NCBI GenBank assembly: GCA_003646415.1
Contig: QNFS01000002.1
Location: 1-47,713, forward strand
DNA length: 47,713 nucleotides
Direction: 5' to 3'
From: Gammaproteobacteria bacterium
GTDB taxonomy: Bacteria > Pseudomonadota > Gammaproteobacteria > Pseudomonadales > Halieaceae
A program made the position numbers and the translations under genes. The notes under the pieces are model-generated. The model saw nothing but the letters and a program-made list of their open reading frames with translations. It made no database searches and was not told where the DNA came from. This document shows positions 1 to 47,713 of this stretch, in pieces (position 1 is the stretch's first letter; each line of letters opens with the position of its first letter).

Positions 1-150
1 ACCTGGGCGGCATCGCCGATCAAGTTCCAGGCGGATATGGGTATTCTGCTGACCTTCATGTTCATCTGGAACATGTTCGGCGCCCTGATCCTGATGCCGG
101 CACTGGCGGTATTCCTGGTGAGGTCCAAGGCTGAGCATGCCGGTGACTGA
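1..150 (+). CDS. RND/MMPL-family exporter, C-terminal end (5' cut by window)
   Basis: The window opens inside a plus-strand gene. The 49 visible residues contain a hydrophobic helix (GILLTFMFIWNMFGALILMP) followed by a short charged tail and a TGA stop at 148-150. The pattern of an FQADMG-like lead-in, a membrane helix and 'LMPALAVFLV' is typical of the last transmembrane segment of MMPL/RND-superfamily transporters, which export lipids or hydrophobic compounds across the inner membrane. Only the tail is visible, so substrate and partners cannot be judged. A strong terminator follows 48 bases downstream, so this gene ends its transcription unit. Confidence 0.75.
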   Translation, partial: TWAASPIKFQADMGILLTFMFIWNMFGALILMPALAVFLVRSKAEHAGD

Positions 151-197
151 GCTGAACCGGGCAAGTCAGCGGCACTAGCCATAGGTGACTAACAAGC

Positions 198-232
198 AAT
201 GGCCATCGCGTAGCAACGATGGCCATTTTTTT
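198..232 (+). terminator. Rho-independent terminator after the RND/MMPL gene
   Basis: A perfect 11-bp inverted repeat (AATGGCCATCG at 198-208 and CGATGGCCATT at 217-227) encloses an 8-base loop and runs directly into seven T residues (226-232). It lies between the RND/MMPL stop codon and the next gene on the same strand, so it separates the two units. Confidence 0.9.
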
Positions 233-276
233 CGCACCCGATATAGCGGTGCGCACAGTGCGCTATACACAGACAC

Positions 277-305
277 TTGAAACGGGTGTCACTGATAATG
301 ATAAT
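277..305 (+). promoter_or_regulatory. Candidate sigma-70 promoter with its -10 box inside a hexamer repeat
   Basis: TTGAAA at 277-282 lies exactly 17 bases from GATAAT at 300-305. Each hexamer of the neighbouring TGATAA array recreates GATAAT, so copies at 6-base intervals could act as alternative -10 boxes. The assignment rests on consensus matching and spacing only. Confidence 0.5.
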
Positions 306-328
306 GATAATGATAATGATAATGATAA
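293..328 (+). repeat. Six tandem copies of TGATAA upstream of a lipoprotein gene
   Basis: Six perfect head-to-tail TGATAA units fill 293-328 and end directly at the AAGGAG ribosome-binding site (327-332) of the lipoprotein gene. Such perfect short tandem arrays are prone to slipped-strand copy change. A change of one unit would alter the 5' leader and promoter geometry by 6 bases without changing the protein. Confidence 0.95.
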
Positions 329-339
329 GGAGATACGCC

Positions 340-984
340 ATGTTAGCGCCACTCAAACCCTTGCTGGCCCTGATTCTTCTGCTAGTAGCAACAGCCTGCG
401 CCCAGGCGCCGGTGGTGCAACAGCAGCCCGCCGCCGAGTTCGCCGCGGAGGGCTTGCACCCGGTGAGTTCCTCGGGTTTCGCTGCGGCCTACGCGCGCCC
501 TGACGCCAGGCTGTCCACATACCGCACAGTCAATATTGAGGTGCTCGAGTTGGGGAATATCGATATAAGCCGCACTCCCGTTGCCGGCACACTGCGCCGC
601 GACTGGCAGATGACGCCCGACCGTGAGGTGGCATTGCAGCAGGTTTGGGCCCGGGCCATGGACCGCTCTTTCAGTGGCTACCAGCGAGCCTCCAGTGGTG
701 ACAATACCTTGCGCATTGCCGCCCGGATGACCGGGATAGCTCCCGGCAGGCCGACGGCGACTACCGTCGGAGGCGGCCTTCAGTCTATGGCCTCTTCACA
801 GGACGTGGTTAAAGTCTCCATGGAATTTCGGCTCTACAATCAGGCCGGCGGCGAACTGCTGGCGGTGATACGCGACAGCCGAACCATGGTTTCGGTGGCG
901 ATGTCGCGTACGACGCCGGTCGCTGTGCAAACCATGTTCAATTCCTGGGCCGCGTTACTGCATACCAGGGTGTCGGGAAAATAA
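340..984 (+). CDS. Putative DUF3313-like outer-membrane lipoprotein
   Basis: This is a 214-residue protein. I chose the ATG at 340 because AAGGAG (327-332) sits 7 bases upstream and because it gives a clean lipoprotein signal (hydrophobic LLALILLLVATAC, predicted lipidated Cys near residue 18). The longer in-frame start at 277 would translate the hexamer repeat as Met-Ile repeats and is unlikely. The mature part ('YRTVNIEVLEL', a later 'REVALQQVWARAMDRSF') resembles DUF3313-type lipoproteins, whose function is not established. The family call is a recollection of pattern, not a search result. The gene is monocistronic: a terminator lies upstream and about 90 bases separate it from the TonB operon. 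Confidence 0.75.
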   Translation: MLAPLKPLLALILLLVATACAQAPVVQQQPAAEFAAEGLHPVSSSGFAAAYARPDARLSTYRTVNIEVLELGNIDISRTPVAGTLRRDWQMTPDREVALQQVWARAMDRSFSGYQRASSGDNTLRIAARMTGIAPGRPTATTVGGGLQSMASSQDVVKVSMEFRLYNQAGGELLAVIRDSRTMVSVAMSRTTPVAVQTMFNSWAALLHTRVSGK

Positions 985-1024
985 GCCGGCTACCCGGGTC
1001 ACCATAGCTGCCAACCAGGAATAC

Positions 1025-1053
1025 TTCCTGTTATTCTGATCATCGCCTATAGT
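1025..1053 (+). promoter_or_regulatory. Possible sigma-70 promoter of the TonB-system operon
   Basis: TATAGT at 1048-1053 matches the -10 consensus at five of six positions. A weak -35 (TTCCTG, 1025-1030) lies 17 bases upstream. It would start transcription about 20 bases before the DUF3450 gene. No Fur-box-like sequence was recognised here. Confidence 0.35.
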
Positions 1054-1077
1054 AAAAATAAAGAGGGCTTTTTGTCT

Positions 1078-1857
1078 ATGTATTGGCCGAACTGCAAAAT
1101 GCTTCAAGGTATTGTCGCCACCGTCGTGACACTGCTGGTCGTACCCGAAATCCATGCGGCTGAGGTTGTGGACAGCCTGGACGTGGTAGCCAAAACCAAT
1201 CGCGATGCCGTCGCGTCCCAGCAGAGAATCGATGAGTCGGCGCAGGCAACCCAGGGCATGCTGGAGGAGTATCGCAAACTGCAGGACGGCACTGAATACC
1301 AGGCGGCATACACACGGGAACTGGAGGAACTGGATCGGGCGCAACAGTTGCAGATCGTGGGCTTGCAGGAACAGATAGCCCAGGCCAGGGTTACCCGGCA
1401 GCGCATTGTGCCGCTGATGCGCAGTATGGCTGACGCACTGGAGAAATTCGTGGTGCTGGATCTGCCGTTTCACCATGAGCAGCGTATCAGTTCGGTACTG
1501 CAACTAAAACAACGCCTGAACCAACCGGACCTGTCTGTATCCGCGAAATTTCGTTTGTTGCTGGAAGCCTATCAACTGGAGCAGGACTACGGTGGCAAGA
1601 TAGAGGCCTGGCGCGGGCCACTGCAATTTGCTGGAGAAGATTTGTCGGTTGAATATCTGCGCGTGGGCAGGGCGGCGTTATATTTTCACAGTCTGGACGG
1701 TGAAACCAGCGGTTACTGGGATGCCAAAGAGGATAGCTGGATAACCCTCGATGCTGATTACAACCGGGGTCTGGCCCAGGCCTTGCGGGTTGCAAAAAAT
1801 CTGGTGGCTCCAAGGCTCTTGCAACTGCCCATGAGGGTGCCTGGGGGTGACTCATGA
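1078..1857 (+). CDS. DUF3450 family periplasmic protein of a TonB2-type system
   Basis: About 260 residues with an N-terminal signal peptide (hydrophobic GIVATVVTLLVV, likely cleavage after HAA). A long helical, Gln/Glu-rich coiled-coil region follows, then a C-terminal globular part with 'VEYLRVGRAALYFHSLDGE' and 'GYWD'. This architecture is that of DUF3450 proteins, which are encoded beside TtpC/ExbB/ExbD/TonB2 clusters and are presumed periplasmic accessory factors for energy transduction to outer-membrane receptors. A GAGGG site at 1063-1067 could serve either a TTG at 1072 or the ATG at 1078; I prefer the ATG. The stop codon overlaps the next gene's ATG (ATGA), indicating translational coupling. 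Confidence 0.8.
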   Translation: MYWPNCKMLQGIVATVVTLLVVPEIHAAEVVDSLDVVAKTNRDAVASQQRIDESAQATQGMLEEYRKLQDGTEYQAAYTRELEELDRAQQLQIVGLQEQIAQARVTRQRIVPLMRSMADALEKFVVLDLPFHHEQRISSVLQLKQRLNQPDLSVSAKFRLLLEAYQLEQDYGGKIEAWRGPLQFAGEDLSVEYLRVGRAALYFHSLDGETSGYWDAKEDSWITLDADYNRGLAQALRVAKNLVAPRLLQLPMRVPGGDS

Positions 1858-3224
1858 GACAGGTGATGACCCTGTTGTTATCCGTATGCATGACCCTGCC
1901 CCTGTGGAGCCATGCTCAGACTGCGGCGCCAGAGCAACAGATTACCGACCTGGACCAGTTGCTGGCCTCCGTACGCGAACAGCACAGGGAACAGCGCGCG
2001 CGCAATAAACAGCGCGAGCAGCAGTTTCTGCGGGACAAGAAGCAGCAGCAGGCACTGCTGTCAAAAGCCAGGCAGGACTTTGATCGCAGGAAAAAAGAAA
2101 ATCAGCCCCTGTTTGCTGTTACCGAGGGCAACAAGGCTGAAATCGCGCGTCTGGAACAGCAACTGAAAACTGTGGTGCAGGACATGGGCGACCTGTCCAG
2201 TACCTTCCGGGAGTTCGCCGGTGATTTTTCCGCGGTATTGCAGGAGTCAATGATTACCGCTCAGTTTCCCGAACGCGGTGAACAGTTGCGCGCCCTGGCG
2301 GCCACAGATACTCAGCCCACCATAGATGAAATCGAAACACTGTGGTTGCTACTACAGGAAGAGATGACTGAAGCGGGCAAGGTTACCGTGTTTGAGGCGC
2401 CGGTGGTGACCTCTGATGGCAAGGGGGTGCAGCGCTCGGTATTGCGCGTGGGCGCTTTCTCCGCGTACGCAGACGGTGACTTTCTGCGCTACGTACCGGA
2501 AACCGGTGAACTACTGGTACTCTCGCGGCAGCCCGGTGCCCGCTACCGCAGTGCCGCGCGGGACTTTGTCTCGCATGCCGGCACCGTCGCGCCCATTACG
2601 GTAGATCCCACCCGGGGCAGCCTGCTGGGTATGCTCAGTTACTCGCCCAGCTTGCGTGAACGCATCGAGCAGGGTGGCATCATCGCCCTGATTATTATCG
2701 CACTGGGTGCGGTGGGCCTGTTGATGGCCTGCTGGCGCGGCCTCTACCTGGGGGTTGTCTCCCTGCGCATCAAGAGCCAGCTGGCTGACATGGCTGCGCC
2801 GCGCCCCTCCAACCCCCTGGGCCGGGTGCTGCTGGCAGTACAAGGTATCGCTCTGGATGAAGAAGAGTTACTACAGTTGAAACTGGACGAGGCAGTGCTG
2901 GTTGAAATGCCTGCACTGGAGCGCGGTAACGCGATCATTAAGTTGCTGGCGGCCATTTCGCCGCTGTTGGGCCTGTTGGGAACCGTGACCGGCATGATCC
3001 TGACTTTTCAGGCTATCAGCCTGTTTGGTACCAGCGACCCAAAACTGATGGCCGGGGGTATCTCCCAGGCGCTGGTGACCACGGTGCTGGGGCTGATGGT
3101 GGCCATACCCTTGCTATTTAGCCACGCAGCGATCGCGTACATGTCGCGAGGGATGATCCAGCGACTGGATGAGCAGTGTGCCGGCGTGCTGGTGCGCACC
3201 GCCGAGCAACAGGGAAAGGCATAA
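1854..3224 (+). CDS. MotA/TolQ/ExbB-family protein with long periplasmic N-terminus (TtpC-like)
   Basis: This 456-residue protein has a signal peptide (LLLSVCMTLPLWSHA), then about 250 residues of charged coiled coil and a beta-rich periplasmic region. Three membrane helices follow (around 275-295, 365-390 and 405-430) with the TolQ/ExbB core motif 'LLAAISPLLGLLGTVTGMI'. Extra-long ExbB paralogues of this kind are the TtpC proteins of TonB2-type systems, which are thought to help transmit the proton-driven signal from ExbB/ExbD to TonB. It overlaps the DUF3450 gene by 4 bases and the next ExbB by one base, so all are one operon. The family call is firm; the TtpC role is inferred from domain order and context. 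Confidence 0.88.
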   Translation: MRQVMTLLLSVCMTLPLWSHAQTAAPEQQITDLDQLLASVREQHREQRARNKQREQQFLRDKKQQQALLSKARQDFDRRKKENQPLFAVTEGNKAEIARLEQQLKTVVQDMGDLSSTFREFAGDFSAVLQESMITAQFPERGEQLRALAATDTQPTIDEIETLWLLLQEEMTEAGKVTVFEAPVVTSDGKGVQRSVLRVGAFSAYADGDFLRYVPETGELLVLSRQPGARYRSAARDFVSHAGTVAPITVDPTRGSLLGMLSYSPSLRERIEQGGIIALIIIALGAVGLLMACWRGLYLGVVSLRIKSQLADMAAPRPSNPLGRVLLAVQGIALDEEELLQLKLDEAVLVEMPALERGNAIIKLLAAISPLLGLLGTVTGMILTFQAISLFGTSDPKLMAGGISQALVTTVLGLMVAIPLLFSHAAIAYMSRGMIQRLDEQCAGVLVRTAEQQGKA

Positions 3225-3772
3225 TGGCTTTCTTGCTGGCGATAAGTAACGCTATCCAGGATTTCGTCGACCAGGGGGGGGCGGTGTTGTGGGTAATCTT
3301 TGCGACCTGCCTGTTGCTGTGGTTGCTGATCCTGGAACGTATCTGGTTCGTGCGCATTGCCTGGCCGCGCCGCGCCAGGGCGGTAGTGGCCCAGTGGCAT
3401 GCCCGGGATGACTGCCGCTCCTGGAAGGCCAAAAAAATACGCGAGGCCATCGTGTCACAAGTGAACATGGAGCTGCACGCCCTGTTGCCGATGATTAATG
3501 TGCTGGTGGCCCTGTGTCCACTGCTTGGTTTGCTCGGTACCGTAGTGGGCATGATCGGCGTATTCGAGGTGATTGGGGCCAGCGGTAATGACGATGCCCA
3601 GGCCATGGCGCGGGGCGTTTACCGCGCTACCATCCCCACTATGGCCGGGCTGGTAGTGGCCCTGACCGGGCTTTACTTCACTGTGCGCCTGCGCAGCGTG
3701 GCCGATCGCGAGACCCGCCGCCTGATGGACAACCTGACACTGCACGACTCCCCGGCAGAGGGCCACCCATGA
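3224..3772 (+). CDS. exbB: ExbB-type biopolymer transport proton channel
   Basis: This 182-residue inner-membrane protein has three helices and the ExbB/TolQ signature 'LVALCPLLGLLGTVVGMIGVFE', followed by 'ATIPTMAGLVVALTGLYF'. With ExbD it forms the proton channel that powers TonB. The start at 3224 is chosen because its ATG overlaps the previous stop (TAATG) and gives the usual N-terminus; an upstream in-frame start at 3176 would lie inside the TtpC-like gene. The stop overlaps exbD by ATGA. This is the short ExbB2-type form, the second ExbB-fold protein of the operon. Confidence 0.9.
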   Translation: MAFLLAISNAIQDFVDQGGAVLWVIFATCLLLWLLILERIWFVRIAWPRRARAVVAQWHARDDCRSWKAKKIREAIVSQVNMELHALLPMINVLVALCPLLGLLGTVVGMIGVFEVIGASGNDDAQAMARGVYRATIPTMAGLVVALTGLYFTVRLRSVADRETRRLMDNLTLHDSPAEGHP

Positions 3773-4179
3773 GCGCAAGACGCCACCTGCCGGCCCAGGA
3801 TGAAGCAGAACTGGACATGACGCCCATGCTGGACATCGTGTTCATTATGTTGATCTTCTTCATCGTCACCGCCTCCTTTGTCAAGGAGTCCGGGGTGACG
3901 GTGAGCACGCCGCAGGCCCAGACCGCCGCGCAACAGGAAAATGCCAATATCTTTATTGCCATCACGGCCGAGGGTGAGGTGTGGATAGACCGCCGCCCGG
4001 TGGATCCACGCTCGGTGCGCGCGATTGTCGCGCGCCTGCATGCGGACAAGCCTGAAGGTTCGGTAATCATCCAGTCAGATGAGGAGGCGGCCACCGGCAG
4101 GTTGGTGGAGGTGATGGACCAGGTGCGTCTGGCCGGGGTCGAAAAGATTGCCATCGCCGCAGATAAAAGTGCGCAGTGA
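3769..4179 (+). CDS. exbD: ExbD-type biopolymer transport protein
   Basis: This 136-residue protein has a short cytoplasmic N-terminus, one transmembrane helix containing the conserved acidic residue region ('LDMTPMLDIVFIMLIFFIV') and a periplasmic C-terminal domain. The Asp in 'MLDIVF' is the position of the essential proton-binding Asp of ExbD/TolR. It partners with the upstream ExbB to energise TonB. The start overlaps the exbB stop. The gene is of normal family length. Confidence 0.92.
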   Translation: MSARRHLPAQDEAELDMTPMLDIVFIMLIFFIVTASFVKESGVTVSTPQAQTAAQQENANIFIAITAEGEVWIDRRPVDPRSVRAIVARLHADKPEGSVIIQSDEEAATGRLVEVMDQVRLAGVEKIAIAADKSAQ

Positions 4180-4225
4180 GCATGCGAATATTCGGGTCAC
4201 GGTGTTAGGTTCCGGGTACTAATCG

Positions 4226-4903
4226 ATGCGTTTTTTCCCCGCTTTCCTTGGCGCCCTGATGATCACCATAGCGGTGTTTCTGTTTATGCAAAGCCTGATT
4301 GAGCGGGGTGTGGAAGAGGGTGTACAGATAGCGATACACACCAATTTGGAAATTTTCCACCAGGAACCCGAAGAAGAGGAGCCGCAGGAGGAAGAAGACA
4401 CCCCGCCAGAGCCCACCGAGGAACCGGTGATGGAAGCGCTGGAGGTGACTCCACCGGCCCCCGAGCCAGTCACTGAGCTGGAAATACCCGCCCTTGACCT
4501 GGGCGTTGGCGACATCAATATCCGGGCGGTGGGGAATAGTTGGTCCGCGCCCCTGGGGAAAGGGGGGGTCAATTTCTCCGGTGGTGGCGTCGACGCCCAG
4601 GGCTTTGTGGAGGTTGTCCCCTTCAATACCCGCAGGCCCAATGTGCCGGAAGTGGCCTGGCAGAACAAAATAGACGGCTGGGTGCTGGTGGCGTTCTCCG
4701 TGACGCCACAGGGCAGAACTCGCAATATACGGGTACTCGACGCCAGCCCCCGGGGCGTATTCGAGGAACAGGTCGTCGCTGCGGTGGGGGACTGGTACTA
4801 CCGGGTCAGCTTCTCAAGCAAGACTAAAGGGGAGGTGCTACTCACCCAGAAAGTAGAAGTGCTGTGGAAAAACTACCCGCAGAATCTTCCCAATGTGGAT
4901 TGA
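4226..4903 (+). CDS. tonB: TonB energy-transducing protein
   Basis: This 225-residue protein has an N-terminal membrane anchor (LGALMITIAVFLFMQ). A periplasm-spanning spacer rich in Glu and Pro follows (about residues 48-90, 'EEEPQEEEDTPPEPTEEP'), then a C-terminal TonB_C domain ('VPEVAWQNKIDGWVLVAFSVTP', 'FEEQVVAAVGDWYY'). It carries the ExbB/ExbD proton-motive signal to outer-membrane TonB-dependent receptors; one such receptor is encoded at 40034-42190. The ribosome-binding site is weak. A 46-base gap separates it from exbD, the widest gap in the operon. The spacer is acidic rather than the Pro/Lys type of classical TonB, as often seen in TonB2-type proteins. Confidence 0.9.
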   Translation: MRFFPAFLGALMITIAVFLFMQSLIERGVEEGVQIAIHTNLEIFHQEPEEEEPQEEEDTPPEPTEEPVMEALEVTPPAPEPVTELEIPALDLGVGDINIRAVGNSWSAPLGKGGVNFSGGGVDAQGFVEVVPFNTRRPNVPEVAWQNKIDGWVLVAFSVTPQGRTRNIRVLDASPRGVFEEQVVAAVGDWYYRVSFSSKTKGEVLLTQKVEVLWKNYPQNLPNVD

Positions 4904-4907
4904 GCGG

Positions 4908-6680
4908 ATGAGTGGCCATTTCTCACGTGTATTCGGTGTGGCTTGTGTGCTGCTCATGTGTTCCTCTCAGGCCGGGCTGGCGGAGCAACGGGGCCAGTAC
5001 CGCAGCAAGGTATTGATTACCCCGGACGGTGAACTGGACAAGGGCGCCGAGCTTTCCATCGAGGAACTGGAAAAGCAGATCAGCTCAATCGAGCAGCCCT
5101 ATGCGAAATCCAGCGCAGGTCGCCATCTGGCGCGCCATTATGTGGAGGCGCGCGAGTACGGCAAGGCTATTGAATATTATCAGACGGCTCTGGCGGCTCA
5201 GGGCTTGTCTGATATCGCCAATCGCGAGATGTTACGTGAACTGGCCCAGGTTTATCTGCTGAGTGAAGACTACCCGGGGGCGGCGCAAACCCTGGAGCGC
5301 GCCCTGCGTATCGATCTGCTGCCCGAAGTCAGCGATTACCTGTTGCTGGCCCAGGCTTACCATAAAATGAGTAAGTATGTGGCCGTGGTCGCGACCCTGG
5401 ACCACATGGAAGAAAAGAGGCTGACATTGAGCACACTGCAGATGCGACAGGCACTGGCGCTTTATTATCGCGCGGGTGCCTACGCCCAGTGCGAAAAGCT
5501 GTTGGCCCGTTTGCTTGAGCTGGAGCCCGATCGCCCCGACAACTGGCATCTGCTGGTGTCGGTTTATCTGCAGCAAAACAAAAAGCGCCAGGCCCTTGAT
5601 CAACTGGCCCTGGCCTGGGAAAAATCCGTGCCCTTCAGTGAGCGCGATATTTTGTTGCTCGCTGATTTGCAGGCGGTTAACAAGAACCCCTATGGTGCTG
5701 CAGAGCTACTGGCAGAGGCGATGGCACAACGCAAGGTGAAGGCCGGCGGCGACAATTATCGCAAGCTGTTCCGCTTCTGGTTGCTGGCCCGGGAAAAGGA
5801 TAAGGCAGCTCAGGCACTGATGAAGGCGGTACAGCTCAGTGATGACATAGAGCTCTACCTGTACCTGGCGCGGCTGCAAATGGAACAGCGGGACTGGCAG
5901 CCCATGCACCAGACTATGCTGGCCGCCTGCGCCGACCAGTTGCAGGATAAATACGTGGGCCGGGCGAACCTGCTATTGGGGGTCAGCCAACTCAAATTGG
6001 GTGATACTGTCGCTGCACGACGTTCTTTTATTAATGCCACTCTTGTCGGTGGCGCCAATGCCCGGGCCGGGCAGTGGCTGGAATTCATGGATGCCGAGCC
6101 CGCAACCAAAGACGAGGCCCGGCGTATTGTCGGTATCTGTTACGGCTCCCGGGGCAAGCGTGGGAAAGTCGCTGTTGCCCCGTCGGGCGGTTCCGGGGTG
6201 ACAGCACAAGAGGGCGCGAACGAACCTGCCGCCCAGGCCGATATCCAGATCAAGACCGTTGCGGCAATGCGACTGTTTTATGTCGCGCTCGACATTCCGC
6301 TGACTGAACTGGACAGCAAACTGCGACCTCTGGCGCTACGCATGATGGTCCATCTGGTCAAGGCTGGTGGCAGTGCGGATGGGCCGCTACAAGTAATCTC
6401 CACTGAAGATGCCGTAGAGGGGGGGCAGCCCGGCTTTGAGCTGGTTATTCCCACCAGAGGCTCTCCCACCGCGCGAGGCAAGTACAGGGTTCGACAGGCT
6501 GCGTCTTTCAAGTGCGCCTATCTGGTGCACGAGGGGCCCGCGGGGGAGTTGGCCGCTGCCGGAGTTGATTTTGCCCGGGCGCTACAGGCGGCCGGCTATG
6601 AACTCACCGGCGAACGCCGGGTGGTGTTCCCGGAGACGGGTGGCTCCACGAAAATCGAACTGCAACTTGGCATCAAATAG
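4908..6680 (+). CDS. TPR-repeat periplasmic protein of the TonB operon
   Basis: About 590 residues. The ATG at 4908 lies 5 bases after the tonB stop and gives a signal peptide (VFGVACVLLMCSSQAGLA); an in-frame ATG at 4893 overlaps tonB and would add five residues. The body is a run of helix pairs with tetratricopeptide spacing ('YGKAIEYYQTALAAQG', 'YPGAAQTLERALRI', 'YAQCEKLLARLLEL'). A separate C-terminal domain of about 150 residues contains 'IKTVAAMRLFYVALDIPLTE'. TPR proteins regularly close TtpC-ExbB-ExbD-TonB2 operons. A scaffold role in linking TonB to receptors or peptidoglycan is an inference. Confidence 0.82.
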   Translation: MSGHFSRVFGVACVLLMCSSQAGLAEQRGQYRSKVLITPDGELDKGAELSIEELEKQISSIEQPYAKSSAGRHLARHYVEAREYGKAIEYYQTALAAQGLSDIANREMLRELAQVYLLSEDYPGAAQTLERALRIDLLPEVSDYLLLAQAYHKMSKYVAVVATLDHMEEKRLTLSTLQMRQALALYYRAGAYAQCEKLLARLLELEPDRPDNWHLLVSVYLQQNKKRQALDQLALAWEKSVPFSERDILLLADLQAVNKNPYGAAELLAEAMAQRKVKAGGDNYRKLFRFWLLAREKDKAAQALMKAVQLSDDIELYLYLARLQMEQRDWQPMHQTMLAACADQLQDKYVGRANLLLGVSQLKLGDTVAARRSFINATLVGGANARAGQWLEFMDAEPATKDEARRIVGICYGSRGKRGKVAVAPSGGSGVTAQEGANEPAAQADIQIKTVAAMRLFYVALDIPLTELDSKLRPLALRMMVHLVKAGGSADGPLQVISTEDAVEGGQPGFELVIPTRGSPTARGKYRVRQAASFKCAYLVHEGPAGELAAAGVDFARALQAAGYELTGERRVVFPETGGSTKIELQLGIK

Positions 6681-6734
6681 CCCTCTTTTGCCCGTGCCAA
6701 CCTATACCGCCAGTCCCTGTACGGCCGATAGAGA

Positions 6735-7088
6735 TTACCAGCCTGTGATCTGGCGCCCCGATCTGCCAAGGCCGCAGGTGCCATCGGTATCGCTCAGTAT
6801 GGACGTGACATCCGCCGAATCGAGCAGCGTGGTGAATTGCGCCTGACCCGCATGAAACTCATCGGACTCATAACTTTTGCCCACTGACGTTGACCTGAGA
6901 AGGTAATTCCAGGCCAGCCACAGGGCTGTTCTGGACGTACCTGCTGACTGTGAAGACGATAGTCCACTAGCGACAAAGCCTTTGCAGTAGTCCGCTTGCT
7001 CCACCGGTGAATCCTGCCAGGGCCAGTTGGCGGCATTGGCACTGGCGGCGCTGGCAATCAGCAATAAAATGGATAGGAATCTGGTCAT
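6735..7088 (-). CDS. Small secreted protein of unknown function
   Basis: This 117-residue protein starts with a clear Sec signal peptide (FLSILLLIASAASANA, likely cleaved before ANWPW). The mature part has two cysteines ('ADYCKGF' and 'GTCGLG') that could form a disulfide, and is rich in Ser and Thr. A GAGGAC ribosome-binding site lies upstream of the ATG. It is convergent with the TPR gene, with a 54-base gap. I do not recognise the family. The Cys-Lys-Gly-Phe opening after the signal peptide suggests a small periplasmic protein. Confidence 0.6.
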   Translation of the reverse strand: MTRFLSILLLIASAASANAANWPWQDSPVEQADYCKGFVASGLSSSQSAGTSRTALWLAWNYLLRSTSVGKSYESDEFHAGQAQFTTLLDSADVTSILSDTDGTCGLGRSGRQITGW

Positions 7089-7237
7089 TGTGTGTCCTCG
7101 GGTGAGCCTGCTTCAACTAGGTGATGGATATTACCGCATTAGCTCAGAAGGATAAACAGGGTCCGGCGCCCTACAGGTAGCGAGCCGGCACAGGTTGTTG
7201 GGAGACCTGACCCCAACACCCTAACATGGTTTTTCCT

Positions 7238-8044
7238 TTATTTATCTCTGTCGCGGAATTCTTCGGGCAGATCACGATCTTTTTCCCCGGTGTATTCATA
7301 GGGCAAACCAACCATCAGCTGCAGGGATGGTTTTTGTCGCATCTGTTCCATGATATCCGCTATCACACCGGGGGCCAGTGATAGCATGGCGATGATGGAT
7401 GTTTCCGGCGGCTCAAACCCTAATTCCAGCAGGGTGCAGGCAAAACGACCATCGATATTGATACAGAGGTTCTTACGTTTCGGGTTCTCGATGTATTTTT
7501 CATGTACGGCTTCGTACAGCAGCGTTTTCTGGCCGACAAAGCCGTGCTCTTCGGCCACCTTGCGTACGGCCTCAGATCGTGGATCGACTTCAGTAAACAG
7601 TGGGTGGCCAACGCCGGGCATACGCGTTTTACCGGCGTCATAATCAGCGACAACCCGGGTAGCGACTTCTTCCATGCTCATGCCGTCATCCATCATCTTT
7701 TCCCAACGCAAAATTTCTTCCGCACAGTGCTGGGGGAAAATAGTGTATTCGCCACCGGCCAAAAAAGTCCCCATAAACGCAGGAAACGGTTTGGGGTTGG
7801 CGCTGACAATGGTGCGGGCGACACTCCAGTAGGTGTAGCCAATCATGCCATTGAGCACCGCATCCAGCACTTTGGTTTCAGTCGGTTCAGGTAGCCTGCC
7901 TCTACACGTCAAAAAAAAGCTTTCTGTGTAGGTTAAATTGCCACAGATTTGAGTCTGCGGATAACCTCTGACGAAAACACCGTCCGTTCGTGTGTCGCAT
8001 GCTTCAACTTCTAACGGTTGGAACCCTTGATTCTTATGTGCCAT
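7238..8044 (-). CDS. Citrate synthase-fold protein, citryl-CoA lyase-like
   Basis: This 268-residue protein carries the citrate-synthase-family motif 'GVGHPLFTEVDPRS' (about residues 147-160) and a downstream 'NIDGRFACTLLELG'. Its length is that of stand-alone citryl-CoA lyase-like members rather than full citrate synthase (over 400 residues). The family cleaves or forms citryl-CoA-type thioesters, and members in this genomic setting probably act on other acyl-CoA substrates. It is divergent from the acyl-CoA dehydrogenase gene, with a 238-base shared regulatory region containing a perfect hairpin. The product class is well supported; the substrate is unknown. Confidence 0.8.
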   Translation of the reverse strand: MAHKNQGFQPLEVEACDTRTDGVFVRGYPQTQICGNLTYTESFFLTCRGRLPEPTETKVLDAVLNGMIGYTYWSVARTIVSANPKPFPAFMGTFLAGGEYTIFPQHCAEEILRWEKMMDDGMSMEEVATRVVADYDAGKTRMPGVGHPLFTEVDPRSEAVRKVAEEHGFVGQKTLLYEAVHEKYIENPKRKNLCINIDGRFACTLLELGFEPPETSIIAMLSLAPGVIADIMEQMRQKPSLQLMVGLPYEYTGEKDRDLPEEFRDRDK

Positions 8045-8129
8045 TTTTCTACTCCATTGTTTAAAGTCGAAACTCTAACAAAATAAATAATGCGGGTATA
8101 TTCATAAAAGCAGATGCCTCACCCGGCAG

Positions 8130-8150
8130 TCCCGGGTTTTTTACCCGGGA
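8130..8150. promoter_or_regulatory. Perfect 8-bp inverted repeat between divergent acyl-CoA genes
   Basis: TCCCGGGT (8130-8137) and ACCCGGGA (8143-8150) flank a five-T loop. It lies in the intergenic region shared by the citryl-CoA lyase-like gene and the acyl-CoA dehydrogenase gene. It could be an operator or an RNA hairpin. No T-run follows on either strand, so a simple terminator is unlikely. Confidence 0.55.
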
Positions 8151-8282
8151 CAAGCAGTCTTCTATCTGCGACAAGCGCAGGAGCGCATCCTGGATTAGTA
8201 TGCACTCGTCATCAAGTGGTGCTGCGTGCAGAGTTGTTCGTAGCCGTTAGCAGCAAAAAGTAACAAAACCTGAGGTTTCGCC

Positions 8283-9569
8283 ATGTTTACATTCGACAAA
8301 CTTGAATTACCACGTCTGGGCCTGCGCGGCCTGGAGTCCGGTCTCTCTGAAGAGGAGGAGGCCATCCAGGGCGCCACTCACCGCTTCGCGGAAGAAGTTA
8401 TGCGTCCTATCGGCAAGAAACTGGATGCGATGGCCCCCGCGGAGGTCATTGCGGAGGGTTCCCCCCTACACGATTACATGGCCCAGATAAATGCCGCCGG
8501 CATCCTCGATCTGGGCGCCCTGGCGGAAATGACCAACGAGCAAAAAGCGCGTGTATTCCCTTTGATCTTCGAAGAGCTTGGCTGGGGCGACTCGGGCCTG
8601 GCGATTGCTACCCTGGCATCATCAATTCCTGCGTTTACCGCGCATACAACGGGTGATTCGGAAATCATCGAGCGTTTTGGCAACTTGCCCGGCTGTTGGT
8701 TGGCCACCCAGCCTGAGCGCGGCAGTGACGTGGTCGATATGGACGCTACCGAGGTACACGCCAATACCCAGCAGAGTAAAGGCAACTTGCTGGCGCGTAG
8801 GGACGGTGAGGAATATGTCATCAATGGCCAATCTGCCGCATGGGTATCCTACGCCCCACTGGCGCAGACGGCCATGGCCTATCTGCCCTGTGATTATGGT
8901 GATGGCTTTTACAAGGAAGGGCAGCAGGGTATGCACCACGTTGGCATTCTTATTCCCTTGGATCTGCCGGGTGTGTCCCGCGGCAAGCCACTGGACAAGC
9001 TCGGCCAGCGCCCTCTGCCCCAGGGTGAAGTGTTCTTTGATGAGGTGCGAGTACCGGCCAAATACGCCATTGCCACGGGTGATGCGGCTATCCCCCAGAT
9101 GATGGCGACCCTGACGTTTGCCAATATGGAAATGGCGGCGACTTTTACCGGAGTGGCCCGCTCGGCCTTCGATCTCGCCCTGGATTATGTGCACGAGCGC
9201 AAGCAGGGTGGCACCGCCATTATCAATCACCAGACAGTGCAGGCCCGCACATTCGACCTGTGGCAGCGTGTGGAAGCTTCTCGCGCCCTGACGCATCGGG
9301 TGTTCAATTACAACTACGGAGAATTCGGCCCTCACCTGTTGGGTTCGGTCACCTCCAAGACTTTTGCAACCCGGACTTCTTTCGAGGTCGCCAGCGAAGC
9401 ACTGCAATTGTTTGGTGGCAACGGCCTGACCAAAGAGTACCTGATAGAAAAAATCATGCGTGATGCCCGTGCCTCGATGATCGAGGATGGTGAAAACAAT
9501 GTTCTCAACCTGAAGGGGATGCGCTGGCTGAGCAAGTGGTATCAGGACAAACACGGCGTCTCTGTGTAA
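8283..9569 (+). CDS. Acyl-CoA dehydrogenase family protein
   Basis: This 428-residue flavoenzyme has the three-domain ACAD layout. An N-terminal helical part contains 'GWGDSGLAIATLA', the middle beta domain contains 'WLATQPERGSDV' and 'VINGQSAAWVSYA', and the C-terminal helical domain contains 'GVARSAFDLALDYVHERKQGG' and 'LQLFGGNGLTKEYLIEKIMRDAR'. It oxidises an acyl-CoA, passing electrons via FAD. At the position of the usual catalytic Glu (YEGT) it reads 'IEDGENN', so the base may be an Asp or lie elsewhere. A GAGG ribosome-binding site precedes the ATG. It was probably co-transcribed with the stump and ligase downstream. Confidence 0.9.
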   Translation: MFTFDKLELPRLGLRGLESGLSEEEEAIQGATHRFAEEVMRPIGKKLDAMAPAEVIAEGSPLHDYMAQINAAGILDLGALAEMTNEQKARVFPLIFEELGWGDSGLAIATLASSIPAFTAHTTGDSEIIERFGNLPGCWLATQPERGSDVVDMDATEVHANTQQSKGNLLARRDGEEYVINGQSAAWVSYAPLAQTAMAYLPCDYGDGFYKEGQQGMHHVGILIPLDLPGVSRGKPLDKLGQRPLPQGEVFFDEVRVPAKYAIATGDAAIPQMMATLTFANMEMAATFTGVARSAFDLALDYVHERKQGGTAIINHQTVQARTFDLWQRVEASRALTHRVFNYNYGEFGPHLLGSVTSKTFATRTSFEVASEALQLFGGNGLTKEYLIEKIMRDARASMIEDGENNVLNLKGMRWLSKWYQDKHGVSV

Positions 9570-9616
9570 CCCAGTAATCCATTTATGTATCAATATCTCA
9601 AATCAGGAGAATACCC

Positions 9617-9745
9617 ATGTCCGACAAGCAAGTAGTAGTTTATGGTGCCAGCGGTTACACCGGCAGGCTGGTATGTGAATTCCTGCGTGAATACCAGATT
9701 CCTTGTTATCCACACCACTGTGCCGTACCAGTTGACGTGTATTGA
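9617..9745 (+). pseudogene. 5' stump of a saccharopine dehydrogenase/enoyl reductase-like gene
   Basis: An intact start with a good ribosome-binding site (CAGGAGA) opens a reading frame of only 42 residues. It begins with a Rossmann NAD(P)-binding motif (VVVYGASGYTGRLVCEFLRE) as in saccharopine-dehydrogenase-like oxidoreductases of around 400 residues. After 'YQIP' the sequence stops resembling the family and a TGA follows. The rest of the gene is absent: the acyl-CoA ligase starts 40 bases later. I read this as a deletion that removed about 90% of the gene from between two acyl-CoA enzymes. Confidence 0.75.
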
Positions 9746-9784
9746 TTTTTTTAACGCAGGCTTGGTTACGTGAGGAAATAACGC

Positions 9785-11347
9785 ATGAGAATCATTGACT
9801 ACTTCGACAACGGGGTTAAGTACTACCCCGATAATGTCGCCTTCATCGATATTGAAGAGGACGATGGGGGCATTACCTATGCCCAGGCGCACCCGGTCAC
9901 TCATCGGATTGCGGCCGCCATGTACGCCAATGGCTACAAGCAGGGCAGTCATGTGGGTATTCTGGCACCCAATTCAAGCATTGCATTTTTGGCGTTGCTC
10001 GGCCTGTTCAGGGCTGAAGCGGTCTGGTTGCCCATCAATCCGCGTAATGCAGCGGCCACCAACATCGATCTCCTTACCCGTTTCGATGGTGAATTGCTGT
10101 TTTATCACACGGCCTACGAGAATGAGGCCAGGGAAATACTCGATGCGGTGCCCGGTATTCGCGAGGCTGTTTGTATTGACGGTGAAGGCAGTTTGGGAGC
10201 GTCCCTGGAGGCATGGAGCGCAGGCTGCCCACAAACCCACGAGGCGGCCCCTGCCGATATGGATGCCGTGTTCTCGGTGTTCCCTACCGGTGGCACCACT
10301 GGCAAGTCCAAGGGCGTGGTGATGACCAATCGCAATATTTACACCATGTTCCAGAATTACTACAGCCATTTCAATTACCACGACGACACGTGTCACCTGG
10401 TTGTCGCGCCGATGACGCATTCTGCGGGGCTGATCGGTTGTCTGCATTTTGCCCGTGGCGGCACCAATGCCATCATGAACAAGGCGGCGCCCGATCTTAT
10501 TTGTGATGCCATCGAAAAATATGGTGTCACCCATTTGTTTCTGCCACCTACTGTCGTTTATATGATGCTGGCACTGCCGGATGTGCGTGAGCGGGACTAC
10601 AGCGCTCTACAGCACCTGATAGTGGGCGCTGCGCCAACTTCGCTGGAGAAACTGAAGGAAGCGATCAGCGTATTCGGTCCCGTTATGACGGAAGCCTTCG
10701 GGCAGTCTGAGGCCCCGGCGGCCATCACGGCGAAGGCTCCCTGGGATTATATCGACAAGGACGGCACTATTAATGAACGTCGCCTGGCGTCGATTGGCCG
10801 GCCCTGTGTGAATAATATCGTGGCGATACTCAATGATGCCGGCGCGCCGGTCGAGAACGGCGTGGCCGGAGAGATCTGCATTCAGGGTGAACTGGTCACG
10901 CCGTGTTATTACAAGAACCTGGAGGCCACCGCCGAGGCCAGGGAATTCGGCTGGCTGCACACAGGTGATATCGGTGTGATGGACGATGAAGGTTTCATCA
11001 CCATTGTCGATCGTAAAAAGGACATGATTATTACCGGCGGCTTTAACGTATTCCCCAACGAGGTAGAGCAGGTATTGAGTACACATCCCGCGGTGCAGGA
11101 TTGTGCGGTAATCGGTGTGCCCGATGAGAAGTGGGGTGAGGCGGTGAAAGCCATAATTCAGCTCAAACCCGGTAATGACTGTGACGAAGAAACACTGGTT
11201 GAATTGTGCAAGGCGGAACTGGGCAGTATTAAAGCACCCAAGAGCGTCGATTTTATCGATGATTTACCCCGCAGCCCTGCCGGCAAAGTGTTGAAAGTAG
11301 ATCTGCGCAAATCCTATTGGGGCGGTCAGGACAGAGCGGTTAACTAA
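9785..11347 (+). CDS. Acyl-CoA synthetase (AMP-forming, ANL superfamily)
   Basis: This 520-residue protein is of normal length for a fatty-acid or related acyl-CoA ligase. It shows the P-loop-like 'PTGGTTGKSKGVVMTN' (about residues 167-182), 'TEAFGQSEAP', the adenylate-binding 'WLHTGDIGVMDDEGFITIVDRKKD', the hinge 'GGFNVFPNEVEQ' and the catalytic Lys in 'SPAGKVLKVDLR'. It activates a carboxylate with ATP and CoA. GTGAGGAAATAACGCATG provides the ribosome-binding site. It follows the acyl-CoA dehydrogenase and the oxidoreductase stump in the same direction, suggesting a former three-enzyme catabolic unit. The substrate is not readable from sequence. Confidence 0.92.
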   Translation: MRIIDYFDNGVKYYPDNVAFIDIEEDDGGITYAQAHPVTHRIAAAMYANGYKQGSHVGILAPNSSIAFLALLGLFRAEAVWLPINPRNAAATNIDLLTRFDGELLFYHTAYENEAREILDAVPGIREAVCIDGEGSLGASLEAWSAGCPQTHEAAPADMDAVFSVFPTGGTTGKSKGVVMTNRNIYTMFQNYYSHFNYHDDTCHLVVAPMTHSAGLIGCLHFARGGTNAIMNKAAPDLICDAIEKYGVTHLFLPPTVVYMMLALPDVRERDYSALQHLIVGAAPTSLEKLKEAISVFGPVMTEAFGQSEAPAAITAKAPWDYIDKDGTINERRLASIGRPCVNNIVAILNDAGAPVENGVAGEICIQGELVTPCYYKNLEATAEAREFGWLHTGDIGVMDDEGFITIVDRKKDMIITGGFNVFPNEVEQVLSTHPAVQDCAVIGVPDEKWGEAVKAIIQLKPGNDCDEETLVELCKAELGSIKAPKSVDFIDDLPRSPAGKVLKVDLRKSYWGGQDRAVN

Positions 11348-11353
11348 CTCTAT

Positions 11354-11489
11354 GTAGGGCCGAATTCATTCGGCCATCTGCCATGGCCATGGGTCGAATA
11401 ATACCCAAAGCATTCCCTTACGGTCATGGGGCACGCTGATTCGACCCTACAGATTGAGGTAATCGTTGTAGGGCCGAATGAACTCGGCC
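11354..11489. repeat. Cluster of three REP-like palindromes with GTAG heads (BIME-like)
   Basis: Three related elements lie in the 254-base gap between the ligase and the AraC gene. At 11354-11375 a GTAG head precedes GGCCGAAT-TC-ATTCGGCC, a perfect 8-bp stem. At 11391-11450 the inverse orientation carries GGGTCGAAT paired with ATTCGACCC and ends in CTAC, the reverse of GTAG. At 11468-11489 GTAG precedes GGCCGA paired with TCGGCC. A GTAG head plus palindrome in alternating orientation is the hallmark of REP/BIME elements mobilised by RAYT (TnpA-REP) transposases. Confidence 0.75.
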
Positions 11490-11601
11490 ATCGAGTCGTT
11501 GTAACTCAGTGAATTTGGTGATAATTTCCATCGCTTGAGCCGGAATTCGTTCAGCTGTTTCGAGTGGCCGGCGTGTTTTTCGCCAACCAAAGCGATGACT
11601 G

Positions 11602-12315
11602 ATGACGCAAGACGTTTCCCGGACCACGATGGCATCCTATCTGCAGGCATTCGCCTCTGCGCTGGAAGCCCGTGGTATTGACCCCCAGTCTGTGTTTGAC
11701 GAGGCCGGCATCTCCATAGGGGCCACGTCCGACCCCCTCAAGCGGATAAGTGAAACGGAAATCAGTCCCCTGTGGATTGAATTATCACGCACATTGCCCG
11801 AGGGTGGGGCGCGACCTTACCTCGACTATTTCAACTGTCCGGTACGTTTCGACTGCGCGGAAGATCGTATTGCGATGGACAGCAGTGTCATGGACCGCAA
11901 GTTGTCGGGTGCGAATCCGGATATGGCACAGCACAATGATGAAATAGTGGTGGAATACCTGGCACAAATGGATCGCCGGGACATCGTCAACCGGGTACGC
12001 AGGCACATCATTGCGGACCTGGCCTCAGGCACCCTCACGAAGCAGGGGATGGCGGACAAGATGCACATGAGCCCACGCAACCTGCAACTCAAACTGGCTG
12101 CCCATGACACCACCTTCCAGGACACGCTGGACAGCACCCGGCAAAATTTGGCCGCCGGGTATATCGAAAAGAGCCACCTGGCCATAACCGAGATCGCCTA
12201 TCTGCTGGGCTTTTCCGATGCGAGTAATTTTACGCGGGCGTTCAGAAGGTGGCATGGCGTTTCACCGAGGCAGTACAGGGTAGAGCGGAATATCGGTGAA
12301 AGTCAGCTTCGCTAA
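11602..12315 (+). CDS. AraC-family transcriptional regulator with internal deletion
   Basis: The C-terminal 100 residues form an AraC-type double helix-turn-helix ('KQGMADKMHMSPRNLQLKL', then 'ITEIAYLLGFSDASNFTRAF' and 'GVSPRQYR'). The N-terminus ('LQAFASALEARGIDPQSVFDEAGI') and the region before the DNA-binding domain ('YFNCPVRFDCAEDRIAMD') match the Arabinose_bd-type regulators that are normally about 335 residues. Here the protein has only 237: the reading jumps from 'LWIELSR' to the 'FNCPVRF' strand, so about 100 residues of the effector domain are missing in frame. DNA binding may survive; sensing probably does not. It lies upstream of the efflux operon but its target is unknown. Confidence 0.8.
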   Translation: MTQDVSRTTMASYLQAFASALEARGIDPQSVFDEAGISIGATSDPLKRISETEISPLWIELSRTLPEGGARPYLDYFNCPVRFDCAEDRIAMDSSVMDRKLSGANPDMAQHNDEIVVEYLAQMDRRDIVNRVRRHIIADLASGTLTKQGMADKMHMSPRNLQLKLAAHDTTFQDTLDSTRQNLAAGYIEKSHLAITEIAYLLGFSDASNFTRAFRRWHGVSPRQYRVERNIGESQLR

Positions 12316-12361
12316 TGCAGTTTTTCCTTCAGTTATTTACAGGGTCGTAAGCGATTGGGCA

Positions 12362-12389
12362 ACTGCCCGCGCTCGACTGCCCGCGCTCG
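12362..12389 (+). repeat. Direct 14-bp tandem duplication upstream of the efflux operon
   Basis: ACTGCCCGCGCTCG occurs twice in immediate tandem (12362-12375 and 12376-12389) in the 244-base gap between the AraC gene and the efflux adaptor. A short inverted repeat, ATAGC/GCTAT (12419-12434), lies just downstream near a possible TTGACC -35 (12407-12412). The rest of the gap holds no convincing gene. Confidence 0.8.
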
Positions 12390-12559
12390 AGGTGACAACT
12401 TGATACTTGACCTATAAGATAGCTTTATCGCTATGTGGTGGCAGCGTCTGCCTGAGGGATGCTTGTGGCGTCCTCGCATTATGGGCCCATGAAGATGCTA
12501 TATCCTGCCGGGTTCCGTCTATGCCATTTCCCGGAATGCTTGATAAGGAAATCAATTAT

Positions 12560-13753
12560 ATGTCCCATCGACATCGAAGCGGCACTGCCTGGTTCAGGCT
12601 GTGGCTGCTTGCCGGCGGCGCCGCCCTCTGTGCATGCACAGAGGATGCACCGCCGCCGGCGCCCCCACCGGAAATCGGCGTGGTCCAGGTGGTCCAGCGC
12701 GACACCGATATCATGCAGGATTTTGTCGGCCAGACGCGCGGCTCTGTCGATATCCCTATTCGCGCCCGGGTCGAGGGCTTTCTGGAGAGCCGTAACTTTA
12801 TCGAAGGCAGGTCGGTCGAAGAGGGGCAGCTGCTCTATACCATTGACCCGCAGCCCTTTCTCGCCAAAGTTTTAGAGGCGGAAGGCCGCCTGGCTGAGGC
12901 GCGAACGATGCTGGCCAAATCGAAGGCGGACCTGGCGCGCATTAAACCCCTGGCCGAGATGAAGGCGGTCAGCCAACAGGACCTGGACGCCTCGGTCGCA
13001 CAGCGCGATGCGGCCCTGGGCTCCGTGCAGGCCGCTGAGGCGCAGTTGCAACTGGCGAACATCGAACTGGGGTACGCCAAAATCTATTCGCCGATCAATG
13101 GCCTCATCGGCATTTCTGAAGCCGAGGTGGGCGAGTTCGTTGGCGCGCCGCCCAATCCGGTGGTGTTGAATTACGTCTCTCTCACCGACCCGATCCGGGT
13201 TCGGTTCTCTATAAATGAACGCGATTATTTGCGCTTAAGCCGCGCCCTCGCCAAACTTCGGGCAGCGGGTAAAAAGCCCTTGGACGGTGAGTCCTCGGAA
13301 TACAATGTCGAGCTTATTCTGGCGGATGGGTCCACGCACAATCATCACGGCAGGATTGTGGCATCGGATGCGGCCATCAACCCGCAAACCGGCACCTTCA
13401 CCCTGGAGGCAGACTTCCCCAATCCGGACGAAATCCTCATTGCGGGACAATTCGCCCGTGCCAGAATCGCCATCGACAGCCGACCCGGCGCGCTGTTGAT
13501 TCCGCAGCGCGCCCTGTCAGAGTTGCAGGGGGTCTTCCGGGTCTTCGTGGTGGCCGATGACGGTAGCGTGAAGATGCGGGCTGTGGAAACCGGCCCACAA
13601 ATCGGCCGCATGGTATTGGTGAATTCCGGTCTTGAAGCGGGAGAACACGTGGCTATCGAAGGCCTGCTCAGCCTGAAAGATGGCGCGACGGTACAGCCCA
13701 GGCTGGTCGAATTCGACAATCCGGCGGCCGCCAACAACGACGGACAGGACTGA
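12560..13753 (+). CDS. RND efflux periplasmic adaptor (membrane fusion lipoprotein)
   Basis: This 397-residue protein has a lipoprotein signal (LWLLAGGAALCAC, lipidated Cys near residue 27-29). The membrane-fusion core follows: lipoyl half-motifs ('PIRARVEGFLESRNFIEGRSVEEGQLLYTIDPQPF'-like region and 'GYAKIYSPINGLIG'), an alpha-hairpin between them, and beta-barrel and membrane-proximal domains. It links the inner-membrane pump to the outer-membrane channel encoded downstream. The ATG at 12560 is preferred because it has an AAGGAA site and gives a signal peptide; a longer frame from 12407 adds 51 residues without one. It is followed after 3 bases by the pump gene. Confidence 0.92.
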   Translation: MSHRHRSGTAWFRLWLLAGGAALCACTEDAPPPAPPPEIGVVQVVQRDTDIMQDFVGQTRGSVDIPIRARVEGFLESRNFIEGRSVEEGQLLYTIDPQPFLAKVLEAEGRLAEARTMLAKSKADLARIKPLAEMKAVSQQDLDASVAQRDAALGSVQAAEAQLQLANIELGYAKIYSPINGLIGISEAEVGEFVGAPPNPVVLNYVSLTDPIRVRFSINERDYLRLSRALAKLRAAGKKPLDGESSEYNVELILADGSTHNHHGRIVASDAAINPQTGTFTLEADFPNPDEILIAGQFARARIAIDSRPGALLIPQRALSELQGVFRVFVVADDGSVKMRAVETGPQIGRMVLVNSGLEAGEHVAIEGLLSLKDGATVQPRLVEFDNPAAANNDGQD

Positions 13754-13756
13754 CCC

Positions 13757-16700
13757 GTGGCAGAGTTTTTCGTCCGCCGCCCGATTGTCGCCATGGTCCT
13801 GGCGATTATCATCCTGATCCTGGGCCTGGTGGCGCTGTCCGGGCTGCCGGTTGCCCAGTACCCGGAAATTACACCGCCCATGGTGCAGGTCTCCGGCACT
13901 TATACCGGCGCCAATGCGATTAACGTGGAACAATCGGTAGCCACCCCGATCGAGCAGAAGGTCAACGGTGTCGAGGACATGATTTACATGACCTCGACCA
14001 ACTCCAGTGATGGGCGTATGGGGCTGAGTGTCTCCTTTGAGGTCGGCACTGATCTGGATATGGCTAACGTGCTGACCCAGAACCGGGTATCCGAGGCACA
14101 GGCTACCCTGCCGGAAGAAGTGAAGCGGCTGGGTGTAACCGTCAAGAAACAACTGTCCTTTCCGTTACTGCTCATTTCCCTGGTCTCGCCCAACGGCACC
14201 TATGATGAAAGCTTTCTAACCAACTACGCGTCGATTAACCTGGTGGATGAAGTGGCACGCATCCGCGGGGTCGGCCTCGCCGAGGTGCTCGGTGGCAGTA
14301 TTACCGAGTACGCCATGCGTATCTGGATCAAACCGGACCAGTTGGCCAAGCTCAACCTGACTGTGCCCGATATTATCGGGGCCATTCAGACACAGAACGT
14401 GCTGGTCCCCGCCGGCCAGATCGGGGGGGAACCGGCACCGCCCGGTACCGAGTTTACCTATACGGTCAATACCGGGGGGCGCTTTGAGACCCCGGAGGAA
14501 TTTGGCAATGTCGTGGTGCGCGCCGATCCGGATGGTTCCCAGGTGCTGCTGCGCGATGTCGCCCGTATCGAACTGGGCAGCCAGAACTACCTTTACAAGG
14601 TACGTCTGGACGGTAAGCCGTCGGCGCTGGTCCAGGTCTTCCAGTTGCCGGATGCCAACGGCCTGGATGTGGCCGACCAGGTATTCACGGCCCTGGACCG
14701 TATCGCCGAAAACTTTCCTGACGATGTGGAATACGTGGTGTCGCTGGATACCACCAAGCCGATTACCGCCGGCATCCGCGAGATCGTCGTGACCCTGTTC
14801 CAGGCGGTGTTCCTGGTCATTCTGGTGGTCTATATCTTCCTGCAGAGCGCCCGTGCCACGCTGATACCGACGCTGACAGTGCCGGTATCCCTGATCGGCG
14901 CTTTTGCGGTGTTCCCCCTGCTGGGGTTTTCCATCAATACCTTGTCATTACTGGGCCTGGTACTGGCCATCGGTATTGTGGTCGATGACGCCATCGTGGT
15001 GGTGGAGGCGGTGACGGCGAAGATGGAGAAGGGCATGCCAGCGGAGGAAGCCACTATCGCAGCCATGCGCGAGGTATCCGGACCGATCGTGGCGACCTCG
15101 CTGGCTCTTATCGCCGTGTTCGTGCCGGTGGCGACGATGGGCGGCATCACGGGTGCGCTGTATCAGCAGTTCGCCATTACGATCGCAATCTCGGTGGCCA
15201 TTTCCTCGATCAATGCGCTTACCCTGAGCCCGGCGCTGGCCGCCTCCCTGTTGAAGCCCCCCGGTGAGGACAAGAGCCTATTCGACAAGTTCTTCAGGTG
15301 GTTTAATCACTGGTTTGAGATCGCCACTGACAAGTTTATGGTGCTGACCGGATTCTTCACTCACAAGATCGGTCGAGCGGCATTACTACTGGTGATACTG
15401 ATCGCCGGTATCGTATTGCTGTTTCGCATCCTGCCTGCCGGTTTTGTACCCGAGGAAGACCAGGCCTATATTATGGCGGGCGTTATTATGCCCGATGGCG
15501 CTTCTCTGCAGCGCACGGATGCCGTAATGAAACAAGTCGAGGAAGTCATTGCCCGGTACGATGCCGTGCAGAATGCGACCGTGATCGCCGGTTACAGTAT
15601 TCTGTCAGGCACCTTACAGCCCAACGCGGGCATGGCGTTCATTCAGCTGACAGACTGGGATGAACGCAGCGATGAGGCGGACCATGCCACAGCAGTGGTG
15701 CGACGGATGAACGCCGAGTTCGCCGCGATTATCAAGGAAGGCGCCGCCTTCGCGTTTGGCCCGCCGGCGATTCCCGGCCTGGGTACCGGGTCCGGCTTTA
15801 CCATGATGTTGCAGGATCGGGGCGGCAACTCACCCGACTACCTGTTCGAGCAAGCCTCACGTTTCATCGAGGCGGCCGAGAAACGCGTGGAGATCGGCAG
15901 TGCAATAACCCTGTTCCGACCTAACTCCCCGCAAATCTTTCTCGATATCGATGATGGCAAGGCGCTGAAGCTCGGCGTACCCCTGGCGGACGTCAACAGC
16001 TCCGTCGGGGCATTCCTCGGTGGCGCCTATGTCAACGACTTCAACCGCTTTGGCCGCCTCTACAAGGTCTATGTCCAGGCCGAGCCGGAATACCGGGCCA
16101 CGATAGACGGCATCAACATGTTCTATGTACGCAATAACCAGGGCGACCCGGTGCCCCTGTCGACGCTGGTGGAAACCTCGCGCAGTGCCGGGCCGGAATT
16201 CACCAATCGTTTCAACCTGTACCGTGCGGCCAAAATAACCGGCCAGCCGGCGCCGGGCTACAGTTCGGCCCAGGCGATCACCGCCCTGGAAGAGGTGGCC
16301 GCCGACATTCTGCCCGGTGATATGAGCGTTGGCTGGGCCGATATGTCCTACCAGGAGAAGGAGGCGGCGGGTAGTGGCGGCGTGGTGTTCCTGATGGCGC
16401 TGGTGTTCGTGTTCCTCATTCTGGCGGCACAGTACGAGAGCTGGTCCCTGCCACTTTCGGTGCTGGCCGGTACGCCTATTGCAGTTTTTGGCGCCGTTGC
16501 CGGCCTATGGATCGCCCGTTTGTTCAGCGAGAGCTATGTCAACAATGTCTTTGCCCAGATCGGCCTGGTGATGCTGATCGGGCTCGCGGCCAAGAATGCG
16601 ATTCTGATCGTCGAGTTTGCCAAGGTCGAATCGGAGAAGGGCAAGACGCCGGTGGAGGCTGCCATGGAGGCCGCACGACTGCGTTTTCGCCCGATTCTAA

Positions 16701-16942
16701 TGACCGCCTTTTCCTTTATCCTCGGTGTGCTGCCGCTACTGGTTGCCAGCGGCGCCGGGGCTGAGGCGCGCAAAGTGATGGGGATGACCGTATTCAGCGG
16801 TATGCTGGTGGCGACGGTGATCGGCGTGCTGGTAGTGCCGGCTCTGTACGTCCTGGTCGAGCGCTATATCGCACGGCGCAAGCCGGCGCCAGACACCCTC
16901 GAGCCGCAACAAGCATCCCGGCCCACGGCGAAGGATGTCTGA
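13757..16942 (+). CDS. RND multidrug efflux permease (HAE1/AcrB family)
   Basis: This 1061-residue protein has the full-length twelve-helix RND arrangement. The start is GTG (13757), giving the typical 'AEFFVRRPIVAMVLAIIIL' N-terminus. Family motifs include 'GLPVAQYPEITPP', 'FVPVATMGGITG' and 'LGLVLAIGIVVDDAIVVVEAV', where the paired Asp residues of TM4 that carry protons are visible as 'VVDDA'. 'LIGLAAKNAILIVEFAK' marks the second half. It exports drugs or other amphiphiles using the proton gradient. Adaptor, pump and outer-membrane channel are encoded in order with 3-base spacing and an 8-base overlap, so the tripartite system is complete. Confidence 0.96.
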   Translation: MAEFFVRRPIVAMVLAIIILILGLVALSGLPVAQYPEITPPMVQVSGTYTGANAINVEQSVATPIEQKVNGVEDMIYMTSTNSSDGRMGLSVSFEVGTDLDMANVLTQNRVSEAQATLPEEVKRLGVTVKKQLSFPLLLISLVSPNGTYDESFLTNYASINLVDEVARIRGVGLAEVLGGSITEYAMRIWIKPDQLAKLNLTVPDIIGAIQTQNVLVPAGQIGGEPAPPGTEFTYTVNTGGRFETPEEFGNVVVRADPDGSQVLLRDVARIELGSQNYLYKVRLDGKPSALVQVFQLPDANGLDVADQVFTALDRIAENFPDDVEYVVSLDTTKPITAGIREIVVTLFQAVFLVILVVYIFLQSARATLIPTLTVPVSLIGAFAVFPLLGFSINTLSLLGLVLAIGIVVDDAIVVVEAVTAKMEKGMPAEEATIAAMREVSGPIVATSLALIAVFVPVATMGGITGALYQQFAITIAISVAISSINALTLSPALAASLLKPPGEDKSLFDKFFRWFNHWFEIATDKFMVLTGFFTHKIGRAALLLVILIAGIVLLFRILPAGFVPEEDQAYIMAGVIMPDGASLQRTDAVMKQVEEVIARYDAVQNATVIAGYSILSGTLQPNAGMAFIQLTDWDERSDEADHATAVVRRMNAEFAAIIKEGAAFAFGPPAIPGLGTGSGFTMMLQDRGGNSPDYLFEQASRFIEAAEKRVEIGSAITLFRPNSPQIFLDIDDGKALKLGVPLADVNSSVGAFLGGAYVNDFNRFGRLYKVYVQAEPEYRATIDGINMFYVRNNQGDPVPLSTLVETSRSAGPEFTNRFNLYRAAKITGQPAPGYSSAQAITALEEVAADILPGDMSVGWADMSYQEKEAAGSGGVVFLMALVFVFLILAAQYESWSLPLSVLAGTPIAVFGAVAGLWIARLFSESYVNNVFAQIGLVMLIGLAAKNAILIVEFAKVESEKGKTPVEAAMEAARLRFRPILMTAFSFILGVLPLLVASGAGAEARKVMGMTVFSGMLVATVIGVLVVPALYVLVERYIARRKPAPDTLEPQQASRPTAKDV

Positions 16943-18326
16943 CGTGTTTCATTTTCCACTACTGGTCTTACTGCTGCTACCATTAATAGTTTCCTGCGCT
17001 TTGACACCGGATTATGAACGTCCGGAACTGGATGTGCCCGAGAAGTATATTGAGCCTGCCCCCGGCGGAGAAACTGTCGCCAACCTGGATTGGTGGGAAT
17101 TATTCCAGGATGAGCAGCTGCAGTTGTTGATCCGCACGGCCCTGGAGCAGAATAAAGACCTTGGCATTGCCCTGTCCAGAATCGAGGAAGCTCGACTGAC
17201 GGTGACCGCGGTGCGGGCCAATCAATTTCCTTTTCTCAGTGCGTCCGGCTTGTTCGGGCGTGAAAAACAAAGCCGTGAAATTTTCCCAGGCGCCGATGCT
17301 GATGACCGCTTTCGGGTAACTGGAGACCTGACTTACCAGGTTGATCTGTGGGGCGAGTTCAGCCGGGCTACCGAGGCGGCCCGCGCCAGCCTGCTCGCCA
17401 CTGAATCCGCGTATCGCACCGTGACGATTAGCCTGGTGAGCCAGGTGGCCAGCACGTATTTGCTGCTGCGTGACCTGGATCAGCGCCTGGAAGTGTCGAA
17501 ACAAACCCTGAAGACGCGGCTCGACAGCCTGGAGATTATTCAGGCGCGGTTCGACAAGGGTACGGTGCCTGAACTCGATGTTTACCAGGCGCAGGTAGAA
17601 GTCGCAGTCGCGGAAACCGCCATCGCATCGTTTCAACGGCGGATCGTTCAGACTGAGAACGCCCTGCGTATCCTGATGGGACGCAACCCGGGTCCGGTGA
17701 CTCGAGGGAATTCACTGGACAGTCAAATGTTCCCACCCTTGGTGCCCACCGGTCTGCCTTCGGAACTTTTACAGCGCCGGCCCGATGTGGTGCAGGCGGA
17801 AGCCGAGCTGATGGCTGCTACCGCCACGGTGGGGGTTGCAGAGGCGCTGCGCTATCCATCAATTTCCTTGACCGGCCGTTTTGGCGCGGAGAGCACCGAT
17901 CTGTCTGATCTCAATTCAGGCGATGCGGAAACCTGGAATATCGGCGCCAACATCTTTGCACCGCTGTTCAACTCGGGGCAGCTCAAGGCGCAGGCCGATG
18001 CGGCCCGCGAACGCGCAAAACAGTCTCTGCTGTCTTACGAGCGCACCCTGCAGCAGTCCTTCCGTGAGGTTGAGGATGCGCTGGTATCGGTGCGTACCTA
18101 CTATTCAGAAAGTGAGGCCCAGACTCGTCGCGCATTGGCCGCTCGCAATGCGGCCAGATTGTCCCGGGCGCGTTATGACGGCGGGGTGGTCGACTATCTT
18201 GAAGTACTGGATAGCGAACGCACCCTGTTCAGCGCGGAATTGGCGCAGTCGGAGACCCTGCAGTATTACTACAATGCCATCGTGCGACTCTATGCGGCGC
18301 TGGGTGGCGGTTGGTCAGTCAAATAG
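16935..18326 (+). CDS. Outer-membrane efflux lipoprotein (NodT/OprM-type TolC homologue)
   Basis: This 463-residue protein has a lipoprotein signal (LLLLPLIVSC, Cys about residue 21) followed by 'ALTPDYERPELDVPEKY', the typical opening of NodT-family channel subunits. Two OEP domains follow, with the signatures 'RRPDVVQAEAELMAATATVGVAEALRYPSISLTG' (in part) and 'ARYDGGVVDYLEVLDSERTLFSAE'. It completes the tripartite pump. Its start overlaps the permease by 8 bases. Its 3' end overlaps the stop of a minus-strand WS/DGAT stump (18315), which suggests the DNA junction that truncated that gene lies right here. Confidence 0.94.
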   Translation: MSDVFHFPLLVLLLLPLIVSCALTPDYERPELDVPEKYIEPAPGGETVANLDWWELFQDEQLQLLIRTALEQNKDLGIALSRIEEARLTVTAVRANQFPFLSASGLFGREKQSREIFPGADADDRFRVTGDLTYQVDLWGEFSRATEAARASLLATESAYRTVTISLVSQVASTYLLLRDLDQRLEVSKQTLKTRLDSLEIIQARFDKGTVPELDVYQAQVEVAVAETAIASFQRRIVQTENALRILMGRNPGPVTRGNSLDSQMFPPLVPTGLPSELLQRRPDVVQAEAELMAATATVGVAEALRYPSISLTGRFGAESTDLSDLNSGDAETWNIGANIFAPLFNSGQLKAQADAARERAKQSLLSYERTLQQSFREVEDALVSVRTYYSESEAQTRRALAARNAARLSRARYDGGVVDYLEVLDSERTLFSAELAQSETLQYYYNAIVRLYAALGGGWSVK

Positions 18327-18527
18327 ATCAAGGGGCGTCTTGGCGTACTTCCAGCGGAAGTAGGGGACCAGATGCACACGCTCCTCGAAACTCTGGTGAA
18401 ACTTCTCATATGACCACCCGTCCGGGTCGGTGGAGGGGTCCAATATAGCCACCTTGAAGGTGTGCATATAAGCTCTGGGTGTTTCCATCGCCAGCGTAAA
18501 AGCATCTGCACCGCCCATTCTTCTCAT
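18315..18527 (-). pseudogene. 5' stump of a wax ester synthase/diacylglycerol acyltransferase (WS/DGAT)
   Basis: An ATG at 18527 with a GGAG site upstream opens 70 residues. They match the extreme N-terminus of WS/DGAT acyltransferases: 'GGADAFTLAMETPRAYMHTF', 'VAILDPSTDPDG' and 'ERVHLVPYFRWK'. Full proteins are about 450-500 residues and carry an HHxxxDG active site; here the frame ends within the first 15% and the active site is absent. Downstream sequence is the efflux channel gene in the opposite direction, so the remainder is gone. It sits 61 bases after the damaged thiolase gene in the same direction, and the two were probably an operon. Confidence 0.78.
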
Positions 18528-18588
18528 ATCGTCGCTCCAGAACAATTTCGTATGCGTTCGATTAGCCATCAGCCGACGGGTGAACAGG

Positions 18589-19509
18589 TCAGCCTCTCTG
18601 GAAGATATGTACAAAACCGGCGCTGCCCAACCCTCCATTGTGCTGCAGCGCCGTGCGGGCGCCCTCGACCTGGCGCTTGCCGGCATCCCCGCGCAGGTGC
18701 CAGGTCAGCTCGGTGATCTGGGCCAGCCCGGTGGCGCCCAGGGGATGGCCCTTGGCGAGTAGCCCACCCGACGGATTAATCACATAGCGGCCACCGTAGG
18801 TATAATCGCCGTCGGCCACAAAGGCGTTCAGGTCCTCGTCCTTGCATAGCCCCAATGCCGAATAAGTGGCCAGTTCATTGGTGGTAAAGCAGTCGTGCAA
18901 CTCGATAACATCGATATCCTCCGGTCCGATGCCGGCGTCCTTGTAGGCGGCTGTCGCCGCATCGCGGCTGAGCGCCTGGAACATGACATCCATGACGCTG
19001 CCACTGAAGTACTGTTTTTTGTCACTGCCCCAGCCCTTGCCGATCAGGCTCACATCGCTGCGAATACCGTGGGTACGCGCAAAGGCTTCATTACACACGA
19101 TAACCGCCGCGGCGCCACAGCTGGGTGGGCAGGCATAGAGCTTGCGCAGGTTGCGAAACACCGGGGGCATGGCCAGGATCTCCTTCACGGTCAGCGGGTC
19201 CCTGAAGATCGCATTAGGGTTGTGTGCCGCGTGCCGGCGCGCCTTGCAGGAAATCGAGGCAATGGTTTCTTCGCTGATGCCGGCCTGCAACATGGCATCC
19301 ACTTGCGCGGCGAACATGGCGACCGCCGGGGGTGCGGCACGTTCCTCTTCGCTCAGGTTCATGGCCTGCTCGATCAAGCCGTAGCCGATGCCGGCATCGC
19401 TCAGCGCCGCGCGGGTCGCGTTCTGCCCCATGATGTCGTAGGGGTCGGATTGTCCCGGTTTTTTGAAGGGCACCATACCTACACCGGCGATTACTACTTT
19501 GTTGCTCAT
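18589..19509 (-). pseudogene. SCP-x-type thiolase lacking the catalytic cysteine segment
   Basis: The frame gives 306 residues; homologous SCP-x/lipid-transfer-type thiolases have about 390. The N-terminus ('VVIAGVGMVPFKKPG') and C-terminal half are well preserved: 'ELHDCFTTNELATYSALGLC', 'NPSGGLLAKGHPLGATGLAQ' with the catalytic His, and 'ALQHNGGLGSAGFVHIF'. However, the sequence jumps from 'AGIGYGLIEQA' straight to 'MNLSEEERAAPPAVAMF', skipping about 80 residues that include the NNNCxTG nucleophilic cysteine motif. The deletion is in frame. The product might fold partly but should not act as a thiolase. I mark it as a probable pseudogene. Confidence 0.75.
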
Positions 19510-19743
19510 TGATTTAATCCTGTCTAATTCTCAGAATGTACACTTTATACTGGAAGGTGCACTCCTGCTTGGCCTGATCGGTAAAGCACTTGTCCTCAAA
19601 AATATGGTCGCTTTATCGGCTGCGCTGTTACTCATGGCAGGATGTGGAATGCTGTACTACAATAATGCTTTTCGTGGCGCAGGCCGCATTTTTCGCCGGT
19701 TCCAAATGTCTGGAGCCAGCTGTATTTATAGGGAAATAAGCGT

Positions 19744-19923
19744 ATGAAAATGTACAAAGGAATCCTCGCTACACTGTTCTCAATCTTTCTGCTAATGGGC
19801 GTCGCTGCCTGCCAGGAAAAAGGCACGGCGGAAAAAGCCGGGGAAGCGATTGATGATGCGGCAGCTGATATGGCAGACAAAGCGGAAGATGCGGCGGATG
19901 AAATCAAGAAAAAAATGGAGTAG
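19744..19923 (+). CDS. Small lipoprotein, 59 residues, entericidin-like pattern
   Basis: An ATG at 19744 opens a frame with a lysine-containing start (MKMYKGI), a hydrophobic stretch (LATLFSIFLLMGVAAC) and a lipobox ending in Cys about residue 23. The mature 37 residues are highly charged and Ala-rich and contain 'KAGEAIDDAAADMADKAEDA', a heptad-like amphipathic helix. Small lipoproteins of this pattern are widespread in gammaproteobacteria and are of unclear function. It is shorter than common annotation cut-offs. It is divergent from the thiolase gene across a 234-base gap that shows no other convincing gene. Confidence 0.6.
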   Translation: MKMYKGILATLFSIFLLMGVAACQEKGTAEKAGEAIDDAAADMADKAEDAADEIKKKME

Positions 19924-20063
19924 AACTAACCGTCTTTCTATTGGGGACTGAGCGTCAACAGGTCCGGCCCGGTGGATGTGCAGGAGGCATAGAGGGCTGG
20001 CCTTTTAGTGCGGGGGCAAAGTACACTGGATTTTCCGATCTTTTGTAAGGCACTGAAAGTATT

Positions 20064-20219
20064 ATGCGCATCTTTATCACCGGGGCCTCTGGCTTCATAG
20101 GCGGTGCGATCGCGCAGGCTATGGCAGAGGAGCACGAAGTCCTGGCGATGTCCCGCTCGGACAAAAGCGACCAGCGTATTGGGGAGTTGGGCGCGGCCTG
20201 GTCCACCAGCTCGCTGTAG
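20064..20219 (+). pseudogene. 5' stump of an NAD-dependent epimerase/dehydratase gene
   Basis: The 51-residue frame starts with the extended-SDR nucleotide-binding motif 'MRIFITGASGFIGGAIAQAM' and the following beta strand 'HEVLAMSRSDKS'. Proteins of this family are about 300 residues. The family resemblance ends near 'IGELGA', then a few unrelated codons and a TAG follow. On the opposite strand the adjoining 20195-20281 reads as a different, unidentified coding-like fragment, consistent with a deletion fusing the remains of two genes. Confidence 0.7.
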
Positions 20220-20317
20220 GCGCGCACCTCGTAAGCAGCCAGGTAACACATGGGTGTCCCGGCCAAACTGCAGCTATACAATATTTGACAACGATATATT
20301 AGAAAGCTTCCCGCCGC

Positions 20318-20743
20318 CTACTGAAAGAATGCCAGTATGCCAAGCAGTACGGCGTAGCGGCTTGCCTTGCCTATTGCGGTTAAAATTATAAACACCACGA
20401 AGTGCACCCGCATGATGCCGGCGATGAAGGTCAGCGCGTCACCACCGATGGGTAACCAGGCCATCAGTAACGACCACACACCGAATTTCTGGAACCAGCG
20501 TTGCGCGGGCGCCAGCGTCTTTTCCTTGAATGGAAACCAGCGGCGATCCTGGAAATGGAGCAGGTAACGACCCAGTGTCCAGTTGACTGCCGAGCCCAGG
20601 GTGTTGCCTGCCGATGCCCACAGCCAGAGCGCCAGCGGGTCGTAACCGGCGCTGACCAGCCCGGCAAACAGAATTTCGGAATAGGCAGGTACCAGTGTGG
20701 CGGCCAGGAACGCGCTGATAAACAGGCCGAGATAAGCGTCCAT
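20318..20743 (-). CDS. YqaA/DedA-family membrane protein
   Basis: This 141-residue inner-membrane protein has four or so hydrophobic segments. Family features include 'SEILFAGLVSAGYDPLALWLWASAGNTLGSAVNWTLGRY' (read in part) and 'GVWSLLMAWLPIGGDALTFIAGIMRV'. These place it with YqaA, the small branch of DedA/SNARE-associated proteins, whose larger relatives act in lipid-carrier recycling; the role of YqaA itself is not established. It begins 9 bases after the amidotransferase stop and is the last gene of a minus-strand run that starts near 28234. Confidence 0.85.
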   Translation of the reverse strand: MDAYLGLFISAFLAATLVPAYSEILFAGLVSAGYDPLALWLWASAGNTLGSAVNWTLGRYLLHFQDRRWFPFKEKTLAPAQRWFQKFGVWSLLMAWLPIGGDALTFIAGIMRVHFVVFIILTAIGKASRYAVLLGILAFFQ

Positions 20744-20752
20744 TGCAGGTGA

Positions 20753-21355
20753 TTACTCCCGGCCCATCTGCCGTTCAATTGTGCAGTGATTGCGCACCGA
20801 CGCGTTATGCACCAGGCTGCGAAACAGGTTCTGTTGGGTGTTGCTCTGGGGCATATATTCCGGGTGCCACTGCACACCGATGAAATAGGGGTGATCGCGC
20901 CGCTCGATGGCCTGTACCACCCCGGTGTTTTCAATAGCGCTGATCCCAATGTCGTCCCCCAGTTCCTTGATAGACTGATCGTGTAGCGCGTTCACCACAC
21001 AGGACCCGGTTTGCAGTATCTGCCGCAGGTGACTCCGGTGCGACACCGTGATCGATTTTCGGGGCAGAATGCTGCGGACATTGTTCGTCTCCTCCGTATA
21101 GAAGTGCTCAATTTTCTGGTGCAGGGAGCCACCTAAAACCACATTCATCAGTTGGGCGCCCCGGCATATACCCATAACAGGCAGGCCGTTGTAGAGGGCA
21201 TACTGGATCATGTGTGTTTCCATTTGATCACGCTGTGGGTCATAGCCCTGTATGGATCGCGTGGCGAATACCATTCTGAACAGGCTCAATAGCAAACCGA
21301 CCACCCAGTCCGGCAGTGTGTTGCGCTGCCCCGGGTTGTCAGCACCGTTTCCCAC
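20753..21355 (-). CDS. Class-I glutamine amidotransferase (C26, PuuD-like), probably N-terminally truncated
   Basis: This 200-residue frame contains the nucleophile elbow 'LPVMGICRGAQLMNVVLGGSLHQ' and the catalytic His-Glu motif 'FIGVQWHPEYMP', as in gamma-glutamyl-GABA hydrolase-like enzymes. These usually have about 230-260 residues and begin with an 'IGI'-type strand and a GGxD motif; neither is present. The start is a GTG at 21355, and an in-frame TAG lies just upstream, next to the protease stop, so the gene cannot extend further. The missing first 70-80 residues suggest truncation. A hydrophobic stretch (WVVGLLLSLFRMVF) near the N-terminus is unusual. Confidence 0.72.
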   Translation of the reverse strand: MGNGADNPGQRNTLPDWVVGLLLSLFRMVFATRSIQGYDPQRDQMETHMIQYALYNGLPVMGICRGAQLMNVVLGGSLHQKIEHFYTEETNNVRSILPRKSITVSHRSHLRQILQTGSCVVNALHDQSIKELGDDIGISAIENTGVVQAIERRDHPYFIGVQWHPEYMPQSNTQQNLFRSLVHNASVRNHCTIERQMGRE

Positions 21356-21383
21356 TCTTCGAAATAACCTGGTGCAGCTCTAT

Positions 21384-24335
21384 CTAAAGTTCGCAGACAG
21401 TCAGATCAAGCTCCTCCCGCAAACCAGCTGTAGCATCCAGCTGGCTATTGTTGGTAACCACCGCCGTACTGGCCAGTTCCGGTTGCAGATAAGTCTGCGT
21501 AACCCGGCGTAAATCATCCAGGCTTACCGCCAGGATCTGCTGGCGAAACAGTTCGCGCTGGTCGTGGGTGCGGCCGAAGAGGCGGTTGTGGAAATGCTGC
21601 TTGGCCTCCCCGGCGGGAGAGCTGGGCTTGTCCATGCTGCCGATAACGCCCAGAATCGCTTCCTCCAGCACACGGTATTCATGGGGAGTCTCCAGCATCC
21701 AGGTCACCGCCGCATCAAAGTCCTGCAGTGTCTCAGCCAGGCGCGGATCCCGGTAGGAAAAGAAACGGAATGCCGCCACGCCTGAATCCTGTGAGGCGCC
21801 ACCACCGTAGGCGCCGCCCTGCTCCCTTATGGCACGGTGCAGGAAACCGTTGCGCAGGACGCCGCCCAGTACCACCAGGGCCGCTGCGTCAGGGTGCCGT
21901 ATAGGGACTGTGGGGTAGGCTCGGGCACAGAAGTTGACCTGGGTATTGGTCAGCCACATTTCCCCCCTGCGTTCACGCATTGGCTGTAATTCAAAAGGCG
22001 CCGCCAGTGAGTCTGGAGCATCCGCGCTCCAGATGGCGGTGGCGGCCTGTACTACCTCCGCCAGCTTGTGATCTTCTGCTATTGCAAGAAATTGCAAAGG
22101 GGTGGATTTGAGACGCAAATGCAGCTCCCCCAGCTGTGCGGCGAAGGCCTTCAGCTCCCGTGGCTCGCACAGACGATCATCCAGCGCTCGCAGGCTGCCG
22201 ATACCCGCCAGACCAGACAACTGGTGATTCAGTTGCGCCAGCGGGCTCATGCCCGCGCAGGCAGCGGTCATGGCCAGGCTGTGCCCGTTACCGGTAATGG
22301 TCCGATCCCGTTGCGCGCGCTGTTGTGCGATCAGGTCACGGATTCGGTCGGTCTCATCGAAGCGCACCGTGTGTAGTGTGTCGTGCATCAGTTGGGCTTG
22401 TGCTTCGGCGTTGCGCAGCAAAGCCTTGGAAGATAGGATGAAGTTCGCTGTTATTTCCTGTTCATTTTCGATATGGCCGCGCATGGAGTTGAAGGCGTTG
22501 ATGGCGCCCACGGTCGCGGCCTGGCGCTGTTGCGCTTCCAGGTAGGAATTGTCTCCCAAACCCAGCTCCGTCAGGATGTTGCTATAAAGGGGTAGTACCT
22601 GTAGTTGTTCATTTGACAACAGGGGCAGGGGCGCGATGACCTGCTGGTATACGATGCCGTTGGTGCCCTGGCCATAGAAGGTAGTGTGAATACCCCCGGC
22701 AGCGCTCTGGGCAAAGCTCAGGTCCGGCAGGCTGGCCGGGATATCGCTGAGTTCCACCTTGGGCAGAATACTCTCGTCGTCGACCTGCCCCTGGCGTGTT
22801 ACCAGGTCTGCGGCCAGTTGCACGACGGCGGCGCGCTGCTGTTCGTCCATGTCCGCTTTGATAGCGGCCAGTCGTGCGGCCTCTGCGGCCATTCGCTTAT
22901 TAGATAACGCCGTATCGGGTGTCATGATGAGTGTTACCCGGTGCGGGTTATCCAGCAATAACTGCTGTGCCAGCCGGCGAATATAATCCGGATCGTGAAT
23001 CTTTTTGTGCATGCCGGCTATTACCGGTTCCAGATTGAGTACGGCGATTGGGTCGCTGTAGTGCGTGGCGCTGCCCAGGCCTTGCAGGATGAGCTGCAGG
23101 CCGTAGGGGAAACTGTCGCCACTGATTTCACGCTGGTGCAATTCTAACTGGTGTAATACCGCTTCCAGCCGTTCCTGGCTGACGCCCTGTTCGGCGACCT
23201 GCCGCAGTACGTCCAGTACCATGCACTCCAGAGCGTCGGCATGTTCGGCCTCGCTGCCCTCGATGCCGCAGCAGAACACCATCTCGCGCATGGAGTCCTC
23301 CAGGCCGCACAGGGGTGATGGCGCCTGGCCCAGCCCGGTTGTTTCCAGGGCGTGTTGCAGTGGCGATGCGCTGTTGTCCAGCAGCACGCTGGATAACAGC
23401 TGGGCCTCCAGCAATTTTTCCAGGTTGGTACTTTCGCCCAGCATCCAACCCATTACCAGGTGCGTCTTCTTGTCTGTGCCGCCACTTTCGTCAAAAGCGT
23501 AGCTGTCCTGAACCCGCAGTGGTGCCTGCAGGCGTCGCTCTGCCTGCACCTCGATGCGCTGCTCCAGTTTGTCGAAGCGACCCAGGGCCTTTTCCTCGAA
23601 CACCGCCTGGTGTTCGCTGGCCTCAATGTCACCAAAGGTCATGAAGATCGCGTTGCTGGGGTGATAGTGGCTGCGATAAAAGGCCTGCAGTTGTTCGTAG
23701 CTCAGATCCGGGATGCGCTCCGGATCGCCCCCGCTGTTGTAGTGGTAGGTGGTGCTGGGGAACAGGTGTTCGCACAGTTTGCTCCACAGGGTACTGCTCA
23801 CGGAACTCATGGCGCCCTTCATTTCATTGAACACCACACCCTTGAACACCAGCTCACTGTCCGGGTTGCCGGGTTCGGCAAATTCCACCCGGTGGCCTTC
23901 CTGGGCGAAATCCAGTGGATTCAGTCGTGAGAAAAACACCGCGTCCAGGTAGACCTCCAGCAGGTTGTTGAAGTCCTTGCGGTTCTGGCTGGCGAAGGGG
24001 TAGGCGGTCCAGTCGGAGCTGGTGAAGGCATTCATAAAGGTGTTGAGCGAGCGTCGCAGCATCATGAAAAAAGGGTCGCGCACCGGGTAGTGTTCGCTGC
24101 CGCACAAGGCCGTGTGCTCCAGAATATGGGCCACGCCAGTGGAGTCCTCGGGTACTGTGCGCAGGGCGACCAGGAATACGTTCTCGGTATTTTGTGAGGC
24201 CAGGTGATAGTGCATTGCCCCCGTGGCTTTATGCGTAAATTGCTCCACCCGGATATTGAGGGACTCAATGGTCTCCTGATGAATGGGTTCGAATGCCGGA
24301 TGGGCGCTGGGTAAAGCGGTGCTGCTATTGCTCAT
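21384..24335 (-). CDS. M16 family metallopeptidase, presequence-protease-like (PreP/M16C)
   Basis: This 983-residue protein has full M16C length. The inverted zinc motif HxxEH appears as 'HILEHTALCGSEHYPVRDPF' near residue 70, with the further Glu expected downstream in 'EMKGAMSSV'. The C-terminal half contains 'QGGAYGGGASQDSG', the family's substrate-binding Arg/Tyr-type motif region. Such enzymes degrade unstructured peptides within a closed chamber. No signal peptide is seen, so it is probably cytoplasmic. It lies between glutaminyl cyclase and the amidotransferase on the same strand. Confidence 0.92.
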   Translation of the reverse strand: MSNSSTALPSAHPAFEPIHQETIESLNIRVEQFTHKATGAMHYHLASQNTENVFLVALRTVPEDSTGVAHILEHTALCGSEHYPVRDPFFMMLRRSLNTFMNAFTSSDWTAYPFASQNRKDFNNLLEVYLDAVFFSRLNPLDFAQEGHRVEFAEPGNPDSELVFKGVVFNEMKGAMSSVSSTLWSKLCEHLFPSTTYHYNSGGDPERIPDLSYEQLQAFYRSHYHPSNAIFMTFGDIEASEHQAVFEEKALGRFDKLEQRIEVQAERRLQAPLRVQDSYAFDESGGTDKKTHLVMGWMLGESTNLEKLLEAQLLSSVLLDNSASPLQHALETTGLGQAPSPLCGLEDSMREMVFCCGIEGSEAEHADALECMVLDVLRQVAEQGVSQERLEAVLHQLELHQREISGDSFPYGLQLILQGLGSATHYSDPIAVLNLEPVIAGMHKKIHDPDYIRRLAQQLLLDNPHRVTLIMTPDTALSNKRMAAEAARLAAIKADMDEQQRAAVVQLAADLVTRQGQVDDESILPKVELSDIPASLPDLSFAQSAAGGIHTTFYGQGTNGIVYQQVIAPLPLLSNEQLQVLPLYSNILTELGLGDNSYLEAQQRQAATVGAINAFNSMRGHIENEQEITANFILSSKALLRNAEAQAQLMHDTLHTVRFDETDRIRDLIAQQRAQRDRTITGNGHSLAMTAACAGMSPLAQLNHQLSGLAGIGSLRALDDRLCEPRELKAFAAQLGELHLRLKSTPLQFLAIAEDHKLAEVVQAATAIWSADAPDSLAAPFELQPMRERRGEMWLTNTQVNFCARAYPTVPIRHPDAAALVVLGGVLRNGFLHRAIREQGGAYGGGASQDSGVAAFRFFSYRDPRLAETLQDFDAAVTWMLETPHEYRVLEEAILGVIGSMDKPSSPAGEAKQHFHNRLFGRTHDQRELFRQQILAVSLDDLRRVTQTYLQPELASTAVVTNNSQLDATAGLREELDLTVCEL

Positions 24336-24408
24336 GCTTGGTCTCGGGTAGTGTTCGGGAAAGTTGACGACGCAGTTTATCCGTTACAAGGCAGCAGTGC
24401 GAATTAGA

Positions 24409-25191
24409 TTATGGCTGCGTTGGTTTTGTGGTAATGGGTAGCGGCACCAGTTCTATCTGGTATAACCATGGCCAGTGTTTACCGGTTACCCAAATCGAAC
24501 CATCGGCGGGATCCCGGGCTATGCCGTTGAGTACATCTGTGCCGCTGCGGCGCTCATCGGCGGGCAGCAGACCCTGCAGGTTTATGCTGGCGCTGACTAC
24601 GCCTGTGCCGGGATCGATGATGATGATGCGGTCAGTCTGCCAGATATTCGCCCAGATCTTGCCGTCCACCCACTCCAGTTCATTCAGTTTTTTTACTGAT
24701 CGGCCGTTTTCAGTGACCGTCACGGAGCGCAGGACCTGCTGCGTTTTGGGTGAAATGAAGTGTAGTTGTGCGCCGCCATCAGTGTAAATCAACTCCTTGC
24801 CGTTGTCCGTCAGTCCCCAGCCTTGCCCCGGGATACGAAACCAGTGATCGGCCTGCAAATCTCCCCGGTTGTAGACCAGCATCATGCGGTTGTGCCAGGT
24901 CAACTGGTAGACCTTGTCGTGAAGCACTGTCAGGCCCTCGGCGAAAATATGGGGCTTCAGTTTGCGGGCGGTATCTAGCCCACCATCGACAAAGTGATAA
25001 CGCAGCAGGTGAGACTTGCCGTAATTACCGGTGCTGACATAGAGGTAACCGTCCAGTATCTGTAGCCCCTGCACATAGTTCTCCCGCGACTGGGGTTTTT
25101 GGTCGGTCACGCGAAAGCCGTATTGCTGCACGGCCAGCGCGGCCACCGGCAGGCAGGCAAAGAGAAAGATCAGGGGTCGCAGCGCAGTCAT
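24409..25191 (-). CDS. Glutaminyl-peptide cyclotransferase (bacterial/plant type)
   Basis: This 260-residue protein has a signal peptide (LIFLFACLPVAALA). A beta-propeller follows, with 'ENYVQGLQILDGYLYVSTGNYG' and 'LNELEWVDGKIWANIWQTDRI', matching the glutamine cyclotransferase family, which converts N-terminal Gln to pyroglutamate in exported proteins. It should act in the periplasm. The ATG at 25191 begins 2 bases after the mnmC stop and gives the signal peptide; the longer frame from 25254 lies within mnmC and lacks one. Confidence 0.88.
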   Translation of the reverse strand: MTALRPLIFLFACLPVAALAVQQYGFRVTDQKPQSRENYVQGLQILDGYLYVSTGNYGKSHLLRYHFVDGGLDTARKLKPHIFAEGLTVLHDKVYQLTWHNRMMLVYNRGDLQADHWFRIPGQGWGLTDNGKELIYTDGGAQLHFISPKTQQVLRSVTVTENGRSVKKLNELEWVDGKIWANIWQTDRIIIIDPGTGVVSASINLQGLLPADERRSGTDVLNGIARDPADGSIWVTGKHWPWLYQIELVPLPITTKPTQP

Positions 25192-25193
25192 AT

Positions 25194-27206
25194 TTATATC
25201 CGGTTGCGGGCGAGATTGCGCATGATGAAGCGTGCCGGCGCCACAGCCCGGCACAGTTCGCGGCTCAGTGGCGTGGGCTCACCGCAGATCATGCTGGCAA
25301 GTAGTTCTGCCGCCAGGGGGGCAGAGGTCAGGCCCCGGGAGCCATGGGCGGTGCTGAGATACAGTCCCGGTATATACTCACCCTCAACGGCAATGGTTCG
25401 TCTGGCATTTTTTCGCAACGGGGCATAGTCGCGCAAGAAGGCCGTTACATCCGGTACCGGGCCCACCATTGGCAGGTAGTCGGGGCTGGCGCAGCGATAA
25501 CCGACACGACCGGCCAGTGTCGCGGGGTCAAACGCCGTCAGGGTCGCCCGCCAGGCGGGCACGGCATCTGCCAGAGAGTCCAGGTTGTGTTGGTGATCCT
25601 CCGCTTGCAGAGCCTGTTCGTCATCGTTCAGACTGAAGGTGGCCCCGATGCAGTGCATGCCTTCCCGGGCCGGTGCGATATAGCCCTTGTGGCACAGGGC
25701 GGCCCTGAGCCCTTCGAAAGCCTCAGTTGTGGGCAGGTGGGTGGTTTGGCCGCGGATGGCCTGCAGCGGTAGCCAGGTGAGTGGTTGCATGGTCGCAGCT
25801 GCCGTACCTGTGGCCACCACGGCGCAGGGGGCACTGGCCACTACGCTGTCGTTTACCACAGCCCGCCATTGTCCTGCCCCGGTTTCCAGGGTAACTTCAC
25901 CGCAGTTTTCGATGACCTCGATATTATCAGCGTCTACCAGGGCATGACACACCGATACCGGCCGTAGCCAGCCGGACTCGGGGTACCAGTAACCGGCACT
26001 GGACTGTGCAATGCCCAGTACCGCCTGTGCCTCTTGCGCATCCAGCACCTGGGCCAACTCCGGCAGCTGTGTGAGCACCTCGCCGAGGGCGATCAGCTCC
26101 GCTCTATTGTCGCTCTGGTGAAAACTGCCGCACAGGGCGCCGTCAAGTCCTGTGGTGAGCTGGCCGGATCGGAACATGGCGCGGTAAAATTGCGACGCGA
26201 AACGAAAGCTCTGCAGTGCGAAGTCAGTGAGCGAGGAGTGCCTGCGCGAAAGACGCGTATATAAAATACCCTGGTCGTTGCCGGAGCCGGCGCTCGCCAG
26301 GGTCCCCTTTTCCAGCAGTGTGACTGGAATGCCGCGCCGGGACAGTGCTGCGGCCATGGTGCAACCGGCCACGCCGCCTCCCACCACCAGTGCACTGGCA
26401 GGTGTAGCCGTAACCGTGCCGGGGATATCCCAGGGTGTATCCGTCATCGGCTCCGGTGCGGTGGCAGTACTTTTTATGTGACCGCGCAGGCATTCCCGTT
26501 TGCGACCGAAGCCGGGGGCCTTGTTTACCTCGAAGCCTGCACCCGCCAGATCCCGGTGCACTTGCCCGGCGGCGGTAAAGGTAGCAAAACTCGCCTGTGG
26601 ATGACTCAGCCTCGCCGCGGCGTACAGCACCTGCCTGGACCACATGGTTGCGTTGCGTGCCGGTGCAAAACCATCCAAAAACCAGGCGTCTACCAATGCA
26701 CGCCCATGACTGGCCAGGTCGGGCAGGGCGTCCGCCACATCTTCCCACCACAGGTCCAGCGTTACTCGCCCCTGTTCCAGTAGCACGCGATGCTGTCCCG
26801 GCAGCAGGCCGGGATAGTGATCAATAAGGGCTGCGGCCAGTGATTCCAGGGCGGGCCAGTTGGCCAGTGCTTTGGCCAGGTCTCCTCTGGCCAGAGGGTA
26901 CTTCTCGATAGAGAGGTAGTGCAGGTCGGGGCGCGGCTCCGGAAGCTCGCGCCAGGCCTGCCAGGTCAGCAGGAAATTAAGGCCGGTCCCAAACCCGGTT
27001 TCGGCGATACAAAAATGCCTGCGAGAGTGATGCCGCCAGCGTTTGGGCAGGTTATTGCCCTGCAGAAATACGTAGCGGCTTTCCTCCAGGCCGTTATCCC
27101 TGGAATAATAGACGTCGCCGAACTCGGCCGAGATGGGGTTGCCGGCGTCATTCCAGTGCAGGGAGGCCGGCTCGACAGGGTGCCAGGGCCTGTTGTCGCG
27201 TCTCAT
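25194..27206 (-). CDS. mnmC: Bifunctional tRNA mnm5s2U biosynthesis protein MnmC
   Basis: This 670-residue protein has the two expected parts. The N-terminal methyltransferase (MnmD/MnmC2) shows 'IAETGFGTGLNFLLTW', 'DLWWEDVADALPDL' and 'DAWFLDGFAPARNATMW'. The C-terminal FAD oxidoreductase (MnmC1) shows 'ALVVGGGVAGCTMAAALSRR' and 'YLSTAHGSRGLTSAPLAAEL'. Together they convert cmnm5s2U to mnm5s2U at the wobble position of certain tRNAs. The upstream gene's stop overlaps its start (4 bases), so it is translated from an operon. Length and domain order are normal. Confidence 0.96.
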   Translation of the reverse strand: MRRDNRPWHPVEPASLHWNDAGNPISAEFGDVYYSRDNGLEESRYVFLQGNNLPKRWRHHSRRHFCIAETGFGTGLNFLLTWQAWRELPEPRPDLHYLSIEKYPLARGDLAKALANWPALESLAAALIDHYPGLLPGQHRVLLEQGRVTLDLWWEDVADALPDLASHGRALVDAWFLDGFAPARNATMWSRQVLYAAARLSHPQASFATFTAAGQVHRDLAGAGFEVNKAPGFGRKRECLRGHIKSTATAPEPMTDTPWDIPGTVTATPASALVVGGGVAGCTMAAALSRRGIPVTLLEKGTLASAGSGNDQGILYTRLSRRHSSLTDFALQSFRFASQFYRAMFRSGQLTTGLDGALCGSFHQSDNRAELIALGEVLTQLPELAQVLDAQEAQAVLGIAQSSAGYWYPESGWLRPVSVCHALVDADNIEVIENCGEVTLETGAGQWRAVVNDSVVASAPCAVVATGTAAATMQPLTWLPLQAIRGQTTHLPTTEAFEGLRAALCHKGYIAPAREGMHCIGATFSLNDDEQALQAEDHQHNLDSLADAVPAWRATLTAFDPATLAGRVGYRCASPDYLPMVGPVPDVTAFLRDYAPLRKNARRTIAVEGEYIPGLYLSTAHGSRGLTSAPLAAELLASMICGEPTPLSRELCRAVAPARFIMRNLARNRI

Positions 27207-28234
27207 CCGGCCCGGGATTTAATCTTTAGTTCGTCGGGCAACCAGGCGGGGATGTGAGGTTGTTCCTCTGCCAGCAGGTCATCAATGGCGAATATGTGTA
27301 ATTCGGGGGCGCCGCCCGGTGGCCGGTACAGGGTAACGAGAAAGTCACTGGCGTTGAGGTTTTGGGGTACCCGAATCTCCCAGCGATGCTCCATAATCCT
27401 CAGGGTGGTAGTGCCGGGTTGCAATCGTATTTTTGCGACATAATGGTTTTTTCCCACGGGTTTGAGGCTGCGACTCTCGCTGCCGACCAGTGAACCAAAC
27501 AAGTGTGTCCTGATCGAGCAGATCGGTGCGATATCCCGGCGGCTTTCCGGCACGCCTGGATCCATCAGGCGCTGCGTGATCTGGGCCAGGGCGGTGCTGC
27601 CCTCGGTACCGTTGAGCCGCACTTTGTCCGCGCTAAAAGGTATCCTGGCCAGCTTTTGTGCTTCCCGTTGCGCCGCTTCGCGCCGGGAGATTTCTTCCGT
27701 GGTGGGCAGGGTGCGGGCCGATTCCTGCAACTCCGTATAGTAACCTGATAACAGGCTGTGCAAGCGCGCTACGTTTTCAGCTTCCTGCTTCAGGCTGTAT
27801 TGCGCGGTGTGGGTGCGCAGCGGCTTGCTTTCTATCGCCTCCGTTATAACGGGTTCAGCGTGTGGTGGTGACGGGCCAGTGCCCAGAGTCTTTGCGGTAA
27901 TAATCTGTTCCTGCAACAAGGTCACTTCCCGTTCAGTGATCGCGATGAGGCGCTCCCGGATACTGACCATTTCCTGGGCCAGCGTTTTCACGGCTGGATT
28001 GCTGCTTTGCTCCGGTGGCGTACCATCGGTTTGCAGGATATCCAGGGTTTTCTGGTACTGCTCCAGTTCGCGTGTGAGCATCTGGCGCTCTGTGGTAAGC
28101 GCTTGCAGCGCTACGGTCTGTGCAATTGCCAGTGGCGGCAGAAACGATAGTGCACACACCAGCATCGCGGTGCAGCACAGCTGCCACGTTAAATGAAAAA
28201 GTCTGCCGTTCATGATCGAAAACAGCACAGTCAT
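27203..28234 (-). CDS. Exported coiled-coil protein of unknown function
   Basis: This 343-residue protein has a signal peptide (TAMLVCALSFLPPLAIA). It is followed by a long Gln/Glu-rich helical region with coiled-coil spacing (about 40-115 and 140-200) and a C-terminal beta-rich part ('HYVAKIRLQPGTTTLRI', 'HRWEIRVPQNLNASDFLVTLYRP'). I do not recognise the family. It overlaps mnmC by 4 bases. Starts at 28234 and 28213 are both possible, and neither has a clear ribosome-binding site. Two cysteines lie in the signal region and one in the mature part. Confidence 0.72.
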   Translation of the reverse strand: MTVLFSIMNGRLFHLTWQLCCTAMLVCALSFLPPLAIAQTVALQALTTERQMLTRELEQYQKTLDILQTDGTPPEQSSNPAVKTLAQEMVSIRERLIAITEREVTLLQEQIITAKTLGTGPSPPHAEPVITEAIESKPLRTHTAQYSLKQEAENVARLHSLLSGYYTELQESARTLPTTEEISRREAAQREAQKLARIPFSADKVRLNGTEGSTALAQITQRLMDPGVPESRRDIAPICSIRTHLFGSLVGSESRSLKPVGKNHYVAKIRLQPGTTTLRIMEHRWEIRVPQNLNASDFLVTLYRPPGGAPELHIFAIDDLLAEEQPHIPAWLPDELKIKSRAG

Positions 28235-28252
28235 AGATAGGGTTTCACACGG

Positions 28253-28432
28253 TTATGAACAGGGATAGTACCAGAATGCGCGCCAATCTGGTGAACCCGG
28301 ATTGACGTCCCCGGAGGCGGCGGTAAATAGCTGTATATCCCGCTCCTCAACCAACTTGGAATACGTGGCTGTTTGCCCTATGGTTATTTCATTGTAGGTG
28401 AAGTTGCTCAACTTTGGCAGATCGTGAATCAT
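28253..28432 (-). pseudogene. 5' stump of a MaoC-like (R)-enoyl-CoA hydratase gene
   Basis: The 59-residue frame opens with the N-terminus of MaoC-fold hydratases: 'FTYNEITIGQTATYSKLVEE' and 'DIQLFTAASGDVNP', the strand just before the active-site Asp/His helix. After 'GDVNP' the similarity stops and 14 unrelated residues precede the TAA. MaoC proteins of this class are 140 residues or more, so the catalytic part is missing. The upstream region lacks a clear ribosome-binding site. The stump is divergent from hrpA. Confidence 0.72.
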
Positions 28433-28510
28433 ATAGAATTGAATCAGCGTAAAGCATAACCTAGTTTCTGCGTTTGAGCCGCGCAAAAAAATCCCCTTTG
28501 GCAGGCCCGC

Positions 28511-31500
28511 ATGATGCAAGACCCTGGCGGATACGAAAGACGTGTTCCGCAAATTATTTATCCACAAGAACTGCCTATCGCCGAGCGGCGTGAGGAGATT
28601 GCACGCGCTATCTGTGACAACCAGGTGGTGATAATCGTCGGTGAAACCGGCTCCGGCAAGACCACCCAGCTGCCCAAAATCTGCCTGGAACTGGGCCGTG
28701 GCAGGCGGCAGTTGATTGGCCATACCCAGCCGCGCCGGCTGGCGGCGCGCACAGTGGCCCAGCGAATTGCCCATGAGTTAAACACGGAACTGGGTGAGCT
28801 GGTTGGTTACCAGGTGCGCTTCACGGACAAGGTCTCCCAGGGCACCGCGGTCAAGCTGATGACGGACGGTATCCTGCTGGTAGAGATGCAACGCGATCGA
28901 TTGTTGCGCAAATACGACACTATTATTATCGACGAGGCGCATGAGCGCAGCCTCAATATCGACTTCCTGCTGGGTTATCTCAAACGCATCCTGCCCGAAC
29001 GGCCCGATCTGAAACTCATCATCACCTCAGCCACCATCGACGTGCAGAGCTTTTCCCGCCACTTCGACGGGGCGCCGGTTATCGAGGTCTCCGGACGCAC
29101 ATTCCCTGTGCAGACCTTATACCTGGATTCTTCTGAGGATAAGGAAGAGGGTGTGCAGGGCCAGATTGTCTCCCTGGTGGAGGATATCGATGCCGGACAG
29201 TTCGGTCTGCGTGGCGATACTCTGGTGTTTTTGTCCGGTGAGCGCGATATAAGGGAGCTGGCCAGGGCGCTGCGCAGGGTCACGTCGCTGGATATTCTGC
29301 CCCTGTACGCCCGGCTCAGCCAGGCCGAACAGAACCGGGTGTTCGACATCTCCCGTCGCCGGGGTACTCGCATCGTGCTGGCTACCAACGTGGCGGAAAC
29401 GTCCATTACCGTGCCCGGCATTCGCTACGTGATCGACCCGGGGGAGGCGCGTATCAGTCGCTACAGTTACCGCACCAAGGTGCAGCGCCTGCCCATTGAG
29501 CCTATTTCCCAGGCCAGCGCCAACCAGCGGCAGGGGCGTTGCGGTCGGGTGGAGGCGGGTGTGTGCATCCGGCTCTACAGCGAAGAGGATTTTAAGGCGC
29601 GGCCCGAATTCACCGATCCTGAAATCAAGCGCACCAACCTGGCGGCGGTGGTGTTACAGATGCTGACCCTGGGTCTGGGTGAGGTGGAAAACTTCCCCTT
29701 TATCAACCCGCCCGACTCGCGCCTGGTGCGTGACGGTTATAAGTTGCTGGAGGAACTGGGCGCGGTAAGCGCTGCCGGCAAGCTGACGCAGGTGGGCAAA
29801 CGCATGGCCCGCTTACCGGTGGATCCGCGTTTGGCGCGCATGGTGCTGGCCGCCGCCGATCAGGGTTGCCTGGAAGAAATCCTGGTGATTACCAGTGCGC
29901 TGACAGTGCAGGACCCACGGGAGCGTCCGGCAGACAAGCAGCAGCAGGCGGACCAGATGCACGCTCGTTTCCGTCACCCGCGCTCAGACTTTATGGCGTG
30001 GCTGACCCTGTGGCAATACTATGAGCAGCAGCGTCAGGTGTTGAGCCAGAACCAGTTGCGCAAGCTGTGCAAGCGGGAGTTCCTGTCTTTCATGCGTATG
30101 CGCGAATGGCGTGACATCCACCGCCAGCTCAGCATCGCCTGTCGTGCGCAGAAGTTGAAGCCGCGGGCTGCTATACCACAAGAGGAAAACTATCAGGGCG
30201 TGCATGTGGCCTTACTGAATGGCCTGTTGAGTAACATTGCCCAGTTTGATGAGGGCCGGGAATACCTGGGCAGCCGTAATCGCAAGTTGCAGATATTCCC
30301 GGGTTCATCCCAGGCGCGCAAGAAACCCAAGTGGCTGGTGGCGGCGGAAATCGTTGAGACTTCCAGGGTGTTTGCCAGGGAAGTCGGTGCCATAGATCCC
30401 CGGTGGGTCATCGGCATCAACCCGGGCCTGCTTAAGCACCACTATTCCCAGCCCCGCTGGCAGTCGCGCAGCGGGCGGGTAATGGCCTATGAGCGATTGA
30501 CCCTGTACGGCCTTACCGTGGTCGATAAGCGCTCGGTGCACTATGGCCCGCTGGCGCCGACGGAAAGTCGGACACTGCTGATTCGTGAAGGCCTGATAGC
30601 GGGTAACTATCGGCAGTATCCTGCTTTTTTGAAGCACAACCGGGGCCTGGTACGGCAGCTTGAAGAACTGGAGTCGCGCACCCGGCGCCGGGATATCCTG
30701 GCGGATGAACAGGTTCTGTTTGAGTTCTACGATGAACGTTTACCCATTGATGCCTATACCGCCGGGCGTTTGCAGTCCTGGTTGAAGCATAATCCGGATG
30801 GAGAGCGCGCATTGCACATGGAGCGGGAAAACCTGCTGGCCCGGGATCCCGGAGCGGGGGTGGGTGAACAATTTCCAGACCATCTGCAGTGGCAGGATAT
30901 ACGCTTCAAACTCAGCTATCAGTTCGAGCCGGGCAAGGCCGCGGACGGTGTGTCTGTCACTGTCCCCGTGGCACTGCTAAACCGCGTGCCGCGCTTTCGC
31001 TTCGACTGGCTGGTTCCCGGCTTGCTGCGCGAGAAGTGCATTGCACTGGTGAAGGGCCTGCCCAAGGAAAAGCGCAAACGCCTGGTGCCGGCGCCGGATT
31101 ATGTCGACAAGGCACTGGCGCAACTACTGACGCAACGACAGCCGGATAATGTGGATTTGCTGGATGCGCTGTCGCGCTGCCTGGCTAGCCTGGGTGGGGT
31201 TGCACTGGGCCGCGATGATTGGGCCCTGGAGAAGCTGGATGACTACTACCGTATGAACGTACGCGTGGTTGATGCCCAGGGTCACTTGTTGCAGCAGGGT
31301 CGGGATCTGGGCGAGCTTATTGAGCGTTTTCGCGCCGATACGCGCCAGAGCATCAGTTCCAGTGAGCAAAAATCCCCGGCGAGGGAGGGGGTTAGCCGCT
31401 GGGATTTTGGGGAGTTACCCAGGGAGTGGCGCTTCCGCCAGGCCGGCGTGGATATCGTGTCTTACCCAGCACTGGTAGACAAGGGGCAGACAGTTGCCAT

Positions 31501-32269
31501 CGAACTTTGTGATTACCCGGGCGAAGCCCGCCTGCGCCATCGCCTGGGCGTATTGCGTTTGTTGCGCCTGGGCAGTGCACAGCAGGTGAAGTATCTGCGT
31601 AAGCAGGTGCTGCGCGGTAACGAGTTCAATCTGGTGCTGGCGGGAGCCGGCCTGGACCGGACTGCCCTGCTTGAGGATCTTATCGATGCGGCTTATGTGC
31701 AGGCCATGAGCCTGGACCAGGACCTACCCTTTGCCGAAGATGCATTTGCCGCGGCACTGGCCCGGGGTAAGAGCGAGGTGATTACCCGCGCTAATGAGAT
31801 GGAGACTGTACTACTGAATGTCCTTGTGGTTCTGGCCGAACTGCGGCACAAACTGGCCGGCCTTGAAGCGGGCAAGTGGCTGGATTTCCGGGAGGATGTC
31901 GAGCGGCAGCTACAGCGTTTATTGCAGGCGAGGTTTCAGCGCGATACCCCCTGGGAGTGGTTGTCCCAGTATCCACGCTACCTGAAAGCCCTGCGGTCCC
32001 GGGCGGAGCGTCTCGGTGGGCAGTATGCCAAAGACCAGAAGAACACGGCACTGCTGCAAAAGCTGGCCCAGCCCCTGTGGGATTCGGTAGCGGATAGGCC
32101 CGGATTGCTTCTACTGTGCGCGCCGGCCAGCCAATATCGCTGGATGTTGGAGGAACTGCGGGTGTCTCTGTTCGCACAAAACCTTGGGACGCGGCAGGCG
32201 GTGTCTGAAAAGCGCTTACAGGAACAGTGGCGGGCCGTGCTTCAGTGGCTGGATATAAACCCGCAATAA
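28511..32269 (+). CDS. hrpA: ATP-dependent RNA helicase HrpA
   Basis: This 1252-residue DEAH-box helicase shows motif I 'GETGSGKTTQLPKICLELGR', motif II 'IIIDEAHERSLNIDFLLGYL', motif III 'LIITSATID', and motifs V-VI 'ATNVAETSITVPGIRYVIDPG' and 'QRQGRCGRVEAGVCIRLYSE'. The long C-terminal DUF3418 region typical of HrpA is present. It unwinds mRNA and ribosome-bound RNA. The first match to other HrpA proteins begins at about residue 12. The usual N-terminal 70-80 residues are missing, and a TGA stop at 28475-28477 blocks extension upstream. The ATG at 28511 has no good ribosome-binding site, so the true start is uncertain. Confidence 0.93.
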   Translation: MMQDPGGYERRVPQIIYPQELPIAERREEIARAICDNQVVIIVGETGSGKTTQLPKICLELGRGRRQLIGHTQPRRLAARTVAQRIAHELNTELGELVGYQVRFTDKVSQGTAVKLMTDGILLVEMQRDRLLRKYDTIIIDEAHERSLNIDFLLGYLKRILPERPDLKLIITSATIDVQSFSRHFDGAPVIEVSGRTFPVQTLYLDSSEDKEEGVQGQIVSLVEDIDAGQFGLRGDTLVFLSGERDIRELARALRRVTSLDILPLYARLSQAEQNRVFDISRRRGTRIVLATNVAETSITVPGIRYVIDPGEARISRYSYRTKVQRLPIEPISQASANQRQGRCGRVEAGVCIRLYSEEDFKARPEFTDPEIKRTNLAAVVLQMLTLGLGEVENFPFINPPDSRLVRDGYKLLEELGAVSAAGKLTQVGKRMARLPVDPRLARMVLAAADQGCLEEILVITSALTVQDPRERPADKQQQADQMHARFRHPRSDFMAWLTLWQYYEQQRQVLSQNQLRKLCKREFLSFMRMREWRDIHRQLSIACRAQKLKPRAAIPQEENYQGVHVALLNGLLSNIAQFDEGREYLGSRNRKLQIFPGSSQARKKPKWLVAAEIVETSRVFAREVGAIDPRWVIGINPGLLKHHYSQPRWQSRSGRVMAYERLTLYGLTVVDKRSVHYGPLAPTESRTLLIREGLIAGNYRQYPAFLKHNRGLVRQLEELESRTRRRDILADEQVLFEFYDERLPIDAYTAGRLQSWLKHNPDGERALHMERENLLARDPGAGVGEQFPDHLQWQDIRFKLSYQFEPGKAADGVSVTVPVALLNRVPRFRFDWLVPGLLREKCIALVKGLPKEKRKRLVPAPDYVDKALAQLLTQRQPDNVDLLDALSRCLASLGGVALGRDDWALEKLDDYYRMNVRVVDAQGHLLQQGRDLGELIERFRADTRQSISSSEQKSPAREGVSRWDFGELPREWRFRQAGVDIVSYPALVDKGQTVAIELCDYPGEARLRHRLGVLRLLRLGSAQQVKYLRKQVLRGNEFNLVLAGAGLDRTALLEDLIDAAYVQAMSLDQDLPFAEDAFAAALARGKSEVITRANEMETVLLNVLVVLAELRHKLAGLEAGKWLDFREDVERQLQRLLQARFQRDTPWEWLSQYPRYLKALRSRAERLGGQYAKDQKNTALLQKLAQPLWDSVADRPGLLLLCAPASQYRWMLEELRVSLFAQNLGTRQAVSEKRLQEQWRAVLQWLDINPQ

Positions 32270-32313
32270 ACAGGGTTATTTTTTTGAATATTTTTGCCCC
32301 CGATAAGATAGAA

Positions 32314-32345
32314 TTGAAACTTACACACAAACATCGTGTCATAAT
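32314..32345 (+). promoter_or_regulatory. Candidate promoter of the bufferin/HvfABC operon
   Basis: In the gap after hrpA, TTGAAACTT (32314-32322) is followed by CGTGTC (32335-32340) and CATAAT (32340-32345). GAAACTT with a downstream GTC at 17-base spacing resembles ECF-sigma promoters, a class reported to control some bufferin operons. TTGAAA with a -10 at 18-20 bases could also be a poor sigma-70 promoter. The choice is unresolved. Confidence 0.4.
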
Positions 32346-32428
32346 TACCACGAATGCTTGAGGTGGCGGTGGTCTCCGGGGCACGTCGATTGGTATTACA
32401 ACACTAAATGACTTACAGGGAATACATT

Positions 32429-32857
32429 ATGACTTCAATTAAAAAACCTCTCGCTGCCGCTCTGGGCGCAGCATTCCTGGCGACTTCCATTGCTCCTGTG
32501 GTATCCGCCGAAACTAATCCGTTCTCCGCGCAGCAACTCAGTGGTGGTTACGACCTCGCCAGCTATGGCAAGGACGGCGAGGGCAAGTGCGGCGAAGGCA
32601 AGTGCGGTGACAAAAAGGCCAAAGGCGAAGGCGAAGGTAGCTGCGGCGATGACAAGGCCAAAGGTAAAGGTGAAGGTAGCTGCGGCGATGACAAGGCCAA
32701 AGGTAAAGGTGAAGGTAGCTGCGGCGATGACAAGGCCAAAGGTAAAGGTGAAGGTAGCTGTGGCGATGACAAGGCCAAAGGTAAAGGTGAAGGTAGCTGC
32801 GGCGGTGACAAGGCCAAAGGTGAAGGCAAGTGCGGCGAAGGAAAGTGCGGCAGCTAG
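32429..32857 (+). CDS. Bufferin/HvfA-type RiPP precursor with expanded Cys repeats
   Basis: This 142-residue precursor has a Sec signal peptide ([18 protein letters not shown]), a short leader ('[19 protein letters not shown]') and a repetitive core. Two EGKCG motifs open the core, five EGSCG motifs follow in a 13-residue [13 protein letters not shown]-type repeat, and two EGKCG motifs close it, giving nine cysteines. In HvfA/bufferin peptides the motif cysteines are converted to thiooxazole-type heterocycles by a DUF692 oxidase with a DUF2063 partner, and the product binds copper. The two partners follow immediately here. The AGGGAA site precedes the ATG at 32429. EGSCG and this repeat number are unusual. 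Confidence 0.9.
32636..32830 (+). repeat. Five tandem 39-bp coding repeats in the RiPP precursor
   Basis: Units begin at 32636, 32675, 32714, 32753 and 32792. The first three are identical, the fourth differs by one C-to-T change, and the fifth is diverged at its 3' end. Identity at the DNA level, including synonymous sites, points to recent expansion by slippage or unequal recombination. Each unit adds 13 residues and one modifiable Cys motif without changing frame. Confidence 0.95.
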
Positions 32858-32859
32858 AA

Positions 32860-33711
32860 ATGCCTGACCAACACCAGGAATTCCACGGAGCGGGTCTCGG
32901 CCTGCGGCGGGCCCTTTTGGGCTCGCTGCTATCCATGAACCAGGGAGCGGTAGACTTTATGGAGGTCGCGCCGGAAAACTGGATCGGTGTCGGCGGTCGT
33001 TTTGGCAAGCAGTTTCGGCAATTGACAGAACGCTATCCGGTTATTTTACACGGTTTGTCACTGGATATTGGTGGACCCGATCCTATCGATACGGATCTGG
33101 TGCGCTCAGTGCGGGACCTGATGGGCGAGATGGACGTACCCCTTTACAGTGAACATCTCAGTTATTGCGCTGCACAGGGGCATCTCTACGACCTGTTGCC
33201 CATCCCGTTTACCGAGGAGGCTGTACACCATGTGGTGGCCCGGGTGTGCCAGGTGCAGGACATCATAGGGCAAACGATAGCCCTGGAAAACGCCTCCTAT
33301 TACGCTCAGCCAGTGGCCCAGTTAAGTGAGGCGGAATTTATCACTGCGGTGATTCAGGAGAGCGGTTGTGACCTACTGCTGGATGTGAACAACATCTATG
33401 TGAATAGCATCAATCATCGCTACGATCCGCTCGAATTCCTCGATTCCCTGCCCCTGCAACGGGTTCGTTATATCCATGTGGCAGGGCACTACGATGAGGC
33501 CGAAGACCTGAAAGTGGACACCCACGGAGCCGATGTCATCGATCCGGTCTGGGCACTGTTGGCGGAGGCTTACCGACGGCTGGGCCCCCTGCCGACCCTG
33601 CTGGAGAGAGATTTCAACCTGCCACCCCTGGATGAACTGCTACAGGAAGTCACACAGATTCGCGAAATGCAGTGCGTGAGCCAGGGCGTCCAGGTTGAGG
33701 CGGTGGGTTAA
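32860..33711 (+). CDS. DUF692 multinuclear iron oxidase (HvfB/BufB-type, MbnB-related)
   Basis: This 283-residue TIM-barrel enzyme has the DUF692 metal ligands in order: 'FMEVAPENW', 'HGLSLDIGG', 'YSEHLSY', 'ALENASYY', 'DVNNIYVN', 'IHVAGH', 'DTHGADV' and '[10 protein letters not shown]'. Members use two or three iron atoms and O2 to remodel Cys residues of precursor peptides, as MbnB does in methanobactin synthesis. The ATG at 32860 is 2 bases after the precursor stop; a longer frame from 32830 would overlap the precursor. It overlaps the partner gene by one base. Substrate is inferred from the adjacent Cys-repeat precursor. Confidence 0.93.
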
Positions 33712-34472
33712 TGACTGTATCGGTACTAAAAGACAGCCAGCTGACGATGGCGCGCTATCTGCGAGACCCGCAGCGACAGCTGGCGCCTGCGGGTGTGGAG
33801 CCGCGACGCCTGCAGATTTACCAGGATCTGGTTTACAACAATATCGAGGGCTTTATCAGCGGTGGATTTCCCGTGTTGCGCAGCCTGTACCAGGATTCCG
33901 ATTGGCACCAGCTTGTCCGCACGTTTATCGAGGGGCACCGCTGCCATACACCCTACTTTCTGGAGATCAGTCAGGAGTTCCTGCAGTTCCTGATGCAGGA
34001 CTACAGCCCCCGCGACTGCGACCCACCGTTTATGGTGGAACTTGCACACTACGAATGGGTGGAACTCGCCCTCGATGTCTCACAGGAGGTACTGCCGGCG
34101 GCCGTTGCTGTAGACGATATGCTGGCCACCGTGCTGCAGCTTTCTCCTCTGGCCTGGCTGCTCAGCTACCAGTTTCCAGTGCACAGGATCGGCCCGGGCT
34201 TCAGGCCTGCCGAGGTGGTGGAGCCCACGTATCTGGTGGTGTACAGGGATAGAGAAGACACGGTTCGGTTTATGGAGCTGAATGCGGCGACGGCCCGTCT
34301 GGTGGAGATAATCAGGGACAACAGCACTGCCACGGCGGTTGAGTTGCTGGTAGAACTGGCTGGTGAATTGGGCATGGCCGAGGAGTCGATACTCGCCTAT
34401 GGTGCAGAGCAACTTCAGCAACTGATTGCACAATCTGTGGTACTAGTCACAGATCACGGAAATCACGCTTAA
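33711..34472 (+). CDS. DUF2063 partner protein (HvfC/BufC-type)
   Basis: This 253-residue protein has an N-terminal DUF2063 domain ('YLRDPQRQLAPAGVEPRRLQIY', 'LVYNNIEGFISGGFPVLRSL', 'EGHRCHTPYFLEISQEFLQFL') and a C-terminal wing-like domain ending in 'QLLIAQSVVLV'-type sequence. DUF2063 proteins bind the DUF692 oxidase and the precursor leader and are needed for modification. The ATG shares one base with the hvfB-like stop (TAATG), indicating coupled translation. No DoxX-type fourth gene follows; the next gene is an MlaA homologue. Confidence 0.9.
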   Translation: MTVSVLKDSQLTMARYLRDPQRQLAPAGVEPRRLQIYQDLVYNNIEGFISGGFPVLRSLYQDSDWHQLVRTFIEGHRCHTPYFLEISQEFLQFLMQDYSPRDCDPPFMVELAHYEWVELALDVSQEVLPAAVAVDDMLATVLQLSPLAWLLSYQFPVHRIGPGFRPAEVVEPTYLVVYRDREDTVRFMELNAATARLVEIIRDNSTATAVELLVELAGELGMAEESILAYGAEQLQQLIAQSVVLVTDHGNHA

Positions 34473-34524
34473 TCGATGGTTGATCCGCTCACAGCCAGCG
34501 CGTAGTATTCGGTTACCATTGGTA

Positions 34525-35262
34525 ATGGTTTGTCTTTTGATGACCCTATCACGCTACCTGCTGACCCTTTTGCTGACTTTCCCTATGGCTTCGGCCGGGG
34601 CCTTGGAACAACAAAAAGACATCGATCCCTGGGAATCGATGAACCGCCGTGTGTTCGTCTTCAATGAAACTCTCGACAAGTATCTGCTGAAGCCGGTAGC
34701 CAAGGGCTATCGCTTCATCATGCCCGACCCCGCAGAGCGCAGTGTCACCAATTTTATCGCCAATATCTATGAGTTCAATACGATTATTAACTCACTGTTG
34801 CAGGGCCACCCTGGAAATGCCTTCCATAGTGGCGGGCGCTTTGTAGTGAATACCACCGTGGGTTTGCTCGGTTTCTTTGATGTAGCCTCCCGGATGGAGC
34901 TTGATCACCGGCCTGCGGATTTTGGCCAAACCCTGGCGGTATGGGGTTTTGACAGCGGCCCTTTTATCGTGGCGCCCTTGATAGGCCCCCGTACCTGTCG
35001 CAGCTTAACGGGCTACTTTTTTGATACCTATACCTCCCTTCCGGCTCTGAACGACGACACGGAACTGGCCTATATCTTCTGGACCGTGGAGGTTATCGAT
35101 ATCCGCGCGCGCCTGATTAAGGCAGAAGATTTGATCACTGGTGATCGCTACATCTTCATACGGGACGCCTATTTGCAACGACGCGAGGCCTTCGTAAATA
35201 ATGGTGAGGTAGAGGACAGCTTCTCCGATTTTGAAGAAGATGACGACTGGGAGGAGTTTTGA
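34525..35262 (+). CDS. mlaA: MlaA/VacJ-family outer-membrane lipid asymmetry protein
   Basis: The core matches MlaA throughout: 'DPWESMNRRVFVFNETLDKYLLKPVAKGYR', 'RSVTNFIANIYEFNTIINSLLQG', 'RFVVNTTVGLLGFFDVAS' and 'DFGQTLAVWGFDSGPFIVAPLIGP' (read in parts), plus an acidic C-terminus. MlaA removes misplaced phospholipids from the outer leaflet together with the Mla pathway. The N-terminal hydrophobic region (LLTLLLTFPMASAGA) has no lipobox cysteine, unlike E. coli MlaA, so it may be a cleaved non-lipidated form. The start is uncertain: ATG at 34525, ATG at 34540 or TTG at 34480. Confidence 0.9.
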   Translation: MVCLLMTLSRYLLTLLLTFPMASAGALEQQKDIDPWESMNRRVFVFNETLDKYLLKPVAKGYRFIMPDPAERSVTNFIANIYEFNTIINSLLQGHPGNAFHSGGRFVVNTTVGLLGFFDVASRMELDHRPADFGQTLAVWGFDSGPFIVAPLIGPRTCRSLTGYFFDTYTSLPALNDDTELAYIFWTVEVIDIRARLIKAEDLITGDRYIFIRDAYLQRREAFVNNGEVEDSFSDFEEDDDWEEF

Positions 35263-35361
35263 TCCAAATTGCCTGGGTTCTCATCCGGAAAAGGCTGCCA
35301 AAAAAGTCACAAAACTGTGAAATCTTGCCCAAAGCTTGATTAACCCGGTTGCTTGGGCCTC

Positions 35362-36591
35362 ATGATGGGCGTAGTGTCACGCCGAATGCACCCATCAAAG
35401 CCTTTCATGATGGCCTCAAACGGTAGTGTACTTGTAATTGACGACGATCCGGCCCGGGGTGCGGCGCTGGCTGACTTTGTGGCGTCTGCGGGTTTTACAA
35501 CCCAGGTGGTGACTGACGTCAACAATTCGAGTTATTCCCTTAGCAGTGATAGCGACCTGGATGTCATCCTGTGTGGGTTGGATCTCAAGGATATTTCCTG
35601 GGGTGAAGCCCGTCGCACCTTGTGTGAGATGGATGTGCAGGTTCCGGCTATTATGTTCAGTGACGTGGCGGATGCCGATCGCATGATGATGGCCCTACGC
35701 CTGGGCGCCAGCGATTTCTTCCTGCGCCCGGTGGAAGACAAGGGTGCCCTGGTCAGGTCCATGGAACGCTGCGTGCGTCAACGTCAGCTACGCAGAAAGC
35801 TACAGGAGTCACGCCAGCGGCTGGAGGCGGCTAATATCGAGTTGCGCGGTACGGTGCAAATCCTGGAGCAGGACCAGCAGGCCGGGCGTCAGGTGCAGCT
35901 GCGTATGCTGCCGGCAACGCCCTTGGTGCTGAATGATTATGTGTTCAGTCACACGGTTATTCCCTCGCTCTACCTCAGCGGTGATTTCACCGATTACTTT
36001 ACCTTGGGCGATCGCTTCGTCGCGTTCTTTATGGCCGATGTATCTGGTCACGGCAGTTCCTCTGCTTTTGCTACGATTTTGTTGAAGAACCTGTTTGCCC
36101 GCAAACGGTCTGATTTACTGCGCCGCAACGACGACACTATATTGAGCCCTGTGGCCATGCTCAAACTTGCCAACAAGGAGTTGCTGGACCTGGGAGTGGG
36201 CAAGTTCGCCACTATGGTCGTTGGCCTGCTCAATATGCAGGACAACATGCTGCGTTACAGCGTGGCGGGACACTTGCCACAGCCAGTGCTGGTCTCTGAG
36301 GAGGGCGCGCGCTATTTGCGTGGGGAGGGCCCCGCTGTCGGTATCATGGATGACGCCCATTACGAAGAGCACATGATAGACCTGCCAGAGAGCTTTATGC
36401 TGGCTTTGTTTTCCGACGGTATTCTCGAAATCCTGCCGCCCAAAAACCTTATAGAGAAAGAAAAATACTTTCTGGAGGTTTTTGAGCAGACGGCTGATTC
36501 ACCAGAAGAATTGGTGACGCGCCTCGGCCTGGATCGTGTTGAGACCGCGCCCGATGATATCGCGGCTCTGTTTATCAGCAAGCAAGGTTAG
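35362..36591 (+). CDS. Receiver-PP2C phosphatase (HsbR/RsbU-like) with degenerate receiver
   Basis: About 409 residues. The N-terminus is a receiver-like domain ('VLVIDDDPARGAALADFV'), then a coiled-coil linker ('RRKLQESRQRLEAANIEL'), then a SpoIIE/PP2C phosphatase ('FFMADVSGHGSSSAFATIL', 'LFSDGILEIL', 'TAPDDIAALFI'). It should dephosphorylate the STAS protein encoded next, as HsbR does with HsbA in Pseudomonas. The usual phosphoacceptor Asp position reads Gly ('VILCGLDL') and the conserved Lys reads Arg ('FFLRPVED'), so the receiver may not be phosphorylated normally. The C-terminal kinase domain of P. aeruginosa HsbR is absent. The start is uncertain among 35353, 35362 and 35410. Confidence 0.85.
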   Translation: MMGVVSRRMHPSKPFMMASNGSVLVIDDDPARGAALADFVASAGFTTQVVTDVNNSSYSLSSDSDLDVILCGLDLKDISWGEARRTLCEMDVQVPAIMFSDVADADRMMMALRLGASDFFLRPVEDKGALVRSMERCVRQRQLRRKLQESRQRLEAANIELRGTVQILEQDQQAGRQVQLRMLPATPLVLNDYVFSHTVIPSLYLSGDFTDYFTLGDRFVAFFMADVSGHGSSSAFATILLKNLFARKRSDLLRRNDDTILSPVAMLKLANKELLDLGVGKFATMVVGLLNMQDNMLRYSVAGHLPQPVLVSEEGARYLRGEGPAVGIMDDAHYEEHMIDLPESFMLALFSDGILEILPPKNLIEKEKYFLEVFEQTADSPEELVTRLGLDRVETAPDDIAALFISKQG

Positions 36592-36592
36592 A

Positions 36593-37075
36593 ATGAGAGA
36601 AGGAAGAATCCTTGCGGCCAGCCATCAAGGTTCCTACGTCATCCGTCTGGTGGGTGATGTCCGTCTTACTTTGTGTACTACGATCGATGATTACTTGCAG
36701 CGCATGTTTGACGACCCTGAATTTGCCAGTGTCTGGGTAGATCTTTGTGAAGCAGAGGGTATCGACAGCACTACCCTGGGTTTATTGGCCAAGCTGGCGC
36801 TGACGGTAAAGCAGAAGTTCGGTTTCGAGCCGGCCATCTACTCATGTGACCCCGGGATCAATCGCTTGTTGAAAAGCATGGGGTTTCATCGCTTGTTCGT
36901 ACTGCACGAGGAGGCCTGCAATGATGCGCAGCACATTGCTGACATCCCGACGGTGGTTGGCAGTGAGCAGGTGGTGAAGGAAAAAGTAATTGAGGCTCAT
37001 CGAGTGTTGATGAATATCAGCGATGAAAATCGCGCCCGCTTCAAGGACTTGTTGGCCGCTCTGGAGCACAGCTAA
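36593..37075 (+). CDS. STAS-domain anti-sigma factor antagonist (HsbA-like)
   Basis: This 160-residue protein begins with a STAS domain ('GSYVIRLVGDVRLTLCTTID', 'WVDLCEAEGIDSTTLGLLAKLAL'). The Ser in 'IDSTTLG' corresponds to the phosphorylated serine of this family. A C-terminal helical tail ('KVIEAHRVLMNISDENRARF') follows. HsbA-like proteins switch partners (anti-sigma factor or diguanylate cyclase) depending on phosphorylation and control biofilm versus motility. The ATG lies 1 base after the phosphatase stop, so the pair is one operon. The partners are not in this window. Confidence 0.87.
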   Translation: MREGRILAASHQGSYVIRLVGDVRLTLCTTIDDYLQRMFDDPEFASVWVDLCEAEGIDSTTLGLLAKLALTVKQKFGFEPAIYSCDPGINRLLKSMGFHRLFVLHEEACNDAQHIADIPTVVGSEQVVKEKVIEAHRVLMNISDENRARFKDLLAALEHS

Positions 37076-37090
37076 CTTTTTTGATCGGAA

Positions 37091-37108
37091 TCAGATCCTC
37101 AGATCTGA
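37091..37108. terminator. Candidate terminator hairpin between convergent hsbA-like and dusA genes
   Basis: TCAGATC (37091-37097) and GATCTGA (37102-37108) form a 7-bp stem with a CTCA loop in the short gap between convergent genes. No strong T-run follows on either strand, so termination is plausible from position but not certain. Confidence 0.4.
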
Positions 37109-37113
37109 CCCTT

Positions 37114-38112
37114 CTATTTACTGCCGCTCGCGTCTCGAACCAGTCCATACGCTTCGGTAAGCACCTCAAGCCCCGCCTCTTTTTTGTAGGCATTTTCACT
37201 CAGGTGGCGCCTGAATTTCCTGGCCCCCGGCATACCCTGGTAAAGGCCGAGGATGTGGCGGGTAATATGATTCAGGTGGGCTCCGCGGGTAAGTTGTTGC
37301 TCCACGTAGGGGAGCAGGGCGGTGATGACATCATCGCGGGAATTTGCCGGATCGTCGACCCCGTAAAGCAGTGAGTCCACCTCCGCCAGCATCCAGGGGT
37401 TTTGGTAGGCCTCCCGCCCGATCATCACGCCGTCTACATGCTCCAGGTGGGTTTGGCATTCGGACAGTGTCTGAATACCGCCGTTGATCACAATGGTCAG
37501 TTGCGGGAAGTCTTTCTTCAGCTGATACACCCAGGGATAGTTGAGCGGTGGGATTTCCCGATTCTGTTTCGGCGACAGGCCCTGCAGCCAGGCCTTGCGC
37601 GCATGCACTATAAAGACCGAACAGCCTGCCGCCGTGACCGGGTCGATAAAACCGACTAACTGCTCATAGGACTCCATATCGTTAATGCCGATACGGTGCT
37701 TTACTGTTACAGGAATGTCGCAGGCATCGCGCATGGCTTTGATCCCATCTGCCACCAGCTGTGGCCGCGCCATCAGGCAGGCGCCGAACCTGCCCGAATG
37801 CACACGGTCAGAGGGGCAGCCGCAGTTCAGGTTAACCTCGTCGTAACCCCACTGCTGGGCCCACTTTGCACAGCGCGCCAGATCCGCCGGGTCGCTACCT
37901 CCCAATTGTAAGGCCACCGGGTGTTCCTCAGCGTTGAAATGCAGGAACCGCTCCCGATCGCCATGAATGAGCGCGCCGGTGGTGACCATCTCGGTGTAGA
38001 GTAGGGCCTCTTTGGTCAGCAGCCGCCAGAAGTAACGGCAGTTGTGATCGGACCAATCCATCATCGGGGCTATCGAAAAAAGCCTATTTATATTATTGTC
38101 TTGTGGTCCCAC
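37114..38112 (-). CDS. dusA: tRNA-dihydrouridine(20/20a) synthase DusA
   Basis: This 332-residue flavoenzyme shows the Dus signature with catalytic Cys in 'EVNLNCGCPSDRVHSGRFGA', the FMN-region 'VTVKHRIGIND', and 'IVINGGIQTLSECQTHLEHV' followed by 'GVMIGREAYQNPWML'. It reduces uridines 20 and 20a in the D-loop of tRNA. Length matches DusA (about 330). The N-terminal 'RLFSIAPMMDWSDHNCRYF' is canonical. It is divergent from the exported unknown protein, with a 30-base gap between the start codons. Confidence 0.95.
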   Translation of the reverse strand: MGPQDNNINRLFSIAPMMDWSDHNCRYFWRLLTKEALLYTEMVTTGALIHGDRERFLHFNAEEHPVALQLGGSDPADLARCAKWAQQWGYDEVNLNCGCPSDRVHSGRFGACLMARPQLVADGIKAMRDACDIPVTVKHRIGINDMESYEQLVGFIDPVTAAGCSVFIVHARKAWLQGLSPKQNREIPPLNYPWVYQLKKDFPQLTIVINGGIQTLSECQTHLEHVDGVMIGREAYQNPWMLAEVDSLLYGVDDPANSRDDVITALLPYVEQQLTRGAHLNHITRHILGLYQGMPGARKFRRHLSENAYKKEAGLEVLTEAYGLVRDASGSK

Positions 38113-38142
38113 TACTGCTGCCTGGAATATGGAGAGTTGTCT

Positions 38143-39411
38143 ATGTTATCGCACAAAATACACAAGCGGGCACTGGGCTTTGTTGCAGCCGCTACCTTGG
38201 TCTACGGGGTGTCGCTGGTCAGCGCTCTGGACGAACCCTTCCAGCAACCACCGCTGGAGCTTATCGCATCGGATTTTTTGCCAAAATCGGTGCTGTCAGG
38301 TGAGGGCTATGCGGTTGATGAGCGAGTCGTCAACGACGGAACTCAGAACACCTACACGATAAAATCGGACTATGGTGTGCTGACTGTGACCGGCGGCTAT
38401 GCGTTACTGGCACGGATTCAGGAAATCAAGGCGACCAGGGCGCTGGAACAGCTGAAAGACAGTGACGAATTCAAGGATGCGGCCAAGGGTGCGGTCACCG
38501 GCATGGTGGAGGGGGGCAAGGCCCTGTGGGATGAGCCGGTCGACACCACCAAGGCTGCGGCCAAGGGCGTTGGCCGCTGGTTGAGTAATATAGGTAGTTC
38601 TGTTACCAGTGAAGATCCACACCAGGACAACGCTTTTGAGACTACCGTCGGCTATGATGTGGCGAAACGGGGCTATGCCGTGGCGATGGGTGTCGATCCC
38701 TATACAGATTTCGAGCCGTTTCAGGAACGCCTGGGCGAAGTCGCAAGTGCTACCGCGGCTGGTGCTATGGTGACGTCCATGGCGATTAACGTGGGGGCTG
38801 CGGGCAGTCTGGTGGGGACGGCAGCGACTGTAACCCGCCTGGCATCGATGCAAAATCTCCTTAAGGACAACCCTCCCTCCGCTCTCACAAAGTTGAACAG
38901 GGAAACGTTGCTGGCGATGGGTATTGGGGGCTATCAGGCCGATGCACTGCTAAAAAATTACAACTACACACCGGCCGAGATGACCATGATCTGCGAAGCG
39001 TTGAAGTGGATGGGAGACATCACGGGGCGTGAGATCTTCGTCGCCTATGCAGCGTCGGCACCGGACCGGGATGTCGCCCAATTCTTACAGCATTACGCTG
39101 AAATGCTGTCCGACTACATTGCGACGGTTGAAACCGGGGACATCGTTGATATTTCCGGTAACGCATGGTTGGTATCGCGCTCCGGTAGCCTGGTGGGTGC
39201 CTTTCCCATCGACTACCTGGCCTGGGTCGAGGGTGTGGCCGAAACCACTGGTGCAGCTTCCGAGTATGTGTCCGGCCATGGTATCAAGCGCAAGGAACTG
39301 TTGCTGAAAGGGAAGGTTTCCCCCCAGGCGAGGGCTGCACTGGAGAACCGGGGCTGGAAAATCTCCGAGAACGTGCGCCTTGCCAGCCCGGCGGACGCAG
39401 CTAGCTCGTAA
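38143..39411 (+). CDS. Exported protein of unknown function
   Basis: This 422-residue protein has a signal peptide (GFVAAATLVYGVSLVSA, cleaved before LDEPF). The mature part has a beta segment ('VNDGTQNTYTIKSDYGVLTV') and a Gly/Ala-rich helical region ('AAKGAVTGMVEGGKALWDEP', 'ASATAAGAMVTSMAINVGAAG'). A helical C-terminal half follows ('GREIFVAYAASAPDRDVAQFL', 'DIVDISGNAWLVSRSGSLVG'). The ATG at 38143 is chosen for its GGAGAG site; a longer frame from 38044 would overlap dusA. The family is not recognised. The glycine/alanine stretch could insert in or contact a membrane. Confidence 0.75.
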   Translation: MLSHKIHKRALGFVAAATLVYGVSLVSALDEPFQQPPLELIASDFLPKSVLSGEGYAVDERVVNDGTQNTYTIKSDYGVLTVTGGYALLARIQEIKATRALEQLKDSDEFKDAAKGAVTGMVEGGKALWDEPVDTTKAAAKGVGRWLSNIGSSVTSEDPHQDNAFETTVGYDVAKRGYAVAMGVDPYTDFEPFQERLGEVASATAAGAMVTSMAINVGAAGSLVGTAATVTRLASMQNLLKDNPPSALTKLNRETLLAMGIGGYQADALLKNYNYTPAEMTMICEALKWMGDITGREIFVAYAASAPDRDVAQFLQHYAEMLSDYIATVETGDIVDISGNAWLVSRSGSLVGAFPIDYLAWVEGVAETTGAASEYVSGHGIKRKELLLKGKVSPQARAALENRGWKISENVRLASPADAASS

Positions 39412-39419
39412 CCTCTGTT

Positions 39420-40007
39420 TCAAGCTATGGCCTGCGCCCGGTAGGCTTTTCGCCAACTGATAAAACCCCACACAGAGAGAATACTGTAAAAGCCAATCAG
39501 TACGGCGTAAATATCCAGGCTGCGGTCCTGGTACAGCCAGACGGAAGCCAGGTTGATGACTATCCAGTAAATCCAGGCCTCCAGAACCTTGGTAATTTCC
39601 ATATAGGTGGCAACAAAACTGAAGGCGGTGGTAAAGGCATCGAAGAACGGGCGCTCCGCGTCAGTAAAAAACTGCACACTGTAACCCAGGCCCAGTGCTA
39701 CAGCGCAGGTGATCAAGATCACCCTGGTGTGCAAGTTCATGTGCCATTTGATAACGGGGTTGTTGTCTTCTTCGAGCTGCTTGTGCCAACGTATCCAACC
39801 CCAGCAGCCCATCAGCGCGTAAAACAGGTAGAGAAATGCCTCGGAATATAACCTGGCATCGACAAACAAATAAATGCTGAGCACACTGCCGGCGATACCA
39901 AACGCCCAGCAGAGAATTTTTTCCTTGATTAACAGCACGATAAATACCGCATTGGCGGCCGTTGCCAGAATCTCCACAATCAGTGCTGTCGATAGTTCAG
40001 CTGTCAT
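39420..40007 (-). CDS. PnuC/PnuT-family vitamin transporter, likely thiamine
   Basis: This 195-residue membrane protein has seven hydrophobic segments and PnuC-family features ('ILATAANAVFIVLLIKEKILCWAFG', 'YLFYALMGCWGWIRWHKQ', 'EAWIYWIVINLASVWLYQDR', in part). PnuC proteins facilitate entry of NMN riboside-type vitamins; the PnuT branch carries thiamine. It starts 26 bases after the stop of a TonB receptor that sits behind a TPP riboswitch, so thiamine is the best guess. The specificity is inferred from context, not from binding residues. Confidence 0.85.
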   Translation of the reverse strand: MTAELSTALIVEILATAANAVFIVLLIKEKILCWAFGIAGSVLSIYLFVDARLYSEAFLYLFYALMGCWGWIRWHKQLEEDNNPVIKWHMNLHTRVILITCAVALGLGYSVQFFTDAERPFFDAFTTAFSFVATYMEITKVLEAWIYWIVINLASVWLYQDRSLDIYAVLIGFYSILSVWGFISWRKAYRAQAIA

Positions 40008-40033
40008 TCGCTAATAGCCCTGTACGACCTGAC

Positions 40034-42190
40034 TCAAAAGCTGTAATTGACGTTGACGCCATAGGTTCGCGGCTCGCCCAGTTGCAGGTAGGTTTCGTTT
40101 TGCCAGGCGCCGAAGTTATCCCGCGGATCATTACCAAAATACAGACCGTGCACGGCGTAGTCTTCATCACTCAGGTTGCGCCCCCACAAGGTAACGGCGA
40201 TGTTACCGGCGCGCCAGTTCAGGCTGGCGTTGAGCAAGTCATAACTGTCCAGTTTGCCGTCGTGGTAGTAGCCGTAGAAGCTGTCGTCCTGGCCTTCCAT
40301 CTCGATACGCGCGGACCACTGTGCATTGAATGCCACTCTGGTGCCGATATTGTACTGGTACTCAGGAGACTTGGCCTGGTCGCGATTTTTCTTGTTGACG
40401 AATTGCCACTCATCGAGGTCAAAGGCTTCGATGGAATCAACTTCCGCGTGCAGCCAGCCCAGGTTGGCAAACAGCTCAATGCTCTCGTTTACCGCAAAAG
40501 TGCTTTCAAGTTCCATGCCGTAGTTGGTGGCGTCACTGCTGCTGTCCAGGTAGCCAATCCACAGGCCCGCCTGGTCATCCCACATCCAGCTTTCCAACTG
40601 GGCGTTGTCCCTGTCGGCGTGGAACAGGGCCAGGCTCAGGGACAGGCGCTGGTCAAATTGCTCTGTCCTGAGGCCGATTTCCTTGTTCAGGAGGGTTTCA
40701 TCGTCAAAGTTCAGCTTGCCCCGGGTGAAATCCTGGAAGGGTGGTGACATCCATGGCTGGTTGGCGCTGGCGGTGGTATTGACGCCCCCGGGTTTACTGC
40801 CGCGTGCCACGGTGACATAGGCCATGGTGTTATCACTCAAGGCATACCGGGCGCTGAGTACACCGTTCCACAGGTCATCACTGTTATCGGTATGAAAGCC
40901 ATTGCTGTCGTGATAATCGTCCTCGAAGTGTTCCAGTCGCAGCCCCGCGACCAGGGTCAGCTTCGAGCTGAGCGCATATTCATATTCACCGTAAAGTGCA
41001 TAGCGCTCTGTATCGTAGTCGCTGTTGGACGAGTAGTCGCCATACCAGACACTGGGGTAGTGGTAATCCAGTGTCTCTTTACCATCGTTGGCGTACAGGC
41101 CGATAACATAATGTGCATCGCCTGCGTTCAGGTCGTTGTTACCACCCAGAAAACGGATGTCGGCGATCCATTTATCGCGCTTCCGGTCAAAAATTTCCCT
41201 GGCGGTGTCATTGTCGAAAGAGCACAGGTAGGTCTCGCAGAACTCATCGGAGATCCAGTCGGCATCATAACTGTAGTGCAGGTCCGAGTCGGTATAGCTG
41301 AGTACCGCCTCCACAGAGTGGGAACTGTCCAGTAGCCAGTTTCCGCCAGCGGTAAAAGCCAGGGTTTCCTGGGTGTCCTTACCCGGCTGGTCAGAGTAAG
41401 TGGTGCGTTCGTTGTCCAGTGACCAGGCGTCCTGGCCGTTGTCACTGTCAAAGTAGAATGCGCTGAAGTCGTAGCGGGTGGTGTCAGACGGGTCCCACTG
41501 CAGCCTGGCCCGTGCGGTCAATTCATCAAAGTTATTGCTGTCGTCCTTGTCGAGGCGATCGTTGTCTATATAGCCGTCACTGTTGTTCTGTTGCACGGCC
41601 AAGCGGCCTTTCAGCTGGTCAGTCAATGGGCCGCTCAACACCAGGCCCAGGTTGTAACTGTCGTAGTTGCCGGCGCCACCACTGAGTTCGCCTTCAAAAT
41701 TGTCGGTGGGTTCGTTGGTCCTGATATTGATCATGCCGGCATGGGCGCTGGCGCCAAACCTTGTGCCCTGCGGCCCGCGCAGAACTTCCACCTGTGCCAC
41801 ATCGAACAGCATCCCGGCATTGGCGCTGTCGCCCAGTTCCAGATCGTCCAGCATTATACCTACCGAGGGGTAGTATTTGGGGTCGTAAAACTGTTCCAGG
41901 TCACCCACCCCGCGAACCTGTACAAAGCGACTGCGTGAGGCGCCCGCGGCCCAGGTTACATTGGGGACGGCGTTGAGGATGTCCTGCAGGTGTTGTGCCG
42001 CGCGCTCACTGATGGTGCGCTCGCCCAGTACACTGATACTGCCGATCGAATCCATCAATTGAGTATGGCGAAAGTTAGCCGTAACAATGATTTCCTCGAG
42101 GATCCCCTCAGGTGCAGCAAGACCATAGCCTGGGGCGAGCATACCCGTAAACGCAAGGGCGACGGCCAGGGGGCGGGATGTGAATAACAT
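40034..42190 (-). CDS. TonB-dependent outer-membrane receptor, predicted for thiamine
   Basis: This 718-residue protein has a signal peptide (PLAVALAFTGMLAPGYGLA), a TonB-box-like start ('EEIIVTANFR'), and a plug domain with 'HLQDILNAVPNVTWAAGASRSRFVQVRGVG' (in part) and 'VEVLRGPQGTRFGASAHAGMI'. A 22-strand-type barrel ends in an aromatic residue ('VNVNYSF'). The start ATG at 42190 has a GGGAGA site; a longer frame to 42307 runs into the riboswitch and is not real. A TPP riboswitch in the leader and a PnuC homologue downstream indicate thiamine or its phosphate as ligand. Confidence 0.92.
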   Translation of the reverse strand: MLFTSRPLAVALAFTGMLAPGYGLAAPEGILEEIIVTANFRHTQLMDSIGSISVLGERTISERAAQHLQDILNAVPNVTWAAGASRSRFVQVRGVGDLEQFYDPKYYPSVGIMLDDLELGDSANAGMLFDVAQVEVLRGPQGTRFGASAHAGMINIRTNEPTDNFEGELSGGAGNYDSYNLGLVLSGPLTDQLKGRLAVQQNNSDGYIDNDRLDKDDSNNFDELTARARLQWDPSDTTRYDFSAFYFDSDNGQDAWSLDNERTTYSDQPGKDTQETLAFTAGGNWLLDSSHSVEAVLSYTDSDLHYSYDADWISDEFCETYLCSFDNDTAREIFDRKRDKWIADIRFLGGNNDLNAGDAHYVIGLYANDGKETLDYHYPSVWYGDYSSNSDYDTERYALYGEYEYALSSKLTLVAGLRLEHFEDDYHDSNGFHTDNSDDLWNGVLSARYALSDNTMAYVTVARGSKPGGVNTTASANQPWMSPPFQDFTRGKLNFDDETLLNKEIGLRTEQFDQRLSLSLALFHADRDNAQLESWMWDDQAGLWIGYLDSSSDATNYGMELESTFAVNESIELFANLGWLHAEVDSIEAFDLDEWQFVNKKNRDQAKSPEYQYNIGTRVAFNAQWSARIEMEGQDDSFYGYYHDGKLDSYDLLNASLNWRAGNIAVTLWGRNLSDEDYAVHGLYFGNDPRDNFGAWQNETYLQLGEPRTYGVNVNYSF

Positions 42191-42195
42191 GATGA

Positions 42196-42216
42196 GTCTC
42201 CCAATACATAAGAGAC
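42196..42216 (-). promoter_or_regulatory. Hairpin that could hide the receptor ribosome-binding site
   Basis: In the receptor mRNA, GTCTC (42216-42212) can pair with GAGAC (42200-42196), burying the GGGAGA ribosome-binding site just before the ATG at 42190. This is a candidate expression platform for translational control by the upstream TPP riboswitch. It is a 5-bp stem only, so support is modest. Confidence 0.4.
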
Positions 42217-42248
42217 CCGGTGTGCGACGTGAGATCGGTGAAACAAAA

Positions 42249-42336
42249 CCTATTCCTACGCCGGTATTAACCGGATCAGGTTCAAGGGTTCGTTTGTCGC
42301 ATGACAAACATCTCAGGCCGGGGCCACCCCTTAGGA
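42249..42336 (-). promoter_or_regulatory. TPP riboswitch (THI element) upstream of the TonB receptor
   Basis: Read on the minus strand, the leader contains the conserved THI-box blocks in order: AAGGGGTG near the 5' side, CTGAGA (42316-42311), then ACCCTTGAACCTGATC and GGTTAATACCGGCGTAGG. The variable P3a hairpin TTTGTCATGCGACAAA lies between them. The outer P1 helix is CCTA near 42335 with TAGG near 42250. TPP binding normally lowers expression of thiamine biosynthesis or uptake genes. A possible -10 (TATACT, 42353-42348) lies just upstream. Confidence 0.95.
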
Positions 42337-42424
42337 TTGATGCGGGCAGTATAGGGGCTTTGGTCAGTTATTCATAGGGGGATCAGGTCAAACCACAGTT
42401 ATGGTGGCTGACTGAGAATATTAT

Positions 42425-43429
42425 TCAATTGGCCATCCACTCTGGATAAGGCAGCTTGTGCTTCCACAGGAATTCCGGGTTGAACAGTTTGCTTTGGTAG
42501 CGGCTGCCCGAATCAGACAGGATGGTGACGATGGTGTGGCCAGGCCCCAGTTCCCTGGCCAGGGCCACGGCGCCAGCGATATTGATGCCGGAAGAACCGC
42601 CTACCGAAATGCCCTCATGCTTCAACAGGTCGAAAATGTAGGGGAGGGCGTCGTCGTCATCCACCCGGCAGGAAAAATCCACATCTACTCCCGCCAGGTT
42701 CCCCGGCACAAAAGAGACACCGATGCCCTCGGTGATAGACTCACCCTCGGACTTTAATTCACCGCCATTGAAATAACTGTACAGGGCCGAGCCCATGGGA
42801 TCGGCCAGGCCGATTTTTACATCCCGATTGCGCTCGCGCAGGGCGCCCGCTACACCGGCGAGTGTGCCACCGGTACCTACCGAGCAGATGAATCCGTCTA
42901 CTTTGCCCTCTGTCTGCTTCCAAATTTCCGGGCCGGTCGTGTCGAAATGCACTTGCTGGTTGGCCGGGTTGTCGAACTGCCTGGCCCAGATGGCGCCGTG
43001 CTCCTCTTCCCTGGCGCGCCCGGTGGCCACTCGCTCGGCCGTGTGGATGTAGTGGTGGGGATCGGTGTAGGGCGCCGCGGGAACCAGTAGTAATTCTGCA
43101 CCGAGCATTTCCAGTTGCTGGATCTTTTCCTGGCTGGCGTTTTGTGGGGCGACGATGACACACTCGTAGCCCAATACATTTGCCACCAGCGTCAGGCCGA
43201 TACCGGTGTTGCCCGCTGTGCCCTCCACGATGACTCCGCCGGGCTGCAACTCGCCGGCCTGCTCGGCTGCCTGAATGATGCCCAGTGCCGTGCGGTCCTT
43301 GACCGAGCCACCGGGGTTCATGAATTCGGCTTTGCCGTAGATATCGCAACCGGTGAGCTCAGAAACCTCGCGCAGGTATAGAAGGGGAGTGTGACCTATG
43401 ACATCGGGTAACAGGCGCTGTTTGGGCAT
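42425..43429 (-). CDS. PLP-dependent cysteine synthase family protein
   Basis: This 334-residue fold-type II PLP enzyme has the catalytic Lys in 'NPGGSVKDRTALGII', the substrate loop 'EGTAGNTGIGLTLVA' and the phosphate-binding 'CSVGTGGTLAGVAGAL'. It resembles cysteine synthase/cystathionine beta-synthase-like proteins, which make cysteine from O-acetylserine and sulfide or related substrates. The C-terminal extension ('KLFNPEFLWKHKLPYPEWM') is typical of a CysK-related subgroup annotated as cysteine synthase A-like. The start at 43429 has a GGAGA site; an upstream start at 43498 lacks one. It is divergent from gltX. Confidence 0.9.
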   Translation of the reverse strand: MPKQRLLPDVIGHTPLLYLREVSELTGCDIYGKAEFMNPGGSVKDRTALGIIQAAEQAGELQPGGVIVEGTAGNTGIGLTLVANVLGYECVIVAPQNASQEKIQQLEMLGAELLLVPAAPYTDPHHYIHTAERVATGRAREEEHGAIWARQFDNPANQQVHFDTTGPEIWKQTEGKVDGFICSVGTGGTLAGVAGALRERNRDVKIGLADPMGSALYSYFNGGELKSEGESITEGIGVSFVPGNLAGVDVDFSCRVDDDDALPYIFDLLKHEGISVGGSSGINIAGAVALARELGPGHTIVTILSDSGSRYQSKLFNPEFLWKHKLPYPEWMAN

Positions 43430-43559
43430 GGGGAGTCTCCTTGGAAAATTCCTATAATTCAACTCCGGTATTATCATGCCAACGGGGAAATTTACCAAGC
43501 AGTGCTACGCGCATCGCGCACCTTTCCCGGCAAATATGGGATTTACACCCCCGACCCCG

Positions 43560-43565
43560 TATAAT
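43560..43565 (+). promoter_or_regulatory. Consensus -10 box of the gltX promoter
   Basis: A perfect TATAAT lies 32 bases before the gltX start codon. A TTTACA at 43542-43547 is only 12 bases upstream, too close for a standard -35, so no good -35 is assigned. Confidence 0.45.
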
Positions 43566-43597
43566 GCCCGATTCTCTTTTCCAGATACCGGACACCC

Positions 43598-45088
43598 ATG
43601 ACCGTTCGCACCCGCATCGCGCCATCGCCCACTGGCGACCCTCACGTAGGCACTGCCTATATCGCTCTTTTCAACATGTGCTTCGCCCGGGCCCATGGCG
43701 GCCAGTTTTTATTGCGCATAGAAGACACGGACCAGGTACGCAGTACAGCGGAATCGGAACAGGCCATACTGGATTCCCTACGCTGGCTGGGACTGGAGTG
43801 GGATGAGGGCCCGGATGTGGGAGGCGAGTATGGCCCCTATCGCCAGAGTGAGCGCATGGACCTGTACGGCAAGTATGCGCAGCAGTTAGTTGATAAAGGC
43901 AAGGCCTTTATTTGCTACCGCACGGCACAGGAACTGAATGAACTGCGCGAGACACGCCGCGCAGCGGGCCATAGTACCGCCCTCAAGCCTTCCGATCTAA
44001 AGCTACCAGAAGAGGAGGTGCGAAAACGCCGGGCAGCGGATGATGCCTTTGTGATTCGTATGATAGTGCCGGAAGAGGAGGGCGCTTGTGTGGTACAGGA
44101 CATGTTGCGCGGCACTATCGAGTTGGACTGGAGCATGGTGGACGCCCAGATCCTGCTTAAATCTGATGGTATGCCCACTTATCACCTTGCCAACGTGGTG
44201 GATGACCACCTGATGGGCATTACCCATGTGCTGCGCGGGGAGGAGTGGATCAATTCGGCGCCCAAGCACAAGTTATTGTATGAATATTTTGGCTGGGACA
44301 TGCCGCAGCTGTGCCATTTGCCATTGTTGCGCAACCCGGATAAATCCAAACTGAGTAAGCGCAAAAACCCCACCAGCATTCTCTACTACCAACGTATGGG
44401 CTTTCTGCCTGAGGCGCTGTTGAACTACCTGGGGCGTATGGGCTGGTCCATGCCCGATGGGAGTGAAAAGTTTTCTCTACAGGAAATGGTGGCGAAATTC
44501 GATATTCATCGCGTATCCCTGGGTGGGCCGATATTTGATATAGAGAAACTCAGCTGGCTCAACGGCCTGTGGATTCGCGAGGATCTGGATGAGACCCAGT
44601 TGGCACAGCGACTGGTAGAGTGGGCGTACAACGAGGCCAACCTGATAAAGGTGCTGCCCCATGCCCAGAAACGTATGGAGATACTGAGCGATTTCGCCCC
44701 ATTGGCCGGCTTTCTGGTGTCGGGCACATTGCCGCTAAACGAAGCGAGCTTCGAATCCGTGAAAGGTGAGCAGGAGGATTTAGTCAAGGGCATGCAGTTT
44801 GCGCTGTGGCGTATGGAGGCCCAACGTCACTGGACTCGCGACAATATCTGGGACGATTTAAAAGACATCGCAGACGCTCTGGAAGTAAAGGTAAAGGATT
44901 TTCTGGCGCCGCTATTTGTCGCTATCGCCGGCTCCAGTGCTTCGTTTTCAGTGGTGGACTCCATGGAGATGCTGGGGCCTGACATGAGCCGTGCCCGCAT
45001 TCGCCACGCTATCGATGTGCTCGGTGGTGTGTCCAAGAAGGCGGGTAAACGCCTGGAAAAAGAGTATCAAAACTTGAATGAGGGATAG
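43598..45088 (+). CDS. gltX: Glutamate--tRNA ligase
   Basis: This 496-residue class-I aminoacyl-tRNA synthetase has the HIGH-type motif '[20 protein letters not shown]' and the KMSKS-type motif '[11 protein letters not shown]'. The GluRS-specific '[21 protein letters not shown]' and the C-terminal helical anticodon-binding region ('[21 protein letters not shown]') are present. It charges tRNA-Glu. Length is normal. The next gene starts 4 bases downstream, so the tandem GST-fold protein is probably co-transcribed. Confidence 0.97.
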
Positions 45089-45091
45089 GTA

Positions 45092-45850
45092 ATGGCTGGA
45101 AATATCGCTACTTCAATGCTTGCCACGCTGGTGCGAGCCGCCAACGGCATTCAAAGTACACCGGCGGCGGTCAAACCGAAGAAAATGCTGCAGCTCTACG
45201 ATATAGAGAACAGCCCCTATTGCCGCCTGGTGCGGGAGGCACTGACGGAGCTGGATCTGGATGTGGAAATTTATCCCTGTCCAAAAGCGGGCGAACGGTT
45301 TCGGCCGGAGCTGGTAGAACGTGGCGGTAAGGCACAGTTTCCTTACCTGGTGGATTCCAATACGCGTGTGGAAATGTACGAGTCTCTGGATATTGTCGCC
45401 TACCTGTTCGAGACCTATGGTCAGCGAGATTTGCCTCTGAAGTGGAAGGCGGGAAAGCTCCAGACCTTTGGTTCTATGCTGGCCAGTGCGCCGCGGCTGA
45501 TTCGTGGCATGCGGGCCAGGCATGGTGTGGAGCCCGAGTGTCTGCTGGAACTGTACAGTTTTGAGTCCAGCCCCTATGCGCGCCCGGTACGTGAACTGCT
45601 GTGTGAAATGGAAATACCCTATATCCTGCGCAGTTGTGGACGCACCCGACTACAGGAATGGATTCTGCCACCCATGCGAGAGAGGTGGGGTATTATTCCC
45701 GATAGTGAGCTGGATAATCGTCGGGTATTGCAGGACAGCGAAGGCAAAGTGTCCATACCCTATCTCTATGACCCGAACACCGGGCAGGGCTTGTTCGAGT
45801 CTACAGATATCCTTGAGTACCTGCGCACTACTTACGGCAATCAGGGATAG
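45092..45850 (+). CDS. Tandem glutaredoxin/GST-N-fold protein
   Basis: This 252-residue protein contains two copies of a glutaredoxin-like GST N-terminal domain. The first has 'LYDIENSPYCRLVREALTEL' and 'KAQFPYLVDSNTRVEMYESLDIVAYL' (in part); the second has 'LYSFESSPYARPVRELLCEM' and 'VSIPYLYDPNTGQGLFESTDILEYL' (in part). The first copy keeps a single Cys in SPYC; the second has Ala there (SPYA), so only one copy could do Cys chemistry. No GST C-terminal helical domain is present. A role in glutathione-dependent redox or conjugation is inferred. The start follows gltX by 4 bases. Confidence 0.85.
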   Translation: MAGNIATSMLATLVRAANGIQSTPAAVKPKKMLQLYDIENSPYCRLVREALTELDLDVEIYPCPKAGERFRPELVERGGKAQFPYLVDSNTRVEMYESLDIVAYLFETYGQRDLPLKWKAGKLQTFGSMLASAPRLIRGMRARHGVEPECLLELYSFESSPYARPVRELLCEMEIPYILRSCGRTRLQEWILPPMRERWGIIPDSELDNRRVLQDSEGKVSIPYLYDPNTGQGLFESTDILEYLRTTYGNQG

Positions 45851-45889
45851 TCGGCTGCATTACCAATTTTGCAATGACAGGGGAAGTTA

Positions 45890-46543
45890 ATGCCACCTGC
45901 GGATACAGATGCTGAAAAGAACGCGTTGCTTGAGGTCGTGAGTGAGGACGCCGCTCAACTAATTCACCATTTGCGTTGTAGCCATGCGCCGGACGATGCA
46001 CTGATCGAGGCGACGGCGCATATACGCCAGGCTCTGGAGGCGTTAAGGCCGTGGTTGAAGCAGGGGGAGGGGTGGTCGACGACATCTCTTGCCAGCGATA
46101 CGCCCGGGTTCGCCTGGTGTGATGACGACCTGACAGCAGTTATGCCCTACAGTCCTGTCACCGGAAGAAGAAACCCTGTTGCGCCCCCTATCAGAATGTG
46201 GAAAGAAGGCAGGGAGGTTCGTGGTGAAGTCATCTTTTCACCCACTTATGCCGGTCCACCCGACAGTGTTCACGGCGGTATCATCGCCGCCGTTTTCGAT
46301 GAGCTTCTGTCCATGGCCAATATTATCACCGGCAAGGCGGGGTTCACCGGCACCCTGAGCATTAAGTATCGCCGCAAGACCCCTCTCAACACCCCCATCC
46401 AACTGTGGGGAGCCAATGTGCGCCAGACTGGCCGCAGACAGTTCGGGCGTGCCGAGATGCGAGTGAACGGTGAGGTGACCGCCAGTGCTGAGGGTCTGTT
46501 TATTGGCGCGGCAATACCGACCGGCCTGGGGAGCAAAAGCTGA
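45890..46543 (+). CDS. PaaI-type hotdog thioesterase family protein
   Basis: This 217-residue protein has a helical N-terminal extension of about 90 residues and then a hotdog domain. The domain carries 'YAGPPDSVHGGIIAAVFDELLSMANI', the HGG motif with following acidic residue typical of PaaI thioesterases, and 'YRRKTPLNTPIQLWGANV'. It should hydrolyse an acyl-CoA or similar thioester. The extension is long compared with a minimal 140-residue PaaI protein. It is in the same direction as gltX and the GST-fold gene, 40 bases downstream. Confidence 0.87.
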   Translation: MPPADTDAEKNALLEVVSEDAAQLIHHLRCSHAPDDALIEATAHIRQALEALRPWLKQGEGWSTTSLASDTPGFAWCDDDLTAVMPYSPVTGRRNPVAPPIRMWKEGREVRGEVIFSPTYAGPPDSVHGGIIAAVFDELLSMANIITGKAGFTGTLSIKYRRKTPLNTPIQLWGANVRQTGRRQFGRAEMRVNGEVTASAEGLFIGAAIPTGLGSKS

Positions 46544-46560
46544 GCCCATCCCGCTGCCTG

Positions 46561-46589
46561 TTGACAGCTGTGGCGGCTATCACTAGAAT
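46561..46589 (+). promoter_or_regulatory. Strong sigma-70 promoter of tRNA-Ala
   Basis: A perfect -35 TTGACA (46561-46566) lies 17 bases from the -10 TAGAAT (46584-46589). The GC-rich discriminator (GCGCAGC) that follows is the kind seen at stringently controlled stable-RNA promoters. The predicted start is about 60 bases before the tRNA. Confidence 0.75.
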
Positions 46590-46654
46590 GCGCAGCACTT
46601 CATTGATCTTACTTGGGCAAAAGTCCTGTTTCATCAATGAGTTAGCAAAGATTT

Positions 46655-46730
46655 GGGGCTATAGCTCAGCTGGGAGAGCGCAACACTGGCAGTGTTGAGG
46701 TCAGCGGTTCGATCCCGCTTAGCTCCACCA
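46655..46730 (+). tRNA. tRNA-Ala (anticodon GGC)
   Basis: The 76-base cloverleaf is complete. The acceptor stem is GGGGCTA/TAGCTCC with one G-T pair and the terminal CCA is encoded. The D-arm is GCTC/GAGC and the anticodon stem CAACA/TGTTG encloses loop CTGGCAG with anticodon GGC. The T-arm is AGCGG-TTCGATC-CCGCT. A strong promoter precedes it and a terminator follows. Confidence 0.98.
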
Positions 46731-46765
46731 AATATCTTATTGTTTTATAACAATATTTAGGAAAA

Positions 46766-46794
46766 GGGCTGCACATGTTGCAGCTCTTTTTTTT
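46766..46794 (+). terminator. Rho-independent terminator after tRNA-Ala
   Basis: GGGCTGCA (46766-46773) pairs with TGCAGCTC (46779-46786) around a 5-base loop, with one G-T pair, and runs into eight or nine T residues (to 46794). It is placed 36 bases after the tRNA and ends its transcript. Confidence 0.85.
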
Positions 46795-46830
46795 CTGGGT
46801 TAGAAATGGGTTAGATTTCACCTTGAGCAT

Positions 46831-47530
46831 CTAGCGCTGAGGTTTATTCTTCCACCACTTTTCAACGGTTAAGACTTGATCGGGGTGGAGCAGGTCGATC
46901 TGCTCAAGAAATGACCTTATGTCTAGGCCGCTCTCAAAAACAAAATCGTGGAAAACTGGACGAACCTCATTCAGAGCGCTAGCGATCTTATCTGCATGTC
47001 CGACGTAATCCGGTAGTTCATTAGTCAGATATCGAGCAATTTCATCTTCCGCCTCATCGGGAATTAATCGGGGGTCAGTGAGATAAAAATTGTGCACTAG
47101 TCTGTACCTTTCGACCAATGTTCCCCCCCAATAGAATTCCTTTTGGTGCTGGCACAGCATTAGGATATAACAGGTGATCCCTTGGCTAATCAAATCCAAG
47201 ACCAGGGCTTTTTTTTGTCTCAAGGTGGTGATCGAGACCAGGGTCTACTAGATATATGAGTAAAGCGTCGAAGGCAGACAGAGTGTCGTATTTTTTTGAA
47301 ATCTCGAAGGTTGATCTATCGGGCACCTGAAGTTTTTTGCCGTTAGAGAGTTGGTAACGAGTTTTTCCACTTTTGAACTTCTGTCGGGTTTTGAACTGAT
47401 GAACGTGTACAAAAGTGTATGCAGTGTCTCTCTTTAGGTCAGACATCTTCTTAATCTTCCATGATATCGATTGGCGAAAATCATTATGTATCGCCGACGT
47501 AATTTCGTTTGCTTCCTTTGCGGAGTCCAT
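46831..47530 (-). pseudogene. Frameshifted gene of unknown function at an A8 tract
   Basis: Two overlapping minus-strand frames read as one broken gene. The upstream frame (47530 to 47186, 114 residues) ends soon after 'FDALLIYLVDPGLDHHLETKK'. The downstream frame (from about 47223 to 46831, 130 residues) continues with 'ALVLDLISQGITCYILMLCQ' and reaches 'WWKNKPQR'. They meet at a run of eight A residues (47216-47209 on the minus strand); removing one A joins them as '...ETKKALVLDL...', giving about 230 residues. I do not recognise the family. Base composition is visibly AT-richer than the rest of the window, suggesting transfer. A sequencing error or transcriptional slippage could also explain it. 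Confidence 0.6.
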
Positions 47531-47713
47531 TATGGAGGCTTTTGATTTGGCGCTTATAAGATCAAATGCACAAAGAATTGTCTGCTCGCAACGTAACTAC
47601 TCACCCCATAAAAGTATAAAAAAAGCTTGACGGTATTTTGAGCCAAATAATACGGCCCTGCCAGGCCCATGTGAACGTGCGTGTTAAAAACTCCTCAGCG
47701 GCGCTGTGAGGGA
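47531..47713. other. AT-rich end of the window, no gene seen
   Basis: These 183 bases lie upstream of the frameshifted gene and hold no convincing coding frame. A short CCTCA...TGAGG inverted repeat sits in the last 25 bases and is cut by the window edge. Confidence 0.4.

Follow-up and report, generated by a model that had tools for sequence, protein, structure and literature searches.

We have established that the genes hvfA, hvfB and hvfC at positions 32429–34472 of the window (the whole stretch of 47,713 nt that was analysed) form an operon which is ordinary for its family, that the precursor HvfA carries between two pairs of EGKCG motifs an array of EGSCG motifs which is a recurring variant, and that among precursors of this kind the presence of Lys beside the motif Cys is tied to motif adjacency. 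The operon type is already known and, as comparison of relatives indicates, EGSCG is not unique to the window; the tie between Lys and adjacency is what appears to be new. Neither EGSCG arrays nor this rule was found described in the open-access texts searched (main text in part, supplements excluded), and a literature search for EGSCG returned no work on MNIO peptides as judged by titles and the starts of abstracts. Captophorins, of which more than 20,000 are counted, rank with the largest classes of modified peptide in bacteria (PMC12668002, as far as available), and the rule gives a handle on whether isolated Cys are processed as paired ones are and on how copper is held.

The three genes run in the same direction, the stop of hvfB overlapping the start of hvfC (TAATG), with the following features:

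32316–32343, forward strand: putative ECF-sigma-like promoter GAAACTT-N15-GTCATA, proposed from conservation; only exact match in the window
32416–32422, forward strand: predicted ribosome-binding site CAGGGAA, read from the sequence; recurs upstream of relatives
32429–32857, forward strand: hvfA, precursor peptide of 142 residues with nine CG motifs and a Sec-type start; NF050137 39.4 bits against a cut-off of 19.5
32516–32557, forward strand: conserved 14-residue leader element, a proposed HvfC recognition sequence
32579–32608, forward strand: first adjacent pair (10 residues), two EGKCG motifs
32609–32803, forward strand: five 13-residue units, one isolated EGSCG motif per unit
32822–32851, forward strand: last adjacent pair (10 residues), two EGKCG motifs
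32860–33711, forward strand: hvfB, MNIO (DUF692); PF05114 349.9 bits, NF003818 432.8 bits against a cut-off of 360
33711–34472, forward strand: hvfC, DUF2063 partner protein; PF09836 and PF22106 over cut-off, NF050145 309.5 bits against 142

CAGGGAA is present in 12 of 21 upstream regions and ACAGGGA in 13 of them. Downstream of the operon sits mlaA (PF04333), and the long frame ending upstream of hvfA we take, by eye, to be an HrpA-type helicase. Only one MNIO gene was found in the window's own genome (87.8% complete), and a search of that genome gave no second precursor of the same type at E up to 0.1. There is no DoxX partner beside the operon; one DoxX gene lies on a different contig.

NCBIfam matches place the precursor in the HvfA/Buf_EGKCG family (captophorins, with 5-thiooxazoles) and not among the bufferins proper. 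The first-pass annotation, whose finding is real and in the main correctly classed, had the coordinates right and rightly described a nine-Cys-motif precursor followed by DUF692 and DUF2063 genes, as open reading frames and family models bear out. It had also called the operon 'Bufferin/HvfABC': the second half of that name stands, HvfB and HvfC both exceeding the cut-offs of their models, but 'bufferin' fails in the strict sense, since HvfB scores above the cut-off of the HvfB model and below that of the BufB-type model NF050167 (276.4 bits against 310). The word thus appears to fit only loosely, the precise class, judged from these scores, being captophorin or Buf_EGKCG/oxazolin. In NCBIfam, HvfA matches only the KCGExKCG domain model NF050137, which it passes, and the full-length HvfA (oxazolin) model NF050188, where it stays below the cut-off (36.4 bits against 95); no Pfam family, and hence no DUF2282 (Buf1) precursor domain, was found on it at E up to 1. 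The MbnB-type methanobactin model TIGR04159 gave HvfB 46.5 bits, far from its cut-off of 325. The nearest solved chain to HvfB is 3bww and the sole solved relative of HvfC is 3dee, two structures that the accessible text of PMC12668002 links to the captophorin system, and HvfB keeps the Arg-Arg and Asp-Phe residues of the substrate site.

HvfA begins with a 27-residue stretch that looks to be of Sec type (basic start, hydrophobic stretch and VSA before Glu, read by eye). Since its first Cys is residue 54, it has no lipobox. A conserved 17-residue stretch lies ahead of the core, and 12 of the 14 columns of the leader element vary little or not at all across an alignment of 13 precursors from close relatives; its loose form, NPF...L..GY, occurs in 178 of 215 precursors. 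The EGKCG motifs start at residues 51, 56, 132 and 137 and the EGSCG motifs at residues 69, 82, 95, 108 and 121. The core of five 13-residue EGSCG units between two EGKCG motifs on each side, as first described, is therefore confirmed by residue positions and by Tandem Repeats Finder (32615–32826: period 39 nt, 5.4 copies, 95% matches, score 382, far beyond chance), with the refinement that the EGSCG motifs are isolated singles and the flanking EGKCG motifs stand back to back. Four of the units share one 13-residue sequence, three of them being identical in DNA and the remaining one set apart by a synonymous TGC/TGT change. Divergence from these four is greater in the first unit.

The near-identity of the copies, together with a different array in the nearest relative, supports the recent expansion proposed earlier, by which a unit with one motif would have given rise to the central Ser array, as far as sequence comparison can tell. 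That relative (L002) belongs to the window's genus, and its MNIO is 92% identical over the aligned core; its array comprises five isolated Ser motifs and an isolated Asn motif, besides a Ser motif next to a Lys motif, and its motifs are mostly 9 residues apart, without the 13-residue units of the window. We also considered that the copy number of five might be an artefact of assembly, the true array being longer, shorter or variable, since a 212-base array of 39-base units is prone to mis-counting in a draft of 367 contigs that is 87.8% complete and 6.2% contaminated; however, other assemblies too contain isolated Ser arrays of a comparable kind and the window's copies carry differences that distinguish them, and we regard such an error as improbable.

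The EGSCG core had been called unusual, and this holds for the literature covered above but not among relatives. HvfB was found over cut-off in 63 of 140 genomes of the window's taxonomic family, giving 64 loci, 61 of them with a precursor recognized by script, and 16 of these 61 precursors have at least two isolated Ser motifs. For the wider comparison 263 loci were read; 16 lacked an MNIO by text pattern (among them L143, a member of the taxonomic family) and 32 lacked a precursor of at least two motifs, leaving 215, or 193 after MNIOs more than 97% identical were dropped (118 from the first set and 75 from the class-wide set). The class-wide set comprised 119 loci over cut-off in 116 genomes besides the window's own (117 of 369 in all); the matched genomes listed include none of the window's taxonomic family except its own, and the set may share groups outside that family with the first set. 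Isolated motifs occur in 113 of the 193 distinct precursors and Ser in an isolated motif in 29 of the 113 (L050 solely owing to a contig end), with at least 16 changes, gains or losses, on the MNIO tree. Pairs of Lys motifs bracketing the core on both sides are also present in L005, L106 and L119. The window's Ser array is thus recent and local, one instance of a design that recurs. The KK-SSSSS-KK layout of the window is a clear natural example of both kinds of motif in one chain.

The earlier proposal of two classes of site is supported by a different kind of evidence, the counts showing that retention of Lys depends on motif adjacency; a difference between the classes in chemistry is a conjecture. 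For the main counts a motif was defined as [EDQ]xxCG and as adjacent when a neighbour stood at five residues. Pooled, Lys stands beside the Cys in 178 of 330 isolated motifs (54%) as against 494 of 531 first, 41 of 46 middle and 506 of 531 last motifs of adjacent runs, so that first and last motifs keep it in 93–95% of cases. Counted per precursor over both sets, the excess of non-Lys lies with the isolated motifs in 48 and with the adjacent motifs in 3, with 52 ties. The rule was first seen in early relatives and was predicted before the class-wide set was read: the 65 precursors of the first set with both kinds of motif divide 36 to 0 (29 ties), and the 38 of the class-wide set agree more weakly, at 12 to 3 (23 ties, P=0.035), three precursors there running opposite to the rule. 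Restriction of the class-wide set to MNIOs less than 75% identical to any first-set member gives 10:1 (13 ties, P=0.012). Exceptions exist, non-Lys residues occurring within a run in 30 of 183 run-bearing precursors (a minimum of 22 changes when mapped on the MNIO tree) as compared with isolated motifs in 54 of 113 precursors (28 changes), and Ser within a run in 10 of 193, including L026, L063 and L218, where the runs are wholly or largely Ser. The rule is thus best described as a strong tendency with departing lineages, one that the sequence counts appear to support well.

Considering that one founder unit may have changed Lys to Ser and then been duplicated in tandem, the Ser array could be without function and the Lys rule a by-product of array growth. 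Copies almost identical in DNA, arrays that differ wholly between the two species of the genus and arrays that share a single variant throughout, such as the four isolated EGNCG motifs of L109, are what such growth would leave, and when each MNIO cluster has one vote the clusters at 70% identity are too few for significance (5:0, 4 ties, P=0.06). Yet many lineages agree in direction, with 26:1 (30 ties) for clusters at 80% identity and 15:1 (20 ties) at 75%, in addition to the changes to or from Ser spread over the MNIO tree, and exact EGxCG motifs outside the taxonomic family follow the rule at 16:3 (37 ties), where the family was taken by our own list to be L001–L017, L021, L069 and L083–L144. 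Moreover, founder effects alone should also strike positions 1 and 2 of the motif, whereas the effect is confined to position 3 (52:3, 45 ties) and is absent at position 1, Glu (9:6, 85 ties), and position 2, Gly (15:8, 77 ties); this confinement also argues against general decay of the motif. The position-by-position count used 179 precursors and accepted every CG as a motif, hence its higher counts; 14 further precursors, which begin at the end of a contig, had been dropped. L109, cut only near its start, was among those dropped and would have counted for the rule. Taking both sides together, we hold a functionless array to be rather unlikely.

Another account supposes that charge is balanced, Ser replacing Lys where the spacers supply enough Lys, and the window itself would suit it, its spacers being rich in Lys (KAKGK) and the net charge of its core near zero (0.11 per motif). 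Across precursors, however, the spacer K/R fraction is alike (median 0.27 in 22 Ser-rich precursors, against 0.31 in 36 that have many isolated motifs but no Ser; P=0.65), and the net charge per motif falls to −0.41 in the Ser-rich from 0.83 in the Ser-free, so that compensation by spacer Lys was rejected and the account seems to us very improbable. A switch in enzyme specificity was likewise rejected: of 129 MNIOs, 127 have the Arg-Arg-Asp-Phe residues that PMC12668002 connects with substrate choice, L002 having Tyr instead of the Phe and L144 (a sequence cut short) Ala, and these residues do not track the Ser type.

Whether the Ser motifs are modified can be approached through the three of 179 precursors that lack KCG altogether, L026 (eight EGSCG and one EGNCG), L218 (six EGSCG) and L121 (seven EGSCG and one EGHCG, all isolated, with no adjacent pair). 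HvfC adjoins each of them, and their HvfB proteins keep 23 near-invariant H/D/E/N columns except for one D to N in L218. Since the enzymes are retained beside precursors having only non-KCG motifs, EGSCG is very probably a real substrate. In the accessible text of PMC12668002, FonBC of Fontimonas tolerates replacement of the Lys by Ala, Arg or Thr, loses much of its activity with Phe or Glu and rejects Pro; given this tolerance of Thr and Ala, and the enzymes kept with KCG-free precursors, we consider it quite likely that all nine Cys of the window peptide are modified, the simplest expectation being the same ring on each. The same text reports that FonBC left a short substrate with one motif unmodified and modified one with two motifs, an observation on the other side of the matter, by which isolated motifs could be poor sites.

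That observation lends itself to a division in chemistry, in which the four adjacent EGKCG Cys would become thiooxazoles and the five EGSCG Cys stay thiols, for metal or for disulfides, Lys being kept where modification occurs. The apparent need of FonBC for two motifs in a short substrate and the concentration of Lys loss in isolated motifs would both accord with it. Against this, L121 has HvfB and HvfC alongside although all of its motifs are isolated and none is KCG, and L026 and L218 are KCG-free too; FonBC tolerates loss of the Lys; and isolated motifs keep the Glu (95%) and Gly (90%) ahead of the variable position (the Cys-Gly being fixed by the motif definition), which bare thiols would not need. 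We think such a division unlikely.

We therefore return to the reading in which the operon makes a captophorin with all Cys modified, which binds Cu(I) and in which Lys is constrained in adjacent motifs; as a whole we consider it likely. HvfB together with HvfC would bind the leader of newly made HvfA, HvfC holding it probably through the conserved NPF...L..GY stretch, and HvfB would oxidize the motif Cys to 5-thiooxazoles with the loss of four hydrogens per site. The modified HvfA would be exported by Sec and may bind Cu(I) in the periplasm, protecting against copper or oxidative stress. Isolated motifs would be free to lose Lys, the strong constraint applying only to back-to-back motifs, where Lys may help the enzyme when the neighbour is already modified or may compensate the charge where a pair of rings, spaced by five residues, holds a copper. 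More tentatively, and as something possible rather than probable, we suggest as part of the same reading a grammar of position, in which one class of site consists of adjacent EGKCG motifs whose Lys is fixed, serving to nucleate processing or as two-ring Cu(I) sites where the Lys ammonium offsets a negative bis-thiolate, and the other consists of isolated motifs with a free third position, by which the peptide is extended, linked or tuned. HvfA of the window is a convenient object for a test, as trypsin should free most Ser sites as peptides with one Cys.

With regard to regulation, hvfA is likely under the control of an ECF factor, given the conserved promoter upstream of it and the likeness of its GTC to a sigma-E −10 element. 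GAAACTT-N15-GTCATA has one exact match in the window's own genome, upstream of hvfA, and exact matches in 6 of 11 genomes searched (which include G106, without a listed HvfB), five of them upstream of hvfA and one elsewhere; a reversed control pattern gave one match in the same 11 genomes, in G001, and with one mismatch allowed the window's genome has three sites as against two for the control. A relaxed form is present upstream of 29 of 58 precursors of the family, as listed above, and 18 of 118 others, compared with 0.1% in simple shuffles, and 46 of these 47 matches have the 15-nt gap. The sigma-E operon NMB2140–2145 of Neisseria meningitidis has, in the accessible part of PMC2893595, a −10 of CGTCTAA, which the GTC of the window promoter resembles, whereas its −35 (GTMAGBWTT) and spacer (12–13 nt) differ; we infer that the hvf genes of Neisseria are part of it, from the gonococcal span NGO1948–NGO1943 given there and the Pfam name NGO1945_C on HvfC. 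Sigma70_r2 gave four matches in the window's genome, and the cognate factor was not found among the three inspected by eye, of which one is like a fragment of RpoH and two are ECF-like, neither of these two having a visible hvf link. A sigma-70 promoter was rejected: a scan of 32200–34620 gave one site, on the minus strand within hvfB, against a shuffle mean of 1.5.

Finally, the known systems nearest to the window share its genes and differ in the layout of their motifs. Fontiphorin, oxazolin and gonophorin carry 5-thiooxazoles (PMC12668002, in the part available). The oxazolin operon HvfABC of Haemophilus influenzae has the same three core genes and a product reassigned as a 5-thiooxazole, but three 11-residue units with six Cys and a DoxX-like HvfX in the operon (PMC13419390, accessible part), and it is its precursor model, NF050188, that leaves the window precursor below cut-off. 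Buf_EGKCG precursors, about 2,000 of them in two types and of 31 to 506 residues, resemble that of the window in their variable number of EGKCG-motif repeats, reaching 58 Cys, while the first type has 17-residue units with two EGKCG each in place of 13-residue units with one EGSCG; a mid-size member was modelled as a β-helix (PMC12452194, as accessible), unlike the shorter HvfA of the window, for which AlphaFold gave no fold (mean pLDDT 41.8, from a 13-row alignment whose depth is too small to say much) and thus a model of no use for a folded precursor. Fontimonas FonABC, which makes seven 5-thiooxazoles, shares with the window the Lys-Cys group and an MNIO with the same Arg-Arg and Asp-Phe residues, but its sites are grouped by two or three, to judge from the digest peptides, and in the text available its Lys is replaced only in engineered variants (PMC12668002, PMC13097082). 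The characterized precursors with a readable layout, namely HvfA, the FonA peptides and one MmrA, all have adjacent motifs. The MmrABC system of Microbulbifer, the source of bulbicupramide, has EGKCG units, the one studied with three two-Cys cassettes, and the accessible text of PMC12538549 mentions no isolated EGSCG array; in the work described there the operon stayed silent in its native host whatever conditions were tried; its co-expression improved growth of E. coli in 2 mM CuSO4, with four H lost at each of six Cys and a product that binds Cu(I). In the order precursor–MNIO–DUF2063, in the conserved leader followed by a variable repeat core, and in precursors with five to eight Cys in repeated units, MmrABC is like the operon of the window.

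A putative promoter precedes the precursor gene hvfA, and mlaA directly follows the hvfABC genes:

window 32316-32343, before hvfA: ECF-sigma-like promoter, GAAACTT-N15-GTCATA
window 34480-35262, directly 3' of hvfABC: mlaA

A pattern search of the own genome returned a single exact match to GAAACTT-N15-GTCATA, the site before hvfA, and the same ECF-sigma-like pattern is common to many relatives. At one relative locus (L270, genome G027), the exact pattern lies directly 5' of a frame that we named by eye as M48 metalloprotease-like, and not of hvfA.

Since hvfC was found in all 80 relative loci and an mlaA-like sequence in 39 of the 80, while the gene upstream of hvfA was recovered in 4/80, we suggest that hvfABC-mlaA may be an old neighbourhood. 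Elsewhere in the window, at 293-328, the hexamer TGATAA occurs in six perfect tandem copies.

Among the variant precursors, that of locus L109 has the window's bracketed layout (isolated motifs between adjacent EGKCG pairs on both sides), with four isolated EGNCG motifs replacing EGSCG, so Asn can occupy the position held by Ser in the window's isolated motifs. Two loci (L039 and L079) each carry two precursor-like genes on the same strand, 5' of the matched MNIO gene. Finally, in the L156 precursor, read by eye, the groups of CG motifs are separated by calcium loops of an EF-hand-like type, and in this it differs from the published chimaeras, in which calcium loops come after the CG motif groups.
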